From Acidobacteriota bacterium (lineage in GTDB: Bacteria; Acidobacteriota; Holophagae; Acanthopleuribacterales; Acanthopleuribacteraceae), in NCBI GenBank assembly GCA_020439745.1, contig JAGQSC010000044.1, positions 124,001 through 188,000 on the forward strand: a stretch of 64,000 nt of DNA, written 5' to 3'. Each line of letters starts with the position of its first letter. Position 1 is the first letter of the stretch. The translations under genes and the position numbers were made by a program. The notes under the pieces were generated by a model that saw only the letters and a list, made by a program, of their open reading frames with translations, was not told the DNA's origin and did not search any database. Positions 1 through 64,000 of the stretch are shown one piece after another.

Positions 1-278
1 CCTACATCCTTCTGTATGTACTGGAGCGTGCAGACACATACCGACTCACGCTCAGAGGCCTAACGCCCGATTTGTTGGCGCAGAAAGCCCAAGCTTATCG
101 GGAAGGGTTGCTTGCGATTGGATGTTCTGTGCTTAGCGAACGCAAGAATTTCGTAAAGGGGCAAGTGGTGTTTGTGATTCGCGTAAGAAATCACGTTGAT
201 CGAGATGAGTTGGAACAGCGACTGGTCACGCACCTCGATGAAAATGAGGTCTGCGCCACGGATTGGGAAACAGGGTAA
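1..278 (+). CDS. MgtC/SapB-like protein, C-terminal fragment (5' end outside window)
   Basis: The frame beginning at base 3 is open from the window edge to the TAA at 276-278, giving 91 residues, so this is the 3' end of a longer gene. It opens with the end of a hydrophobic helix (ILLYVLER), followed by an alpha/beta region of about 75 residues ending in DWETG. A last membrane helix followed by a small ACT-like cytoplasmic domain with a Trp near the end is the layout of MgtC/SapB membrane proteins, and the helix-end plus TYRLTL start fits that. The assignment is by overall form, without a diagnostic motif. An internal TTG at 72 is not needed as a start because the frame continues upstream. 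Confidence 0.5.
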   Translation, partial: YILLYVLERADTYRLTLRGLTPDLLAQKAQAYREGLLAIGCSVLSERKNFVKGQVVFVIRVRNHVDRDELEQRLVTHLDENEVCATDWETG

Positions 279-307
279 TTAACTTAATAATCAGGCCTTG
301 CTACAAT
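279..307 (+). promoter_or_regulatory. candidate sigma70-type promoter for the SPFH gene
   Basis: TTAACT at 279-284 and TACAAT at 302-307 are separated by 17 bases, in the gap between the upstream stop codon and the SPFH gene. The predicted start is near 314, about 30 bases before the ATG at 344. Called by eye only. Confidence 0.35.
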
Positions 308-343
308 ACGCCCATCTCATGGACGATAATTCGGAGGTAGATC

Positions 344-1228
344 ATGGATCGTTTTTCGCCCAAGATGATTGTCTTAGTCATCGGGATTTTCATCTTTATT
401 CTTTTTTTTAACAAGCTATACAAAACCATACCGGCTGGTCACGTAGGGGTGGTCACATTGTTCGGTAAGGTAAAATCAGAGTCCTATGCAGAAGGTCTAC
501 ATATCCCTGTAAACCCGCTGTATAAGTGGTACCTGTACGATGCCCGTCAGAAAACCCATATGGAAACCGCCGCTGTGCCAACGCAAGACCAGCTTCAAAC
601 GAAAGTGGACGTGAGCGTCCAGTACCATATTGATGGAAACCTTGCGCCGAAGATCTTGAAGGAAACTGGAGACATGGAGAACCTGCAAAACGTTCACCTG
701 GTCCCAAAACTCAGGTCTCTGCTGCGGGAACAGGGGAAGTCCATCAAACGTGCCGAAGACTTTTTTCTTGAGGAAACGCAAACCAGGCTGCAGTTATCAC
801 TTGAGGAGAGTCTGAAGGAATACTGCCAAGACAAAGGTCTGGTGATACAAGCGGTTCTGATTAGAGACATCACACTTCCAACGTTTATTTCAACAGCTAT
901 CGAAGCCAAGAAAGAACGGGAGCAGGCGGTTGAAAAGCAAAAAGCGGAACTCGAGCGTTTTCGAACCGAACAGCAACAGCTCGTTGCGGCTGCTGAAGCC
1001 CAACGCAAGGCCGCTGAAGAAGACGCAGCGCGCCGCCGTGTGATTGCCGATGTTCAGGCATACGAGATTGAAAAGATCGTCAAGGCCACCGGTAATAGCC
1101 CCACCTATGTGCAGTTGCAGGCGCTGGAAACACTCAAAATAATGTCCAAGGACCCCGCAGCCAAGATCTATTTCATCGATGGGCAGAGCAGCACACCGCT
1201 ACCCCTGTTACATATGAACGAGAAATAA
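344..1228 (+). CDS. SPFH/Band 7 (prohibitin-like) membrane protein
   Basis: This 294-residue protein has one N-terminal membrane helix (about residues 8-24), then an SPFH domain that begins with the typical IPAGHVGVVTLFGKV segment, and a long charged helical region (about 195-255, rich in E, K, Q, R and A) predicted to be coiled coil. This is the arrangement of prohibitin and stomatin family proteins, which form large ring or cage oligomers at the inner membrane and often regulate FtsH-type proteolysis or membrane microdomains. Its length matches prohibitins. A good ribosome site (GGAGGT) precedes the ATG. It stands alone, convergent with the universal stress gene. The family is clear; the partner protein is not known from context. 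Confidence 0.88.
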   Translation: MDRFSPKMIVLVIGIFIFILFFNKLYKTIPAGHVGVVTLFGKVKSESYAEGLHIPVNPLYKWYLYDARQKTHMETAAVPTQDQLQTKVDVSVQYHIDGNLAPKILKETGDMENLQNVHLVPKLRSLLREQGKSIKRAEDFFLEETQTRLQLSLEESLKEYCQDKGLVIQAVLIRDITLPTFISTAIEAKKEREQAVEKQKAELERFRTEQQQLVAAAEAQRKAAEEDAARRRVIADVQAYEIEKIVKATGNSPTYVQLQALETLKIMSKDPAAKIYFIDGQSSTPLPLLHMNEK

Positions 1229-1236
1229 TGCGCTTG

Positions 1237-1257
1237 GAGGCGGGTTAAGCCCGCCTC
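1237..1257. terminator. hairpin between convergent genes
   Basis: GAGGCGGG (1237-1244) and CCCGCCTC (1250-1257) form a perfect 8-bp stem with a 5-base loop. It lies between the SPFH stop and the convergent universal stress gene, whose stop codon it includes. There is no clear T-run on either side, so it may act as a weak bidirectional terminator or only as an RNA end barrier. Confidence 0.45.
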
Positions 1258-1708
1258 ACTCCGCTTTCTTGTGTTTTACGGCAACGACCGGGCATTCCGA
1301 GTGACGTAGTACATATTCCGTGACGCTGCCCAAGACCATTCGACTCAGCCCACGATAGCCGTGACTGCCCATGACGATCATGTCTGCCTTGATTTCTTCA
1401 GCGCATGCGACGATTTCTTCTTGCGGTTTGCCTTCTCGGAAGTGGGACACGCAGTCTGGGCCCAACGTACCCGCAATTTCGGAGAGCAATTCGTGTGCAC
1501 GACCGCGTGCCTTGTCCGTGTGTTCCTTGATCCAGTCATCGACGGCAGGCATGAAATAGTAGGGAGCTGGTACCTGCAACGCGTCGGGGTCGAACACGTG
1601 AACGACGTGAATTTGCGCACCGATACTCTCTGACAACCAGGCCCCATAAAGCTGTGCATTGGCAGATATATCCGAAAAATCAGTGGCGATAAGTACTTGT
1701 TTGCTCAT
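1256..1708 (-). CDS. universal stress protein (UspA family)
   Basis: This 150-residue protein has the single-domain Usp fold. It begins with VLIATDFSDISANA, where the conserved Asp binds nucleotide in ATP-binding Usps. Near the C-terminus it carries the glycine motif G-x2-G-x9-G-S (MGSHGYRGLSRMVLGSVTE), which marks the ATP-binding UspFG/MJ0577-like subgroup. Such proteins are soluble dimers made under stress or growth arrest. A purine-rich AGAAGGGGG sits before the ATG. The gene is monocistronic and convergent with the SPFH gene. The family is certain; the specific stress is unknown. Confidence 0.93.
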   Translation of the reverse strand: MSKQVLIATDFSDISANAQLYGAWLSESIGAQIHVVHVFDPDALQVPAPYYFMPAVDDWIKEHTDKARGRAHELLSEIAGTLGPDCVSHFREGKPQEEIVACAEEIKADMIVMGSHGYRGLSRMVLGSVTEYVLRHSECPVVAVKHKKAE

Positions 1709-1765
1709 ATCAACCCCCTTCTGAAAAAAGATGGATGAACCATTCCAATACCATCTTACTCCAAC

Positions 1766-4099
1766 TCAGTTACCAATGGGTGAGCCGGGTGGAGGCTCGA
1801 CTCCGAGGAGCTGTTGGATGTCGATGTCTTTGGCCAGGGCCTGGTCAATCAAGTGACTGTTCCACGATTGTACCCGGCTTTTCCCGAGGTTGGCTTTTAG
1901 CGAGTGGAGGGCATCGAAGAGTGAAGCCCTAACCTCGGGACTGATGTCATTTCGTTGGTAACACATAATCATCTTCTTGGTCACCGTGCATAACAGTCTC
2001 TGCTCAATGAGACCTCCGCTTTGTGAGGCACAAGCTACCAGTTGAGTCAGGACGCCGGATAACCCAGGGTGGGACGTATCGCGAATGGCTTGTTGGCGCA
2101 TTCTTTCCATCCTGCTGGGTTCAAGCAGGCCATCCAGAGTGAGCGAGACGGATGACTCTGCAAGCGCGATGGGGTCAAATGTGGAACCCTGTAAACTCGG
2201 TGCGCTTTCCCTGTCTTTGGGATGACCGGGCTCGGCTGGCGGGATCGCGTGAATCAATCCTGGACTGAGCGCTAGGAACTCCGGCGTTAAAGTGGCCATC
2301 AACGAAGTCAAGGCACGCCGTTGGACTGAACCTGGGACGGCACGAGGCGGTTGCCTCTTCTCGCCTCGCAAGCTGTGGGAATAGTCGACGCCCCCCAGTT
2401 GCGCGACAACCGCCTCCAACTGGTAGCGGTGCATGAGATAGACAGGGACCAACACCTGCGCCATCTCCGACATGGGGTCGCCGAATGAAATACTGCGTTC
2501 ATCAAAACGATCCAACGCGAATCGACGAAGGGCCATGATTCGATCCATCTCGTCAATGGCATCCGAACCGTTATCCCATAAATGAGCGCGTGGATGGCAA
2601 CTGCCGATGTTGCGGGCGTCAGCGTCGTTGGCGAACTCCAACCCCAATTCCTTGGTTTCGATGAGGATCTTCTTTAAAGACTCAGGTTCTGCAGCCGCAG
2701 GCATTTGGCTGTAGCCGTAGATAATTGCTCTCTTGTCCCACGCGCCAATACCTACGGCGTAGCTGTCTTCAGAGGCAATCACCCCATCATCGCCCAACTC
2801 AAAGAACGGGTGAGGGTAATCCATGACCGATGCGCGGTCTTTGGTGCTGGCCGCAAAGTTGTGATCGAGTCCAAGCGTATGGCCCACCTCGTGAGCCGAT
2901 AGTTGACGAATCCGCGCCAGTGCGATTGCTTCAATTTGTGAGGTCCCGCTGGATTCATTGGTAAAAGGGAGCAAGATGCCTTGGGCAATCAAAATGTCCT
3001 GTCGCACGCGGAGAGATCCCAAGCTGACATGGCCTTTGATGATTTCCCCTGTTCGAGGGTCAGTGACCCCCATGCCATAGGACCAGCCCCGAGTCGCTCG
3101 GTGGACCCATTGGATCACGTTGTATCGGACATCCATGGGATCTGCGCCTTCAGGCATGAGCTCCACCCGGAACGCATGGCTAAAGCCTGCGGCTTCAAAC
3201 GCCTCCGACCACCACGACGCACCGTCAATCAGTGCCTGGCGAATGGGTTCAGGGGCACCGCGATCCACATAGTAGACAATCGGTTCTATCGGATCACTGA
3301 TTGCTGCATCTGGGTTCTTCTTCTCCAGTCGGTGCCTGCCAATCCAGTTCTTTTGGATCGATGATGAAAGCGGTGCCGCGTAATCGTAGTGGGTCAGGTG
3401 CCAATACCCTGATTGAGGGTGATGATTCCTAGGCCGATAATTAGAGTCAGGCAATTCAATAAAGCTATGGTGGGTTCTTAGACTGATGACATTGGGGTCG
3501 GGCGTCACCTGGCGAACAAAACGGCCCGGGTCCTTGCCTTCGAAGGTGAGGATGGCTTCGAACTCGGTGTTTTTGGGGAAAGACTTACACCTTGGCAGGT
3601 ACAAGGCACATCGGTCCTTTTGCAGCGAAAACTGGCCCTGACCTTGGATGCGCAACTTGTCGGCCACTGAATGGCTGTCGCGCAGGAGGAAGTCCGTCGC
3701 GTTGACAAGCAGTTTAGAACCACGTCGATCGACGACAGGGAAAGACCAAATCACCGAATCGGCAAATGCTTCGACCACCGCTTGGCGTTCAGAGGGGTTG
3801 TCACTTTCCGCGCGAAATGTCGTATTCAACTGACGCATCAGCACCTTGTTGCCGATTGGCTCCAATCTCACATACTTGACATCGGCGAGTTGTCCACGGT
3901 CCAGGCCAATATCATTGGATCCCAGCCCCTGCGGTAGTGAACTTTGGTAGAGCAATTCAACCGGTTCGCTGGGAAGCTCCAGATAGACGCTTGCCGTTTC
4001 AGCGTCCAACCAGTAATCCACAAATCCCTGATTCAAAGTCATGTTTTCGGTGAAGTTGACACCTTCACCCATCCACATCACCCACATCAAAACGACCAT
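1766..4099 (-). CDS. zinc-dependent metallopeptidase, DUF5117/DUF5118-type
   Basis: This 777-residue protein carries HEVGHTLGLDH at residues 403-413, an extended HExxHxxGxxH zinc site of metzincin type, followed shortly by SVMDYPHP, which supplies the Met-turn-like segment. The N-terminal 250 residues (FVDYWLDAETASVYLELP onward) resemble the beta-rich DUF5117 region of secreted zinc peptidases common in Acidobacteriota, Bacteroidota and Pseudomonadota. The likely role is extracytoplasmic protein degradation. The start has a short hydrophobic stretch (VVLMWVMWM) but no positive n-region, so the signal peptide is weak or the true start differs. AAAGGG lies upstream of the ATG. Length fits the family. 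Confidence 0.85.
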   Translation of the reverse strand: MVVLMWVMWMGEGVNFTENMTLNQGFVDYWLDAETASVYLELPSEPVELLYQSSLPQGLGSNDIGLDRGQLADVKYVRLEPIGNKVLMRQLNTTFRAESDNPSERQAVVEAFADSVIWSFPVVDRRGSKLLVNATDFLLRDSHSVADKLRIQGQGQFSLQKDRCALYLPRCKSFPKNTEFEAILTFEGKDPGRFVRQVTPDPNVISLRTHHSFIELPDSNYRPRNHHPQSGYWHLTHYDYAAPLSSSIQKNWIGRHRLEKKNPDAAISDPIEPIVYYVDRGAPEPIRQALIDGASWWSEAFEAAGFSHAFRVELMPEGADPMDVRYNVIQWVHRATRGWSYGMGVTDPRTGEIIKGHVSLGSLRVRQDILIAQGILLPFTNESSGTSQIEAIALARIRQLSAHEVGHTLGLDHNFAASTKDRASVMDYPHPFFELGDDGVIASEDSYAVGIGAWDKRAIIYGYSQMPAAAEPESLKKILIETKELGLEFANDADARNIGSCHPRAHLWDNGSDAIDEMDRIMALRRFALDRFDERSISFGDPMSEMAQVLVPVYLMHRYQLEAVVAQLGGVDYSHSLRGEKRQPPRAVPGSVQRRALTSLMATLTPEFLALSPGLIHAIPPAEPGHPKDRESAPSLQGSTFDPIALAESSVSLTLDGLLEPSRMERMRQQAIRDTSHPGLSGVLTQLVACASQSGGLIEQRLLCTVTKKMIMCYQRNDISPEVRASLFDALHSLKANLGKSRVQSWNSHLIDQALAKDIDIQQLLGVEPPPGSPIGN

Positions 4100-4531
4100 G
4101 ATAAACCCGCCCTTTCCAGTGCTTTTCGAGGGTTCGATGCTAGCACGACACCCACTTGTTGTTCTTAGAATTCAATGCGCGAACAAGGCCACCTAGCATG
4201 TCCAAATGCCACGTACGATCCTTTCCTGTGCTGAACTTCCCAGGGTGTGCGACCCGGTCACCAGGCGATTTCGCGAAACCTATTGGCATCAGTGATTGAG
4301 GCTTAATCAGTCTCTCTCTCAATGAAGCCGGCTAGTTCCCGCTGAATGCTAGACCCGTTCATGAATTGCCCGTCGTCGGTTTGGCTAGGGAATCATCGAC
4401 GAAGCGACGGCTGATGTCTTTGAACATGTATCTTGATGATTTCGGCTTGCAGAATCCAGCTGGGAAACTGACGAGTCTTGTGCCATGATGCCTATCGATT
4501 CCAAGGATAAACGATTGATGTGAGGTGCCCC
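4100..4531. other. 432-bp intergenic stretch, no supported gene
   Basis: This gap separates two divergent genes. It has short open frames on both strands (for example 4140-4322 minus, 60 residues, rich in K, H and W) but none has a ribosome site or recognisable product. I see no hairpin with a T-run and no convincing promoter pair. It may hold the promoters of both flanking genes. Confidence 0.5.
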
Positions 4532-5389
4532 ATGGGTGGTTCATTAGGCAAACGCGGGGCCAGTTATGCCTTTGTAATCGCCTTGCCATTTGTTGCGATC
4601 GGTTTAGTGTTTCGTGGTTTGCGTGTTCCGGGCGTTTACCAATCAGTCGGCGCGGTCATTTTTGCTCTTACGGCATTGGCGGTCTGGTTTCTTGGGTGGC
4701 GCACCGGAGTGGCCAACCAGGCCAATCGGCGGCTTTTGGCAACGTCTGGGGCCTGCCTTATGACGCCGTTTTCGCTAATTGCACTGTTTTGGGTGGGTCT
4801 GGGGACGCCTTGGGAAGCGACACCCGACGAGAATGCCATGCGTTATCTCGTGCTTATGGCCGCTGCTGTGGCTGAAGTGATGGGTTTTGTCATGGCACGG
4901 GAAGCCTTGAATAAGGTGGGCGAGAGGTTCTTTGCGGCACTCTGTGCCGGAACGATGATTTTGGCCGGCCCGCTCCATGTCGTATGGAGTATCTTTAATT
5001 TTGGGATGCATTCTGGTCGTTCTCGCACAGGGGAGATACCCTCGATCTTTTTGGCTCTTGATGAAGTCCTAGATGTACTGCTGTTCGTATCAGGGGCATT
5101 GACCTACATTGCCTCGATTTTTCTGGTGGTTGCCACTGCTCGAGCAGGTTGGCTGGGGCGAATATCCATGCGTGTGTATACGGTGATTGCATGTGTGGCG
5201 CTTTTATTCTTAGTGATGAGAGGATTAGATTTCGTGACGCCCGCGGAATTGGCTGCTCCTTGGTACGCGACTCCGGGATTTATCGCAGGAATACCTGCGG
5301 TTCCTTATCTGATTCCCTGTCTGGTGGGTGCTGTCTTGCTGCGACGGGCGGGCGATCAGACGTCGGGTGGTGCTGACGTTGAGGATTGA
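4532..5389 (+). CDS. polytopic membrane protein of unknown function
   Basis: This 285-residue protein is mostly hydrophobic, with about eight predicted membrane helices (approximately 10-27, 35-55, 68-90, 103-120, 128-150, 170-192, 203-222, 240-262), short loops and a hydrophilic tail ending SGGADVED. I recognise no catalytic or transport motif and do not assign a family. I chose the ATG at 4532 because GAGGTG ends four bases before it; a GTG at 4520 in the same frame would add four residues and has a poorer site. The gene stands alone and is flanked by gene-poor DNA on both sides. Confidence 0.7.
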   Translation: MGGSLGKRGASYAFVIALPFVAIGLVFRGLRVPGVYQSVGAVIFALTALAVWFLGWRTGVANQANRRLLATSGACLMTPFSLIALFWVGLGTPWEATPDENAMRYLVLMAAAVAEVMGFVMAREALNKVGERFFAALCAGTMILAGPLHVVWSIFNFGMHSGRSRTGEIPSIFLALDEVLDVLLFVSGALTYIASIFLVVATARAGWLGRISMRVYTVIACVALLFLVMRGLDFVTPAELAAPWYATPGFIAGIPAVPYLIPCLVGAVLLRRAGDQTSGGADVED

Positions 5390-5664
5390 TTGTTTAGATT
5401 AAGCTGCTGATCTCGAAGCAATTGGCGCGGGCGAAGTCACGGATGTCGATGCTTCGCGGTTATCCCTTAGTAACACCTTGGCGGCATGGTTGGGTGCTTG
5501 TTTTTTGTGGGTGAGTGCATCAGTTGTATCAGTGCCCCGTCCCTTACCGATCCATGCGTCAAATCTCAAATCTCCACAATTCCTCCATATTCGCTACAAG
5601 ATCTGGCGTCAGATTTCCTGTTGAAGATGAATGACTCGAACTCGTTAGTTGACAGGAGTAGTCC
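5390..5664. other. intergenic stretch with overlapping unassigned open frames
   Basis: This 275-bp gap precedes the peroxidase gene. Between about 5402 and 5600 it is open in one plus frame and in one minus frame, neither with an ATG start. The peptides look protein-like but I do not recognise them. AGGAG before 5665 is the ribosome site of the next gene. It may be a gene remnant or a mobile-element scar. Confidence 0.35.
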
Positions 5665-7464
5665 ATGTTTTTTCGGATAGGTTGCCTGACTTTGTGCTTT
5701 GGTGGATGGGTTATGGGGCAGGGTCCCCAACCTCTTGGCCCGCCGCCGGTTCCACCCGCCAATCCAATTACGGCTGAAAAGGCGCAACTTGGAAAGGCCC
5801 TGTTTTGGGATGAACAACTTTCATCGACCGGTACAGTGGCCTGTGGAACATGCCACAAACCACGGAGTGGGGGCGCCGACAGTCGCCCACTCGGTGGCAC
5901 GGTGGCTACAACCCATCCGGGCGGGGATGGGATCTATGGCAACGGAGACGATGTGTTTGGCTCTCCAGGTGTTCCTTTAACGATCGCGGACGGGACGTAC
6001 CTTCGGTCGAGTACCTTTGGATTGTATGAACAGGTCACCGGTCGAAAAGCGCCTTCATCACTGAACTCGGCCTACAGCCCGGTCCTCTTTTGGGATGGCA
6101 GAGCGTTGGGACAATTTAGCGACCCTGTAACCGGAAACGTGTTGATATCGCAAGGTGGGGCCTTGGAATCGCAGATACTAGGGCCGCCCGTGAGTTCGGC
6201 GGAAATGGCGCACGTCGGTCGAGATTGGAATCAGGTCGCATCCAAAATCGAAGCCAGCAGACCACTGGCATTGGCAGACGATATCCCCACGGAGCTGGCG
6301 CTTTGGATGGGTGAACGGGATTACCCGACGCTATTTCAGGAAGCGTTTGGGACGCCAGATGTGACACCAGCGCGTATTGCGTTGGCCATTGCCACCTACG
6401 AACGTACACTCGTAGCCGACCAGACCCCCTTTGATGACGATCTAGCCGGAAATCCGCAAGCCCTTACGCAGCAGGAACGAAGGGGCAGAAATGTCTTCAT
6501 GCAAAACGGTTGTAACCAATGCCATGCTGGCCCACTGCTCACAGACAACCAATTTCATTACATCGGTGTCCGGCCCCATGAAGACGACCTGGGACGTTTT
6601 AACGTCACAGGAAACCCACAAGACCGAGGCAGATTCCGAACGCCTGGGTTGAGAAATGTGGCGCAACGAGCCCCCTATTTCCACACGGGCCGATTTCAAA
6701 CGCTCATGGATGTGATCGATTTTTATGATCGAGGCGGCGATTTCAATGCACCAAACAAAGATCCGCGCATCCATCCTTTGAATTTGAGCAATGGTCAAAA
6801 AAGCGACCTGTTGGCGTTCTTGACGCGACCTCTAAGCGACCCACGGGTGGTCGACGAGTTGTCGCCCTTCGATCGACCCACACTATTCTCGGAATCCGAT
6901 CGTGTTCCCGTGATCTCGGGTCTGGGCGTGTCTGGCAGTGGCGGGTTTACGCCCGTCCCAATGGCCATCGAACCCCCTTTGTTGGGTAACCTCAGTTTTA
7001 CGATAGGTGTGGATGAAGTACTTGGAAATGCGTCTGCTTATCTAGTTGTTGATGAGCATGATCCGGGAACGTCTGGGCTGCCACTCAGTGCTTCGTTTGC
7101 TTTCGAATCGCTCACGACGCAAGGTGCGGGCGCAGGACAAGGTTATGCGTCTGTGAGCCTGGTTATTCCCAATGGGATTGACTGGCTAGACGTGCCCCTT
7201 TATGCGCGCTGGTATATCGTGGACCCTGCTTCCGCCGGGGGGTACGCGGTGAGCCAGCTTATCCAATTCACACCCTTTGGGCAGCTACCGGCCTGCGTCG
7301 TCGATTTGGATGGCAACGGTGTCAGCGATATGCTTGATATGGTGAGTCTTATCAATCAATTTGGGCCCTGCGTGTCCTGTTCGGGTGATTTGAACCACGA
7401 CCAAATTGTGGATCAGAATGACCTGCTGATGCTGTGTGAGTTGTGGTTGACCTCGTGCCCTTGA
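5665..7464 (+). CDS. secreted dihaem cytochrome c peroxidase-like protein with dockerin-like tail
   Basis: This 599-residue protein begins with a signal peptide (about 1-19). It then has a dihaem peroxidase/MauG-type domain with haem motifs CGTCH at 60-64 and CNQCH at 283-287. The surrounding elements are typical of the family: LFWDEQLSS near the start, PSSLNSAYSPVLFWDGR, and RGRFRTPGLRNVAQRAPYFHTG after the second haem. Such enzymes reduce peroxide or oxidise partner proteins in the periplasm. After about residue 400 there is a beta-rich extension, then two calcium-loop-like repeats (DLDGNGVSD at 547 and DLNHDQIVD at 575), each followed by a leucine-rich helix, as in dockerin or type-I EF-hand pairs. 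The tail is unusual for the family, which normally ends near 350-400 residues. An AGGAG site precedes the ATG. Confidence 0.87.
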   Translation: MFFRIGCLTLCFGGWVMGQGPQPLGPPPVPPANPITAEKAQLGKALFWDEQLSSTGTVACGTCHKPRSGGADSRPLGGTVATTHPGGDGIYGNGDDVFGSPGVPLTIADGTYLRSSTFGLYEQVTGRKAPSSLNSAYSPVLFWDGRALGQFSDPVTGNVLISQGGALESQILGPPVSSAEMAHVGRDWNQVASKIEASRPLALADDIPTELALWMGERDYPTLFQEAFGTPDVTPARIALAIATYERTLVADQTPFDDDLAGNPQALTQQERRGRNVFMQNGCNQCHAGPLLTDNQFHYIGVRPHEDDLGRFNVTGNPQDRGRFRTPGLRNVAQRAPYFHTGRFQTLMDVIDFYDRGGDFNAPNKDPRIHPLNLSNGQKSDLLAFLTRPLSDPRVVDELSPFDRPTLFSESDRVPVISGLGVSGSGGFTPVPMAIEPPLLGNLSFTIGVDEVLGNASAYLVVDEHDPGTSGLPLSASFAFESLTTQGAGAGQGYASVSLVIPNGIDWLDVPLYARWYIVDPASAGGYAVSQLIQFTPFGQLPACVVDLDGNGVSDMLDMVSLINQFGPCVSCSGDLNHDQIVDQNDLLMLCELWLTSCP

Positions 7465-7520
7465 TCCTAGAAACCTAGCAATTCCAGCCAATTCGGTTAA
7501 GCTACTGGTGGACGTGACCG

Positions 7521-8246
7521 ATGTCCTCGGTGTGGGTGGTGAGTGGCTTGAACCGATTTGCAAACGGATTGATGGTATGGGGCCTGGGTCCCGTATTGTG
7601 GATGCAGGGTATGTGGGTACAACGGAAGGTGCCGCGATTGCCGGAACCAGTGGGGTCCAGATCCGGCACTTCGGGGTTAGGTCCTGCCTTGCGTCTCTTG
7701 CTTGTTGGTGACTCATCTGCTGCCGGCGTAGGCGTAGGCCACCAAGACCAAGCTTTGTCGGGCCAATTGGTTGCCGAGCTGGCGTCTCGTTTTTGTATTT
7801 CGTGGCGAGTGGAGGCAACCACAGGTGCAACCACGGCATCCTTGCTTGAGCAACTCAGAACGCTCGATTTTTCGTGTTTCGATGTGGCTGTCACGGCGTT
7901 GGGTGTGAACGATGTGGTTCGTGGCGTGTCAGTGAACCAATGGTTGCAGGAATATGGTGCGCTGCGAGCTTGTATGCTAGGTGGTGGTGTTTCCCGCGTG
8001 ATCGTTTCAGGTTTGCCACCGGTGTCACAGTTTCCTGCACTACCTCAGCCGCTGAGATGGGTTTTGGGACGGCGCGCCCAATATTTTGATCGAGCCCTTT
8101 GCGAATCTGTGGAAGCCGATCCACGCGCGACTTATGTACCCTTGGATTTCCAAGGAAACATGGACGAAATGGCCGTTGATGGCTTTCACCCAGGCGCACC
8201 CATCTACCGAAAATGGGCGCATCGATTGACGCATGAGATCGAGTAG
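7521..8246 (+). CDS. SGNH/GDSL-family hydrolase
   Basis: This 241-residue protein carries the blocks of SGNH esterases: block I LLVGDSSAAG (nucleophile Ser, around residue 64), block III LGVND with the oxyanion Asn, and block V DGFHPG with the catalytic Asp and His near the C-terminus. These enzymes cleave ester bonds of lipids or acylated sugars. The first 55 residues are hydrophobic and Trp/Val rich, possibly a membrane anchor or an over-long start, and they are not part of the domain. The gene is convergent with the antiporter operon, with three bases between stop codons. The substrate cannot be told from sequence. Confidence 0.82.
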   Translation: MSSVWVVSGLNRFANGLMVWGLGPVLWMQGMWVQRKVPRLPEPVGSRSGTSGLGPALRLLLVGDSSAAGVGVGHQDQALSGQLVAELASRFCISWRVEATTGATTASLLEQLRTLDFSCFDVAVTALGVNDVVRGVSVNQWLQEYGALRACMLGGGVSRVIVSGLPPVSQFPALPQPLRWVLGRRAQYFDRALCESVEADPRATYVPLDFQGNMDEMAVDGFHPGAPIYRKWAHRLTHEIE

Positions 8247-8249
8247 CGC

Positions 8250-9533
8250 CTATTTCTTGGTTTCGGGAACTGCTTCGCCTGATCGAGTGAGGGCCAGTCG
8301 GAACATGGGCGGTCCGATCACCTGATTGATGGCAATCACGGTCACCGCAAACAGCTCGACTTTGGGGCCCCAAGTAGGAAAGGTCCTTGAAATAACAGAA
8401 GCCATGGCGAGCGCAATACCAGCCTGACTCACGAATGCCAACCATGCGTATGAACCCACCGATTGTTCGCAGCGACTCCATTTTGCGCCCCAGAGGCCGG
8501 CTAAGTACAAGCCAACCACGCGTAACACGCACAGTCCCAATGCCCACAGACCCAGTTCTTTGAGGGCATCAAGGCGTAAGTTCATACCGGCCAATGCGAA
8601 GAAGATACAGTAAACCGGTAGATTCAGTTTCTCCAGACCGTGAACTAGAGTTTCGGCAGAACCTTTCCATACGTTACGCAAGAGGAATCCTGCGGTCATC
8701 CCCATCAACAACGGTTCCATGTGCAGTAACGCACCCAGTTGGGCCATCACATAACAGACAATCACCAGTACCAACGGGATTTCGGCACCTACGGTGTGCA
8801 GATAGAAGGCCATGGCGATGCCAATGACCACGCCCATGCCAATGCTGCCAAACGTCTCACGGAACAGGTCCACCGCCACGTCTGCGGATATCCCTTCACC
8901 GCCCAGTACGGTGCGCCCTAAGACCAACGCCAGGGTGAATAGCACCACCACCGTCACGTCCTGAACCACCGAGACGCCAAGAGATGTCTGTGAGACAGGG
9001 CCAGACGCGCGTAACTCACCAATCATAGCCACCACCACCGCGGGCGATAAGGCCACGGCAAAGGCCGCCAAAACAAGCGCAATGATGAGGTTTGTGGTCA
9101 GTTCGCCGGTGGTGAATGGTAACCATGGGCTCAGCAGTAGCACCAAAGCAATCACGCCGATCATTAAGACCACGTTCATGGTTACCATCATCTTGAGGAT
9201 GGTACCGGCCCGCGCTTTGAGCCATGACATCTGTATTTCGGCTCCGGCCGTGAGCGCAATCAGGCTAATCGCCAAGTCGTTGACAATACGTAGTTCGTTG
9301 ACGATGTCCCGTTTGAAAATGCCCGATACCGACGGACCCAGTATCATGCCGACGATCAAGTAACCGCTGATCATGGGCAATTTGGCCAGTCGACCCACCT
9401 TGCCTGCCAGGTAGGCAAAGATGACCAACGCACCGGCGCCCATCAGCAGATTGCCATGGGTAACGTGTTGTCCCCATTTCTGAGCGACCACCAAAGCCAA
9501 GAGCACAAGGGCAAATCCCAGGAATCTACGCAT
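8250..9533 (-). CDS. CPA2-family cation:proton antiporter
   Basis: This 427-residue protein has about 12-13 hydrophobic helices and features of KefB/GerN-like CPA2 transporters: GYLIVGMILGPSVSGIF early, an acidic residue in the AGAEIQM helix, and QTSLGVSVVQDVTVVVLFTLALVLG in the core. No TrkA-N domain follows, so regulation would come from another protein. I used the ATG at 9533, which has AGAGG seven bases upstream; the frame extends to 9566 but that would overlap the upstream gene more deeply. With 9533 the overlap is 8 bp, indicating translational coupling. It is the last gene of a three-gene unit with a second CPA2-like protein and an EIIA/PII-like fusion. The ion exchanged is not evident. 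Confidence 0.87.
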   Translation of the reverse strand: MRRFLGFALVLLALVVAQKWGQHVTHGNLLMGAGALVIFAYLAGKVGRLAKLPMISGYLIVGMILGPSVSGIFKRDIVNELRIVNDLAISLIALTAGAEIQMSWLKARAGTILKMMVTMNVVLMIGVIALVLLLSPWLPFTTGELTTNLIIALVLAAFAVALSPAVVVAMIGELRASGPVSQTSLGVSVVQDVTVVVLFTLALVLGRTVLGGEGISADVAVDLFRETFGSIGMGVVIGIAMAFYLHTVGAEIPLVLVIVCYVMAQLGALLHMEPLLMGMTAGFLLRNVWKGSAETLVHGLEKLNLPVYCIFFALAGMNLRLDALKELGLWALGLCVLRVVGLYLAGLWGAKWSRCEQSVGSYAWLAFVSQAGIALAMASVISRTFPTWGPKVELFAVTVIAINQVIGPPMFRLALTRSGEAVPETKK

Positions 9534-10641
9534 GGCGAGCCTCTGTGAACCTTTTGTGCGTTTCAAGCCAAATCACAGTGACTTCGGTAGCCATCCACCC
9601 GATAAGCGCCACCTGCAACAGGAATCCTGCACTCTGGGTGAGTAACTCGTAGGCCACCACCACAACGGGTGCTGCCGCGCCTATTGAAAGTGTGTGTGGA
9701 AAAAGCGTTGCGGGTGCCCGAAACACCTTGATGGCCCAGTAACGACCCAAGATTCGGAAGGTTGCCCATGAAATGCCCAAAGCGATGGCCACCCAATTAA
9801 GGTTGGGAATCAACATGCCGGCATAAAGCAGCACGAACAGACCTACGGGACGTTCAGCATCCACGAAGACCTGGTAGATAGTCTCCTTGGCACGAAACCT
9901 GGTGTTGATGAGAGCCACACCCGAAAGGCCAGCCACTACAAAGGGCGCGAGACCGAGATCGGCCGACACACCTGCGATCAACGAAACGATACCCAGGCAG
10001 ATCGTCAGGCGTTCATCCAAGTGCGCTCTGACTGACACCAGCAACATCATGGCGAATCCCAGCGAAAGCCCTGCTATGGTCATGAACCCCAAATCTCGAA
10101 ATATGCGAGAAACTTCGTGAACTTGTCCGTCTGAACCAATGAGTAAGAAAGGCAGCGCGGCCAATGCTAGCGCCGCAAAATCGTCCAGTCCGCTACATGC
10201 TTTTCCAAGACGAATGAAGCGCCCCTTGGCCAAGTTAGTAAGTGCCGTAGGTGCCCCAGCCGCGGCCATCACCAGCGATGCTGCTATTGAGGCAATGACG
10301 CCGTGGCCCGTGATCAAAAAAACGACCATGACGGGAACGGCGGCCATTAGTCCGGCAAGAGCAGAAATACCTATTGCAAGTCTAGGGATGTTGAAGCCTA
10401 TCTTTCGCCACAAACGAAGCTCAGCTTGCGTGCCGATAATGAATCCGATCCACGCCACGCAAAAAAGTGCCAGCGGGCGCAAAGCAATTACCTGGCCCAG
10501 CTTGAACAGGCCAAATCCTGCCGGCCCAATCAACGTACCCAAAGCGAAAAAGGCAACGGGAGGCAGGGTACGGGCCAAACGGTGACGGCCACCCAAATAG
10601 GCTAGGGTGCCCAGGCACATGGCCAGAAGAATGAGGTTCAT
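9526..10641 (-). CDS. CPA2-like integral membrane transporter protein
   Basis: This 371-residue protein has about 11 membrane helices in two similar halves. Features such as LPPVAFFALGTLIGPAGFGLF and FVVAGLSGVALIN place it with sodium/proton exchanger-like (CPA2) proteins, though it is more divergent than its downstream neighbour. I preferred the ATG at 10641, preceded by GGAAG, over an in-frame TTG at 10650. Its 3' end overlaps the next antiporter gene by 8 bp, and the EIIA/PII-like gene ends upstream in the same direction 12 bp away. Two adjacent CPA2-like proteins may form a paired transporter or respond to a shared regulator. The function is inferred from family and context. Confidence 0.78.
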   Translation of the reverse strand: MNLILLAMCLGTLAYLGGRHRLARTLPPVAFFALGTLIGPAGFGLFKLGQVIALRPLALFCVAWIGFIIGTQAELRLWRKIGFNIPRLAIGISALAGLMAAVPVMVVFLITGHGVIASIAASLVMAAAGAPTALTNLAKGRFIRLGKACSGLDDFAALALAALPFLLIGSDGQVHEVSRIFRDLGFMTIAGLSLGFAMMLLVSVRAHLDERLTICLGIVSLIAGVSADLGLAPFVVAGLSGVALINTRFRAKETIYQVFVDAERPVGLFVLLYAGMLIPNLNWVAIALGISWATFRILGRYWAIKVFRAPATLFPHTLSIGAAAPVVVVAYELLTQSAGFLLQVALIGWMATEVTVIWLETHKRFTEARHA

Positions 10642-10653
10642 GGCTTCCAAGAA

Positions 10654-11445
10654 CTAAAACTCGTCGCGATTCAATCCAACAGCGCCAGAGATAGGTATGC
10701 TGAATGCCACACCACCAGCTCCGGCTTCAGTTCGCCACTCGCGAAATCGATTTAGGACGGGTTCCACCATGGTCGCGTCAATAGCTGAAAGGACAAGGCG
10801 GGCGGAACCAATGGCTCCAAAAAGCTCGCGGAATCCGGCGAAAAGGCTAGGCCCAGCGGAGAGTATTTCGGCCATACCACGACCACTGACAGAGGTTGCG
10901 CCCTGAATACCGAGCCGGGACAGCACGTTAAGGATATCGTGGACCGCCTCATCGTCGGGTAGAACCATGAAGACTAGTTCGTAAAAACGTTGGCCAGGCT
11001 CGCCTTCGCGGGCCAACACGTGCACGACATCTGCCACGTTGGTGGCTTTTCGCATCATTTCCAGGCACTTGGGCTTGTGGAGGATGCGCGCCAACGAGGA
11101 CAGAAGGTTCAAGTGGCCCTCAGGATGGTCTGGGTCGGTTAGCGTAGCGACGACTAGATCAATTTCGCTCTTGTCACCCCAGTCGATGCTCTTTTTGGGG
11201 CGAATGACGGCCAACAGTTCGCGACCTGTGGGCGCTACTCGGGCATGGGGTAATGCGATCCCGTCACCCACGTTGGTCCCCCCGAGATCTTCGCGCTCCA
11301 TGAATCCGTTGAGGATCGTTTCAGCGCTCACATTTTCGAGGGCACTCGACATCAATTCACTGAGTGACTCGAACAGTTGACGTCTGTCTTTGATGTCGGC
11401 GTCTAACACAATGAGTTCGGGATTGATCAGGTCTTTTAGTCGCAT
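10654..11445 (-). CDS. PTS EIIA (PtsN-like) domain fused to PII-like domain
   Basis: This 263-residue protein starts at ATG 11445, with GGAG five bases upstream. Residues 1-150 form a fructose/nitrogen-type EIIA domain with the phospho-accepting His in GIALPHARV (His67). Residues about 160-255 look like a small PII-like ferredoxin-fold domain (YELVFMVLPDDEAVHDILNVLSRLGIQGATSV...GRGMAEIL), a class that binds adenine nucleotides and often controls transporters. It heads a unit with two CPA2-like antiporters, so the simplest reading is a phosphorylation- and nucleotide-responsive regulator of ion exchange. PtsN is known to bind potassium transport components in enterics; that it does so here is inference. 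The EIIA domain is secure and the PII-like part moderately so. Confidence 0.82.
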   Translation of the reverse strand: MRLKDLINPELIVLDADIKDRRQLFESLSELMSSALENVSAETILNGFMEREDLGGTNVGDGIALPHARVAPTGRELLAVIRPKKSIDWGDKSEIDLVVATLTDPDHPEGHLNLLSSLARILHKPKCLEMMRKATNVADVVHVLAREGEPGQRFYELVFMVLPDDEAVHDILNVLSRLGIQGATSVSGRGMAEILSAGPSLFAGFRELFGAIGSARLVLSAIDATMVEPVLNRFREWRTEAGAGGVAFSIPISGAVGLNRDEF

Positions 11446-11560
11446 AACACTCCTTAGAAGACCCCGATTATAACCAACTTGAGTTGGACTTGCCTGGACA
11501 GCCTGAGGGGTTTCAGCGGCTTTGCGGTTAAAATGAATGGCAATTATCAGAGAGGCATTT

Positions 11561-12202
11561 ATGTGGTTTGTTTCCTGGGCAGTCTTGATTGGAAGCGCGT
11601 GGTTAGGGGATTTGAGTGGCACCGTGACCGTTATGAAAAAGGGCGGAAAGAAGCCGCTATCTGACCATTCAAACGCCGTAGTCTTTGTTGAGAAATTGAA
11701 ATCTGAGCCTGCCGAACCATTTGCGGTCTCTCATCAAATGGAAAAGCATTTTGAACCGCGGCTCCTGGTGGTGACCAAGGGTCAAGCTGTTCGGTTCGTT
11801 AATGGCGACCCCATTCAGCACAACGTTTTTTCAAAGGAGTCCGCGCCCCCATTCGACCTGGGCCACTATCCAAAAGGAGAATATCGCGAAGTCGTATTCG
11901 AAGAAACGGGCTTCTATAAGGTCTACTGCAACATTCATCAGGAGATGATCCAGGATGTTGTGGTTTTGGACAACCATTTCTTTGCCACGACGGGTCCCGA
12001 TGGTGCCTACCGCATTGCAAACCTACCCGCAGGCGAGTATCAGGTTACGGCCTGGCACATTTATGGAGGCACAGAAACGAAGACCGTGGTGGTGGGTGGG
12101 GACCCGGTAGATTTTAGATTGGTGAGTACCAAGCACGTGCGCGAAGCCACCAGGCACCTGAATAAGGAAGGTCAGGAGTATTCCGATACTGAAAGCTACT
12201 GA
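11561..12202 (+). CDS. secreted cupredoxin-like protein with carboxypeptidase-regulatory-like domain
   Basis: This 213-residue protein begins at ATG 11561 (AGAGAGG six bases upstream) with a signal peptide ending near GDLSG. Its first domain is cupredoxin-like: VRFVNGDPIQHNVFS supplies one His, and VYCNIHQEM supplies Cys, His and Met, the four ligands of a type-1 copper site. It is followed by a short beta-sandwich (ATTGPDGAYRIANLPAGEYQVTAWH) of the carboxypeptidase regulatory/CnaB-like type. This is the arrangement of proteins annotated as methylamine-utilisation-like or plastocyanin-like periplasmic proteins. The stop is three bases before the adenylate cyclase start, so the two are very likely co-translated. 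Electron transfer or copper sensing is possible; neither is shown. Confidence 0.83.
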   Translation: MWFVSWAVLIGSAWLGDLSGTVTVMKKGGKKPLSDHSNAVVFVEKLKSEPAEPFAVSHQMEKHFEPRLLVVTKGQAVRFVNGDPIQHNVFSKESAPPFDLGHYPKGEYREVVFEETGFYKVYCNIHQEMIQDVVVLDNHFFATTGPDGAYRIANLPAGEYQVTAWHIYGGTETKTVVVGGDPVDFRLVSTKHVREATRHLNKEGQEYSDTESY

Positions 12203-12205
12203 TCC

Positions 12206-14149
12206 ATGAAATTTCGGACCAAGCTCACACTGATGACCACCGCCTTGGTGATCGTCATCGTTGCGGGTGGGCTCTCGGGTACGCAGCGCATCCTGGAAGC
12301 GAGGTTTTCGGACCGCATTCAGCGGGAGCTGGGTCGTGCAGACACCATTGTGGATGAACTGATGCTCAGCCGAACACGAGAATTGGATCAAACGGCTTTG
12401 ATCATCCAGCGCGAACCCTTGATTGTGGATGGTCTTCGCAGTTACGACCTAGACAAGGCCACCTGGAACAACGCTCTACGCGACGAATTACTAAATACGC
12501 GATACGGTTCATTAGACGTGATCGTACTGCTGGACGAAGACGGCGAGATCAAGGGCATTGGTGCCAACGACATCGATCTCGATGAAATAGATGATTATTT
12601 TCAATCCGGCGATCCATTTGATGCGATTTTGGAGGCCGACCGTGCATTGATCAACCTGCCTGTGGAAAGCCACGAGCGGCGGGGACTGATTCAATGGGTC
12701 GGGCGACCCATTCTTTCGGTGAACGTTGTGCTGGGAGCAGTTTTTGTGGGCCGCATGGTGGATCGCGACTTTGTAGATCGTGTCCAATTTCTCAGCGATG
12801 TTCACGTGGCGCTACTTTCTCCAGACAATCGAGCCTTTCTGGTCTCTGACGGCGCTTGGCCCGAACTGTCTGAAATGAAATTCGATGCGGTGATGGGGCG
12901 CGAAGGGGTGACCACATTGCGTTTTGATCATGAGCGCGTCTTGTCGTTGCCTAGTCTGGGTGAAACCGATGTCTGGGACCGTGTGCCAACACTGCAACTT
13001 GGAGATCCAATGTCTTACGTGGCCTTGCGATCGTTGGACCAAGAAATGGTTTTTGTGCGATCCATACGCTGGGCGGCGGTTGTGTCTGGTTTATTGGCCG
13101 TGGGTATTGCCATTGCTTTGGGATACTTCTTGTCCCGTGGCATCACCAAGCCGATTGACGCACTCAAACAGGCCGCCGAATCCATAGCGCGTTCCAAATT
13201 GGACACCAGAGTAGACATCCGGTCGCGTGATGAATTTCAGAGCCTGGGCAACGCCTTCAACGAAATGGCGAAAGGACTACAGGAGCGAGAACGGATCCGC
13301 GGTGCCATGAACAAGGTGGTTTCCAAGGAAATCGCCGACGAGTTGCTAAGAGGCGATTTGCACTTGGGGGGCGAGGCCCGCGAAGCCACCATCCTATTCT
13401 CGGATATTCGAGGTTTCACGACACTTGCCGAGGGTATGGAGCCGGAACGGTTGTTGGACCTGTTGAATAGTTATTTCACACGGGTGAGTGCCTGTGTGGA
13501 TGCGCATCACGGAATCATTGACAAGTATATTGGCGATGCGGTGATGGCCCTTTTCGGGGTCCCGGTGAAACGGGTCGACGCCGCTGGAGAGGCGTTAAAG
13601 GCCGCATTGGATATGTTTGCCGAACTGGAAGCCTTCAATCGGACCTCAAAGCTGGGCCAGCCGCTGCGCATAGGCATCGGCATCAACACGGGTCGAGTGG
13701 TTGCGGGCAATGTGGGGTCCGATGAGCGCCTTAACTATACGGTGCTTGGGGATGAAGTGAATCTAGCCAGCAGGCTTGAGGGTCTCACCAGTAAGTATGG
13801 TGTGGGACTGCTACTCAGTGAGTCTACGGTGCAGGCCGTGGGGAAGGGCCACCGTTTTCGCCGGGTGGACCGCGTGCAGGTAAAGGGGAAGACCGAAGGT
13901 GTAGCGATCTATGATTGGGTGGCTCTTGAAGCTTGGGGATCCTGGGTGAAAGACTACCAAGAAGGCCTAGATCTGCTGCAACAGCGCGACTTTACCCGCG
14001 CCAGTATCTGTTTTGAAAAGGTGTTGCACGCGAGATCAGATGACGGGCCTGCAAGGGTGATGCTGCAGCGTGCTCAATCGATCGCATCAGAACCCGCTCT
14101 TTTCGAACGCTTCTATCAAGGCGGCGCGTTCATCCACCAAGCCAAATAA
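12206..14149 (+). CDS. membrane class III adenylate cyclase with periplasmic sensor and HAMP
   Basis: This 647-residue protein has a membrane helix at 8-25, a periplasmic sensor of about 260 residues (Cache/CHASE-like by position), a second helix at about 288-310, HAMP at 310-362, and a cyclase homology domain at 390-575. The catalytic features are complete: metal Asp in ILFSDIRGF (D400) and in KYIGDAVMALFG (D444), the purine-selecting Lys440, Thr512 in YTVLGDEVNLASRLEG (the class IIIb Lys/Thr pattern for ATP) and Arg523. A TPR-like tail follows (590-647). It should make cAMP in response to a periplasmic signal. The gene lies three bases after the cupredoxin-like gene, suggesting that protein as ligand or partner (inference). 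Confidence 0.92.
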   Translation: MKFRTKLTLMTTALVIVIVAGGLSGTQRILEARFSDRIQRELGRADTIVDELMLSRTRELDQTALIIQREPLIVDGLRSYDLDKATWNNALRDELLNTRYGSLDVIVLLDEDGEIKGIGANDIDLDEIDDYFQSGDPFDAILEADRALINLPVESHERRGLIQWVGRPILSVNVVLGAVFVGRMVDRDFVDRVQFLSDVHVALLSPDNRAFLVSDGAWPELSEMKFDAVMGREGVTTLRFDHERVLSLPSLGETDVWDRVPTLQLGDPMSYVALRSLDQEMVFVRSIRWAAVVSGLLAVGIAIALGYFLSRGITKPIDALKQAAESIARSKLDTRVDIRSRDEFQSLGNAFNEMAKGLQERERIRGAMNKVVSKEIADELLRGDLHLGGEAREATILFSDIRGFTTLAEGMEPERLLDLLNSYFTRVSACVDAHHGIIDKYIGDAVMALFGVPVKRVDAAGEALKAALDMFAELEAFNRTSKLGQPLRIGIGINTGRVVAGNVGSDERLNYTVLGDEVNLASRLEGLTSKYGVGLLLSESTVQAVGKGHRFRRVDRVQVKGKTEGVAIYDWVALEAWGSWVKDYQEGLDLLQQRDFTRASICFEKVLHARSDDGPARVMLQRAQSIASEPALFERFYQGGAFIHQAK

Positions 14150-14199
14150 GTGATGCTGTTGGCCATTGAGCTGTTATTTTTGCGAGCAAAAACCAATGT

Positions 14200-14847
14200 T
14201 CAATCTCTCGTGCAGAAGCGCTGGTAGATCGAGTCGAAGGTGAGTGGGGCATCTTCCTCGTGTACATAGACCACGAACTCCGTGGCGGTGGACGCCACTT
14301 CAAGGACATTGATGCCTTGAAATGCCACCTGTTGCAGGATCAGATGCAACAGGCCCGGTTGATTGAGGTAGCGCTTGGAAAACTTGACGCCGATCCCCGC
14401 CATCTGATGAGATGCCACGGTGGCCGGTAGGTCCATGGTTTCTTGAATCGGTTCCACAAATCGTCGCTCTGTGATCAGCGTGATTTCATTCATGCCCTCG
14501 GAAAGCGTGAGGAACCCCGCTTCTGCCTCGACGATCTTGAAACAAGTGCCGACCAGTCTGTGGATCTGCTCGGATTTAGGCCAGGTGAAAGACACCAAAT
14601 TATGGTGCACGCGGATCTGGTCAATTTGAAAACGGTCTGCGGAAAGTGCAGTGGCTCTTTGTTTCTGATAGCGGGAAAGTGCCATGACCAGGGCACTGAT
14701 GCCCACTTCCTTCATGGTCCGCGCTTCCACCAGGGGTTTGAGGAAATGCGCGGTCTGCGTCAAGTTCAGGATTTGGTAGTGAAACCCGAAGCGCAGGGAC
14801 GCGTTGGCCTCAATAATCTCGACAAGGGCATCAGCGATCTTTTTCAT
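14200..14847 (-). CDS. ACT-domain protein (aspartokinase-regulatory-like)
   Basis: This 215-residue protein has an N-terminal helical part (1-75) and a C-terminal region (about 80-215) that reads like tandem ACT domains. VHHNLVSFTW, EITLITERRF, IGVKFSKRYLNQPGLLHLILQQVAFQGINVLEV and TEFVVYVHEED follow the beta-alpha-beta pattern of aspartokinase regulatory modules. No kinase domain is present. Such stand-alone ACT proteins are annotated in several phyla without known function; amino-acid sensing is the usual expectation. It is convergent with the adenylate cyclase gene and divergent from the tricorn gene. The ACT assignment is by pattern and is moderately sure. Confidence 0.65.
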   Translation of the reverse strand: MKKIADALVEIIEANASLRFGFHYQILNLTQTAHFLKPLVEARTMKEVGISALVMALSRYQKQRATALSADRFQIDQIRVHHNLVSFTWPKSEQIHRLVGTCFKIVEAEAGFLTLSEGMNEITLITERRFVEPIQETMDLPATVASHQMAGIGVKFSKRYLNQPGLLHLILQQVAFQGINVLEVASTATEFVVYVHEEDAPLTFDSIYQRFCTRD

Positions 14848-15235
14848 GACCCTTTATAGCGGTTCCAACTCCACGATGCGAGCGATTTACCTGATCAATT
14901 ACCGTTGTATTTGTGAGCGTTTCGTTTCAAATGCTTGAGTTTTTCCTCAGTTCACAACTATTTCTGTGTGATTAGCGTCGTGAGGGGGTGTAGGTGTGTG
15001 ACGCGGATCTATTGCTTGTTCGGATTGATTGGTGACCCGTTGACCAAAAAACATGCAAATTTCCGTCGATCTCCTAAGTCAAATAGAGTCCAGTGACGTA
15101 TAAAGAAATGGCGTTACCCCGATCTGGCCCCGAGCCATGGACCGAGCAGGTGCATGCAACGCGATGATTGGTTTTTGTGTCTAAACCTGCGGTAACCCTT
15201 TTCAAAGATTTTTTTGATGTTGTGTGGGAGTACAT
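14848..15235. other. 388-bp divergent intergenic region
   Basis: This gap separates the ACT gene (minus) from the tricorn gene (plus) and must contain both promoters. It is AT-richer than its flanks. A TATAAA at 15099-15104 could be a -10 element, but I see no good -35 at the right distance. I found no strong hairpin, tRNA or small gene. Confidence 0.45.
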
Positions 15236-18200
15236 ATGAATCGATTTCTCTTGTTTGTTCTGATTGCGCCTTTGGCTTTTGCGGGCACCCGCGCCATCAT
15301 GCGCTACCCCGATATACACGGGGACCTGGTGGTGTTCACTTATGGCGACGATATTTGGTCGGTTTCCGCACAGGGTGGTGTCGCCAAGCGCCTCACATTT
15401 GATGATGGCCAGGAATCTCTTCCTTGTTTTTCGTCTGATGGACAATGGATCGCATTCAGCGGCCAGTTGGACGGCAACACCGACGTGTATGTGATGACCA
15501 CGCAAGGTGGTCAGGTCAAACGACTTACTTTTCATCCGGACACCGATTCGGTGGTTGGATGGCATCCTACTGAAAATAAGGTGATCTTTAGTTCCACGCG
15601 ACAATCATTCAACCGGTTTCTGCGCCTGTTTACGGTCTCCTTGGATGGAGCCGTGGAGGCACTACCCCTGCATGAAGCGGCACAGGGGAGTTATTCACCC
15701 GACGCGACACAGTTTGTTTATAACCGGGTCGCACGGGAGCAGCGAACCTGGAAACGCTATGAAGGCGGCACCGCGCAGGACCTGTATCTCTACGATTTTG
15801 CCTCTGCCAAAGACCGCAAGATCACTGACTTTCGTGGCACCGACCGCATCCCACTCTGGATCGGGGATCAGATTATCTTCGCTTCGGACCGCGATGGCGT
15901 GTTGAATCTCTACCAGATCGATCCGAATAGCGGCGACACACGCCAGCTCACCAAACACACGGCTTATGACGTGAGGCGACCCAACGGCGACACACAACGC
16001 GTGGTGTATGAACTAGGCGGCTCAATTCGGATGTTCGATCTCTCATCAGGCCAAGATTCCGAGCTGGATATTCGCATTGAGGCCGATGCCGAAGAAACAC
16101 GTCCTCGTCTGCTGGACGTCAGGGATCAAGTCGAGCGGGTACAGCTCTCGCCCAATGGCAAGCAGATCCTCATCGAGTCGCGAGGCGAAATCTTTACGGC
16201 ACCCGTCGAACGAGGGTTGACGCTGAACATGACGCAGAGTGCAGGTGCCCGTGATCGCCATGCAGTCTGGTCCCATGACGGTACGCGTATCGCCTATACC
16301 TCCGATGAGGATGGTGAATCTAATCTCTACATCACAAACCTGGACCGGTCCAAGCGTCAGATGACCCAGTTCAAGACCGGCTATCGGTTCGGACTGCAAT
16401 GGTCTCCAGACGATCGCTATCTCAGTTTCACCGATCAAACGCTCTCTCTATACTTGCTTGATGTGAAGTCGGGGTCCATCACCAAAATCGCCCAGGCCGA
16501 ATTTGAGAACGTGGACGTATCCCAAGACCTGAAACCGATTTATGACTTTTGCTGGTCCCCCGACAGCACCATGGTCGCCTATTCCAAGATGGACGGGGAT
16601 CTGCTGTACCACATGTACGTTTACGAGTTGAAGAGCGGGAAGACTCACCACCTGAGTTCGGGACTGTTCAGTGATTTCTCGCCGAAATTCAGCCTGGATG
16701 GTCAGCATCTGTTCTTCCTCTCGCAAAGGCGTTTTGACCCGACCTTTGGTGATCTGGAATGGGAGATGGTGTTCAAGAAAACCACCGGAATCTACGCACT
16801 TGCGTTGAATCCACAGGTAGCGCCTCTATTCCCACTGGCTGATGGAGAGACCGAAAGCGAAACGAAATTCCCTGCGGATTTTCGGGGCATTAGTGATCGG
16901 GTTGAAGCCTTTCCTCTGCCACGTGGCAACTACCGCGATCTCGAAGTTACCAAGGACAAGGTGATCTACACCAATGGCGATGACGGCGACTACAACCGCT
17001 TCGAGTTCCGCGCCCGCGGCCCGCAAAAACTCTACGCCTTCGACCTGAAGAAGCGCGAGGAATCGGAGCTGCTTGAGGAAGTTGACCAGGTCCATGTCCA
17101 GGGCGATAAATTGATCGCACGACTGGGGCACAACCTCACCACACTGATGTTGGGCAAAGAAGGGGCCAAACCCAAATCCTTGGAGCTGGGTCCACTGAAC
17201 ATGATGATGGACCCCCGTGCCGAGTGGCGTCAGATCTTCAATGAAGCTTGGCGGTTGGAGCGCGACTACTACTATGAACCCAGCATGAATGGCTTGGATT
17301 GGCAAGCCATGAAAGTGAAGTACGGTCAATTGGTGGAGGTGGCTGCCAACCGCAACGATGTCGGTTACCTGATCGGCGAATTGATTGGTGAACTGGCCAC
17401 ATCCCATACCTACGTATTTGGCGGCGACCGGAAACGCACCGCCGACCGTGTGAACGTGGGCATGTTGGGTACCGACTGGGAAATGGACGCCGCCAATAAA
17501 CGCTACCGCTTCGGCAACATGTACCGAGTCACCGATTGGAGCCGCGACCTTCTGCCACCCTTGGCTGCACCAGGTGTGCAGGTGCAACCGGGCGATTACC
17601 TGCTGCAGGTGAACGGCAACGACGTGACCACCGACCGCAATGTATATGCCCATTTTCAAGGGCTCGCCAATCAACCCACCTCCATCACGGTAAACCGAAA
17701 ACCCACCCTCGAAGGTGCCACCACTTTTGTGGTGAAACCGCTGTCGTCAGAGTATCAGTTAAGGTACCAAGCGTGGGTCGAACACAATCGCCAGGTGGTC
17801 AATGAGGCCTCGGGCGGCGAAATCGGCTACCTGCACTTCCCCGATACCTACACGGATTCGGCGATTGAATTTCCCAAGAACTTCTATTCGCAGTTACGCA
17901 AGAAGGGCCTGATCATCGATGGCCGTTTCAACGGAGGCGGTCTGGATCCAGATATTTTCCTGGCCCGTCTGCGCAAGGAAATCCACTCCTATTGGACACG
18001 GCGTTATTCACACGATCAAACCGCACCGGCCACCGCCACCACGGCCCACATGGTATGTCTCACAAATCGTCAGGCCGGTTCAGGCGGCGATGAGTTTCCT
18101 TACCAGTTCCAGTTCCACAAAATGGGACCGGTCATCGGCACACGTACCTGGGGCGGCCTAGTGGGTGTATCCATGTTCCTGCGTATGGTGGACGGAGGTG

Positions 18201-18415
18201 GGCTCACAGCACCCGACTACCGCATCTACAGCCGAACCGGTGAATGGATTATTGAGAATCAGGGTGTCACGCCGGACATAGAAGTGGACCTGGATCCGGC
18301 AGAAATGGCGCGTGGGTACGATGCCCAGTTACAAAAGGGCATCGAGGTCCTCAAGGAGAAATTCGCCTCTGAGCCAAGGCCGTGGCCCAAGCATGGTGAT
18401 TTTCCCAAGCAGTAG
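15236..18415 (+). CDS. tricorn-type S41 serine peptidase
   Basis: This 1059-residue protein is a full-length tricorn homologue with a signal peptide (MNRFLLFVLIAPLAFAG), so it acts outside the cytoplasm. It has WD40/TolB-like beta-propeller repeats over about residues 20-640, then a helical bundle, a PDZ-like domain (about 760-840) and the S41 peptidase core. The catalytic set is visible: Ser723-His724 in LATSHTYVFGGD, nucleophile Ser949 in QAGSGGDEF, and Glu1007 in IENQGVTPD. The Ser-Glu spacing of 58 equals that recalled for the Thermoplasma enzyme (Ser965, Glu1023). Tricorn degrades peptides. I chose ATG 15236 because GGGAG sits five bases upstream; an in-frame GTG at 15224 is less likely. 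Confidence 0.93.
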   Translation: MNRFLLFVLIAPLAFAGTRAIMRYPDIHGDLVVFTYGDDIWSVSAQGGVAKRLTFDDGQESLPCFSSDGQWIAFSGQLDGNTDVYVMTTQGGQVKRLTFHPDTDSVVGWHPTENKVIFSSTRQSFNRFLRLFTVSLDGAVEALPLHEAAQGSYSPDATQFVYNRVAREQRTWKRYEGGTAQDLYLYDFASAKDRKITDFRGTDRIPLWIGDQIIFASDRDGVLNLYQIDPNSGDTRQLTKHTAYDVRRPNGDTQRVVYELGGSIRMFDLSSGQDSELDIRIEADAEETRPRLLDVRDQVERVQLSPNGKQILIESRGEIFTAPVERGLTLNMTQSAGARDRHAVWSHDGTRIAYTSDEDGESNLYITNLDRSKRQMTQFKTGYRFGLQWSPDDRYLSFTDQTLSLYLLDVKSGSITKIAQAEFENVDVSQDLKPIYDFCWSPDSTMVAYSKMDGDLLYHMYVYELKSGKTHHLSSGLFSDFSPKFSLDGQHLFFLSQRRFDPTFGDLEWEMVFKKTTGIYALALNPQVAPLFPLADGETESETKFPADFRGISDRVEAFPLPRGNYRDLEVTKDKVIYTNGDDGDYNRFEFRARGPQKLYAFDLKKREESELLEEVDQVHVQGDKLIARLGHNLTTLMLGKEGAKPKSLELGPLNMMMDPRAEWRQIFNEAWRLERDYYYEPSMNGLDWQAMKVKYGQLVEVAANRNDVGYLIGELIGELATSHTYVFGGDRKRTADRVNVGMLGTDWEMDAANKRYRFGNMYRVTDWSRDLLPPLAAPGVQVQPGDYLLQVNGNDVTTDRNVYAHFQGLANQPTSITVNRKPTLEGATTFVVKPLSSEYQLRYQAWVEHNRQVVNEASGGEIGYLHFPDTYTDSAIEFPKNFYSQLRKKGLIIDGRFNGGGLDPDIFLARLRKEIHSYWTRRYSHDQTAPATATTAHMVCLTNRQAGSGGDEFPYQFQFHKMGPVIGTRTWGGLVGVSMFLRMVDGGGLTAPDYRIYSRTGEWIIENQGVTPDIEVDLDPAEMARGYDAQLQKGIEVLKEKFASEPRPWPKHGDFPKQ

Positions 18416-18424
18416 TCTCTTTGA

Positions 18425-18444
18425 GCCCGGGTAAGTGCCCGGGC
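18425..18444 (+). terminator. GC-rich hairpin after the tricorn gene
   Basis: GCCCGGG (18425-18431) and CCCGGGC (18438-18444) form a perfect 7-bp stem with a six-base loop, ten bases after the tricorn stop. No T-run follows, so it may be an RNA-end-stabilising hairpin instead of a classic terminator. Confidence 0.45.
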
Positions 18445-18683
18445 CTTGGCCCCGAGAGTCATTGTCCAAGTTGAATTGGCCCTGCTCAATCCGAATCTCG
18501 TGGATTGGCTTCTTGCTATGTGGTTGAGTCTGTCGAAGATTCGACGAAACCTGTAGGAAATTTGACTATCTCCTTTGCTGATGATGTGTAAGTTCTTGTA
18601 ATTAAAAGGATTTCATATTGGCGCGGGTCATGCTGAAGAGGTGTTGCGAGCGTTGGAGCTCAATCGAATCGCCGGAGTCAGTC

Positions 18684-19646
18684 ATGTCTTTTGAAACAAC
18701 CGCTGCAATTCCTAGCCATCTTGGAAAAAGAGTAAAAGGTTCAGATCAAAATAGATGCCACGTACAGGTTGTAACTGAACGTTCTGGAGTGATGGAAGGC
18801 GAACTGGTCCAGTTTTCGCCCAAAAGCCGTTTGATCCCTCTTTCGGTGGACGGTCGCGGTGGTCGCATCGTGGAGATGGTTCAGGTTGAGGAATTGATGT
18901 ATGTCCTTTTCGATACCGAGGAAAAGCATCTGGAAATGGATCCAGAAATGAGTCCGGCCCGAATCACCTGCCGAAATGGTGCCGTTTTTAATGTGCTGAT
19001 CAACAAGGGTGCCATCGAAGATGCAGTAGGTTTTTTCGCGATTAATCAGCAGCCTCAGCGTTACATATACTTTTTCCGGCGTGCGTTGCAGGGCGTCGAA
19101 CTCAACGATGGTCTAAAACACGAAATTGTCTTTTCTCCTGCGGCAGACGATGTCGATGCATCTCTCCCCAACGGTACTCGTGCACCCGTGGATGTACCAG
19201 TCCACACCAAGGCAATTTGGAAAGGCAGCGAGCTACCGGGTCTGGTACGCATGTTGCGGCGTGAACTCGAAGCTCGCAGCTCTGACGGACAACAGGTCGA
19301 CTTGGACACACTGCACCGTGTGAATTTGATTTCAATTGTTCGAGCCGTGATTTTTGAACTACAGGGTACAAAATCCATCCAGTTGCACATAAACCCTGCC
19401 ATGGGCTGTAAATTTGGCAGCATTCGATACGTTTTGGACCATAAGACAGTCTGGTCACTCCCCTTACCGGAACTTATCTGTCGAGAAGTTATGGGAACGT
19501 TCAAGGTTCTGGCTCACCTCAATGATCATTCATCATCCGAACCCCACGAAATTCATTGGCGTGTCGGACAACGTGTCGAATGTGTCAAGGTGATGGCGAA
19601 GCCTGTTGAACAAGGTGACAGTCGACTGGTGGTTTGGATTGAATAG
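18684..19646 (+). CDS. protein with possible GspE/PilB N2-like C-terminal domain, no ATPase
   Basis: This 320-residue protein has an N-terminal beta-rich part (about 20-150) resembling small DUF6982/PilZ-like domains. Its C-terminal part (about 215-320) follows the pattern of the N2 domain that precedes the motor in GspE/PilB ATPases: an IQLHINP strand in place of IHIEP, an IRYVLD segment, VMGTFKVLAHLN in place of the usual K-x-LA-x-LD helix, then WRVGQRVE and a terminal LVVWIE strand. No Walker A motif or later ATPase region follows. It may be a regulator of a type II secretion or pilus system. Both domain calls are tentative. I chose ATG 18684 (GGAG six bases upstream); TTG 18618 with AAAGGA is an alternative adding 22 residues. 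Confidence 0.6.
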   Translation: MSFETTAAIPSHLGKRVKGSDQNRCHVQVVTERSGVMEGELVQFSPKSRLIPLSVDGRGGRIVEMVQVEELMYVLFDTEEKHLEMDPEMSPARITCRNGAVFNVLINKGAIEDAVGFFAINQQPQRYIYFFRRALQGVELNDGLKHEIVFSPAADDVDASLPNGTRAPVDVPVHTKAIWKGSELPGLVRMLRRELEARSSDGQQVDLDTLHRVNLISIVRAVIFELQGTKSIQLHINPAMGCKFGSIRYVLDHKTVWSLPLPELICREVMGTFKVLAHLNDHSSSEPHEIHWRVGQRVECVKVMAKPVEQGDSRLVVWIE

Positions 19647-19662
19647 ACGCACCAACCGGTTT

Positions 19663-20127
19663 TTATTCGATTGATTTCTTTAGCGTAAAGCGATCTTTGG
19701 TAAAGTCGTCATCAAGCGACGTCCAGTCAGCGGCGTTTTCCACGGGTGGCGCGGGCTTCTCCGTGTAATCGTCGATAACAACCAGGGTCAGAACGTTGTT
19801 TTCAATTTTGAATACCGCCACGACCGTGGTACCCACGTTTTTTCCTGCTGCGTCACTTTCTTTTTCAATGGTGGCGTGGAGCTGCTTAGGAAACGTGGAT
19901 GGCGGTAAGGTGAAAGTTGTTTCAAACCAGAAATCCTCTCTTCCAAAAAAACGCAGCTTGCTGCCTTTAATGGTGATGGTGCAATCGTTGCCCCCACCGG
20001 TTCCCGTCCATGTTCCTTGTAGCTGCTGCAAATCATCTGCATACGTCTCTAGTTGCGTTGTGGCTGCGCATAACCACGAACTCATGCAGACCCAACACGT
20101 TGTTTGAATCATAACTATTGTTCTCAT
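19663..20127 (-). CDS. small secreted TIGR03067-like protein
   Basis: This 154-residue protein has a signal-like N-terminus (IQTTCWVCMSSWLCAATT) and then LQQLQGTWTGTGGGNDCTITIKGSKL, which matches the start of the lipocalin-like TIGR03067 domain (LQGxW) that is abundant in Planctomycetes and also found elsewhere. The rest is a beta-barrel-like alternation with FKIENNVLTLVVID. Function in this family is unknown. The gene is convergent with the 18684 gene and stands alone. The assignment rests on the LQGTW start and fold pattern. Confidence 0.6.
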   Translation of the reverse strand: MRTIVMIQTTCWVCMSSWLCAATTQLETYADDLQQLQGTWTGTGGGNDCTITIKGSKLRFFGREDFWFETTFTLPPSTFPKQLHATIEKESDAAGKNVGTTVVAVFKIENNVLTLVVIDDYTEKPAPPVENAADWTSLDDDFTKDRFTLKKSIE

Positions 20128-20358
20128 GTTCAGGCGTCTTAGCGATTCTCATGCCGACTTCATGGGTAGTGATAAGCGATTTGAAACGAGTGGTTTAAAA
20201 GGAACTGTTCGGTGGTCCCTCGATACTGAGAGATCTCGAGTGCGCCAAATTGACTGTTGATTGAAACACGCTCACGCCGGTGACAACCGTCCAATGAGTT
20301 GGTTTTGTGGCGATAGGTGGGCGGATTGCTTCTTGGATTCAAAGGCTTTTGGTGTGAA

Positions 20359-22152
20359 TCAGGGTAAGGTCGTCGGAGGCAAGCAGCTGTTGATCATTCC
20401 GGCAAACTGGGCTACGGAATAGGTAGCAGGCCATGAAGGAAATCCAGCTTCAAAACTCGAGAAGGTGCGGATGAGGCCGCCTTGACCTACAAAGACCCGA
20501 TTACCCGCGATGCTGCCTACTGAATACGTGGAACGACCCACACCATGAAAAGCGATTTCCCAATTGCCGCCGTACAGGCTCTTCAGGACGAGCCCATCTG
20601 AACCGGTACCCCACCACCCATCATCTTCATAGATCAGTTCCAAGATTACTTCGTTACTTCCTGTCGGGGGCAAGGTATTCCAGGTCTCTCCATTGAGACT
20701 CCAAACAATCGTGCCTTGAGCACCTCCTGCCAGGAACGCCATGTCTTGGTTCATGCGTCCAAAGGCGACGCAGAATAGATGGTTTGTCGTGCCCGAGGGT
20801 TTAGTTTTCCATAACGTGCCGTTGTTGCTAATGACAATAGTGCCGTTGTTTCCCACTGCAACAGCAATACCCTCGTGATAGGCCACCGCATTCAGGTGTT
20901 CGCTGGTCATGCTCGCTTGCTGGGTCCAAGCCATGGCGTCTGGAGACGTCAGAACCACACCATCGTTGCCCACGGCAACTGCATAGGTTTCTGCATCGAC
21001 GACGTCATCCAGTGGCGTTGACGTAGTCGGCTGTATGTATTGCCAAAGCGTACCATCATCACTGACAGCCAGACGGCCGTCTCCAGTGGCACAAACGATC
21101 TTGCTATTGAATACTGTGATGCCCAAAAGAGTGTCGCCGGAGGGAAGTGTCGAGAAATCCCAGTCGATCCCATCTTGAGTGACACCCCAAATTCCGTTAC
21201 GGCCGCCTACATACAAACTACTGCCAATCCGTTCCAGTTCCCACAAGTCGGTTAGAGGCCCACTGTGTACATTCTGCCAGTTGATACCGTTAACCGACAT
21301 CACCATGCCACCAAACGAGAGTGTGCCCAGTAACACCCCATTCCCCCTGGCCAACGAGAATAGGTATCCTTCAAAACGGGGCGACCGGAACTGCCAGGAG
21401 ACTCCGTCGGGACTGGTGTAGTGATCGCCGCTAACGCCTCCGCAGACATAGTTGCCATTGATGTAAGAGACGGCGTACAAAGTCGAGTTGATGGTTGTGG
21501 CAGGTGCTGACCAAGTCAAGCCGTCAACGCTCGTGACTAGGGCTCCCAGGTCCCCAACGGCAATCCACAAGCCGTTGTCGAAGGTGACCGCATTGAGGTG
21601 GTTGGTGGTGTTTGAGTTGCGTAAGGTCCAACTCGAACCGTTCGGGCTGGTGATCACCTTGCCGTTGTTGCCAACGACCACAAACTGGCCTTGAGCAAAT
21701 GTGACGGCGTGAAGTTCCTCAGGACCAAGGGGATTGCCCGGAACCCAGTTGGACCCATTGGCACTGGTATAGAGAGTGCCTGCATCGCCGACGGCGACAA
21801 ACAGCCCATTCCCAAAAGCGACATCATTGAGGGTGTTGCCAGTGAAACCAGCCGCACCCCAGTTCGTGAAATTAGTGGTGAAGCGCACCACCCCGTTTTG
21901 ACCGACGAGCACATACAGACCGTTTCCATAGGTAATCGCATAGTAGTTAGGGAGTGGTAGCTCCAAGACGCCGCCCACCTGATCCCAAGTCAATCCGTCC
22001 ATACTGGTCTGCACTTTGCCACTTTGTCCTACCGCCACAAATCGCGTGCCGTCGAACATCACGTCCAGAAGCAAATTGCCGTGTGGTCGTGGATTGGACC
22101 ATTCCCACTGGCAAGGTAATTGACACAGCAAACTGCAAACCGCGATGATCAT
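20359..22152 (-). CDS. secreted BNR/Asp-box beta-propeller repeat protein
   Basis: This 597-residue protein has a short signal peptide and at least ten repeats of about 42-48 residues. The repeat core is FVAVGxxGxxxTSxDGxxW, as in VAVGQSGKVQTSMDGLTW, VAVGDAGTLYTSANGSNW and VVVGNNGKVITSPNGSSW. The S-x-D/N-G-x-x-W part is an Asp-box like those of sialidase and YCF48 propellers, so a beta-propeller is expected. No sialidase catalytic residues are seen. The C-terminus FPSWPATYSVAQFAGMINSC ends with a short Cys-bearing tail. I used ATG 22152, six bases after GGAG; an in-frame TTG at 22158 is less likely. It lies downstream of, and in the same direction as, the 22246 gene. Confidence 0.78.
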   Translation of the reverse strand: MIIAVCSLLCQLPCQWEWSNPRPHGNLLLDVMFDGTRFVAVGQSGKVQTSMDGLTWDQVGGVLELPLPNYYAITYGNGLYVLVGQNGVVRFTTNFTNWGAAGFTGNTLNDVAFGNGLFVAVGDAGTLYTSANGSNWVPGNPLGPEELHAVTFAQGQFVVVGNNGKVITSPNGSSWTLRNSNTTNHLNAVTFDNGLWIAVGDLGALVTSVDGLTWSAPATTINSTLYAVSYINGNYVCGGVSGDHYTSPDGVSWQFRSPRFEGYLFSLARGNGVLLGTLSFGGMVMSVNGINWQNVHSGPLTDLWELERIGSSLYVGGRNGIWGVTQDGIDWDFSTLPSGDTLLGITVFNSKIVCATGDGRLAVSDDGTLWQYIQPTTSTPLDDVVDAETYAVAVGNDGVVLTSPDAMAWTQQASMTSEHLNAVAYHEGIAVAVGNNGTIVISNNGTLWKTKPSGTTNHLFCVAFGRMNQDMAFLAGGAQGTIVWSLNGETWNTLPPTGSNEVILELIYEDDGWWGTGSDGLVLKSLYGGNWEIAFHGVGRSTYSVGSIAGNRVFVGQGGLIRTFSSFEAGFPSWPATYSVAQFAGMINSCLPPTTLP

Positions 22153-22245
22153 GGGCAACTCCTTACCTACTTAAAGGGGGCGTTGCCGCAAAACCGAACA
22201 CGGATTCCGTCAATTGATTCAGTGCTCGGGCATCATCGTTCGAGA

Positions 22246-24963
22246 CTATGGCGGCTTGAACGAGATAGACGTTGCATTGCCGATTGCGGGTTCGGAACCG
22301 GCATTGAAAACAAAACCCACGCCGGTTATGGGTGCTCCGGACGTTGAAGCAACCAGATAAACATCACCGACACCTTCGGCAACCAGTTGGTTGGCAACAG
22401 ACGCAAATGGCCTAAGTGGCTCCAGTCCATTTATTGTCTTCGTTGCGACGCAGGTACCTGATTGATCAAAAAATCGGAGAACCACATCCACCGGGACAGT
22501 TGCCGCATGCACAATGACGGGTGCTGACGTGAGTCCGTCGGTCAAAGGAAGGAATCCGAACAAGATATCTGAACCACAACGCGATTCGCAAGGGTTGTTC
22601 ATGTCCACTGCCACGCCCTGGGCCGGGGATCGTTTGGAAGCCGTTTCCAGATTGTTCGTGATCCAGCTACCCGCGATATGGGCTGAGTTTGCGGTGACCT
22701 CAACGGCGAAACCAGGTCCACTACCGATTTCCGGAAAGAGCGTTTCGACGCTTTCGGCCATAAATCCGAGAGCGGGTATCTCTCGAGAGGCTTGTGCCGT
22801 TTGACCGTCAGCTCGCCTTGCAGTGAGCGAGATGGTTTGCGAGGATTCATCCAGATTGTTAACCACAACGATACTCTCGAACTGGCTGTTGTAACTGATC
22901 CAGGGATATACCAAGCGGGCGTTTTGCTTGTGTTTCGAAAAAGACCGCTCCATGCGGGAAACGTTGCCGATTGCAGGTTCAGCAAATAGGTTGAACGTAA
23001 ATCCAACTCCGGTGACGAATGGTGAGTCCGTGGTTGCGATCAGCATGCTACCGTCGCCTTGAACAAGATCATTGGCCACACTTGCAAAGGGTCGCAAAGG
23101 ATCTAGCTGCGCAAGCGTTTGTTGATCGTCTAACAACAGCGAGCCATTCTGAGCAAAGAAGCGCATACGAATGTCGACAGGCTCGTTAGCGGTATTGATG
23201 ATGACAGGCGCCGACGTAAGTCCCAGCGAAGTAGGTAGATATGAGAAAATCACATCATAGCCTAGTCGCTCGTTCGCCGCATTGGGATACGGAGGGATAC
23301 GGATTGCAACTCCTTGAGAAGGTGACCTCCCCGATGCCGCTGCGAGGTTATTGGACACCCAAACGCCATCCACATCACTCGAGGCGGTCTGCACCAGAAC
23401 CGAATAGCCCGCACCCGATCCCAATCCGGAGAAGAGGCTGGCGGCTGTCTCCCTTAAAAATCCACGTGCTGGAATCAAACGCGTCACGTTTTCGGCGGGT
23501 CCACTCCGCCTTTGTGCAGTGAGGGTGGCGGTCGTATCCTCAGTTCCGTAATTCACCACGACGACGATGCTTTCAAACTGGGTGTTGTTGGAAATCCAAG
23601 GGTAAATCAATGTCGTTTCTCGGACCTTGGTCGGACCGACCCAGGCGTTCAAGTCGAGTTCAGTGACTGCCGTGGCTGGATCATTGGAGGGTATATGGAT
23701 GCTCAAGTTGTGTTGGCCCTCGACCATTGGGCTGAATTGCAGCTCAAGGGCGCAGGCGTCGCCTGGCTGAAGCAGTTGGTTACTGCACAAATCGGTCAAC
23801 TGAAATGACGACGCAGCTCCGACAGCGGTGATGGTTCCTATCTGCAGTGCCGACGACCCGCTGGACAATATCTGGAACTGATTGTTATAGACCTGACCGA
23901 CCTGAAAACTCCTGGGGAGGGGAATAGCGTTGATGGAATTGGTATTGCCATTGGCGTTTGCCACGTCCAGGAAATACAGATATTGCCCATCCGAGGCGAA
24001 ATCCGCCGGCCATGATGAGTCGCTGTAGCTATAGTCCTGGTTAATACCCGTAAGGCTGTCCATACGACGAACCAATTTCTCTACGGGCTCATAGGTCCAC
24101 ATGTACTGGCCATCGAAGCCTAATCCAATGACGCCGTCATCCAGAGCCATTTGCGCTTGTAGGTTGAGACCGCGATCCAACATGAAGAGGGTCTTTTCCA
24201 GGTTGTCAGCGATCCATAGCATCTGGCCATCCCAGGCCAAAGCGACGGGCGTACCGCTGGGCGCATTCACCTGTCGCAATACTTGGCCTTTGCGGTTCAG
24301 CTCATAGATCTGGTCCTGTTGAAAATCGGCAGTCCAGATGACTTGTCCATTGGTCGCCAAACCCGAGAGATTCAAGCTGGGTGGCGCAAAACTCTGGACA
24401 ACTTCGCCCAGGCGATTGAGTTGAAAAATCTGGTCGTTCACGCTGTCTGCAAGCCAAAAGAACGTACCGTCAAAGCAAATAAAGCGTGTGCGTGGGCTGG
24501 GGGATGGCCAAGACATCGCAATCTCCGCAAAACTGCCAAACGACTTGGGCGTGACCGTGATGTTGGGTATGGTGCTGGCTGGATCACGGACAGCAGTCCA
24601 GGTACCCGAAGCGGAAAACGGGCAGGGCAATTGACTGTCAGATATCAACCAGCTCCCCGAACAGGTCGAGGGCGTGTTGAAAGTACCCGCAACTCGGTAA
24701 GCGGATGTGGTGATATCAAAGTGATTTCCCACAACCACCCGATTTGGTGCGATTACCAAGCTCACCGTCTTTTCGCATCCTTCAGCCGAAAGTCGTGCTT
24801 CGATGGATAATGACACCAAGCGGTCGTGATCGACCACGAATCTCACAGCGCGGTCTTGATTGGTTTGACCGGCAAATTCTCCGTCGTAGATGGAGCGCTT
24901 GGGTACTCGCCAGTCCGCTGCTCCCGTCGCCAAGATCAAGCAAAAAACGCCGTAAACCACCAT
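22246..24963 (-). CDS. large secreted protein with six-bladed-like repeats and duplicated beta-sandwich modules
   Basis: This 905-residue protein starts at ATG 24963, just after GGGAG, with a signal peptide (VVYGVFCLILATGAADW). Residues about 150-370 hold propeller-like repeats (ICFDGTFFWLADS, LAWDGQMLWIADN, LGFDGQYMWTYEP). An ASH/HYDIN-like Ig segment follows (SSALQIGTITAVG...CALELQFSP). The C-terminal half is a duplicated module of about 220 residues (about 460-680 and 681-905), each opening with YPWIS-x-N-x-QFESIVVV and containing SPxQGVA, LTSAPVI, LRPFASVAN and GVGF-x-FN...EPAIGN. The module resembles segments of the subtilase and of the 57319 oxidase. No enzymatic motif is seen. A surface or matrix protein is likely. 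Confidence 0.75.
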   Translation of the reverse strand: MVVYGVFCLILATGAADWRVPKRSIYDGEFAGQTNQDRAVRFVVDHDRLVSLSIEARLSAEGCEKTVSLVIAPNRVVVGNHFDITTSAYRVAGTFNTPSTCSGSWLISDSQLPCPFSASGTWTAVRDPASTIPNITVTPKSFGSFAEIAMSWPSPSPRTRFICFDGTFFWLADSVNDQIFQLNRLGEVVQSFAPPSLNLSGLATNGQVIWTADFQQDQIYELNRKGQVLRQVNAPSGTPVALAWDGQMLWIADNLEKTLFMLDRGLNLQAQMALDDGVIGLGFDGQYMWTYEPVEKLVRRMDSLTGINQDYSYSDSSWPADFASDGQYLYFLDVANANGNTNSINAIPLPRSFQVGQVYNNQFQILSSGSSALQIGTITAVGAASSFQLTDLCSNQLLQPGDACALELQFSPMVEGQHNLSIHIPSNDPATAVTELDLNAWVGPTKVRETTLIYPWISNNTQFESIVVVVNYGTEDTTATLTAQRRSGPAENVTRLIPARGFLRETAASLFSGLGSGAGYSVLVQTASSDVDGVWVSNNLAAASGRSPSQGVAIRIPPYPNAANERLGYDVIFSYLPTSLGLTSAPVIINTANEPVDIRMRFFAQNGSLLLDDQQTLAQLDPLRPFASVANDLVQGDGSMLIATTDSPFVTGVGFTFNLFAEPAIGNVSRMERSFSKHKQNARLVYPWISYNSQFESIVVVNNLDESSQTISLTARRADGQTAQASREIPALGFMAESVETLFPEIGSGPGFAVEVTANSAHIAGSWITNNLETASKRSPAQGVAVDMNNPCESRCGSDILFGFLPLTDGLTSAPVIVHAATVPVDVVLRFFDQSGTCVATKTINGLEPLRPFASVANQLVAEGVGDVYLVASTSGAPITGVGFVFNAGSEPAIGNATSISFKPP

Positions 24964-25260
24964 GACGTCTCCCGCAGTTCCGCACACCAATTGCTACTTG
25001 AAATCTAGGGTTTTCAACGGCCACTATCAAGTGAACGATTGTTGGCCATCCAACAGTATGTGGGCTTTTGGAAAGTTACTTATTCACCAAGGACCGTTTC
25101 TCCGCAGGGTTGGGGAAATTGATGCCGAATCCAGGCATGATTTACGTAGGAACCATGGAGCTTATTTGCAAGAAAAGCGCCGCCAAGTGTTGGCTAGGGA
25201 GCTCCAAACACAAGGGTCTCGATGGTCGATCAAAGAGGGTTATTGATACAATAGCAGCGT
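24964..25260. other. 297-bp divergent intergenic region before the PqqD-like gene
   Basis: This region separates the 22246 gene (minus) from the PqqD-like gene (plus). It contains an ATG-initiated frame at 25058-25246 (62 residues, basic, four AGG codons, no ribosome site) ending 14 bases before the PqqD-like start. I do not call this a gene, but it is the only candidate for a peptide upstream of the cassette. A TACAAT lies at 25247-25252. Confidence 0.4.
25247..25260 (+). promoter_or_regulatory. candidate -10 element giving a leaderless PqqD-like mRNA
   Basis: TACAAT at 25247-25252 ends eight bases before the ATG at 25261, which has no Shine-Dalgarno sequence. Transcription would then begin at or next to the start codon. 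The -35 region (near 25224) is poor. Confidence 0.3.
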
Positions 25261-25560
25261 ATGTTGGGAGAGACGAAAAAGGGGGCGGATATCCAAGTCA
25301 TTATTGCGAACCACATCATTGTTCAACCGGTGGGGCGAGAAGCAATCTTACTGGGCCTTGAGGATAATGTTTATTATGAGCTCAACGAGACGGGTGTGTT
25401 TGTGTTTGAGCAATTGCGTGCAGGTAACGGTATTGATGCCATTGCACAGAAATTGTCCGATCAATTTGATGTGGACTTGGATACAGCTACTCGTGACGTG
25501 AAAATGCTCATCGAATCCTTGATCCAGAAAGGGATCGTATCAAAACTGGATCTGGTTTAA
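25261..25560 (+). CDS. PqqD-like peptide-binding protein (RiPP recognition element fold)
   Basis: This 99-residue protein has the PqqD pattern: a beta-hairpin start, LGLEDNVYYELNETGVFVFEQLRAG, then IDAIAQKLSDQFDVDLDTATRDVKMLIESLIQKGIV, the winged-helix-like part with the closing helix. PqqD-like domains bind the leader of a ribosomal peptide and present it to modifying enzymes. No Shine-Dalgarno site precedes the ATG, and a -10-like TACAAT lies eight bases before it, so the message may be leaderless. Ten bases after its stop the HprK-like gene begins, then the nucleotidyltransferase, making a compact three-gene cassette. The family call is firm; the peptide it would carry is not identified. 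Confidence 0.85.
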   Translation: MLGETKKGADIQVIIANHIIVQPVGREAILLGLEDNVYYELNETGVFVFEQLRAGNGIDAIAQKLSDQFDVDLDTATRDVKMLIESLIQKGIVSKLDLV

Positions 25561-25570
25561 GAGGTCCTCT

Positions 25571-26491
25571 TTGAGACTCAACCGGTATTCCGTGCACGGT
25601 GTGGTGCTTGAAAGTGAAATCGACTTGGCACTTCCCACGACTGAAAGGGAAACAGGCCCAGTCATCACCATTCGCTGTGGCCATGTACCGCTGCCAACAG
25701 ACTGGCAATTTGAATCCAGGACTCGAGGGCTGACGGGTAAACCGATTTATCAGGTTCAGCATGAGGGACCCTCGTTCGTGGTGGCGTTTCCAGATCGCTA
25801 CGTCATGCAGGTGACCCAACACGAGATTCTAGTTGATTGCCATCCGTCTGATGCACAGGTTCGGCCTTTTGTTATGGCCAAACCCCTCAGCCTGTGTCTT
25901 GAGTTGAATGGTTTGGTTGTTTTGCACGCAGCCAGTTGTTTGATAGGCGACCAATTGATTGCGTTGATGGGTCCATCGTTAGCGGGAAAAACGTCATTGA
26001 GTTTGGCGTTGAGAGAATACGGTCATCACATACATACCGATGATGTGATTGTCCTTGATCCGACAGATGAATCGTTTACGGTGGCATCCGGGCCCATCTG
26101 GTCCAAAGTATGGCCAGATACAGCGGAACGATTTGTGCCGGATTTTTACCAGTCGCCACTAGTTACAACCGCGACTACCAAACGAATGGTGGCCCGTTCG
26201 CGAGTGCACGATGCCGCGAAATTGGCGCATCTATTCGCGCTTGAGCGTACCGTTGATGTGGATGACGTCGAGATCGTTCCGTTAGCACCTGCTAAGGCAC
26301 TCGTGTCCCTAGTGACAATGACCCATTTGGCTGAAATTGAAGTGATGTTGCCCAATAGGGCAGCGCGCATGGCGTTGCTCGCCACGTTAGTGGATCAAAT
26401 TGAGGTGCATCAACTCAGGTACCCCACCGGCTTTGATCACTTGCCTAAGGTTGTGTCATTGTTGGACCGCTATGTTTCTCAAAGATCCTGA
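25571..26491 (+). CDS. HPr kinase-like P-loop kinase
   Basis: This 306-residue protein has a Walker A motif GPSLAGKT (residues 134-141) followed by a HxHTDDVIVLD segment that corresponds to the second acidic motif of HprK-type kinases, in a C-terminal half of HprK size. The N-terminal 110 residues are beta-rich and unlike the HprK N-domain of Firmicutes. Such kinases in lasso-peptide clusters phosphorylate the precursor peptide on serine; true HprK phosphorylates HPr. No HPr gene is in the window. The start is TTG 25571 with GAGG six bases upstream, ten bases after the PqqD-like gene; its 3' end overlaps the nucleotidyltransferase gene by 20 bp. Confidence 0.83.
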   Translation: MRLNRYSVHGVVLESEIDLALPTTERETGPVITIRCGHVPLPTDWQFESRTRGLTGKPIYQVQHEGPSFVVAFPDRYVMQVTQHEILVDCHPSDAQVRPFVMAKPLSLCLELNGLVVLHAASCLIGDQLIALMGPSLAGKTSLSLALREYGHHIHTDDVIVLDPTDESFTVASGPIWSKVWPDTAERFVPDFYQSPLVTTATTKRMVARSRVHDAAKLAHLFALERTVDVDDVEIVPLAPAKALVSLVTMTHLAEIEVMLPNRAARMALLATLVDQIEVHQLRYPTGFDHLPKVVSLLDRYVSQRS

Positions 26492-27545
26492 TTTCGAGTT
26501 GATGTTGCGCGCTGTGCGTGCTTGGCTCAAGGACGAACAATTTTCAGAAGTGCTGACCCCAGGCGCTTGGGAATACGCCCGCTGGCACAGGCTAGATGGC
26601 GTACTGGCATTTCTGTCAGATCCCGTTTTGCTGCGGAACCGCGTGATGGAAGAGATGCAGGACGAAGCGTTGTTGATGGAACTGGCATCCGCATTCAATG
26701 GGGAACAGATTGGTTTCATTACGTTTAAGGGCCTGGAGAACAGCAGGCGATTCCATTGGCAGCCCGGCGTACGTCGGGCAAAAGATATCGATCTACTGGT
26801 GGAGCCCGACAAACGCGACATGGCCATTGAGTTGATGGAAAAACTCGGTTTTGCTTTTCCCGATCATGTGGTCTATCTGAAAAGGGGTTTCGATGTGGAG
26901 CACAGTGTCATTTGTGTCCGACAAAATCGTATCGTTGATCTCCATTGGCGCATGGATTCACCCGCTTATCCCTTCGTTTCGGTGGGGGATGTATTTTCTC
27001 ACACCACATCGCTTTTCCTGGGTAGTGTGCAGATTCCGGTCTTGACCCCAGACATGGAGTTCGCTTATCTCGTGTATCACGGTTCGAAACATCTGTGGTA
27101 TCGGCTTCATTGGCTGGTTGATTTATGTGCATTTGTGAGAAGCTGCCCATTGACACCGGAAATCATTCAACGAATCCACGAATCGGGTCAACACAGATCC
27201 TATCTGGTCGCCAATGGACTGACGACGAAACTCTTTGATTTTCCTATTTGCGACCCTGATGAAGCGCCCGCAGTTTCGACTGACAGAGTCGAATATGTGG
27301 TGTCCTTTTGGCAAAAAGGAGCGCGACATCATCCCGTTTCAATTCAAATGACGCCCTTTCAGCTTTTCCGGGCCAATCTTCAGTTCACTTCGTCGGGCTT
27401 ACTCAAGTGGAAACGCCTTTGGGCCGCACTTACCCATCCTACTAACTCCGACTTACAGGTATTTGGCGGTTTTTTGTCCCGGTTTCCTTGGATCGTGGTA
27501 TTGCGACCCATGCGCGTGCTATTTGCTTCATTAGGCCGTAAATAG
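26472..27545 (+). CDS. nucleotidyltransferase-family protein (NTP_transf_5 type)
   Basis: This 357-residue protein carries the signature of the NTP_transf_5 family: FITFKGLENSRRF, then VRRAKDIDLLVEPD with the metal-binding DID (Asp105, Asp107), and a later HSVICVRQNRIVDLHWRM that gives the third acidic/His region. These proteins accompany PqqD-like and HprK-like genes in several lasso-peptide clusters and add a nucleotide-derived or sugar group after phosphorylation. I placed the start at ATG 26472, overlapping the kinase by 20 bp; the frame is open back to 26400 but overlaps the kinase more and lacks the family start. It ends the cassette. The substrate is unknown. Confidence 0.83.
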   Translation: MFLKDPDFELMLRAVRAWLKDEQFSEVLTPGAWEYARWHRLDGVLAFLSDPVLLRNRVMEEMQDEALLMELASAFNGEQIGFITFKGLENSRRFHWQPGVRRAKDIDLLVEPDKRDMAIELMEKLGFAFPDHVVYLKRGFDVEHSVICVRQNRIVDLHWRMDSPAYPFVSVGDVFSHTTSLFLGSVQIPVLTPDMEFAYLVYHGSKHLWYRLHWLVDLCAFVRSCPLTPEIIQRIHESGQHRSYLVANGLTTKLFDFPICDPDEAPAVSTDRVEYVVSFWQKGARHHPVSIQMTPFQLFRANLQFTSSGLLKWKRLWAALTHPTNSDLQVFGGFLSRFPWIVVLRPMRVLFASLGRK

Positions 27546-27561
27546 ATGGCTCACATAAGCG

Positions 27562-28182
27562 TCATGAACGGGGATGTGATTGGGCCACCATATAGGCGTG
27601 GAGGGGCGATTGGTCGCTGTAGGCTTTGATGGCTTCAGCTGTGCCTATGACTTGTATTTCGTACTTCCATGGCTCGTTGTCGTCTGACGTGATGAACTTG
27701 AAGTAACTTCGATAATGGGTCAGCGCATGGATCAGATTTTCGAGGTCGAGAATTTGGCCCGGATGTTCACTTTCGCCTACCTTCTCTGTGTCAGGCATGC
27801 GAAAGCCAAGGGAGTAAACTAAAGTCCCGCGGACTTCCCATTCAGCTTCATCTCCAGCACTCATCAACTTGTAGATGGGTTCACCATTGATGGTCTGATC
27901 ACTTCTTTTGACAAACACGATTTCCCGCTGACCCTTGCGATAGGGTTTCCATCTGTGGGCGCAGGTCCAGTCTTTGAAGCGGTTGATCTTGAGATGCGTG
28001 ATTTGTGAGTCGCCGATGATTAATCGATCCACGCGCAAGACAAAGGTCTTTCGATTCAGTTCAACGATTTCACCCAAAGCGATCACGTCGGCATTGCCGG
28101 CCAAATACTCAATACTGGGCGGGTTGTACTTGGCCCAGATGCTGGGACAGCCGAGGAATATCAAGCACGCAGCGTGTTTCAA
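27562..28182 (-). CDS. small secreted protein, unknown function
   Basis: This 206-residue protein has a likely signal peptide (LKHAACLIFLGCPSIWAKY) and an otherwise soluble, mixed alpha/beta sequence with YLAGNADVIALGEIVEL near the start and DLENLIHALTHYRSYFKF near the end. The VIALGEIVEL then REIVFVKR pattern resembles secreted OB-fold-like proteins (TIMP/netrin-like), but I do not press that. I chose the TTG at 28182, since a strong GGAGG (28194-28190) lies seven bases before it; the in-frame ATG at 28200 has no ribosome site. It is convergent with the nucleotidyltransferase gene, with 16 bases between them, and is not part of that cassette. Confidence 0.6.
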   Translation of the reverse strand: MKHAACLIFLGCPSIWAKYNPPSIEYLAGNADVIALGEIVELNRKTFVLRVDRLIIGDSQITHLKINRFKDWTCAHRWKPYRKGQREIVFVKRSDQTINGEPIYKLMSAGDEAEWEVRGTLVYSLGFRMPDTEKVGESEHPGQILDLENLIHALTHYRSYFKFITSDDNEPWKYEIQVIGTAEAIKAYSDQSPLHAYMVAQSHPRS

Positions 28183-28346
28183 AGAGTGGCCTCCATGCAC
28201 ATTCTAACAGGTCGGATGTGGCCTTGGTGTGATTGCCATTGAGTACCTGTCGTGTCTATTTGTTCGCATGTAAGCATGAGCTGGCTCATATACATTGCTG
28301 GATTTATTGTCTATGATGCGGCGGAACAAAAGTTGAGGATATGTCT

Positions 28347-30083
28347 ATGTTTCGTGCGTGGTGTTGGATGACTTGCTTCGCGACCTGTGTGTTTGCGCAG
28401 ATCTCGGGCCAGGTGCTGGATTTGGTTTCCGGGTTGCCCATTGAGGGTGCATTGGTGACGGTCCAGGAGACCCATGAACAGGTGGTGACCGACGCCAGCG
28501 GCGCGTTTGCCCTGACCGATACTGGTTTGAATCGAGTTGTGGTTGCCGCCCACAAGGGACACTACCACAGTGCTCTAACCCTGAGTGCTCCCATCAGTGG
28601 CACAATGTTTCGCCTGGAACTAGTAGCTATCGAAAACGACCCAGGTTACACGCTATGGCCCCCGGGTGACTGCGGCTCGTGCCATCCTAAACAATATGAT
28701 GAGTGGCTGGGCACACCCATGTCGCTCGCTGGGTTTAATACTTGGGTGTTGGATATTTACAATGGAAACGGGACCGCAGGCGGGATGGGTGGATTTGTGT
28801 ATACCCGAGATTCCGTCCATGCAGGCGTCAATCCCAATTCAGAATGCGCATCCTGTCATCAACCCCAACATTGGATTGAAAATCCGATGGCGGCATTGGA
28901 CGATAATCTGGCCATGCCCACACCAGCCGTCATGCATGGTGTCTCGTGCGATGTGTGCCATAAGGTAGCCGATGTGAATGTGGCCAACATCAACTATCCA
29001 GGACTCTTCCCTGGGGCCGCGACTCATATTCGTCCCAGCGACGATCAAGTGCTTTTTGGCGTGTTGGCCGACGTAGATTTCGATGTACCCACCGCTATGC
29101 GCGCTTCATATCAGCCGCAAATGGTCGCTGAATTATGCGGTCTATGTCATCAAGACAAAAACGATCCCGACGATTCCCATTCATTTAACGGCGTGATCTC
29201 AGAGCCGACCTATCTGGAATGGTTGGACTCGCCTTATGGCGATCCGCAATCTGTCTTGTATACGACCTGCGTGGACTGCCACATGCCGCCGTCCATAGAC
29301 AACGAAGTATGTGGCGTGGTGATTCCGCCACCTCGAAACGTAGAACGCGTGCGGTCGCACCGCATTTTGGGCACCACACCGAATTTCCTTGAAAACGCCG
29401 TGGAAATGGTTGTGAACACCGAGATTGTGGGCGATCAACTTCAGGTCCAGGTGGATCTGGCAAACACGCTCACGGGTCACCATGTTCCTACCGGTGTGAC
29501 CGTCCGCAACATGATCCTAGTGGTGGATGCATGGCTTGATGGTCATGATCCACTGGTGTCACCACTCCCCGAATTGGGAGGTCAAGTGGTCCACGATTTG
29601 GGGGGTATCGGCGATCCCGCGCAGGGTTACTTTGCGGGGTTGCCTGGCAAGTTCTTCGCCAAGGTAAACCACGATCAAAATGGCAATGGGCCTACCTTCT
29701 TTACGGATGCTACAGGCATTACTTTTGATAGTCGCATTCCGGCTCTGGCCGTTGACACCACAACTTATGCATTTCAATTGCCAACAGGGAATAACCTGGT
29801 TCATGTAAGGGCCCGACTGATTTACCGGCGAGCATTCCGCTTTTTAGTGGATGCCAAGCAATGGACCGTAGACGGCCATGGCAATCCGCTGGAGGACGTG
29901 CAAGGTCCTGACTTTGGCCATCTGATGGAAATCTATTCCGAGTCCCTTCAGGCAGGTGTGGCAGCACCAGTACCTGCGTTGAATGCCTGGGGCGTGGGCT
30001 TCATGACCTCCCTGTTGGCTATAGGGGCGATAGCCGTCCGAAGACGATTCAGGGCGGAGCCATCAAAGGACCCACTGCCGTGA
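28347..30083 (+). CDS. secreted pentahaem cytochrome c with carboxypeptidase-regulatory-like domain and IPTL-like C-terminal anchor
   Basis: This 578-residue protein has a signal peptide (FRAWCWMTCFATCVFAQ), then a short regulatory-like beta-sandwich (about 20-95, ISGQVLDLVSGLPIEGALVTV) and five haem motifs: CGSCH at 109, CASCH at 167, CDVCH at 201, CGLCH at 264 and CVDCH at 308. The pattern fits cytochrome c554-like multihaem proteins. A beta-rich region follows. The C-terminus is PVPALNAWGVGF, a hydrophobic helix, and an Arg cluster (RRRFR), the three-part layout of IPTL/PEP-CTERM sorting signals. It would hold the cytochrome at the cell surface or membrane. I used ATG 28347 (GAGG eight bases upstream); ATG 28341 is nearer than optimal. 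Its end overlaps the convergent 30049 gene by 35 bp. Confidence 0.85.
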   Translation: MFRAWCWMTCFATCVFAQISGQVLDLVSGLPIEGALVTVQETHEQVVTDASGAFALTDTGLNRVVVAAHKGHYHSALTLSAPISGTMFRLELVAIENDPGYTLWPPGDCGSCHPKQYDEWLGTPMSLAGFNTWVLDIYNGNGTAGGMGGFVYTRDSVHAGVNPNSECASCHQPQHWIENPMAALDDNLAMPTPAVMHGVSCDVCHKVADVNVANINYPGLFPGAATHIRPSDDQVLFGVLADVDFDVPTAMRASYQPQMVAELCGLCHQDKNDPDDSHSFNGVISEPTYLEWLDSPYGDPQSVLYTTCVDCHMPPSIDNEVCGVVIPPPRNVERVRSHRILGTTPNFLENAVEMVVNTEIVGDQLQVQVDLANTLTGHHVPTGVTVRNMILVVDAWLDGHDPLVSPLPELGGQVVHDLGGIGDPAQGYFAGLPGKFFAKVNHDQNGNGPTFFTDATGITFDSRIPALAVDTTTYAFQLPTGNNLVHVRARLIYRRAFRFLVDAKQWTVDGHGNPLEDVQGPDFGHLMEIYSESLQAGVAAPVPALNAWGVGFMTSLLAIGAIAVRRRFRAEPSKDPLP

Positions 30084-30720
30084 CTTCTACGGATTGATGG
30101 CGGTCGGACTCAAAGATACAACTGTAGAGATAAGCGCATTCAATGGCTCTAGGTCTGGCGAGTCTGCGTATTTTATCGGGCAAAACATGAATACGAGGTG
30201 ATTCCCAAACTAGGGGGACTCCCGATACCGAGAAGGCAACTTCATAACTGCCGCTAGCCGTCCGCCACGTGGTTTCGATTTGAGCCAAATCGCGAAAGGC
30301 CACTCGGTAGGCGCGGAATTTTCCACGTGGATGGACAAAGGCCATGAAATCGCGAATCGATGGTGGTAATTGGGCCTCATCGACGCGTTGCTCCTTGGAT
30401 TCGTGATCATCCAATTCCAGGATCTGTGTGCCCTGAGGGTTAAACACTTCCTCGGTAGACTTGCGTTCCACCAGATACACGAGTTGCCAACTCTCCACGG
30501 TCTTGATAATAGGACCCGTCATCAGTGATTGTGCTTGTTCGGTGAGCATAGGAGGCGCACATTCTGTGGGGATGGGACGCGTCACACGCAGTATCCTGGC
30601 CTGATTGTCTCGATCAACTTGGATTTCCATAGCAGGCCTGAGTTCCCCTTTGTCCGAGACAAACAGCAGTTGTCCAGGAGGACAAGGTGTCGATTGAAGC
30701 AGTATCAATAGCATCCACAT
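30049..30720 (-). CDS. secreted hypothetical protein
   Basis: This 223-residue protein has a hydrophobic start (MLLILLQSTPC) that may be a short signal peptide and no family I recognise. It is mostly soluble, beta-rich in the middle (WQLVYLVERK, YRVAFRDLAQIETTW, SYEVAFSVSG) and ends with a Cys-bearing YLYSCIFESD segment. GGAG lies seven bases before the ATG, supporting the start. Its last 35 bp overlap the end of the convergent pentahaem cytochrome gene. It is upstream of nothing in the same direction, so it is probably monocistronic. A real gene is supported by codon pattern and start; the function is unknown. Confidence 0.6.
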   Translation of the reverse strand: MWMLLILLQSTPCPPGQLLFVSDKGELRPAMEIQVDRDNQARILRVTRPIPTECAPPMLTEQAQSLMTGPIIKTVESWQLVYLVERKSTEEVFNPQGTQILELDDHESKEQRVDEAQLPPSIRDFMAFVHPRGKFRAYRVAFRDLAQIETTWRTASGSYEVAFSVSGVPLVWESPRIHVLPDKIRRLARPRAIECAYLYSCIFESDRHQSVEVTAVGPLMAPP

Positions 30721-30772
30721 ATTTATCTCCTACCCTAAAGATAAACGCTGATTATGAAATCCTGATGAAGAT

Positions 30773-32845
30773 TCAGAAAATCGCACGCAAAGAGAGGCGG
30801 TAGGCCCGTGTCGCTCGTTCTGACTCGAAACTGATTTGTTCCACCTCACTCAAGTCGCGCAATCCTACGAAGCTGGTAATCTTTTCCGTTCGCGAGGCAT
30901 CGAATATGTTTTTTGCGCTGATGCGCATCGTCCACTTGTCGCCCCACTGCTTTTCAAACACAGCTTCTAAATCGTCTCCAAATTGAATCGAAGCGCGCTC
31001 CAGCGCTTCAAGGTCGCTGCTGTTACCCTGAGTCAGGTAGTTCACACCTAAACTCATGTGGTGACGTGGAAAAGCCTGTAAGAACCCCAAATTCATCACG
31101 TAGTCGGACTGAAGGTTGATCTGTCGATTCTGGCCAGTGTAAAGATCACGCACTTCGGAATCCTGCCAGGAGAGACTCATAAATACACTGAGGTTGGGTG
31201 CATTCAGAGCGTGTAGGGCAGTGCTGGCATCGAAATCGATGCCCCACATGCGGGCGTTTTCACGGTTTTGCGGTTGAAAAAGGGACTCATCCAGTTGGGT
31301 CAATTCGATGAGGTTATGGATGTCCCGATAGGTGAATTGGATGCCCAAGAACCCATGTTTCAGGTTGCGTTCCAGGCCGATGTCCGCTCCCCATGCCTGT
31401 TCCTGCTCCAGTTGAGGATTCCCGATGGTGGTGTCATCGTCTCGCGGCTCATTGAAGCGTGGATGGGGAACCAGGTCCTGGAAATCGGGGCGTCTGGTGG
31501 TGCGGGCCACCGACAGACGCATACTGCCCAGGGAGAGGGGGATTCGAGCATGGAATGATGGGTACCATTGAGTCTGGGTACGATCCCGGTGACTCCAATC
31601 AGTCCGCTCGGCTCGAAGTCCCGATTCCAACTGCCAAGTGGGCGTTCGGTAATGGTGGACCAACCATGCATCTACTCGGTCCTCTTTGAGGCGATACACC
31701 CCCGCGTCCCCTACCAAAACAGTTTCCTCATCATCTATCTCGTAGTTTTTCAGACCTGAATCTCGAGTTTGGGTATGTACCAAGATGCCTGCTTCAAACT
31801 GTTGGTGGCCCCAACTTGGTGATTCCCAGCTGGCTCGGAATGAACTGAGCTTGTGTTTCGTGTCCTCAATATCGAAGGCTTCTTCTTCACGTTCGGACGC
31901 GTCGAAGGTGCCGAACGAAGCACGGCGATCCAAATGGGTGTTGCTGGCTGTGACGGCCAGGTCCCATCGGCCGGAATCGTAGCTGGCTTCCCATTGCGCG
32001 ACCAGTCCCAAGCGAGTTCGGTCCTGTTGCTCTTCGTCGAATTCTCCTTCGTCGAATTCCTGATCAATAAAGTAGGACGAGTTTTCCATGTCGGTGCGAT
32101 CCGTATGGTGGTAAAAGCCGCGCAGTTTCAGAGATGCGTGATTTGCGTATCGATAAGCCAGATTCAGATTGAGATGTGATTCGTCGGCATCGTGATCGTT
32201 GGTCTCGTCCTTGAAAATCTGTTCATCATCGGCAGTTACGATGTCACTTGTTTGGTGTTTGGGATTGTGCCGTTGCTGGTAGGACCCGTGAATGGCCACA
32301 TCTGTGTTCGACGTGTTGATGTGATGGCTAAAGCTGCCTTGCGGATGTGTTTCGCCATCTGAGTCGGTGGTGTTGAGATTGGTCGTGACTTCTGTGTGAC
32401 ATGCGCCCGGCTGATCCCTGAGCACGATATTGATGACACCCGCTATGCCTTCGGCACTTTGAGTGGCATTCGAGGAACGCACCACTTCAATGCGTTGGAC
32501 TGCATCGGCAGGAATCCAATTAACGGCCACCGTGCGGTCGTTTCCGCCCGGTATGGGCTGGCCATTAATGAGAATTTGCGTGTAGGCCGGTGGCAATCCG
32601 CGCATTTGTGGGTGGTCGAATTCACCTGCATCGGCGTTGCCGGAAATTCCGGGCACCCGTTTCAACATATCTCCAACACTAAATGGTTCGAAGCGTGCAA
32701 AATACGCTGCGTCATAGACGAGGACCGTGCCATCACCCTCGGTCATGCGGAAGTCCTGTTGCCGGTAGACAACCGTGAGGTGTTCTTCATGTTGTATTTG
32801 GGCCATTAATGGCAGGGCCAATAGAACGGTGACCACGTGCTTCAT
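30773..32845 (-). CDS. TonB-dependent outer-membrane receptor
   Basis: This 690-residue protein has a signal peptide (MKHVVTVLLALPLMAQ), a TonB-box-like LTVVYRQ just after it, a plug domain (about 25-150, with DMLKRVPGISGN, PQMRGLPPAYTQILINGQPIPGG, QRIEVVRSSNATQSAEGIAGVINIVLR) and a 22-strand-type barrel ending in YRLSLRAIF with the terminal Phe. It imports a scarce ligand such as an iron chelate or a vitamin; which one is not evident. ATG 32845 has GGGAG upstream; an in-frame start at 32863 adds six residues and is less likely. It is divergent from the two-component system, with a symmetric operator-like array in between, so that regulator probably controls it. Confidence 0.93.
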   Translation of the reverse strand: MKHVVTVLLALPLMAQIQHEEHLTVVYRQQDFRMTEGDGTVLVYDAAYFARFEPFSVGDMLKRVPGISGNADAGEFDHPQMRGLPPAYTQILINGQPIPGGNDRTVAVNWIPADAVQRIEVVRSSNATQSAEGIAGVINIVLRDQPGACHTEVTTNLNTTDSDGETHPQGSFSHHINTSNTDVAIHGSYQQRHNPKHQTSDIVTADDEQIFKDETNDHDADESHLNLNLAYRYANHASLKLRGFYHHTDRTDMENSSYFIDQEFDEGEFDEEQQDRTRLGLVAQWEASYDSGRWDLAVTASNTHLDRRASFGTFDASEREEEAFDIEDTKHKLSSFRASWESPSWGHQQFEAGILVHTQTRDSGLKNYEIDDEETVLVGDAGVYRLKEDRVDAWLVHHYRTPTWQLESGLRAERTDWSHRDRTQTQWYPSFHARIPLSLGSMRLSVARTTRRPDFQDLVPHPRFNEPRDDDTTIGNPQLEQEQAWGADIGLERNLKHGFLGIQFTYRDIHNLIELTQLDESLFQPQNRENARMWGIDFDASTALHALNAPNLSVFMSLSWQDSEVRDLYTGQNRQINLQSDYVMNLGFLQAFPRHHMSLGVNYLTQGNSSDLEALERASIQFGDDLEAVFEKQWGDKWTMRISAKNIFDASRTEKITSFVGLRDLSEVEQISFESERATRAYRLSLRAIF

Positions 32846-32891
32846 CGGGACTCCCTTATCCAATCCGTTATGTGCATGATCAACCCCTTAA

Positions 32892-32930
32892 ATGAAGAAA
32901 AAATGAAGAAACGATTCATTTAATCTTCAT
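32892..32930. promoter_or_regulatory. symmetric operator array between TonB receptor and two-component genes
   Basis: ATGAAGA occurs at 32892-32898 and again at 32903-32909, exactly 11 bp apart. On the other strand TTCAT occurs at 32915-32919 and 32926-32930, also 11 bp apart. ATGAAGA (32903) and TCTTCAT (32924-32930) form a perfect 7-bp inverted repeat. An 11-bp direct repeat is the usual spacing for OmpR/PhoB-type response regulators, and the adjacent gene encodes one. Binding is inferred. Confidence 0.6.
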
Positions 32931-33005
32931 CTTGAGGGGACACCATTCAATCTAGAAGCATTGGCTTCAAACACCAAATGGGTGTAGGTTGATGAGGAGT
33001 AACCC

Positions 33006-33674
33006 ATGCGCGTACTTGTAGTGGAAGATTCAGAACGGCTTCGCAAGACTCTGGGAGAAGGGTTGAAACGCGAAGGCTATGGCGTTGATCAGGCGGCTGA
33101 TGGCGAGGAGGCCTTGGGCTTTCTGCAATCTTATGATTATGACGCCGTGGTGCTGGACCTCATGCTGCCAAAAATGGACGGCATGTCGGTCTTAAAGTCG
33201 CTGCGCCGTGAGAAGGGCAAGGCCTTTGTGTTGATTCTGTCAGCAAAGGACAAGTTGGACGACCGCATCAACGGACTGCAGTCCGGAGCGGATGATTACC
33301 TGGTGAAGCCTTTCTCGTTTGCGGAGTTGTTGGCACGACTTCAGGCACTCATTCGGCGTAAGTACGATCAGAAATCACCCCAATTCAAGCTGGGCAATGT
33401 AGAGGTGAACACCGCACTGCGAACCATTTATGTGAATGAGAAGGAACTCAAACTGACCAAGAGTGAGTTTTCAGTTTTGGAAGTCATGCTCTCTAACCGC
33501 GGCCGCGTGATGAGTCGCGAAACGCTGTTTGAACACCTTTACGATGGGTATGTAGATGTCTCCAGTAATGTGATTGATGTGCATGTGTGTTCACTACGCC
33601 GTAAACTCAAGGCACGTGGTGCTGCATCGCTGGTGCGCACGAAGCGAGGCTACGGTTATTACATTGAGGCGTAA
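33006..33674 (+). CDS. OmpR/PhoB-family response regulator
   Basis: This 222-residue protein has a receiver domain with the phospho-acceptor Asp51 (VVLDLMLPKMDG), the acidic pair VVEDSE near the start, and Lys101 in YLVKPF, then a winged-helix DNA-binding domain (about 127-222, ELKLTKSEFSVLEVML and VRTKRGYGYYIEA). It is complete and normal in length for the PhoB/QseB group. GAGGAG lies six bases before the ATG. The TAATG at the end overlaps the histidine kinase start by one base, so the pair is translationally coupled. Operator-like repeats lie directly upstream. Confidence 0.96.
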   Translation: MRVLVVEDSERLRKTLGEGLKREGYGVDQAADGEEALGFLQSYDYDAVVLDLMLPKMDGMSVLKSLRREKGKAFVLILSAKDKLDDRINGLQSGADDYLVKPFSFAELLARLQALIRRKYDQKSPQFKLGNVEVNTALRTIYVNEKELKLTKSEFSVLEVMLSNRGRVMSRETLFEHLYDGYVDVSSNVIDVHVCSLRRKLKARGAASLVRTKRGYGYYIEA

Positions 33675-35113
33675 TGGACAAGCCTAACTCCATTCGGCGC
33701 ACGCTCATGATCTGGTTGGTGGTGGGGCCCGGAATCATTTTGGCGTCGGCCACCTGGCTGGTGGTTCGTCGCACCGATACGCTGGTGCAGGCGCGCTTTG
33801 ACCGCGAACTCATGACCCGTGCGGAAACGTTCGCCACTTTGACTCAGGTCGAAAATGGGGAAATTGATTTGAGCTTTGCTGACGAACTGATGCTTGAGTA
33901 TGAACATCCTGAAGGTCCCGCTTACTTTGAGATCTGGTTACCTGAAGGCTTCCTTTTGGAGCGTTCTTATTCCTTGGAGAACCAAAGCCTCAAAGCTTGG
34001 GTGCCCGAGGGACTTTCGTCGCCTTCGTTTGTGGACGTGTCGATCAATGGCACCTTGTGTCGGGTCGCGGTGCTTCAGTTCATCCCCGAAAATGAGGATC
34101 TTGACCTGGATGCACAACTCCACCCAGCCGATCAGCAGTTGGCAGTAACTGCCATGGTTGCCCTGAGACGCGATGGCCTGGATCAAGATTTGCGACGCCT
34201 CCATGGGATTATTGCCAGTGCCATCGGGGGCGCATTCTTGCTGTTACTTGCTTTCAGCTTCTGGCTGGTTACCAAGGGTTTGAGTCCACTTACCGCAATT
34301 GCTCAGCGCGTCGCACAGCTCAACCCGGCAAAGCTGGATCGCTCGCTGAAGGTGGCGCGGGTCCCAGCTGAACTGGTGGTGGTGGTCGACCAAATCAATG
34401 CGCTACTGGAACGCATCGACCACACCATGAAACGCGAACGCCAATTCACTAGCGACGTGGCCCACGAGTTACGCACACCAATCGCGGAAATGCGGTCTTT
34501 GATGGAGGTGGGTTTGCGGTTCAAGGACGACCACGAGTATTTGCAGTCGGTTGCGGCCGATGCAGAACTGTCGGCCATTCAGCTGCAACATATTGTCGAT
34601 TGCCTGTTGCGCCTCACCCGCAGCGACTCTGGCACTGAACAGGCACGCATGGCCGTGTTGCCGCTTGCACCGTTGGTTGAACGGGTGGTTTTGGCCTGTT
34701 CGGACGTGGCCACGCGTCGCGGCATGAGCATGAAAGCAAACATCGACCCAGACGTCTCGGTGGTTGCCGATCACGATCTCTTGCAACTGGTTTTGACCAA
34801 TCTCATTGGTAATGCGGTGGCCTATGCGGACGAGGGTACCGAAGTCGGAATACGGTGTGAGTCAGATCCCACCGCAACGCGCCTGATCATTGAGAATCAA
34901 ACATCGGATCTGGATCAGGCTGATCTGCCCCATATGTTCGAACGTTTCTGGCGTAAAGACATTGCGCGCTCTGGAGGCGAACACTCCGGACTGGGTTTGG
35001 CACTTGTCTCCGCCTACACCGACCTGATGCGTATGGACATGAAGGTACGGCTCAATGAACCTATTTTCACAGTGACGTTGATGTTTACAGCCTTGGAGGA
35101 ATCGCAAGGATGA
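33674..35113 (+). CDS. sensor histidine kinase
   Basis: This 479-residue protein has an N-terminal membrane helix (12-31), a periplasmic domain of about 145 residues, a second helix (178-200), HAMP, and a HisKA domain with the phospho-acceptor His264 in DVAHELRTPIAEM. The ATPase domain has the N box (LTNLIGNAVAYA) and G2 box (SGLGLALVSAYTD). The periplasmic part suggests it senses an external ligand. It follows the response regulator with one-base overlap, and its stop overlaps the SnoaL-like gene start by four bases (ATGA). Architecture resembles QseC/PmrB-type kinases. Confidence 0.95.
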   Translation: MDKPNSIRRTLMIWLVVGPGIILASATWLVVRRTDTLVQARFDRELMTRAETFATLTQVENGEIDLSFADELMLEYEHPEGPAYFEIWLPEGFLLERSYSLENQSLKAWVPEGLSSPSFVDVSINGTLCRVAVLQFIPENEDLDLDAQLHPADQQLAVTAMVALRRDGLDQDLRRLHGIIASAIGGAFLLLLAFSFWLVTKGLSPLTAIAQRVAQLNPAKLDRSLKVARVPAELVVVVDQINALLERIDHTMKRERQFTSDVAHELRTPIAEMRSLMEVGLRFKDDHEYLQSVAADAELSAIQLQHIVDCLLRLTRSDSGTEQARMAVLPLAPLVERVVLACSDVATRRGMSMKANIDPDVSVVADHDLLQLVLTNLIGNAVAYADEGTEVGIRCESDPTATRLIIENQTSDLDQADLPHMFERFWRKDIARSGGEHSGLGLALVSAYTDLMRMDMKVRLNEPIFTVTLMFTALEESQG

Positions 35114-35448
35114 ATCAGTCTGAGAAGCTGGCAAGAACCTGGATTGACTGCTGGAATAGGGGCGTACCGGACGAACTACCTCTTATCGACGACTTCCAGC
35201 ACGAGAGTCCCTTTGGAAAGGTGAGGGGGCGGGACAACTATCTGACTTGGGTGAAGCCACTGGCAGCCAAGAACGTGACTGAGCTCAGGGTCATCCGCAC
35301 GGTGAGTTCTGGTGATGCATGCGCCATTTGGTTTGAGATGCGCACGGCACAAGGCTGGGTCCCGGTCTGTGATTGGGTCACGACAAAAGATGGCATGATC
35401 ACCTCGATCCACTCGTTCTACGACGCGTCTGGGCTAACGCAAGAATAG
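35110..35448 (+). CDS. SnoaL/NTF2-like small protein
   Basis: This 112-residue protein fits the NTF2-like cone fold: a helical start (MNQSEKLARTWIDCWNRG), FQHESPFGKVRGRDNYLTWV, and later strands (CAIWFEMRT, VPVCDWVTTKDGMITSIHSFYD). Such proteins are small isomerase- or binding-like folds without a fixed reaction. The start overlaps the histidine kinase stop by four bases (ATGA), so it is the third gene of that operon, an unusual companion for a two-component system. Its role there is unknown. Confidence 0.75.
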   Translation: MNQSEKLARTWIDCWNRGVPDELPLIDDFQHESPFGKVRGRDNYLTWVKPLAAKNVTELRVIRTVSSGDACAIWFEMRTAQGWVPVCDWVTTKDGMITSIHSFYDASGLTQE

Positions 35449-35485
35449 GCCGTGTCGCAGTTTTTGTCTTAGGCGAGCCAGACTT

Positions 35486-36250
35486 TCAAGAATAAGTTTG
35501 AATAAAGTCCGAAAGGAATAGGCTGAATGCATCCTTTTTTGGAAGTTCTAATTCAACGTGGATCCGTCTGCGTTCTGCAAATGCGACCGCTCCGGTTGTT
35601 GGATTGGTCGATTTTTTCTGGTAGGACTCCCAATAAAGACCTACGCCGCGTTTTTGCCATGATGGTAAATCGTTAAAATTTATGCGTGAATCGAATAGAA
35701 GTTGATTCTTGAAGGCAACTGATTTGCCGGAAAGCTGGTTTGTCGCTTCAGTTTTGCTTTGCCCTTGGTCTCGTAGCAACCAGTAACAGTGCGCATTGAG
35801 TGCGTTCCTGTATGCATCCTCATTGCGCCAACGGAAATAATCCACCGCCAGCTTATGACTTGGAAGCTGGATTACGCGGCAGTCGAATATGCCAATGTCT
35901 GATAAAAGTAACGAGAATTTGGCGCTGGCTTCAGCGGCCAGAATGGAAATCAACTTCCGCTCTTTTCGGTGGAATCCGTTGTCTTCTAAATGGAACAGAA
36001 GTGAAATTTCGTCACTCTGCGTATAGGCGAATATGATCTTGAATCCGCACTGCATTAGGTGTTTAGTGGTTTCGATCATCAAATCTCGAAATCTAATGTC
36101 GTATGGAGTCTGGAATTGATGAGTCTCTTTAGTTAGTTTCGTGAAATTACGTCCATCCAATCGAGTGACTATGTGAATACCCGGCAACACGCAGTAGTCG
36201 TGGGCTGTTTCATAAATACGCATTTTCTTGTCCAAATCATCGAACTTCAT
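35486..36250 (-). CDS. Thg1-like 3'-5' nucleotidyl polymerase (tRNA-His guanylyltransferase family)
   Basis: This 254-residue protein has the Thg1 palm elements: VTRLDGRNFTKLTK (metal Asp32 and Gly33) and the second motif YTQSDEISLLF (Asp80, Glu81), separated by 48 residues, as in Thg1 (Asp29 and Asp76 in the human enzyme). Later segments such as RWRNEDAYRNALNAHCYWLL match the family. Bacterial Thg1-like proteins repair 5'-truncated tRNAs by adding nucleotides in the 3'-5' direction. I chose ATG 36250 (GGAG seven bases upstream), giving a 14-bp overlap with the kinase gene; the longer frame to 36319 is unlikely. The region is visibly AT-richer than its neighbours, hinting at transfer. Confidence 0.87.
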   Translation of the reverse strand: MKFDDLDKKMRIYETAHDYCVLPGIHIVTRLDGRNFTKLTKETHQFQTPYDIRFRDLMIETTKHLMQCGFKIIFAYTQSDEISLLFHLEDNGFHRKERKLISILAAEASAKFSLLLSDIGIFDCRVIQLPSHKLAVDYFRWRNEDAYRNALNAHCYWLLRDQGQSKTEATNQLSGKSVAFKNQLLFDSRINFNDLPSWQKRGVGLYWESYQKKSTNPTTGAVAFAERRRIHVELELPKKDAFSLFLSDFIQTYS

Positions 36251-36680
36251 CGATCCACTCCGACACTTCAAATCCTCCATCGCCAAGAGCGACATAGTAG
36301 ATCTCGTCAAATCCCTCATCGTAACTAGGCTGAGTCAGTTTGTTGTAGGTACCTTTGATGCCCACCTCCGGTATTTTTTGGTCGCGCTTTCTATTTCTAG
36401 CCAAACATTCCGCAAGCGATGACCTAAAGTAATAGGCAACCAGTTTGAATCCTGCCTGCTTGAATGGTTTCGTGTAGCGGGCACGCTCGCCAACTGTTGA
36501 GTTCGTGTTGTCGATCACGACCGGTTGTTTGCTATCAATGCAAGCTACCATAAGAACGCGTTCGCGATAGCGTGTCTTCAACATATCCATGTTGAGACGA
36601 ATATGTGTGTCTCGAAACCTCTGCTGGTAGAAAGATGACTTCCCGCTGGCTTGCAATCCAACAAAGATGACGCAAGCCAT
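36237..36680 (-). CDS. polynucleotide kinase-like P-loop protein
   Basis: This 147-residue protein has a Walker A motif GLQASGKS at residues 8-15, then LNMDMLKTRYRER (a D-x2-K/R segment used by phosphotransferases), VVIDNTNS in the middle, and LAECLARNRKRD, as in the kinase domain of T4-type polynucleotide kinases and related AAA_33 proteins. The length fits a lone kinase domain. It overlaps the Thg1-like gene by 14 bp and runs first in the pair. A 5'-OH RNA kinase next to a 5'-end polymerase makes a plausible RNA 5'-end repair module; that is inference. Confidence 0.8.
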   Translation of the reverse strand: MACVIFVGLQASGKSSFYQQRFRDTHIRLNMDMLKTRYRERVLMVACIDSKQPVVIDNTNSTVGERARYTKPFKQAGFKLVAYYFRSSLAECLARNRKRDQKIPEVGIKGTYNKLTQPSYDEGFDEIYYVALGDGGFEVSEWIDEVR

Positions 36681-36722
36681 GATTGCCTAAGACAAAACAA
36701 TTTGATTTTTTTGGGATTGGAA

Positions 36723-37499
36723 CTACTTGAAGACTCGGGTGAAGAGGGCCTTCATATCTGCCCACGAGGCTTCGTCGGCCTTTTGGTTGTATTCCAGTGG
36801 CAGGTTGAATTTGGTGCCAAACTCATTGGCACCCGGGTTGGTGAAACTGTGTTTGGCACCCTCATAGGCGGTGAATGTATAAGTCACGCCCGCATCGGTC
36901 ATTTCTTTTTTGAAGCCTTCAATATCTTCGGGTGTCACGAAGGGATCGTCTGCGCCATGACACACAAGGACTTCGGCCTTCACTTTGCCTTTTTCTGCAG
37001 GCCTGGGTGTGCCTAATGATCCATGAAAACTAACCACGGCCTTCAGGTCAAATCCCGCCCGCGCGCAATTCAGTACAGTCGCGCCCCCAAAACAATAACC
37101 GATGGCCGCGATTTTGGTGGGGTCGGTGCGCGGGTGACTGCGTAACAATTCCATGGCCACCCGAAACCGTTCCAGAGCACCGTCGTAGTTGGCGGTCACT
37201 TCCTGGACAAATTTCATCGCATCTTCAGGGTGTGAAGCCTGTTTACCTTCGCCATACATATCCACGGCAAGTGCCACGTAACCCAACTCCGCCAGCTTTC
37301 GCGCACGCATGCGAGCATATTCGTTATGGCCCCACCACTCATGGACTACCAGTACACCGGGCACAGGATCACTGATGGCGTCATCAAAGGCCAGGTAGCC
37401 TTTCATGTTCACGCCGTCACTGGTGTAGGTGAGTTCTGCGGTCTGAATTTCCCCGAATACCAAAGTAGAAACCAACAAGGTGAAAAGGTATTTCATCAT
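36723..37499 (-). CDS. secreted dienelactone hydrolase-family protein
   Basis: This 258-residue protein has a signal peptide (KYLFTLLVSTLVFGEIQT) and a dienelactone-hydrolase alpha/beta fold. The catalytic triad is Cys136 in IGYCFGGATV, Asp185 in HGADDPFV and His217 in GAKHSFTN, all in order. WWGHNEYARMRARKLAELGYVALAVDMYG is the typical early segment. The start is ATG 37499, with GGAG five bases upstream; the open frame before it to 37721 lies inside the AlkB-like gene. The TAATG arrangement overlaps the AlkB-like stop by one base, so the two are coupled. The substrate is unknown. Confidence 0.88.
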   Translation of the reverse strand: MMKYLFTLLVSTLVFGEIQTAELTYTSDGVNMKGYLAFDDAISDPVPGVLVVHEWWGHNEYARMRARKLAELGYVALAVDMYGEGKQASHPEDAMKFVQEVTANYDGALERFRVAMELLRSHPRTDPTKIAAIGYCFGGATVLNCARAGFDLKAVVSFHGSLGTPRPAEKGKVKAEVLVCHGADDPFVTPEDIEGFKKEMTDAGVTYTFTAYEGAKHSFTNPGANEFGTKFNLPLEYNQKADEASWADMKALFTRVFK

Positions 37500-38533
37500 T
37501 ATACTCCTGCTTGCATGGAACGAATTTTTGGGTGCATCACGCGTCGCCACAGAGGTGGGACCAGCGCCAGAGGGATCATGGAAGCATAGCCTGCTGGTAA
37601 TTGGGGACTGTGGGGCATGTGACGTAGTGTTTGGTAGGGTCTCAGTGGGTTCGCGTGGTGATCGGCATGGCGCTGAAGCTGAAAGAGCAAGAGGCTGCTG
37701 ATCATGGGTGTCGCGTTCCAACTATGTTGAGGCGTCACTTTTTCGTATCGCCCATCCGCTCCCTTGCTGCGGGACAACCCATAGTGCTCAATGTAATTGA
37801 TGATCTCTAGTAGCAGCACTGCAATGGTGGCCTGGATGTAAAAAAGACCCACGGCCTTCCAGCCGCCCATGAGTCCTAGGGTCAGGGCCAATACCTGTGG
37901 AAGCACCGCGTACCACAACATGGCGTTTCGATGCCCGAATAATCGCAACCCGCTCTTTTTCAGGCGTTTCGTTTCCAAGCGCCAGGCGCTTAACCAGCCA
38001 CCCACAAGTGTTCGTGGCAGGAAGCGGTAGAGCGATTCACCAAAACGGGCGGATGCGGGGTCCTCCAATGTGGCGACATGAGCATGATGGCCCTTGTTAT
38101 GTTCGATAAAGAAATGCATGTAGTTCACGTGCCACAACAAGAACTGGCTCAGCCACTGATCCAAGCGCCTGCTCTTGTGTCCCAATTCATGGGCCACAGT
38201 GATGCCTACACCCCCTGTCACCAAGCCCAAAGAAATGGCAAACCACCACCATTGCGAACCCGTCAAGTTACTCGCTTGCCACACGGCCCAAATGATCAAC
38301 GCACCTTGGAAAAGCGCATAAAGGCGTGGCACCCATGCGTGGAATCGACTGTTCTTAAAGGACTTGTAGTGATCTTCGTTGGGGTTTACCGGGTCATCAC
38401 CCGACACGAGGTCAAGCAGGGGGATACCCACAAACACAAACAGGGGCACCACCAACCAACTCCAGGTCCACTGAGTCGAAAGCACCAACAGCAGAGGTAA
38501 TGAAAAAGCTGCCAAATAACTCCATCGCCGCAT
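37499..38533 (-). CDS. AlkB-type membrane alkane 1-monooxygenase-like protein
   Basis: This 344-residue protein has about six membrane helices and the four histidine boxes of AlkB di-iron hydroxylases: HELGHK (115-120), EHNKGHH (144-150), NYIEHYGL (246-253) and LQRHADHH (286-293). These bind the di-iron centre that oxidises the terminal carbon of alkanes or related chains. No rubredoxin or rubredoxin reductase gene is nearby, so electron supply must come from elsewhere. Its stop overlaps the hydrolase start by one base. Length is near the lower end of the family. The family call is firm and the substrate range is open. Confidence 0.9.
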   Translation of the reverse strand: MRRWSYLAAFSLPLLLVLSTQWTWSWLVVPLFVFVGIPLLDLVSGDDPVNPNEDHYKSFKNSRFHAWVPRLYALFQGALIIWAVWQASNLTGSQWWWFAISLGLVTGGVGITVAHELGHKSRRLDQWLSQFLLWHVNYMHFFIEHNKGHHAHVATLEDPASARFGESLYRFLPRTLVGGWLSAWRLETKRLKKSGLRLFGHRNAMLWYAVLPQVLALTLGLMGGWKAVGLFYIQATIAVLLLEIINYIEHYGLSRSKGADGRYEKVTPQHSWNATPMISSLLLFQLQRHADHHANPLRPYQTLRHMPHSPQLPAGYASMIPLALVPPLWRRVMHPKIRSMQAGV

Positions 38534-38669
38534 CGCGTCACCACTTTGTTTTTTGGCATCTTAACACGACCAAGTCTCCTTGTTTTATGAAGAACTTTCG
38601 GTGATTTGTCTTGGCGAAAGCGCGTGATTCCGCTATGTATGGAGCGATGTTTTTTTTGAGGTGGCTCGC

Positions 38670-41630
38670 TTGACTTTGTTTATTTGCTGTTTATGGGCAG
38701 TCTCTGACTGGCAAAAAAAGGTGGATCCCGCACTGGACTGGGATGCTCATGAATTTGTGGTGGTGCTGGCAGAACAGGCCAATTTGCAGCAGGCCAAAAA
38801 TCACGTTGGCAAAGTAGCGCGTGGCACTTGGGTTTTTGATCAGCTTCGTCGGATAGCCGATCAGTCGCAACCTGCCGTGATCGACGATCTGGACGCCATG
38901 GGCGTGACCTATCGGCGGTATTGGATTGTGAACATGATCCATGTCACAGGTGCGGATCGCGACATGATGATCAATCTCGCACAGCGAGGGGACGTGGCAC
39001 GTGTCATAGCCAACCCTACGATTCGTGCAGCCTACGGAGTGCCTGAAGCCTCGGATCGCCGCAAAACCGGTGTGGAATGGAATATCGAACACGTAGGCGC
39101 GACCCAGGTATGGGACATGGGATTTAGAGGTGCGGGCGTCGTTGTGGCCGGCCAGGACACGGGCTATCAATGGGAGAACAGTTACTTACAGAAACAGTAT
39201 CGCGGATTCAATGGCGAAGGGGAGCCAGACCACAACTACAACTGGCACGATTCCATCCACTCAGGCGGCGGGATCTGTGGATCGAACGCCAAAGCACCCT
39301 GCGATGACCATGGCCACGGCACCCATACCATGGGTACGGTGCTCGGTTCACTGGATGGGGATATGCTGGGCATGGCACCGGACGCTACGTGGATGGGTTG
39401 CCGCAATATGGACCAAGGAAATGGCACGCCCATGACCTATTCGGAATGTTTCGAGTTCTTTGTGGCACCTACTGATGGGAACGGTGAAAACCCAGATCCT
39501 TCGCGCTCGCCCCATGTGATCGTCAATTCGTGGACCTGCCCACCCAGTGAAGGCTGTGGTGATCCCGAAATCATGCGAATGGTGGTCGAAAACACCCGAG
39601 CCGCAGGAATATTAGTGGCTGTAGCAGCCGGAAATGCAGGTCCGGGTTGCAGCACCATTGAGGATCCTACGCCCATCTACGACGCGGTTTTTACGGTGGG
39701 CGCCAGCGATAACAGGGACCAGTTAGCCAACTTCAGTAGTCGTGGACCCGTCACCCGAGACGGCAGCAACCGCATGAAGCCCGATATCGTTGCACCGGGT
39801 GCCGGTATCAGGTCGTGCTTGCCGAATGGCGCTACGGCTTCCTGGAACGGGACCAGTATGGCGACGCCCCATGTAGGTGGTCTGGTGGCGTTGATGATTT
39901 CCGCCAATCCCGTACTTGCCGGTCAGGTTGAAGTGATTGAGAACATGATTCGCGAGACGGCGTTACCGCTGACCATGGGGGGGTCTTGCGGCGGTTTCTC
40001 CGGGTCTTCGGTACCCAATCCCTTTTTTGGCTATGGTCGTATTGATGCACGAGCTGCGGTGGAAGCCGCGCTTGCCTACCATGCGATCCCGAGCCGGGAG
40101 ACGATCAATCAAAACCACGAGGAACTGATTCACCATGCCTGGTGTTTGGATGCCCGTGAATCCGATCAGTTGATCATGGTGAGTGTGCCCGGCTCTTCAA
40201 ATACGTTGCTGCTCACAGCCTATGCAACGGACGGCACCATCATAGGACACGGTGGGTTCTCTATCAAGGCAGTGGAAACGCTGTCGCTGACCGCATTACT
40301 GCAGAGAATTGGTTATGCGGGCGATGGAGATCGGTTGGCGTTGCGGATCTCCGCTTCTTTACCGATTGAAGTGATTCAAATAAAACGTGGGGAGGGAACT
40401 CTTGACGCACTCAAGAGTACCTATCAATTAGAGCAGGCTGCCTACATCCCACACATTGCCGCCAATGAACAATGGGACACGCAGTTGGCCTTTTTCCAGT
40501 ATGGCACCAGCCAGCAGTCGGTTTTTGAAACCCAATTTGGGGATGTACCTCTCAAAGCGTTTGCCGCGCCCGATGCCAGCGAATCCATCGATGTCAAGAG
40601 TCAGTTTGCTGAGCAAGCGGCACTGGTTAAGAACGGCGTCGTCAAATCAGCCGAACATCAATTGGCGGGGTCCTTCCAATTTGGGTTAACACCTTCCTTC
40701 GGTAGCTCGGCATCGGCCACGTCTCAGTCGGTAATCCCTGCGCAAAGCTATTGGATCGGACACGTTACACCCAAAGAATCGCTTCAGTGGTTTACGGGCA
40801 TTGCCATTTCCAACTTCAACGATCAAGCGGTTCAGGTGCACTTTGAACCTTGGGACGAGGTCTCCCTACCTTCGTTTACTTGGGATCTTGAGCCGCATGG
40901 GCACCGCGCCCAATCTACGCGCGATATGGCGCTCACTGGCGATCCCACCCGTTTTCGCATCACCGCGGATGGTCCTATTGCTGTGACCCACCTTTTTGGC
41001 ACGCTTGATTGGCAGGAACTCTGTGCATTGCCCGCAGTACCCGATCCCGGTTGGACGTCCGATGCAGGATACGATTTGATCCATGCCTTTCCACTGGCAC
41101 CCGAACTTGAATTGGCGGGACAGTACATGGCGTACTTCGTGACCAATCCCAGTGAACTCGTCGTCGAGTATGAGGTGGAAGCATTTGCTGGCAATGGGAA
41201 AATTGAGTATCTGACGGGTAGCCTGCAACCTTACGAGCGGCGTATTGGGACTGAGTGGCTGCCCGGCAACCGTTTGAGCACCGGAGAGCCGGTCGTGGTC
41301 TATTATCTCCATTCGGAAAATCCATTGTTGGCAGCCGTATTGATGGGTAGTCACGAATTGGGCCTGTTAGGAGGTTGTGAAGCACCGGAAATCGGCGAAG
41401 TCAGGGCGTTACAGGTGTCAATAGACAATCAACAAGTGAACCTGTCTGGAATATTCGAACACCGGCTCGTTTCCGTTGAGCTGTTTGCCACGCAGTGGCG
41501 CGAGCTGGAATTGGAAACGGGCAACACGATACACCAGAGCTGGACTTTGGCAGAGGAAGAGATAGGCATGCCGCTTCAATTGCGTTTGACGGATGAATTG
41601 GGACAACAACGCGTCTTGACACTCAGGTGA
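38670..41630 (+). CDS. secreted subtilisin-like serine peptidase (S8) with beta-sandwich C-terminal modules
   Basis: This 986-residue protein has a hydrophobic start, a propeptide-like region (25-125) and an S8 domain with Asp163 (VVAGQDTGYQ), His216 (DDHGHGTHTMG) and Ser396 (NGTSMATPHVGG). After about residue 460 come two or three beta-sandwich segments (YIPHIAANEQWDTQLAFFQYG, YWIGHVTPKESLQWFTGIAISN) and a final small domain. These modules resemble those in the 22246 and 57319 proteins. I preferred TTG 38670, with GAGGTGG upstream, to GTG 38661 (+3 residues). Its stop overlaps the MFS start by four bases. It is probably exported for nutrient digestion. Confidence 0.9.
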   Translation: MTLFICCLWAVSDWQKKVDPALDWDAHEFVVVLAEQANLQQAKNHVGKVARGTWVFDQLRRIADQSQPAVIDDLDAMGVTYRRYWIVNMIHVTGADRDMMINLAQRGDVARVIANPTIRAAYGVPEASDRRKTGVEWNIEHVGATQVWDMGFRGAGVVVAGQDTGYQWENSYLQKQYRGFNGEGEPDHNYNWHDSIHSGGGICGSNAKAPCDDHGHGTHTMGTVLGSLDGDMLGMAPDATWMGCRNMDQGNGTPMTYSECFEFFVAPTDGNGENPDPSRSPHVIVNSWTCPPSEGCGDPEIMRMVVENTRAAGILVAVAAGNAGPGCSTIEDPTPIYDAVFTVGASDNRDQLANFSSRGPVTRDGSNRMKPDIVAPGAGIRSCLPNGATASWNGTSMATPHVGGLVALMISANPVLAGQVEVIENMIRETALPLTMGGSCGGFSGSSVPNPFFGYGRIDARAAVEAALAYHAIPSRETINQNHEELIHHAWCLDARESDQLIMVSVPGSSNTLLLTAYATDGTIIGHGGFSIKAVETLSLTALLQRIGYAGDGDRLALRISASLPIEVIQIKRGEGTLDALKSTYQLEQAAYIPHIAANEQWDTQLAFFQYGTSQQSVFETQFGDVPLKAFAAPDASESIDVKSQFAEQAALVKNGVVKSAEHQLAGSFQFGLTPSFGSSASATSQSVIPAQSYWIGHVTPKESLQWFTGIAISNFNDQAVQVHFEPWDEVSLPSFTWDLEPHGHRAQSTRDMALTGDPTRFRITADGPIAVTHLFGTLDWQELCALPAVPDPGWTSDAGYDLIHAFPLAPELELAGQYMAYFVTNPSELVVEYEVEAFAGNGKIEYLTGSLQPYERRIGTEWLPGNRLSTGEPVVVYYLHSENPLLAAVLMGSHELGLLGGCEAPEIGEVRALQVSIDNQQVNLSGIFEHRLVSVELFATQWRELELETGNTIHQSWTLAEEEIGMPLQLRLTDELGQQRVLTLR

Positions 41631-42781
41631 TCAAAAGACCTCTTCCCAAGGCGGTCTGGCTGTTTGGCGCCGTCTCGCTGCTGAATGATGCAGCCAGCGA
41701 GATGGTGACGCCGCTGATACCGGTGTTGGTTACTTCCGTGCTTGCCGCCAGCCCTACTGTTTTGGGCTTTATCGAGGGACTCGCCGAAGCGACAGCCAGC
41801 GTTTTGAAATACGTGGCCGGACGCTGGGTGGATCGCGGTGCCTCGCCAAAAGCCATGATCCTTGGCGGGTATGGCTTTTCAAATCTCTTACGACCAGTGA
41901 TGGGTCTGGTCCATGCCTGGCCCTTGGTGGCCGCGCTCCGATTTGGAGATCGGATTGGCAAAGGACTGCGCACGGCACCCAGAGATGCGTGGATCAGTGC
42001 ATCGGTCGATGCGGATCAGAGGGGTAGGGCCTTTGGCGTTCACCGCGCTGCTGATCACTTAGGTGCCTTTTTGGGACCGATTGCCGCATTTGCTCTCCTA
42101 TCAATCGGCTGGGACGTGCAACAGGTATTTGTGATCTCTTGCATCCCGGGCTTTTTGTTGATTCTGTTGTTGGGGGTGGCTCTCAGCCGCATCGGTGTGC
42201 CCGAGTTCGCCAAACGGGGTCCTGTAGCACCGGCCAGTTATTCGAGCCGGTTGAAGAAGCTGATGTGGGCCCTGATCATGGTCACTGCCGGTTCGGTTCC
42301 TGATGCATTCCTGGTTCTTTACGCCCAGGAGGCAGGAGTCGCAGTAGCCTACATTCCGCTGTTGTGGGCAGCGGCCCATTTGGTGAAGGCATGGATGGTG
42401 GCGAAAGTGGGCGCTTGGTCCGATACCTGGGGTCGAAACCCCGTTTTGCGTATGTGTTGGTTAGCAAGGATTGCGGTTCTAATGCTGCTGATGATTGGGA
42501 ATACAGCAGAATGGTCGGTGTGGGTCTTGTTCGTCGTCTACCTGGCTGTTTCCGGCTCCACCGAAAGTGTGGAAAGAGCCATGGTGGGTGATCTGGCTCG
42601 GGCCGATATGAAGGCATCGTCGTTTGGTTTGTTCCACATGTCTACCGGGTTGGCTGCACTACCCGGTGCGGTACTTTTCGGCTGGGTTTGGCAAACCTAT
42701 GGTATGGCAACGGCTGTTGTCATGGCGGCCCTGTTCACTTTAACGGGAACGCTGCTGTTGCAGCGACTGTTGCGTTCCTAA
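41627..42781 (+). CDS. MFS transporter
   Basis: This 384-residue protein has twelve predicted membrane helices and a central LRTAPRDAWIS/KGLRTAPRD loop motif (FGDRIGKGLRTAPRDAWISAS) seen in a bacterial MFS drug-exporter-like clade. It begins at GTG 41627, whose GTGA overlaps the subtilase stop by four bases. It is convergent, with a four-base overlap, with the 42778 gene. The substrate is unknown; linkage to a peptidase could mean peptide or product export, or be chance. Confidence 0.87.
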   Translation: MIKRPLPKAVWLFGAVSLLNDAASEMVTPLIPVLVTSVLAASPTVLGFIEGLAEATASVLKYVAGRWVDRGASPKAMILGGYGFSNLLRPVMGLVHAWPLVAALRFGDRIGKGLRTAPRDAWISASVDADQRGRAFGVHRAADHLGAFLGPIAAFALLSIGWDVQQVFVISCIPGFLLILLLGVALSRIGVPEFAKRGPVAPASYSSRLKKLMWALIMVTAGSVPDAFLVLYAQEAGVAVAYIPLLWAAAHLVKAWMVAKVGAWSDTWGRNPVLRMCWLARIAVLMLLMIGNTAEWSVWVLFVVYLAVSGSTESVERAMVGDLARADMKASSFGLFHMSTGLAALPGAVLFGWVWQTYGMATAVVMAALFTLTGTLLLQRLLRS

Positions 42782-43584
42782 CGCACCGGCGTTTCAGCCG
42801 TGATTCGACGGGAATAGTCTACGAAAACTTCCACGGCGAATTCGCCTTCTGCGGTAGCTATTTGGTTTGTCTGATGGATATCGAGTTCCAGGTAGCAATC
42901 AACGGCTGTATGCGGGGAAACGTAACGTACACCGGTCACTTCGCCCTGTACCGTACCTATCCCGCCTTGGGCTATGGTCCCCGTAAAAGAACCCTCCAGA
43001 TTGATGGCAATGACGGGTTTCCCTTCAAAGTCACCCTCGCCGGAGACCTGTTGTTTGAGCGTGTAGATTTGATCCACAACGCTGCCCGCCATTTCAATGG
43101 ACATGGGGACGTCTCGTATCCATGTCTCCTCGGCCTTCACAGGTAAGTCTGGGTTCAACGCCATGTTGCCGTAGTTCAGGTACATCTGTTTCAGGGTTCT
43201 GAATGCGGTGATCCCGGTTTCAGGTAGGTTTTCTGGGGTTTCTACCTCCAGAATCTCCGCGCGGGGGGTCATCTTCACGTGGATGGGAATGCCAACCAAT
43301 CCCCCCAAATCATACATATCCGGCACCGCCGATGGAGCATTGTGACTTGAATCCAAAATGGTGACTTCTACGGTGAATACGCCTTGATCATCCACATGAA
43401 TAATGGATTCGCGGTAGTTGGTCTCCACGGTATATGAGAACGCACCACCGGGTAAGGTTGGAGAATGAACCTCCACCTTTTGGTATTCCTTGATATGCCA
43501 CACATCTTCCACACCGAACTTCGGATTGAGATCGTAGGTGACGTCATCCGCCGGGATGAAAGCCAAGCACCACAAAAACAACAT
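42778..43584 (-). CDS. secreted hypothetical protein (DUF6263-like)
   Basis: This 268-residue protein has a signal peptide (MLFLWCLAFIPADD) and then a soluble beta-rich sequence without catalytic motifs, with FSYTVETNYRESIIHVDDQG and EETWIRDVPMSI. The layout resembles the DUF6263 group of secreted proteins, a tentative match. I chose ATG 43584, where GGAG lies nine bases upstream; ATG 43599 has the site too close, and the frame to 43662 lies inside the QueD upstream region. It is convergent with the MFS gene (four-base overlap) and divergent from queD. Confidence 0.6.
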   Translation of the reverse strand: MLFLWCLAFIPADDVTYDLNPKFGVEDVWHIKEYQKVEVHSPTLPGGAFSYTVETNYRESIIHVDDQGVFTVEVTILDSSHNAPSAVPDMYDLGGLVGIPIHVKMTPRAEILEVETPENLPETGITAFRTLKQMYLNYGNMALNPDLPVKAEETWIRDVPMSIEMAGSVVDQIYTLKQQVSGEGDFEGKPVIAINLEGSFTGTIAQGGIGTVQGEVTGVRYVSPHTAVDCYLELDIHQTNQIATAEGEFAVEVFVDYSRRITAETPVR

Positions 43585-43743
43585 GGTTATTTGCTCCATG
43601 ACTCCATACTCGTCTATAACATAAATCGAATGGGTCATTTTTGCCAGCCCGCAGCAAACCATTCACCCAAACTGAAAGCTGATGTGCGTCATATTGCTGT
43701 TTGGCATCGCGTCACTAGGATGAGTTCCACTAAGGGGGCACGA

Positions 43744-44115
43744 ATGTACGAACTTACGGTGACGCGCGACTTCTCCGCTGCACATTTCCTACGCAACTAT
43801 CATGGCAAATGCGAACGCCTGCACGGCCACAATTGGAAAGTCAGGTTGGTTGTTCGCGGATCGCAGCTGGATGCTGCAGGGATGGTGGTGGACTTTGGCG
43901 TCATGAAACGCATGCTCGATCAAGTACTACAAACGCTTGACCACAGGTGTCTGAATGAATTGGCGGCATTCTCAGAACTAAGCCCGAGTTGTGAGAACCT
44001 TGCGCGGTACGTGTTTGACGAATGTACCCAGCACCTCGCGGCAGGAAAATATCTGACTCCGGCCAGGGTTGAAGTCTTTGAAACCGAAACCAATAAGGTG
44101 GCTTATTGGCAGTGA
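43744..44115 (+). CDS. queD: 6-pyruvoyl-tetrahydropterin synthase/QueD-family protein
   Basis: This 123-residue protein has the zinc ligands of QueD: His14 (DFSAAHFL), His27 and His29 (LHGHNW), the catalytic Cys23 (KCERLHGH), Asp66-His67 (LDHRCLNE) and Glu112 (EVFETE). The C-x3-HGH spacing is that of QueD proteins that make 6-carboxy-tetrahydropterin in queuosine synthesis; pterin synthases have a similar site. Length is as expected. The start is ATG 43744, with AGGGGG upstream; the open frame before it to 43465 is spurious. Other queuosine genes are not in the window. Its stop abuts the 44116 gene. Confidence 0.9.
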   Translation: MYELTVTRDFSAAHFLRNYHGKCERLHGHNWKVRLVVRGSQLDAAGMVVDFGVMKRMLDQVLQTLDHRCLNELAAFSELSPSCENLARYVFDECTQHLAAGKYLTPARVEVFETETNKVAYWQ

Positions 44116-44472
44116 TCAGTCAGGATCCTGGTCGCCGAAGAAAAGGGTCCACAAGGCGCGGCTACTCTTTTTAGCCACAGACTGGGTGGTTTGCGTGAGC
44201 ACGTCGCCATTGACTGCAGAAACAATGGCCTCCTTGAATCCTTCGCGCACTTCGGCCCTAAACTCGGGCAGCACTTCCTCGGCCGCTTTCAGAACACCCT
44301 GTTCTACGCGTGCCTCAAAGGTATTGGCGATTTCCTCCAGTTCTCTGTCTAGCAAACTGCGCATGGACGCCAGATGCCGGCGTAGTAGGTAACGCACGGC
44401 CAAGTAGACGCCCAACAACGTGAGCAGACTGGAAAGAACAGCCGTAGCAACAATGGTCACGAACAAGGACAC
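44116..44472 (-). CDS. small membrane-anchored coiled-coil protein
   Basis: This 118-residue protein has one N-terminal membrane helix (about 4-29) followed by a long basic and acidic helix (30-85) of coiled-coil type and a short tail. I do not recognise a family. It starts at GTG 44472, with GAGG about eight bases upstream. It is convergent with queD, ends directly after it, and is divergent from the methyltransferase gene. It may be a scaffold or stress protein; nothing more can be said. Confidence 0.6.
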   Translation of the reverse strand: MSLFVTIVATAVLSSLLTLLGVYLAVRYLLRRHLASMRSLLDRELEEIANTFEARVEQGVLKAAEEVLPEFRAEVREGFKEAIVSAVNGDVLTQTTQSVAKKSSRALWTLFFGDQDPD

Positions 44473-44540
44473 CTCGTAATCCTCATTCTGAGTGAGTCAT
44501 GTTGTAATGTCAAAAACCAATCTCAACCAGAGGTGGCGGC

Positions 44541-45137
44541 ATGATCCTGCCCTATTCCGAGGCAAGCGAGCGCAACAAAGCGCCCATAGGCGAAGTGTTA
44601 AGGTCACTCATCCCAGCCGAACCCTTCCGGGTCTTGGAGATTGGGAGTGGGACCGGTCAACATGCGGTCTATTTTGGCCACCTATTTCCCCAAGTAATTT
44701 GGCAGACCAGCGATGTGACAGAGAATCATCTGGTGATCGGCGCAAGAATCGCCGAGTCTCGGCTGGCCAATGTGCTGCCCCCGCTTGACCTGGACGTGGA
44801 TGCGGCTTGGCCATCGGCCGCCTATGATCTGGTGTTCAGCGCCAATACGGCCCACATCATGTCCTGGCCGCAGGTACAGGCCATGTTCCGAGGGGTAGCG
44901 GGTGTATTGCAGGCCGATGGCTGTTTCGTCCTTTACGGTCCCTTCAATCGCAATGGGGCGTTCACATCCGAGAGTAACAGGCGATTCGATGCGTCTTTGA
45001 GGGCATCCGTACCCCATCGCGGCATTCGTGATCTGGCCGACATTACTCGAGAAGCCGAAAAGAATGGGATGAACCTTTACAAAACGTGCCCGATGCCTGC
45101 AAACAATATGTGTCTGATTCTAAATAAGTTGGGCTGA
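44541..45137 (+). CDS. DUF938-family SAM-dependent methyltransferase-like protein
   Basis: This 198-residue protein follows the DUF938 pattern closely: YSEASERNKAPIGEVL, VLEIGSGTGQHAVYF (SAM-binding glycine loop), IWQTSDVT, PPLDLDVDAAWP, DLVFSANTAHIMSW, LYGPFNRNGAFTSESN, FDASL, RGIRDL and a final MPANNMCLIL. These proteins have a Rossmann methyltransferase fold, with no known substrate. Length is typical. AGAGG lies seven bases before the ATG. It is followed by an AT-rich region and the M36 peptidase and does not look like part of an operon. Confidence 0.9.
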   Translation: MILPYSEASERNKAPIGEVLRSLIPAEPFRVLEIGSGTGQHAVYFGHLFPQVIWQTSDVTENHLVIGARIAESRLANVLPPLDLDVDAAWPSAAYDLVFSANTAHIMSWPQVQAMFRGVAGVLQADGCFVLYGPFNRNGAFTSESNRRFDASLRASVPHRGIRDLADITREAEKNGMNLYKTCPMPANNMCLILNKLG

Positions 45138-45174
45138 TTCTCAAAAAATATAGAAACGTTTTTGAAAAAAGTTC

Positions 45175-45203
45175 TTTACATAAACTTTACGTTGAATTAG
45201 ATT
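45175..45203 (+). promoter_or_regulatory. candidate promoter of the M36 peptidase
   Basis: TTTACA at 45175-45180 and TAGATT at 45198-45203 are 17 bases apart in an AT-rich stretch after the methyltransferase gene. The transcript would have a leader of about 100 bases before the GTG at 45314. Called by eye only. Confidence 0.35.
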
Positions 45204-45241
45204 GCAATTGTTCCATCCCAAATAGGTTTTATGTTCTGCGC

Positions 45242-45283
45242 TCCGGGGAGACGTGCGTCTACTCTCACGTGTGGTGCGCCGGA
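45242..45283 (+). other. nested hairpin in the leader of the M36 peptidase
   Basis: TCCGG (45242-45246) pairs with CCGGA (45279-45283), and inside it ACGTG (45251-45255) pairs with CACGT (45266-45270). The stem could be an RNA control element or a stabilising 5' structure. It does not match the c-di-GMP GEMM consensus that I considered. Confidence 0.3.
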
Positions 45284-45313
45284 CCATACCAACACTTCAG
45301 GAGGGCCAAGCCC

Positions 45314-48300
45314 GTGCACCGTTTCGCCTCTTTGCTTTCACTGTTAGCGGTCGTGGCATTTGCCAGTGAGCCGTATCAGTCGACGACTTACCATCAGGAT
45401 CTGCAGCGTGCAGACCAAATCAAATTGGACATCATCAAGCCCACCGCCTTAGCGATTCATAAAGACGCAACGGCGTTGGAAATTGCCGAGACTTTCATGG
45501 CCAGCCAAATGGACCGTTACGGGCTTGAGTCATTGGATGCGTTTTCGGTCATTCGAGTTCAAGAAAGCCTGATGGGCACGCATATCCATTTCGGACAAAA
45601 ACTTAATGGTTATCCCATTCATCGCGCCGAATTCATTGTGTCGGTGAATCACAACAATGAAGTGTTCATGGTGTACAACAATACTTACCGCGTCTTGCGC
45701 GGCAAGAACGTGAATCCCCCTGAAGTGTTTTTGAATTGGGATGATGCCTATGACGTAGCTTGGGAAGACCTGCGCGTTCATGGCGACCTGACGGCCTACC
45801 CCCAAGCCGAATTGGTTTATCTGCCCGAAGGCGACAGCTTCCGCCTGGTGTATCTGGTACGAACGGCAGTAGAAGCGCCATTCGGTTATTGGCAGCACAC
45901 GATTGATGCCATTAACGGTGAGGTATTAGACGTGGTTGAGACATCCATCGACCGCAACGCCCGCGATGATTTTGATTTCGCCAGTTACGAAGGCCCGGTT
46001 GAAAATCGAGCCGCGGCCATTTCGCGATTCGAAGCGAAGATGGCCTCCGATATGAATAAAGTATCTGCGGTCGCTGCCACCGGTTCCGGTAAGGTCTTCG
46101 ACCCAGACCCGGTGACGACTCTGCAGAACGACACGTTGGAAGACAACTCGCCTGCCTCGTCCTTCACTGCTGCCTATTTCACACGATCGCTTTTGGATAT
46201 CTCGCTCAGCAGCGGGACCTATCGATTAAATGGACCCTGGGTCACCATTTCAAATTTCGAATCGCCCAACACTTCGCCTTCCACGACCACGAATGGCAGT
46301 TGGACCGCTTCGCGAGGCAATAACGCTTTTAACGACGCCATGACGTACTTCCATGTCGATCAGAGCCAGCGCTACATGCAGTCGCTGGGCTTCTCTGGAT
46401 CTACGGGCATTCAGTACAACTCGATTGTCGTCGATACCGATGGTGCCAACGGCGACGATAACTCCTACTTCCAACCAGCCTCCAACCGCATGGCATTTGG
46501 ACACGGTTGTGTGGACGACAACGAAGATGCCTTTGTGATTCTGCACGAGTACGGTCATGCGATCCACCACAGTATCAACAACAATTGGTCCGGCGGTGAT
46601 ACCGGCGGCATGGGTGAGGGCTTTGGTGATTACTGGGCCGGTTCTTATCGATACAGCACGCCCAACGGTGCCAGCTTCCATCCCGAATGGGCGTTCCCCT
46701 TTGATGGCCACAACAATTGTTGGGGCGGTCGTAACATGAACAAGACCAACTACCAGTATGTTCACAGCAACACCTATGGCGCACACGCCACCGTGGGTGG
46801 CGTCTATTCAGACGAGTTGTGGTCTACACCCTTGTTCCAATCAATGGTCACTCTGCGAGGCCAAGGTGTGCCGCGTTCTGAAATCGACCGCATTGTGTTG
46901 CAGGCCCATTTTGGTTTGGGTTCCGGCCTGAAGATGCGCGATATGGCGAACGCCATTGTCTCAACGGCCCAGTCGCTGTATCCCAGCGGAAACCATGCCG
47001 CAGTTTTTCAACAAAAGTTCGAAGCACAGAGCATTCTCACAGGATCGCCTCCGCCTCCTCCGCCCACATCTGTGCTTCAGAACGGTGTGCCAGTTGCCAA
47101 TCTGGGTGCAGCTCAGGGTTCTTCAACCTATTTCACCCTGGCTGTTCCCAGTGGCGCCTCAAACCTGAGCTTCACGCTCAGTGGTGGTTCCGGCGATGCC
47201 GATTTATATGTCCGCCGCAATAGCCAACCGACCACTTCCACTTATGACTACCGTTCCTGGAACGGTTCCAATAACGAATCGATCAGTGTTCCTTCGCCTA
47301 CCAGCGGGACCTATCACGTGCTGATCTACGGGTATGCCACGTACTCCGGTGCAACCTTAACAGCCAGCTATCAAACCAGCAGCAACCAGGCGCCCAACGC
47401 GTCATTCACGTCCAGCGTCAACGGGTTGACGGTCAATCTGACCGACACCAGTACGGACGATGGTTCGATTTCGTCTTGGTCCTGGAACTTCGGTGATGGC
47501 ACGACGTCGTCACAACGTAACCCCAGCAAGACCTACAGCTCTGGTGGCACCTACACGATCACGTTGACGGTCACCGATAATGGTGGCTTGACAGACTCTG
47601 CTTCGAGCAATGTCACCGTGACTGCACCCAACATTCCGCCTACCGCAAGTTTCACACAAAGCATCAATAATCTGAGTGTGAACTTCACCAGCACCAGTAC
47701 GGATCAGGACGGAACCATTACTTCCCACTCGTGGAACTTCGGTGACGGGTCTACCAGCAGCAGCACCAATCCTTCCCGTACCTATGCATCGGCAGGCACC
47801 TACACGGTTAGCCTAACGGTCACCGACAACGGCGGCCTGTCCAACACGACCTCCAAATCCATTACGGTGACAGCACCGCCCACAGGTAACGTCCTGCAAA
47901 ACGGTGTGGGTGTAGCTGTGAGTGGGGCACAAGGCTCCTCCACTTACTACACCATCAGTGTGCCAGCGGGTGCCTCGAACCTAGCGTTCAACATGAGCGG
48001 TGGTTCTGGTGACGCGGACCTGTACGTGAAGTTCGGCAGCCAACCGACGACTTCGAGTTTTGATTACCGTTCTTGGAACGGTTCCAACAACGAGTCCATC
48101 AGCGTGTCTAGCGCATCTGCGGGTACCTATCATGTCCTCGTCTATGGCTACGCCGCTTATTCCGGTGCAACTCTAACCGCCAGTTACACAACCGGTGGCG
48201 GCGGACCCACGACACGGACAGAGACAGGTACCGTGGGTGGCCGCAAGAGTGTGTACTACGACGTCACAGTCTCAGGTGGCACCATCAGTTTGAATTGCAC

Positions 48301-48499
48301 CTGGACGCCCACAAGTCGTGACCTTGACTTGTATATCTACAATCCCAGCGGAACACGTGTGGCCAGCGCTACTAGCACCAGCCATCCCGAAACGCTCACC
48401 TACAACACCAACGGTGTGGCAGGTACCTATCGCGTCCGGGTCTATGACTATTCAAGTAGCTCGGCCAGTTATACGCTGACCATGACCTATCAACCCTAA
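45314..48499 (+). CDS. secreted M36 (fungalysin-like) metallopeptidase with PPC and PKD domains
   Basis: This 1061-residue protein begins at GTG 45314, with AGGAGGG eight bases upstream, and a signal peptide (ASLLSLLAVVAFAS). A FTP-like propeptide (about 20-250) precedes the peptidase, whose zinc site is HEYGH at 411-415 with Glu435 in MGEGFGDYWAGS. After a proline linker come a PPC domain (about 587-690), two PKD domains (about 695-775 and 778-855), a second PPC domain almost identical to the first, and a third PPC-like domain to the end. It is exported, and the C-terminal parts may bind substrate or be cleaved. A strong terminator follows. Family and architecture are clear. Confidence 0.93.
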   Translation: MHRFASLLSLLAVVAFASEPYQSTTYHQDLQRADQIKLDIIKPTALAIHKDATALEIAETFMASQMDRYGLESLDAFSVIRVQESLMGTHIHFGQKLNGYPIHRAEFIVSVNHNNEVFMVYNNTYRVLRGKNVNPPEVFLNWDDAYDVAWEDLRVHGDLTAYPQAELVYLPEGDSFRLVYLVRTAVEAPFGYWQHTIDAINGEVLDVVETSIDRNARDDFDFASYEGPVENRAAAISRFEAKMASDMNKVSAVAATGSGKVFDPDPVTTLQNDTLEDNSPASSFTAAYFTRSLLDISLSSGTYRLNGPWVTISNFESPNTSPSTTTNGSWTASRGNNAFNDAMTYFHVDQSQRYMQSLGFSGSTGIQYNSIVVDTDGANGDDNSYFQPASNRMAFGHGCVDDNEDAFVILHEYGHAIHHSINNNWSGGDTGGMGEGFGDYWAGSYRYSTPNGASFHPEWAFPFDGHNNCWGGRNMNKTNYQYVHSNTYGAHATVGGVYSDELWSTPLFQSMVTLRGQGVPRSEIDRIVLQAHFGLGSGLKMRDMANAIVSTAQSLYPSGNHAAVFQQKFEAQSILTGSPPPPPPTSVLQNGVPVANLGAAQGSSTYFTLAVPSGASNLSFTLSGGSGDADLYVRRNSQPTTSTYDYRSWNGSNNESISVPSPTSGTYHVLIYGYATYSGATLTASYQTSSNQAPNASFTSSVNGLTVNLTDTSTDDGSISSWSWNFGDGTTSSQRNPSKTYSSGGTYTITLTVTDNGGLTDSASSNVTVTAPNIPPTASFTQSINNLSVNFTSTSTDQDGTITSHSWNFGDGSTSSSTNPSRTYASAGTYTVSLTVTDNGGLSNTTSKSITVTAPPTGNVLQNGVGVAVSGAQGSSTYYTISVPAGASNLAFNMSGGSGDADLYVKFGSQPTTSSFDYRSWNGSNNESISVSSASAGTYHVLVYGYAAYSGATLTASYTTGGGGPTTRTETGTVGGRKSVYYDVTVSGGTISLNCTWTPTSRDLDLYIYNPSGTRVASATSTSHPETLTYNTNGVAGTYRVRVYDYSSSSASYTLTMTYQP
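47072..47372 (+). repeat. PPC-domain coding repeat, copy 1
   Basis: This segment encodes the first PPC domain of the M36 peptidase. It repeats at 47891-48187. The shared peptide includes GSGDADLYV, the Gln-Pro-Thr-Thr-Ser turn, DYRSWNGSNNES and AYSGATLTASY-like ends. The similarity suggests recent internal duplication. Confidence 0.7.
47891..48187 (+). repeat. PPC-domain coding repeat, copy 2
   Basis: This segment encodes the second PPC domain of the M36 peptidase, close in sequence to copy 1 at 47072-47372. The two PKD domains lie between the copies, so the duplication was not a simple tandem one. Confidence 0.7.
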
Positions 48500-48529
48500 C
48501 GGACGGTCGCGACCACGACCGCTTATGAA

Positions 48530-48559
48530 GGGGCGGGCTTAGGCCCGCCCCCTTTTTTT
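48530..48559 (+). terminator. rho-independent terminator after the M36 peptidase
   Basis: GGGGCGGGC (48530-48538), loop TTAG, and GCCCGCCCC (48543-48551) form a perfect 9-bp stem followed by a seven-T run (48553-48559). It is the clearest terminator in the window and ends the peptidase transcript; its T-run reaches the stop codon of the convergent gene. Confidence 0.9.
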
Positions 48560-48935
48560 AGTGGCGGCCCCACAGCTCGACTATTGCCTTGCCTTTCAAG
48601 TTCTTCTTGTTGGATTTGTACTTGAACACGACTTTCTTAATGGTGCGATCGTCGCCGACCAGGTCAATCACTCGGGATTCACTGCCCGCGGCAATGAAAT
48701 CTTTTAGGGCCACATCCTGAACACTGCCGTTGGCGAAGTGAACTTTGACATCCAGAAACTGAATCCCGTTTTTGCGGACTTTGATCTTGATCTTGTCGAA
48801 GGTACCATCATGGGCCCCCACGGTAATGGTGTCGAATTCGGCGTGCATTTTCACGGTCCGGGCACCGAGTTTTTCCCAATCACCAGCAAATAGTGTGGTG
48901 GAAAGAAGGGTGATGACGATGACGCGAGTAAACAT
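48558..48935 (-). CDS. small secreted DUF2541-like protein
   Basis: This 125-residue protein has a signal peptide (FTRVIVITLLSTTLFAG) and a beta-rich domain with IKIKVRKNGIQFLDVKVHF, VALKDFIAAGSESRVIDLVG and KKVVFKYKS...AIVELWG. This matches the DUF2541 pattern of secreted proteins with unknown function, and the length fits. ATG 48935 has AGGAG seven bases upstream; the longer frame to 49085 is spurious. It is convergent with the M36 gene and divergent from the kinase gene. Confidence 0.72.
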   Translation of the reverse strand: MFTRVIVITLLSTTLFAGDWEKLGARTVKMHAEFDTITVGAHDGTFDKIKIKVRKNGIQFLDVKVHFANGSVQDVALKDFIAAGSESRVIDLVGDDRTIKKVVFKYKSNKKNLKGKAIVELWGRH

Positions 48936-49185
48936 GTGATGACTCCTTATGGGTTTCTGACCCAAGCTCTGGGTCTGTCGACCAAATGGACAGGAAACCT
49001 GTACTTTGGGTTTGACTTGATTTCTGTCAATGTAAGCCCGCTCACACTTTGGCCGCAACACCCAAGGTGTTTTCCCTTCGATCAACCGTCTGTTCCATGC
49101 AGGAAGCTCTTGCGGGACAGCGACTTGAGCAGTATGTTAGGAGAACTAAAGCCACCCATAATGAAATCAAACGATGGAAGAGTGC

Positions 49186-51519
49186 ATGTCCTATTCGCAG
49201 ATCGGTAAGTACGAAATTGTTGAGGAAATAGGACACGGTGGCATGGGCTACGTTTACAAGGCCTTTGATCCCATCATTGAACGGACCGTAGCTATTAAGG
49301 TGGTGTCCGAACACATCCTCGACCAGGAGGAAATGAAGCAGCGCTTTTATCGCGAGGCCAAGTCCGCAGGCCGTTTGTCCCATCCCAATATCACCATCGT
49401 CCATGATGTCGGTGAAATAGATGGGCGACCCTACATCGTGATGGAATATCTGGGCGGCACGGACATGAAGGTGATGATCAAGGAGGAACAGCAGGTTCCC
49501 CTTGAGCGCAAAATTGATTATGGGATTCAAATCGCCCGGGCTCTGGATTACGCCCATAACAATAAGCTTGTGCATCGGGATATCAAACCTGAAAACGTCA
49601 AGGTATTGGAAAACGGACGGGTCAAAATCATGGACTTTGGGATCGCAAAACCCGAGTCTAGTGACCTGACCGAACAAGGCACTATGCTGGGTACGCCGTC
49701 CTACATGTCGCCCGAGCAAGTACGCGGTTTAGAAGTGGACCGTCGGAGCGATATTTTCTCTTTTGGCGTTCTGCTTCAGGAACTACTGAGCTACAAAAAA
49801 CCATTTAGCGGTAACTCCACAACCACCGTCATCTACAAAATCGTCCACGAAGAACCAGAGCCGGTCGATATTCCAGAAGTTGACGAAACCTTAAGCGAAG
49901 CCATTCAACATATATTGACGCGTTGTCTTCAGAAGGACCCCGATCGGAGATACTCCAGTTGTGCGGATCTGATTGCTGACTTGGAGGCATTAATTGTGGA
50001 TTGGGGGTTGGAAGTGACCTCCGATATCACCAACCCGTCACTCAGAAGAAAGACCGGCACCTTCACCAAGTCCCAAACCCATCCATTACAAATACAAGCC
50101 GATCTAGAACGAACCATTGCTCAAAAGCGAAAGATCGGCTGGTTGGTATGGACCCTTGCGCTTGTGTTGGTGCTCACCGTGATTGGCGTCGCCTTCTACA
50201 AGAGTAAGCCTCCCGAACCAATACCTGTTGAACCAACTCCATTGGTGCAAGTCACACCAAGTGTGGGTTTGGACGAGGTGTTATTGGTTAAATCTCAGAT
50301 GTTGGATGCCAAAGCCGCGGCCTCTATTGCAGGTGCCACTGGCTCCGGTGCCATGGCAGAAGGCGAGAAGGCGCAAGCTGAGGCCGAATCCGCCCTGGAG
50401 CGCCAGGAATTTGAATTGGCTGTAAAACAGTTTCAGTTGGCTACTGACCAATACAATGTGGCGCTTACAGAAAAGCAAGCGGAAAGGGAACCCGAACCGC
50501 AGCAACCCGCTGAAACGGATAACAAAGACCCCCTGGAAGGTCTGCGTGTTCAAGTGCAACGTCAACAACGAACCGCTCAAAAGGCCCGTGAAGGTGCAGT
50601 CCAAGCATCAGCGGAAAAATGGGCCGACGAGTCCTGGCGTAAAGCCGAAGATGATTTTCGTCATGCATCAACCGCCGCAGTCTCAGGAGAAAAGGCGGAA
50701 TTGTCTCGTGCCGTTTCGCTGTATGAGCAGGCAACCACCGGTTATCGCAAAGCCGCTCAATCAGCCATAGCCAACGCGGCGGCCCATGAGTCCGCTGTGA
50801 AAGCCAAGTTGAGTGCTGAAAAGGCTCGCGCCAAATTGGAAGGGGTGCCCGCTGATCAATTGGAGCAGGCTGATATGCTTTTTGACAAGGGCGAATCGGG
50901 CATATCGCAGGGTACCTATGGCGCTGCAGAGAAGAACTTTCGATTAGCCTTGAACGCTTACGAGCAAGTAGCTTCGAGTCGCATGATGTCGGCTCAAGCC
51001 AATGCAGCCGCTAAGCGCAGCGCTGCCCAACAGGCAAAAGCCCAGGCAGCAGGTGTGACCGCAGAAGACGGCGACGATGCATTTCAATTAGCCGAAAAGG
51101 CCTGGCAATCTGGCGACTTTGAGGCAGCAGCGAAGCAATTCGATATCGCCACTGCTGCTTACCAATCGTCAGTTGCCGCCGCCAAGTCGGCAGGCGATCA
51201 GGACAAAGAACAAATCGAACAGTTCGTGCAATCGTATGTCCGGTATCTTGAAAACGAAGATCTGGCTGAACTCACGCGTCTTCTGGGCTGGAGCAGTGAT
51301 GAATCAAAGAGCTGGCAGCAGTTTTTTGATTTTGCGATTTCCATCAAGTCTGAAAAACCACAAGCAGCCATCTCGATCCAAGGTGATCGTGCGACGGTGC
51401 AGTTCCCCTTGACCATTAGCTACGAGAATTCATCCACCGGTAAGCGTGACAAGCGCGACATGACCATCAACTGGTCGCTGGCGCGAGCGGATGGCCAGTG
51501 GCGCATTGTTTCAAATTGA
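49186..51519 (+). CDS. eukaryotic-type Ser/Thr protein kinase with membrane helix and extracytoplasmic helical region
   Basis: This 777-residue protein has a kinase domain (about 8-275) with Lys38 in VAIKVV, the HRDIKPENV catalytic loop (Asp132), DFG at 150 and a GTPSYMSPEQV activation segment. A membrane helix lies at about 314-335. The outer part is an Ala/Gln/Lys-rich helical region of repeated coiled-coil type (about 360-670), then a small NTF2-like domain at the end (EQFVQSYVRYLENEDLAELT ... WRIVSN). The layout suggests a receptor kinase with an extracytoplasmic stalk. I chose ATG 49186 (GGAAGAG upstream). The next gene starts 12 bases after its stop, so they form an operon. Confidence 0.92.
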   Translation: MSYSQIGKYEIVEEIGHGGMGYVYKAFDPIIERTVAIKVVSEHILDQEEMKQRFYREAKSAGRLSHPNITIVHDVGEIDGRPYIVMEYLGGTDMKVMIKEEQQVPLERKIDYGIQIARALDYAHNNKLVHRDIKPENVKVLENGRVKIMDFGIAKPESSDLTEQGTMLGTPSYMSPEQVRGLEVDRRSDIFSFGVLLQELLSYKKPFSGNSTTTVIYKIVHEEPEPVDIPEVDETLSEAIQHILTRCLQKDPDRRYSSCADLIADLEALIVDWGLEVTSDITNPSLRRKTGTFTKSQTHPLQIQADLERTIAQKRKIGWLVWTLALVLVLTVIGVAFYKSKPPEPIPVEPTPLVQVTPSVGLDEVLLVKSQMLDAKAAASIAGATGSGAMAEGEKAQAEAESALERQEFELAVKQFQLATDQYNVALTEKQAEREPEPQQPAETDNKDPLEGLRVQVQRQQRTAQKAREGAVQASAEKWADESWRKAEDDFRHASTAAVSGEKAELSRAVSLYEQATTGYRKAAQSAIANAAAHESAVKAKLSAEKARAKLEGVPADQLEQADMLFDKGESGISQGTYGAAEKNFRLALNAYEQVASSRMMSAQANAAAKRSAAQQAKAQAAGVTAEDGDDAFQLAEKAWQSGDFEAAAKQFDIATAAYQSSVAAAKSAGDQDKEQIEQFVQSYVRYLENEDLAELTRLLGWSSDESKSWQQFFDFAISIKSEKPQAAISIQGDRATVQFPLTISYENSSTGKRDKRDMTINWSLARADGQWRIVSN

Positions 51520-51530
51520 GGAGGCCGAAA

Positions 51531-52832
51531 TTGACGAAACGAGGAACGCTGGCAGCGCTGATACTCCTGATCGCCGCACACGGATTTGCGCAAATGGATA
51601 CGGTGTTTGAGGATATATTCACCCGAATCCTCATTACCGAACTTCAGTTGAGTCCCGGTGCCCACGCGAACCATTTCGTGATGGCGGCAGAGGAAGCTAA
51701 TTCGGAACTGACACCGGCATTGAACAGTCTGATTGCAAGCCAGGTTTCGTCCTTTCCCGCGGCATCGACTGCGGTGGGCGTGACCTTCGATTTTTCAAGT
51801 GGCCAGCCAGTTAAGGTGACCGACAGTCAGGGCCCAGTTTTTGGTGAGATTGCCGACACCTTGGGGAAAGGGAAGCTGAGCGTGGGCATTACCCACAACG
51901 AACTCAGTTTGGACCGACTCCGCGGGGTTTCAACACGTGATGTCCGGTTCACGTTTACCCATGTGGATGTAACCGGAGATGGATTGTTGGGCGAGAGCCC
52001 CAACGAAAGTGACACGATTGATGTGCTTCTGGATCTGGACCTGAACGCATCGATTACAGCCTTGTATGCATCCTACGGTCTCACGCCAAATTTGGATGTT
52101 GGGGTGGCGATTCCTTTTGTGTCGGTCTCAATGGATGGCATTGCCCAGGCCACCATTAACAGTTACACATTTGCGTTTCTAGGTACGGCCAACCACAATT
52201 TCAACAACGACCCCACCAATCCTCAGCTGCAAACCACCGTCCCCTACTCCGAAAGTGCCAGTGGCATTGGAGATGTGGCGCTCAAACTGAAAATGGCGTT
52301 CCTCAGAGGTGGGAATTGGGACCTGGCCATGGGCGTCGATGTACGTCTATCCACAGGCGACGAGTCGGATTTCCTTGGGACGGGAGATACCAACATACGT
52401 TTTGCTGAGTTGCTGTCTCGACGTTTTGGCGATTTCAGACCGCACGTAAATGTAGCCTATGAATGGCGCGGCGCAGACCTGGATGCGGACGAACTCGAAT
52501 TCGCTGTAGGGTTCGATCACAAAGCCACCAGCAAGATCACTATTGCCGCCGATTTTATGGGTAGCTTCGACGTGGATGACAGTGAATCCATTCAGCTATT
52601 CCCCGGGTCGGTGACGATAACAGATCACGGCACCAGCGGCGTGGTGGTTCGGCATGTGGATCGTTCTAACGTGCCAGAACGCAGTAATGACGATGTCATG
52701 GACGGCTCGTTTGGCATTCGCTATGCCCCAAAAGATAACTGGTCAATTGTGGCCAATTTACTCGTTCCTCTGAACGATGGGGGCTTGCGCTCCAAAGTCG
52801 TGCCAACGATTGGGGTAAGCGCTCAGTTCTAA
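51531..52832 (+). CDS. outer-membrane beta-barrel protein (transporter-like)
   Basis: This 433-residue protein starts at TTG 51531 with GGAGG six bases upstream, 12 bases after the kinase stop, and has a signal peptide (TKRGTLAALILLIAAHGFAQ). The rest alternates short beta strands and turns (ITALYASYGLTPNLDVGVAIPFVSVSM, GIGDVALKLKMAFL, WDLAMGVDVRLSTGD) and ends with a C-terminal Phe (VSAQF), as in outer-membrane barrels of the MetA-pathway phenol-degradation type. The ligand is not known. The frame to 51498 is an over-long start. It is the second gene in the kinase operon and convergent with the 52829 gene. Confidence 0.8.
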   Translation: MTKRGTLAALILLIAAHGFAQMDTVFEDIFTRILITELQLSPGAHANHFVMAAEEANSELTPALNSLIASQVSSFPAASTAVGVTFDFSSGQPVKVTDSQGPVFGEIADTLGKGKLSVGITHNELSLDRLRGVSTRDVRFTFTHVDVTGDGLLGESPNESDTIDVLLDLDLNASITALYASYGLTPNLDVGVAIPFVSVSMDGIAQATINSYTFAFLGTANHNFNNDPTNPQLQTTVPYSESASGIGDVALKLKMAFLRGGNWDLAMGVDVRLSTGDESDFLGTGDTNIRFAELLSRRFGDFRPHVNVAYEWRGADLDADELEFAVGFDHKATSKITIAADFMGSFDVDDSESIQLFPGSVTITDHGTSGVVVRHVDRSNVPERSNDDVMDGSFGIRYAPKDNWSIVANLLVPLNDGGLRSKVVPTIGVSAQF

Positions 52833-54817
52833 GGTTCTTCGTTCAACTTGTTGAGTGCGTTGATGGCTGCTTGGTGATCGGGTTGCAGGGTGATGGACTG
52901 TAGCCAGTAACGTTCGGCCGAATTGAGGTCGTCCATGTTTTGCGCCACCATACCGCGGTAGTACCAGGCATCTGCCAAGGTGGGGTTGATGGAAATCAGA
53001 TCGTCCAATACCGATGCCGCGTCTTCCCATTCACCCATACCCGCCCACAACATCGCAAGGTTCATCCTGGGCGTGGGAAACGTGGGATTGAGCTCGATGG
53101 CTTGTTCAAAGCAGTGTACAGCTCGGTCAAAGTCCTGTCTGGCCTGAGCAACATAGCCGGCGTTGTTCCAGGCACTTGGATCACCTGGGTAGATCTTCAA
53201 TCCGTCTTGAATCGCCGCCTCGGCTTCGATGAGGTCACCACGTGCCAGCAGGATGCTGCCGATGTTGAAATGTGCTTCGTAATAGTTGGGGTCCAGCTTA
53301 AGCGTTGCCTGAAAAAAGGGAAGGGCTTCTTGGATCTTACCCAAGGTCAGCAGAATAGATCCTTGATTGTGAATGGCAGCCGGCCAATCGGGTCGAATTT
53401 TTCGGGCCTTTTCTGTGAGTTGCATGGCCTCAATCAGGCTGCCTTTTGTACCAAGCGCCAAAGCCAGGTCCAATAACGCCTGCGCATCTTCGGGGTTCCG
53501 CTCAAGTTGCGCGTAGATTCCCGCTATGCGGGTATCTGTGTGTTTGGCTGTGGCTGCTCGATCAAGAATTTGTTGGTCACTGACCCTTTCATGCAAGAAC
53601 TGAATCCGCATGTCACAAATCTCGTCAGAAGCATAAGGGCCAAGTGGCACATCAATAGGTGGCTGGTGGGCGTTGCTCGTGTATCGGCCGGAAGGGTCGA
53701 AGATGGCCTTCAACGTCAACACCGTACCTGCTTCCAAGGGGAGTGGCGAGACCAACGTGTATGGCTCTTGCCAATTCAAATTCCAATCCAGGTGAAGCAA
53801 ATCAATCACTGCTCCATTAGGTGTCAAGGCGTTCAACTCGATTCTCTTTACGAGATAACGGGCTCGAGGCAGAAATGCGGCGATTCTGGTGTGAACCGGT
53901 AGCTCAAAGCGATCTTCCACAACAACGTCGCGTTGCTCGGCAGGGATGGTCAGCGACTGCGTGCCCATGCGTAGGATCGTAGGTGACACGGCCGGCGCAT
54001 GGTCCGTCAGCTTCAATTGAACCTTGAAACCAACAGGTTCAGGCTGACCACTGGGCAGCAAATGGAGTTGAATGACCATGTCGGTCCCGGGCACCAACTT
54101 CCATGCCGAGTCTTCAGTGAATCGCTTTGGCTTTATGCCCGGTGTCCACCCCAAGAATAGACCATCAGGGTCCATGGCATTGGATCGGGGATCCATGCCC
54201 GAGAAACCAGGTTCCGGATCTTCATCGGCTAGGCGTTGAGACGCCTTGGTTCGGTCGATCCAAATCGTGGCATGTTGGACCACTTTGGGATTTTTCGGGA
54301 CAAATGTGACTGTGGAAACCCAACTGATTTCAGATACAGGAAGCGGTATGACGAAATTGCGAATCACATCGCGACCCTCGGCTGGAAGTATATAGGTCTC
54401 GGCCATTTCGAACTCAAGATCTGGAGGCCCAGAAGTATGCAGCGGGGGCTCATACATCACTTCGCCTTCACCACGTTGCGCGCCACCATGCACCCATTTC
54501 TGGATCGTTTCGATTTCGGTTGGCGACAACGAACGATCTTCAACAAAAGCCACCGACCCCGGTTCAGGCAGCCAAGGCGGCATGGATCCCGATAAAGTCA
54601 CATCGGCAATCTCTTGGGCATGTTTGGCGACATCTTCATAGCGCTGCAATTGGAAAGTTTGGGGTTCCATTTCATTGTGACAAGGCGTGCATGAACTGTA
54701 AATGATGGGTGCGACGTCTTCAGTGAAGGTGGGTACGCGATTGGTGCCGCAGCCCACCAACCCATAGATGACTCCCAACGTCGCGAACAGTAGCCAGGAA
54801 CTCGTGCAAACGCGCAA
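52829..54817 (-). CDS. lipoprotein cytochrome with degenerate copper-monooxygenase-like region and TPR repeats
   Basis: This 662-residue protein has a lipobox (GLVGC, Cys23), one haem motif CTPCH at 43-47, and a region of about 130-410 similar to the copper type-II monooxygenase-like region of the 57319 protein. The alignable copper ligands are mostly lost: the HH pair is QH (181-182), the CuM His-x-His is Arg-Ala-Arg (318-320), and the DEM Met is displaced (DEICDM, 398-403); only the QLH His252 remains. Six or more TPR repeats (about 425-660) follow. It looks like a non-enzymatic paralogue that may scaffold or transfer electrons. It ends four bases inside the convergent barrel gene. Confidence 0.82.
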   Translation of the reverse strand: MRVCTSSWLLFATLGVIYGLVGCGTNRVPTFTEDVAPIIYSSCTPCHNEMEPQTFQLQRYEDVAKHAQEIADVTLSGSMPPWLPEPGSVAFVEDRSLSPTEIETIQKWVHGGAQRGEGEVMYEPPLHTSGPPDLEFEMAETYILPAEGRDVIRNFVIPLPVSEISWVSTVTFVPKNPKVVQHATIWIDRTKASQRLADEDPEPGFSGMDPRSNAMDPDGLFLGWTPGIKPKRFTEDSAWKLVPGTDMVIQLHLLPSGQPEPVGFKVQLKLTDHAPAVSPTILRMGTQSLTIPAEQRDVVVEDRFELPVHTRIAAFLPRARYLVKRIELNALTPNGAVIDLLHLDWNLNWQEPYTLVSPLPLEAGTVLTLKAIFDPSGRYTSNAHQPPIDVPLGPYASDEICDMRIQFLHERVSDQQILDRAATAKHTDTRIAGIYAQLERNPEDAQALLDLALALGTKGSLIEAMQLTEKARKIRPDWPAAIHNQGSILLTLGKIQEALPFFQATLKLDPNYYEAHFNIGSILLARGDLIEAEAAIQDGLKIYPGDPSAWNNAGYVAQARQDFDRAVHCFEQAIELNPTFPTPRMNLAMLWAGMGEWEDAASVLDDLISINPTLADAWYYRGMVAQNMDDLNSAERYWLQSITLQPDHQAAINALNKLNEEP

Positions 54818-54820
54818 GGC

Positions 54821-55288
54821 CTAATGGGGTCCTTGTTCAGATCGGATCAGTGCCGATAATTCGATCTCAATGATCGCCGCTTCTTCGTCTGTATAAGTCG
54901 CGAGCCGGATGGTTCTGATGAATGTCATTTCAGACACATCTCCTTCGAACTGGACGGGACTCTGATCATCATCATCCACAATGTAAGAGATTAAGATGGC
55001 GTACATCCGGCCCGGCTCGATTTCATCGGCAAGCCCTATCTGAAGATCCGTAATGCGGTCCAACGGGATGTGTCTGCGCTCGATCATGGCATGAGTCTCA
55101 GGTTCACCCACCTTGCGATAGGTCTCTTCGGTGGACAAGAATAGACGTTCGTCTTGGCGATCGAATGTGACGCGGGTTGAGACGATGTTCTGGCCCTGTT
55201 TGGTGTTTTGAGGACTGTTGCTCATGAGCGCGGCCAGGTCGTTAGGTGTAAACGATTGCCAGGTTATGACCAGGAAAAACGCTACCAC
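54821..55288 (-). CDS. small membrane-anchored hypothetical protein
   Basis: This 155-residue protein begins at GTG 55288, which overlaps the stop of the 56-residue membrane gene by seven bases. It has an N-terminal hydrophobic segment (VAFFLVITWQ), then an Asp/Glu-rich soluble region (RRHIPLDRITDLQIG, AILISYIVDDDDQSP) with no family I recognise. The frame continues to 55363 but that overlaps the upstream gene fully, and the coupling favours the later start. It sits three bases upstream of the cytochrome lipoprotein gene in the same direction, so the three genes likely form one unit. Confidence 0.55.
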   Translation of the reverse strand: MVAFFLVITWQSFTPNDLAALMSNSPQNTKQGQNIVSTRVTFDRQDERLFLSTEETYRKVGEPETHAMIERRHIPLDRITDLQIGLADEIEPGRMYAILISYIVDDDDQSPVQFEGDVSEMTFIRTIRLATYTDEEAAIIEIELSALIRSEQGPH

Positions 55289-55452
55289 GTGGGCGCCGAT
55301 GGTCCAAACACGCCCTGAAACAACACAAACCCCATCAAAATGAACGGGGCTGCGATGGCGCATAACAAAAACAAGACGAACAACATCGGAAAGGCGTGGC
55401 GCAGGATTTCCTTCAGTTTGCTGGGTGGTTGGAAGGGGATCAGGTCACTCAT
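55282..55452 (-). CDS. 56-residue membrane protein
   Basis: ATG at 55452 to TAG at 55284-55282 gives 56 residues: a soluble start (MSDLIPFQPPSKLKEILR), then a hydrophobic run (FPMLFVLFLLCAIAAPFILMGFVLF) long enough for one or two membrane segments, and a short tail. It is too short for routine ORF calling. Support comes from the tidy seven-base overlap with the next start and from its position at the head of the cytochrome lipoprotein unit. A TATATT ends six bases before the ATG, without a Shine-Dalgarno site. Confidence 0.5.
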   Translation of the reverse strand: MSDLIPFQPPSKLKEILRHAFPMLFVLFLLCAIAAPFILMGFVLFQGVFGPSAPTW

Positions 55453-55499
55453 GGCACCAATATAGCCGGGACTTTCGCAAACGCAAAGTAACTTTCACG

Positions 55500-55529
55500 T
55501 TGAAATCGCATATCCAGATTCGTTATGTT
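55500..55529 (+). promoter_or_regulatory. candidate promoter of the 55576 gene
   Basis: TTGAAA at 55500-55505 and TATGTT at 55524-55529 are 18 bases apart. The transcript would start about 40 bases before the ATG at 55576, whose ribosome site is GGGAG. Called by eye. Confidence 0.3.
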
Positions 55530-55575
55530 GGAGTCAGTAGGCTTCATTTTGTGTCTCTTATGAGGGAGTTCCATC

Positions 55576-57357
55576 ATGTATCTGTGGCTTTGTGTGCCTC
55601 TGTTCACGCTCTGTGCGGGCGAATCAGACTGGATTGCCAACCGAGCAGTGACATCTGTTCAATTCAACATGGATATGGTCCGTGAACTTAGATTGGATAT
55701 TGTGGCGGAAGTCACCACAGCGGTGCCTTTTCGCGCCGGATATGCAGGTTTCGCGGCCGACGAGGATTCGTACCTGGTGGTCAGCGCCCCGGCAGGCCAA
55801 TTGGACTACTTGAAAGGTGGCATGCTCAGCCACGTGGGTGGTTTCGTGTTTGAAGGTCCCGGTGGGACCTATTCCTTCATCGATTTCGTATTGCGAGCCG
55901 TTCCCGAAACAACCAGCTTTGAAATGTACGACGGGCAGGGAAACCGCCTGTTCACACTGGACTACGCCCATGGCAGCTTCGACCCTGTGGATGAACGCTT
56001 TCAGGTGCTGAACATGGACCTCATGATCGCCCCCGAGTTCGCTGCTCGATTGGGCGACCCAAGTTTGGTAGGTACCTACTTGGGCACGGTAGACGTCACC
56101 ATGGATTTACAGGCGCCACAAGGATTCGAACTGAGCTCGCTCATCCCTTGTGCGCCCAATTATACGGGCAACACCGATGTGGAGCTAACTAACCTCACGT
56201 CCATGTCGATGGCAGCGCGCGAGCCTGGAGGACGAGTGGCGATCGCTCCTTCGGCTTCACTACAGAACGCAGGTACGGCGGATGTGCGATGGTTTAACTC
56301 GATTGCTCCTTCTACCTCAGTTGGTCAGCACCCTTACCTGGTTTTGGCACTTTATCGCGTGGCCAATGGTCAATTCGACATGTTGGGTCAATCTGATGTG
56401 AAGCATGCGTTTTTCTCGGTCAACTCTGGCTGCGCTTGCGATGGGGCCCATATCCTGTTTGTGGGATGCGGTGATACCTACGGTGCGGGCACGAATCTGT
56501 CGCGCACGTATCTGGCACCTCGCGACGAGGTTGAGTCATTTACAGGGACCTGGTCGTCCTTTGGGTCTCATTTTGATATCTATCCCGCGTTTCTTCCTGC
56601 AGATGATATTCGATCGCATTCAGGCGATCCGGTACACGATAGCTTCGAGCATCGATTGGTGGTTCAGGAGCCAGATCTTCAAACCGTTGGCGCCAAATAC
56701 TACATCGAGGGCTGGTATGTGGTTCAAGGCGATGTCGACATCCTCAACAGCATGGGTTACCGCCAGGTAACACCTATGTTCACAACGGTTTGGACGTTTA
56801 CGTTTGATACCCCACTGGCACACGGGCCAACTTTGGATATTTGGGTGGACCCCAATACTCCGGGCCCAGGAAACGCCCATGAACGACTGGTCACAGGTGA
56901 GGGTGAGTTGCGTGTCGCAGCTCGGACCAACGATTTGGGCGGCGGCATGACCCATTACGAATACGTGGTCCTGAACCTGGACTTCGATCGCCAGATCGAT
57001 GCCTTTACCGTGCCCATTCCCACGGACGTGAATGTGACCAACCTGACCTTCGGTGATATCGACACCAACGGCGCCAACGACTGGAGTGGGGCAGTGGGTG
57101 TGGGTGAGGTCACTTGGACGGCGACTGCACAAAATGAACTGGACTGGGGCACATCCTTCCGCTTCGGCTTTGATGCGGATGCACCTCCTGCGACAGGGGA
57201 TACGGTGCTGAGTGTCTTCGCACCCGGTTCGCCAACCACGTACACGGCAGCGTCCCAGGTGCCCGACGACATCTGTTCGCCGTCGGACCTTATGAATCAG
57301 TTCCCCGTTTGGCCGAATCTAACGATTTTGGACCTGATGGGACTGTTCTGTCCTTAA
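55576..57357 (+). CDS. large secreted protein, unknown function
   Basis: This 593-residue protein has a signal peptide (MYLWLCVPLFTLCAGE) and is otherwise beta-rich and soluble, with several Cys residues and no catalytic motif I recognise. Parts look like secreted choice-of-anchor proteins (SFEMYDGQGNRLFTLDYAHGSFDP, VLNLDFDRQIDAFTVPIP). The end, FPVWPNLTILDLMGLFCP, is similar to the C-terminus of the 20359 propeller protein. GGGAG precedes the ATG. Its last 39 bp overlap the end of the convergent oxidase gene. Confidence 0.65.
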   Translation: MYLWLCVPLFTLCAGESDWIANRAVTSVQFNMDMVRELRLDIVAEVTTAVPFRAGYAGFAADEDSYLVVSAPAGQLDYLKGGMLSHVGGFVFEGPGGTYSFIDFVLRAVPETTSFEMYDGQGNRLFTLDYAHGSFDPVDERFQVLNMDLMIAPEFAARLGDPSLVGTYLGTVDVTMDLQAPQGFELSSLIPCAPNYTGNTDVELTNLTSMSMAAREPGGRVAIAPSASLQNAGTADVRWFNSIAPSTSVGQHPYLVLALYRVANGQFDMLGQSDVKHAFFSVNSGCACDGAHILFVGCGDTYGAGTNLSRTYLAPRDEVESFTGTWSSFGSHFDIYPAFLPADDIRSHSGDPVHDSFEHRLVVQEPDLQTVGAKYYIEGWYVVQGDVDILNSMGYRQVTPMFTTVWTFTFDTPLAHGPTLDIWVDPNTPGPGNAHERLVTGEGELRVAARTNDLGGGMTHYEYVVLNLDFDRQIDAFTVPIPTDVNVTNLTFGDIDTNGANDWSGAVGVGEVTWTATAQNELDWGTSFRFGFDADAPPATGDTVLSVFAPGSPTTYTAASQVPDDICSPSDLMNQFPVWPNLTILDLMGLFCP

Positions 57358-59388
57358 GTTCGGGCAGTTCTTCCAAGGTTTCTCTGCATCTCCTGGCTTA
57401 CAACAGCTAGGTAGGTTCCTCACTCTTTGATCGGCCGTCTTGGCTCCAAAAGCCAGGTTGGTGGCCTGAATCGGCCACTCCCAACCCCAGGGATTCTCCT
57501 TGGCGGAGGAGAACTCGAAAGGTAAGACGATTCCCAAGAAACACAACGCCATCTCGTCGGTGGTGGCTTCGCCCCAGCTCACAGGTTGAGGCGGATTGTT
57601 GGGGTTGTAGGGGTTGTCGCTGGAGTTATCGAATTCGCAAGTTAACGTCAAAGTGGTGTTGCCAGCCAAATGGATCGGGTTTTCAAACGCGTAGAAGCGC
57701 TGCCAGTTGAAATCCCAGTTGGGCACGTCTACCAGGCAGCGTGTGGTTCCGTCAGTTCCGGTCGCCGTGACGCCAATACGCTTACCCAGCAAATGCATAT
57801 GCGGCGCGATGGAGTACAGGTCGGCTGAAACGAAAAACGGCAACGTAATCGATTGAGTCACCAGATGGTTCTTGGCACCAGCGGGTATGGTGAAGTCCTG
57901 GTTCACCAAGGGCAGAAGCAGCAGTTCGTTGGATCTGCGTTCACTTTCAAGATGCAACCCGATCTGGGTTTGGTCCCATCCTTCTGTGGTCGAGTAATGG
58001 TAGTGGACCTGCATGACAATCGTGCTGTGGGCAGGAATCGTGAGGCCTACGTTTTCAGGGAGGATCTGGGGTTCCATGCCCGGTGCCCAGCCAGCCAACA
58101 AGCGAACAGTGCCTGTGTTGGGGCCACCAAAACAGGTGTATCCCGGGCCAGACTCTGCAGCATCCTGCATCACGCCATCGTTTCCTGTTTCAATGAATAC
58201 CAACACGTGGTGCACAATCTCGGCGTTACCGGGCTTGATCTCAATGCCACTGACGTACAGGTCTTGGGCATTTTCCAAGGGCATCGGGTAGCAGCGATAC
58301 ACATCACTACCCACGGGAAAGAAAAAGGCTTCAGGGTAGGCCACGACCAAATCGGGATCACCTGCCCGCCATTCGCCGTGTTCATAGGTACGCGCCAGCG
58401 GTATGCGTGCTTCGTCGCCGATTAAGAGGCCTGTGTCCAGCCACTCCAAAAGCAAGCGTTTCTCTTCGGGATCAAGTGCATAGGAATCTTGATAAGAGGC
58501 ACAGCTATCGTCCGCTCGCCATGGGGGCATACGGTCGATGGCGATGACATCGCGAATGAACGACTTGATCGGTGCAATGTCGTCCAGGTCGCCCAGGGGC
58601 ATAGGCCCGATGCCACCTGCGTGGTGACAGCCTTCACACTTACGCTGCACGATGCGGCTTATTTGGTTGGCATAGGTGAGCGGGGCAGGTTCGGAAATGG
58701 TGTTGTCGGGCACCAGTTGTGTCAACACTGCGGGTTGAGTCCCCGGTACGGATCCACGCAATATGGTGGCGAACACGGCATCGTCCGAGCGCATTTCGAT
58801 ATACCCATCGGGTGAGGGTGCGGTTTCGAAGATGTGCGTGGTGATGTCTAGCCACTTGGCGTTCGCATCCAACACGACCGACGCGGTTTCCAGGGTGTTG
58901 CCCGATTCGTCCAGAGAAGTGAGGATCAACGTTGTAGGTGACGGGTTGGGGTTGACCACGGCTAGTCCGTCAAACCAAGGACCGGAACCTATGGGTGTGA
59001 AGCGGAACAGCTGAGCGGGTTCGTCACCAGCAGGCACGGTGGCCTGCATGGCATCTGATCCAGTGGCTTCATAAGTCATGGCGACGCGCAATTCATCGTC
59101 ACTTTCCAAGCGAAAGTGCGAGATGTTCTGATTGGACCAATTCAGGTCGGCCAACGTGATGCGCGTCCTTGATCCGGGCTGAATCTGAACCTGTTTCGCC
59201 ACACCAAATGGTTGACCATTTTCCTTGAACGCGTGGATGGTCAAGCTGTGCTGCGCCGAGAAGTCGCGGTTAATCACGTCCAAGGCAGATGAGAATCCAC
59301 CTCCATCGCGCGTGACGTGCGGAATCCAAAACTCGCCGCCAAAAACAAGTGGCGATATGAAAAGTGCAATCAGTTGGCGTAGACTCAT
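57319..59388 (-). CDS. secreted cytochrome/copper type-II monooxygenase-like protein
   Basis: This 689-residue protein has a signal peptide (about 1-18), then two beta-sandwich modules (about 20-225) like those of the subtilase, a haem motif CEGCH at 251-255, and a copper monooxygenase-like region (about 340-625). All six copper ligands of peptidylglycine monooxygenase-type enzymes can be placed: His393-His394 (IVHHVLVF), His462 (MQVHYHY), His530 and His532 (IAPHMHLLGK) and Met613 (TDEMALCFLG). It probably hydroxylates or oxidises a substrate with the haem as electron carrier. GGGAG precedes the ATG. The 52829 protein is a degenerate relative. Confidence 0.86.
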   Translation of the reverse strand: MSLRQLIALFISPLVFGGEFWIPHVTRDGGGFSSALDVINRDFSAQHSLTIHAFKENGQPFGVAKQVQIQPGSRTRITLADLNWSNQNISHFRLESDDELRVAMTYEATGSDAMQATVPAGDEPAQLFRFTPIGSGPWFDGLAVVNPNPSPTTLILTSLDESGNTLETASVVLDANAKWLDITTHIFETAPSPDGYIEMRSDDAVFATILRGSVPGTQPAVLTQLVPDNTISEPAPLTYANQISRIVQRKCEGCHHAGGIGPMPLGDLDDIAPIKSFIRDVIAIDRMPPWRADDSCASYQDSYALDPEEKRLLLEWLDTGLLIGDEARIPLARTYEHGEWRAGDPDLVVAYPEAFFFPVGSDVYRCYPMPLENAQDLYVSGIEIKPGNAEIVHHVLVFIETGNDGVMQDAAESGPGYTCFGGPNTGTVRLLAGWAPGMEPQILPENVGLTIPAHSTIVMQVHYHYSTTEGWDQTQIGLHLESERRSNELLLLPLVNQDFTIPAGAKNHLVTQSITLPFFVSADLYSIAPHMHLLGKRIGVTATGTDGTTRCLVDVPNWDFNWQRFYAFENPIHLAGNTTLTLTCEFDNSSDNPYNPNNPPQPVSWGEATTDEMALCFLGIVLPFEFSSAKENPWGWEWPIQATNLAFGAKTADQRVRNLPSCCKPGDAEKPWKNCPNLRTEQSHQVQNR

Positions 59389-59557
59389 GAGTTCGCTCCC
59401 GGGCTGTTTTCATCTATCATACGTTCAATTCGTGACGAAATTGTGAATGAACTGGTATTTCTCATCGATCCTGATCGGGTTTTGGGTGCGTGCCATTGAA
59501 TCGTTCGGCGGAGACTGCTAAGGTACGGGCGTTTGATCTTCACGGTGCGAGGTGTTT

Positions 59558-60550
59558 GTGACGCAGATTTTGGTGACCGGTGCCAATGGTGAAATTGGCC
59601 ATGCCTTGATCCGTAAACTTGCTTCAGAAGGTGCGTCGATTGTGGCTTTGGACCTGCACGATATCGATGCCACGCTTTCGGGCTTTTGTGCCGAATCCTA
59701 TCGAGGCGATGTCAGGGATGCCGAAGTCCTGGGCGAAATTGGACGGCACCACCGATTTTCTGCGATTTATCACATGGCCAGTCTGCTCTCTACCAGTGGG
59801 GAACGAGACCCGGAACTGGCCCATGAGGTGAATGTGAATGGGTCGTTCAACATCATGAAACTGGCACGAGCCCAGTCCGGGCTACGTGGGGAACGTACCA
59901 AACTCATCTTCACGTCTTCCATCGCGGTTTATGGCCTAAGAGCGGGTGACCTGCGTACCCGTCCCTTGACTGAACGGGAGTTCCTGACGCCGTGCACGAT
60001 GTACGGCATCAACAAGTTGTATGTAGAACAGATGGGTCGTTATTTTTCGGAGTACTACAAGATCCGAGAAGGCGAGGTACCCATCGATTTTCGCTGTCTC
60101 CGGTTTCCAGGCCTCATCAGTTCCGAGACGTTGCCCTCGGGTGGCACCACGGACTATGGACCAGAGATGCTGCATGCCGCGGCGCAAGGTAAGCCCTATC
60201 GCTGTTTCGTACGCGAATCCACACGACTGCCGTTTATGGTTATGGACGATGCCGTGAGGGCTCTCACCCGGCTAGCTGGAGCACCCCGGTCCGCCTTACG
60301 CCACCAGGTGTACAACGTGACTTCATTTTCCGTGACCGCGGGAGAAATCAAAGCCCTTATAGAGACTTCGTTTCCCCAAGCTGACATTCAGTTTGAAGTG
60401 TCTGCTAATCGACAAGCGATTGTGGATAGCTGGCCCGAAAATGTGGATGATTCACCCGCTCGCGCAGAGTGGGGATGGGCACCGGAATATTCGTTTGAAC
60501 GCGCGTTCCGAGATCTGTTGATCCCCAAGGTAATGGCCCGTTACTCCTGA
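59558..60550 (+). CDS. SDR-type L-threonine 3-dehydrogenase-like protein
   Basis: This 330-residue protein begins at GTG 59558 (GAGG upstream) with the NAD-binding ILVTGANGEIGHALIRKL motif. It has the Tyr-x3-Lys catalytic pair in MYGINKLYVEQ. Substrate-side segments match the SDR threonine dehydrogenases closely: LRFPGLISSETLPSGGTTDYGPEM, ESTRLPFMVMDDAVRA, and RQAIVDSWPENVDDSPARAEWGWAPEY. These enzymes oxidise L-threonine to 2-amino-3-ketobutyrate. The end overlaps the convergent MshEN gene by ten bases. A companion 2-amino-3-ketobutyrate CoA ligase gene is not in view. Confidence 0.87.
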   Translation: MTQILVTGANGEIGHALIRKLASEGASIVALDLHDIDATLSGFCAESYRGDVRDAEVLGEIGRHHRFSAIYHMASLLSTSGERDPELAHEVNVNGSFNIMKLARAQSGLRGERTKLIFTSSIAVYGLRAGDLRTRPLTEREFLTPCTMYGINKLYVEQMGRYFSEYYKIREGEVPIDFRCLRFPGLISSETLPSGGTTDYGPEMLHAAAQGKPYRCFVRESTRLPFMVMDDAVRALTRLAGAPRSALRHQVYNVTSFSVTAGEIKALIETSFPQADIQFEVSANRQAIVDSWPENVDDSPARAEWGWAPEYSFERAFRDLLIPKVMARYS

Positions 60551-61569
60551 TTCCCGAAAATGATGATGTCCGGGTCTTCTACAGCGGCATGGCCACCAAA
60601 GTCCTCCATGGCCACCCGTGCATTGCGTTTCACGTGCAGCCTATCGTGGCCCGTGCGATCGGCCAGATAATGACGCCCAATAAAGGCGTTAATCGCTTGA
60701 TAGGAAGCCAATACCGGTTTGATATTCATGCCGGTGATAAAGGCCACCTGGTCGAGCATGTTCAGGTCAGTAGGATCGGAACAGGCCACCACAAGCTGGT
60801 TGGGTCCGCCCATGTCAATGGGCGCAATGTTGTAGCGTTCACACATAGCGCGACTGACTCGTTTCAATGCCTCCGGTTTGGGCTCTATGGTGTTCAAGTC
60901 AATTTCGGAAACGTGGATGCGCTGAGACAGGAAACGCATCAGGTCAGCTTCGGTCAAGGCACTGATTGCGACTAGATTCTCGCCCAAGATGCCGCCCCAC
61001 TTGCGCTGTCGATTGAGGGCACCCAACAGTTGACTGGGCGTGATCATGCCGGCCTCCACCAACAGCTCACCCAACCGCTTACGGCCGTGTTGCTGTTCCA
61101 TCACCTTGCGGTAGTCGGAAGCCGAATCAGTCATTTGTATGCCCAAGTAATAGCGTCGGATGGCGGTCTGAATCTCGTCGTACGGGGCAAGGAATGGGAT
61201 GATTTTGCGATCTGTGATGAACGCAATGTTGTCCAGGGCCTCCAAATCACTGGGATCGGAACAGGCGATTTCCAACGATTTCTCGGAAGGCGCTGAGAGT
61301 GGGATCACATTGAATCGTTCAGCTACTTCTCGAGGGATCAGAGCCAGCACGTCCGGTTTGATGTCTACACCCATCAGATGAATTTCGGCGACGCCCGTGC
61401 GTTGTGCGAGGATGCGCATCAACTCGTCCTTATCTACTGCTCCGGTGGCCACCAGGTTCTCGCCCAGCCTACCGCCGCGAGAGCGCTGTCGCATGAGCGC
61501 GCCCTCCAACTGAGATTCGCTAATGATCCCCGAGTCCAGGAGTATTTCTCCAATGCGTTTAATGGGCAT
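60541..61569 (-). CDS. tandem MshEN (GspE N-terminal) domain protein
   Basis: This 342-residue protein has two copies of the MshEN domain that precedes type II secretion and pilus ATPases: IGEILLDSGIISESQLEGALMRQ...GGRLGENLV (about 6-40) and LGELLVEAGMITPSQLLGALNRQ...GGILGENLV (about 165-200), each followed by an N1-type alpha/beta region (VIPLS..LEIACSDPSDLEALDNIAFIT and APIDM..LVVACSDPTDLNMLDQVAFIT). MshEN binds c-di-GMP through these motifs. No ATPase follows, so it is likely a stand-alone c-di-GMP sensor. It is convergent with the dehydrogenase gene and divergent from the MATE gene. Confidence 0.87.
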   Translation of the reverse strand: MPIKRIGEILLDSGIISESQLEGALMRQRSRGGRLGENLVATGAVDKDELMRILAQRTGVAEIHLMGVDIKPDVLALIPREVAERFNVIPLSAPSEKSLEIACSDPSDLEALDNIAFITDRKIIPFLAPYDEIQTAIRRYYLGIQMTDSASDYRKVMEQQHGRKRLGELLVEAGMITPSQLLGALNRQRKWGGILGENLVAISALTEADLMRFLSQRIHVSEIDLNTIEPKPEALKRVSRAMCERYNIAPIDMGGPNQLVVACSDPTDLNMLDQVAFITGMNIKPVLASYQAINAFIGRHYLADRTGHDRLHVKRNARVAMEDFGGHAAVEDPDIIIFGNQE

Positions 61570-61661
61570 GCCGTCCTTCCTGTCGCCTTTATTCTCTATT
61601 CAATGTACGTCTGAAGGTGGGGTTTCGTCAAAGCTTGAGACTTTGCCGTCGGGCAGACGTA

Positions 61662-61667
61662 TATAAT
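61662..61667 (+). promoter_or_regulatory. TATAAT -10 element before the MATE gene
   Basis: A perfect TATAAT lies at 61662-61667, 24 bases before the TTG start at 61691. No -35 element with a 16-18 base spacer is visible, so the promoter may be activator-dependent. Confidence 0.4.
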
Positions 61668-61690
61668 GGTCGACCTTGTTGGAGGATAAT

Positions 61691-63013
61691 TTGGATCGAT
61701 CGCGTTTTCGCCGCGTGCTAAGTCTGGGTCTGCCGATTATTGGCGGCATGTTATCGCAAAACATCCTCAACTTTGTCGACACCGCCATGGTTTCGCGACT
61801 GGGGGACGCGGCACTGGCTGCCGTGGGTACGGGCGGTTTTATTAATTTCATGGCCATCGCACTGGTGACCGGACTCTCTGCCGGGGTGCAAGCGGTGGCA
61901 GCACGCAGAAAAGGCGAGGGCCGGGATAACGAGACCGCCATTCCGTTGAATGGTGCCATGGTGATTGCCGTGACCTTCGGCATTCCCATGTCCCTGATCC
62001 TGTTTGCCTGCGCATCACCGTTATTTGCACTTGTGAATTCAGACCCCCAGGTGCTGGCAGAAGGCAGTCCTTACCTGAAAGTACGCTTGATCGCTATGGT
62101 CGCGGTGGGGCTCAATTTCTCATTCCGTGGGTATTGGAATGGGATTCATCTGCCCAAACTCTATCTGTTCACGCTGGTCGCCATGCATTCCTTGAACATC
62201 TTTCTCAATTGGGTACTGATATTCGGTCATTTGGGGGCTCCGGCGATGGGGACCACGGGCGCGGGACTGGCCACCACCATCGCAACCTGTTTGGGTTCAT
62301 GCATGTACATAGGGCTTGGATTTGCGTTTGCGCGAGGATCGGGGTTCCTTCATGGGCTTCCCAGTCGCGAAACGATGAAAACGATCCTCCGTTTGTCCGT
62401 TCCCAATGGCGTCCAGCAGTTGTTTTTTGCGGCTGGATTCACCATGTTGTTCAAGATTCTGGGTTTAGTGGGTACCAGCACCACGGCCGCAGCCAATGTG
62501 CTAATCAATGTGATGCTCATCGCGATCCTGCCCGGGATTGCCTTGGGCATCGCTGCGGCATCCTTGGTGGGCAGTGCTTTGGGACGTGGTGATGTAGCCG
62601 ATGCACGGCGTTGGGGCTGGGATGTGGTGAAGGTTGCTGTGGTTCTGCTTTTTCTGCTGGGTCTGCCCATGCTACTGGCACCCGACGCCATCTTCTATTT
62701 GTTCGAACTCTCGCCTCAGACCCAAGATCTGGCGCGGTTACCCTTGAGAATTGTGGGCGGTACGATCTGTATCGATGGGGTGGGCCTGGTGTTGCAACAT
62801 GCCCTGCTAGGTGCCGGGGCCAGTAGGTCTACCATGGTGATTTCCATCGTCATGCAATGGGTCGTGTTCTTGCCTTTCGCCTATCTTGTGGGCCCAGTAC
62901 TCGGGTATGGCTTGTTGGGCATTTGGCTTGCGCAAATCGGATATCGCTTGATTCAAGCGGGCATCTTCACCCGAAAATGGATGGGCAATTCCTGGACTGA
63001 GATACGCGTTTAG
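61691..63013 (+). CDS. MATE-family efflux transporter
   Basis: This 440-residue protein has twelve predicted membrane helices and the MATE pattern (LSLGLPIIGGMLSQNILNFVDTAMVSRLGDAALAAVG at the start, then ALVTGLSAGVQAVAARRKGEG). These transporters expel cationic compounds with sodium or proton influx. I chose TTG 61691, with GGAGG five bases upstream, as the start; the frame is open to 61676. The gene is convergent with the 63023 gene, with nine bases between. Confidence 0.92.
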   Translation: MDRSRFRRVLSLGLPIIGGMLSQNILNFVDTAMVSRLGDAALAAVGTGGFINFMAIALVTGLSAGVQAVAARRKGEGRDNETAIPLNGAMVIAVTFGIPMSLILFACASPLFALVNSDPQVLAEGSPYLKVRLIAMVAVGLNFSFRGYWNGIHLPKLYLFTLVAMHSLNIFLNWVLIFGHLGAPAMGTTGAGLATTIATCLGSCMYIGLGFAFARGSGFLHGLPSRETMKTILRLSVPNGVQQLFFAAGFTMLFKILGLVGTSTTAAANVLINVMLIAILPGIALGIAAASLVGSALGRGDVADARRWGWDVVKVAVVLLFLLGLPMLLAPDAIFYLFELSPQTQDLARLPLRIVGGTICIDGVGLVLQHALLGAGASRSTMVISIVMQWVVFLPFAYLVGPVLGYGLLGIWLAQIGYRLIQAGIFTRKWMGNSWTEIRV

Positions 63014-63022
63014 ACCAGGTGT

Positions 63023-63580
63023 TCAGGGCAAATCGTCGATGTAACACTCGAAATAGGTCTTTTCGCGGTAGAAATGGGCCGACCGATCAGCCAGTGGTGT
63101 GATCTCCACGATGCGGCTGGCATCGTACCCCTTAGGCATCTCAAAGAACTCGGTGGCAAACGGCGTCCCAAAAGCAAAGCTATGCCCATCATCCATGACA
63201 CCGTTAAACGCGATCCACGTCATGTTGGGTTCGGTTTTGATTTGGCGAATCTTCTCCATGGGAATGGCATGGGCACTGGGACCGATACCGGCGATATGGT
63301 GCCAACTGATGCGATTTCCACCTAATACGTAGGTGCGTAACATGGCAAGATACTGTTCAAACTGGTGACCGGCCGACGAATCGCTAATTCCCTCTCGGCG
63401 CAAGTCACGAAATGCATCAACCACGTGATCCAACATACTTGAGCTGTTCTTCATCACGACGCATGGAAGCTGCAAATCATCTTTTAGTCGCACCGAACAG
63501 CGGTAGCTCTTATCGCCATTCAGATCGCGAATTGGCTCGATATTCGAGACCAAGTATTGGATGATTGATTCTTGTAGCAT
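63023..63580 (-). CDS. hypothetical protein, unknown function
   Basis: This 185-residue protein has no signal peptide or membrane segment and no family I recognise. It is a mixed alpha/beta sequence with SYRCSVRLKDDLQLPCVVM, a helical stretch (AFRDLRREGISDSS) and WHHIAGIGPSAHAIPMEKI. It is divergent from the SDR gene at the window end. Codon pattern supports a real gene. Confidence 0.6.
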   Translation of the reverse strand: MLQESIIQYLVSNIEPIRDLNGDKSYRCSVRLKDDLQLPCVVMKNSSSMLDHVVDAFRDLRREGISDSSAGHQFEQYLAMLRTYVLGGNRISWHHIAGIGPSAHAIPMEKIRQIKTEPNMTWIAFNGVMDDGHSFAFGTPFATEFFEMPKGYDASRIVEITPLADRSAHFYREKTYFECYIDDLP

Positions 63581-63652
63581 AAGTCGTACGACGAGGTTAG
63601 CTTTAGTGTTTACAGGGTGTCAAGAAAAAAGGACGGGATGAGAGGTGATGGG

Positions 63653-64000
63653 GTGAACGTTTTGATTACAGGTGCAAATAGAGGTCTGGGTGCTATGTTC
63701 ACGCGACTTTTTGCCGAACGCGGTGATCGCGTCGTCGCTTGCTGCCGGAATCCCGAGCAGGCAAATTCCATCCACAATCTCGAGGGTGTCGAACTCATGC
63801 GGCTGGATATGGAGTCTCAGGCCGACATGGAACAGGTTCGTGACTCCGTTCCCGAGCTCGATTTACTGATTCTCAACGCCGGTATTTACGGCCGCCGCGT
63901 CAGTGCCCTGGGTCAAATAGATGTGGACGACTGGCGCCGTGTCATGCGGGTCAATTGCGAAGCGCCCGTGTTGTTGCTGGCAATGCTCCGCGGCGCATTG
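63653..64000 (+). CDS. short-chain dehydrogenase/reductase, N-terminal part (runs off window)
   Basis: The frame from GTG 63653 is open to the window end (116 codons). It has the SDR cofactor motif NVLITGANRGLGAMF, a DMESQ segment after the second strand, and the ILNAGIYG (NAG) motif. The catalytic Tyr-Lys is beyond the window. AGAGG lies seven bases before the GTG; an ATG at 63638 would add five residues. The substrate is unknown. Confidence 0.85.
   Translation, partial: MNVLITGANRGLGAMFTRLFAERGDRVVACCRNPEQANSIHNLEGVELMRLDMESQADMEQVRDSVPELDLLILNAGIYGRRVSALGQIDVDDWRRVMRVNCEAPVLLLAMLRGAL

Follow-up and report, generated by a model that had tools for sequence, protein, structure and literature searches.

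In the characterised phosphorylated lasso peptide systems, the paeninodin (PadeK), ThcoK and pseudomycoidin (PsmK/PsmN) loci, the precursor (A), the recognition protein (B1), the B2 protease, the cyclase (C), the kinase (K) and the nucleotidyltransferase (N), where present, are encoded in a cluster. The kinase phosphorylates the precursor ahead of ring closure (PMC9266682, PMC10368454), in paeninodin at the C-terminal Ser, and a His-Lys-Asp-Asp set in PadeK and ThcoK is important by mutation (PMC9266682). N decorates the phosphate, with hexoses in pseudomycoidin, and nucleotidylation is not excluded (PMC9266682, PMC10368454). The bsf cluster of the Gram-negative Bradymonas sediminis (BsfA/B1/B2/C/D/K/N) encodes a kinase with the motif residues H148-G163-G168-K169-S170-D186-D187, and its B1 accelerates the kinase and is needed together with B2 (PMC10368454). 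An RRE, a kinase and an N without a cyclase can also be a system of their own, that of the linear polyphosphorylated peptides (LPPs) of Bacillota (PMC13381572). Tailoring of a lasso peptide by a remote enzyme is known from citrulassin, whose peptidylarginine deiminase is encoded off-cluster (PMC12971885), and unclustered proteases are known for lanthipeptides (PMC8960859). We found no report in the open-access literature of a lasso pathway with B1 away from A and C.

Results

A B1-K-N cassette in a member of the Acanthopleuribacteraceae

The window analysed here is a 64-kb stretch of a draft assembly (G000; 97% complete, 65 contigs). Three ORFs on its forward strand at 25261-27545 encode a PqqD-type RiPP recognition element, that is a leader-binding B1 protein (25261..25560), a predicted HprK-like lasso precursor kinase K with a TTG start (25571..26491), and N, a homologue of the lasso N proteins that belongs to the NTP_transf_5 nucleotidyltransferases (PF14907; 26472..27545). 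A gap of 10 bp separates B1 from K, and K runs 20 bp into N, the ATG at 26472 being a likelier start for N than the mechanical TTG at 26400. At 28341-30083 the window encodes a putative multihaem cytochrome, predicted to be secreted, in which a carboxypeptidase-regulatory-like domain is combined with an IPTL-CTERM motif.

B1 matched PF05402 (PqqD) with an E-value of 2.5e-16. Its top NCBIfam models were lasso B1 families, NF033530 at 60 bits and NF033536 at 39 bits, both under the exception-level cut-offs of 70 and 80, and its matches in the PDB were TfuB1, TbiB1 and a lasso PqqD chaperone. By these matches the window B1 is of the lasso type, and supplies the discrete RRE of a lasso cluster. 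It is one of three PqqD proteins in the genome, the others lying at a second lasso locus (L023) and at a radical-SAM locus on contig C27. Pfam Hpr_kinase_C matched K alone weakly (0.068). With a profile of ten homologues, by contrast, the top matches in the whole PDB were HPr kinases (3tqf, 2.1e-9; 2qmh, 4.5e-8; 1jb1, 5.9e-8). Residues H119, G134-G139-K140-T141 of the P-loop and D157-D158 are invariant or near-invariant in our alignment (A2) and correspond to the His-Lys-Asp-Asp of PadeK and ThcoK and to the BsfK motif; K thus has the conserved His, P-loop Lys and Asp-Asp of the lasso kinases in H119, K140, D157 and D158. N matched PF14907 with an E-value of 2.3e-28 and keeps the KG, DxD and His motifs, its K, G, R, D, D, H and H residues being invariant across 12 homologues; searching by sequence gave no meaningful solved structural relatives of N. 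The E-values and conserved catalytic residues rule out chance for the cassette genes. The initial annotation, which had assigned the three genes to the PqqD-like, HprK-like and NTP_transf_5 families and had seen in them a likeness to lasso tailoring parts, is borne out on both counts by these matches, the lasso B1 relatives and the lasso-kinase residues of K.

A profile scan of the 64-kb window, together with family scans of the whole genome, detected no B2, cyclase or precursor in the window, in agreement with the same annotation. The asparagine-synthetase-like cyclase of a lasso locus is thus absent from the window, and one with an SGGMDS motif lies at 323 kb of contig C63; likewise, the window has no precursor with a YxxP leader, Thr(-2) and an acidic residue at core position 7-9. 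One candidate, MPNPGMIYVGTMELICKK... at 25122, appeared leader-like by eye and was rejected: it overlaps B1 out of frame by about 100 bp, and the precursor-profile matches listed for the window, which reached an E-value of only 2.7 at best, do not include it. Scanning genome contigs with the window kinase gave no close relatives for selection analysis.

Lasso loci in sister genomes

Homologues of K were detected in all six sister genomes (G001-G006; Acanthopleuribacteraceae, Acidobacteriota). Another 54 genomes of the class were sampled, and one of them had a homologue. A lasso-type precursor adjoins the K homologue in 6/6 sister genomes, joined by C and B1 in five. The order is B1-C-A-K with a convergent B2 in the complete genome of Sulfidibacter corallicola M133 (G003), in a Holophagae MAG (G005) and in Acanthopleuribacter pedis (G006). 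G004 shows the same B1-C-A-K order, its only strong B2 being encoded on a different contig; G001, of the same genus as the source organism, has A-C-B1-K together and lacks a dedicated B2; and in G002 A-K-N (C95, L019) and B1-B2-C (C37, L113) are on separate contigs. The precursors have in common Y..P....G....LT leaders and an acidic residue at core position 7-9. Among the first-group precursors, those of G001 (C8), G003, G004, G005 and G006 have a terminal Ser, as does the precursor at C63:324 kb of the source genome; the exception, that of G002, ends SSSQG. The initial annotation had described the cassette as an orphan and had named full lasso-cyclase genes at homologous loci among the observations that would count against it. 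Since the homologous loci of the relatives carry C, that description is not supported.

Other loci were seen in the course of these scans. A second PqqD-kinase pair in G003 (L021), at first taken for an orphan, has an adjoining cyclase-like frame in the profile scan. G001 has a second lasso locus (L020, 5952-9501; G001:C22) that encodes a pair of precursor-like peptides along with B1, C and K, near genes of NeuB/CMP-sugar type, and its main precursor is without a terminal Ser. An Anaerolineae MAG (Chloroflexota; L125) has a complete C-A-K-N-B1-B2 cluster of the phosphorylated-lasso type, with the precursor ...KKPYTQPKLESYGHLHNVTLGSSSGIGESGNREFVP.

In the tree, the window K is sister to K of the G001 A-C-B1-K locus (support 81/84). 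The two regions also share an operon of PTS_EIIA_2, unassigned transporter-like and Na-H exchanger genes, used as a synteny marker only, which lies at 8250..11622 on the reverse strand of the window and is 77%, 59% and 68% identical to G001:C8:378573-381772. The G001 counterpart follows immediately after K of the intact locus, and in the window the operon is 14 kb from the cassette. In G003, G004, G005 and G006, the N genes that cluster with the window N (95/91 and 98/97) are solitary ones. These have no flanking lasso genes, though their genomes carry intact first-group lasso loci, and in the complete genome of G003 the solitary N sits 1.2 Mb from the lasso locus. In the window the solitary-N lineage is linked to B1-K, a hint that the unlinked N genes of these relatives may belong to their lasso pathways.

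A complementary C-A pair on another contig

A precursor profile built without any sequence from the source genome detected only two lasso-type precursors there, at C63:324439 (E 1.2e-4) and C63:601748 (E 0.03). The former (L073) sits behind a 542-aa cyclase with intact SGGMDS, the two genes forming a locus at G000:C63:322.7-324.6 kb, and has a Y..P leader, LT, a ring Asp at position 8 and a C-terminal Ser. No B1, K or N was found near this pair. Since the window has B1-K-N and C63:324 kb has only C-A, the two loci are exact complements. The proposal in the initial annotation that the cassette may modify a standalone or distant peptide gains support from this matching precursor and cyclase on another contig. 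The distance to the closer contig end is 61 kb for the cassette (on C26, 212 kb) and 288 kb for the C-A pair (on C63, 613 kb). Both loci thus lie deep inside contigs and, barring an assembly error, are separated by some 350 kb or more. Comparison of the DNA upstream of the two loci turned up no common 9-mer.

The second precursor, at 601.7 kb, belongs to a self-contained locus (L023; N/K/C/A/methyltransferase/B1) inside a polysaccharide region. It ends in Gly, and its cyclase clusters with another locus type (98/97).

A family scan detected no dedicated lasso B2 in the genome. The single genuine B2-like protein, with Cys and His motifs, is encoded at the radical-SAM locus at C27:109.5 kb; a second match, at C63:163.8 kb, was rejected as an ordinary exported transglutaminase-like protein. 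The radical SAM-SPASM locus (L024, 5396-9014; G000:C27:108.4-112.0 kb) is conserved in G001 (L074, 9163-12551; G001:C1), with genes for a PqqD-like protein, a P-loop kinase-like protein, a B2-like transglutaminase and a PF14907 N, and a divergent 1738-aa secreted protein. A lasso-type precursor was not found at either of these loci.

Beside the C-A pair lies a gene for a secreted protein of 883 aa that has a PTL-type signal at its C terminus. The best genome-wide match of this protein adjoins the intact lasso locus in G003, G004, G005 and G006 (33-46% identity), and in G001 it has no lasso genes beside it. Large secreted proteins with IPTL/PTL-type C-terminal signals (L073, 9997-12648, and homologues in L015-L018) recur beside lasso loci.

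The distant C groups with old-locus cyclases and the window K with new-locus K. With C and K in different locus groups, the halves may stem from two paralogous clusters, not from one split cluster. The simplest history would be that the genus ancestor had two first-group lasso loci which then underwent reciprocal loss; translocation is a possible alternative. The placement of the distant C (60/73) is too weak to choose between these histories, and support for the placement of B1 is weak as well.

Discussion

We propose, with a probability of roughly two-thirds, that the cassette is the recognition and tailoring half of a phosphorylated lasso pathway whose C and A are at G000:C63:322.7-324.6 kb. 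Observed were the genes at each locus, their homologies and catalytic residues, the way in which the two loci complement each other, and synteny; the pairing in trans and the following catalytic steps are inferred from these. The precursor MNSMTQSNETQIRDKKAPYVKPECIKLGTIEQLTK|GPQAVPSDTDSAGILGGGGTS would be produced at the distant locus and its YxxP leader motif bound by the window B1, which would pass it to K for phosphorylation of the C-terminal Ser, possibly more than once; B1 and K would be a sensible module, as B1 speeds the kinase in the Bsf system. N would add a further group, a hexose or nucleotidyl group, onto the phosphate. Cleavage would remove the leader after Thr(-2)-Lys(-1); the radical-SAM locus on C27 encodes the one B2-like protease that was found. 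The distant C would join Gly1 to Asp8. Some of these genes could be relics. It is also conceivable, though we hold it only tentatively, that the pathway is a hybrid, with B1-K-N from one ancestral cluster, A-C from a second paralogous cluster, following reciprocal loss of genes, and a leader protease shared with the radical-SAM locus, so that three chromosomal places serve one product.

The proposed pathway resembles those of paeninodin, ThcoK and pseudomycoidin in B1, in a K with His-Lys-Asp-Asp, in the class of N and in a precursor with a C-terminal Ser. However, the genes of those systems are clustered, whereas here B1-K-N and A-C are on two contigs and no dedicated B2 was found. The bsf system is alike in its Gram-negative host, its K and N classes and its kinase motif residues, but it is clustered, phosphorylates Ser3 and has Ile(-2), whereas in the candidate partner position -2 is Thr and the last residue is Ser. 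In citrulassin, which shares the off-cluster encoding, only a tailoring enzyme is remote, whereas here B1 would be remote too.

The cassette is not a new stand-alone system, and the readings in which the C-A pair has no part are all of low probability. It is unlikely that the cassette is a decaying remnant of an A-C-B1-K locus that lost A and C, its substrate gone. In the sister species, the operon that lies 14 kb away from the cassette here adjoins the intact A-C-B1-K locus, and the window, which has no precursor of its own, may therefore have lost A and C. However, the three ORFs are intact and tightly packed, their catalytic residues are kept, N is retained beside B1-K, and the genome retains exactly one C-A pair lacking just these parts. 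We consider it improbable that the cassette acts on a linear peptide as in the LPPs, even though these combine the identical three enzyme families (RRE, HprK-like kinase and NTP transferase) and likewise have no local cyclase. LPPs have been reported only from Bacillota, and have their own SpI peptidase, MsbA-like exporter and YxxPxVLxHQ precursors; here no [YW]..P.[VLIFA]L.H frame was present in the window, L073, L023 or L024, and no SipW-like peptidase or MsbA-like exporter was seen among the neighbours scanned. Moreover, a cyclase is encoded elsewhere in this genome, and the nearest K homologues adjoin C and lasso precursors.

Two further readings place the cassette with other systems. It is improbable that it serves the lasso locus at C63:601 kb or the radical-SAM PqqD locus on C27, which lie in the same genome and have protein families in common with it: each has its own B1, kinase-like protein and N, and at C63:601 kb the cyclase is of another type and the precursor ends in Gly, not Ser. 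Least probable of all is an HPr-rel-A-type kinase-chaperone system (TIGR04352/TIGR04353), unrelated to lasso peptides. The initial annotation had mentioned this group, which matches the cassette in its three families (kinase, PqqD protein and nucleotidyltransferase), and such cassettes do occur in related genomes (TIGR04352, 77 bits; TIGR04353, 26 bits). These lie at L050 512-2532 and L051 1225-3551 and are followed by a gene for a protein of about 410 aa, with PqqD seen in L051 only, as the L050 sequence is cut. But the window proteins fail the models of this group: K scored 16.1 bits against the TIGR04352 cut-off of 200, and B1 gave no TIGR04353 match, whereas it did match the lasso models. 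The more similar cassettes of the sister genomes are a separate clade, the window N and those of L050 and L051 being on different, well-supported branches, and the relatives of K reside in lasso clusters. The suggested relation to HPr-rel-A therefore finds no support.

With the precursor and the ring-closing enzyme far off in the genome, gene finders that look only at neighbours would miss the connection between the cassette and the distant C-A pair. Lasso parts are repeatedly scattered in this family: B1-K-N and A-C are apart here, as are A-K-N and B1-B2-C in G002, B2 stands alone in G004, and in G003-G006, one of them the complete genome of Sulfidibacter corallicola, N lies off-cluster. If these parts cooperate, cluster-based searches would undercount such pathways, and a lone B1-K-N cassette or C-A pair would point to another half elsewhere in the genome. 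The specificity of RREs among several leaders in one cell would then be directly testable.
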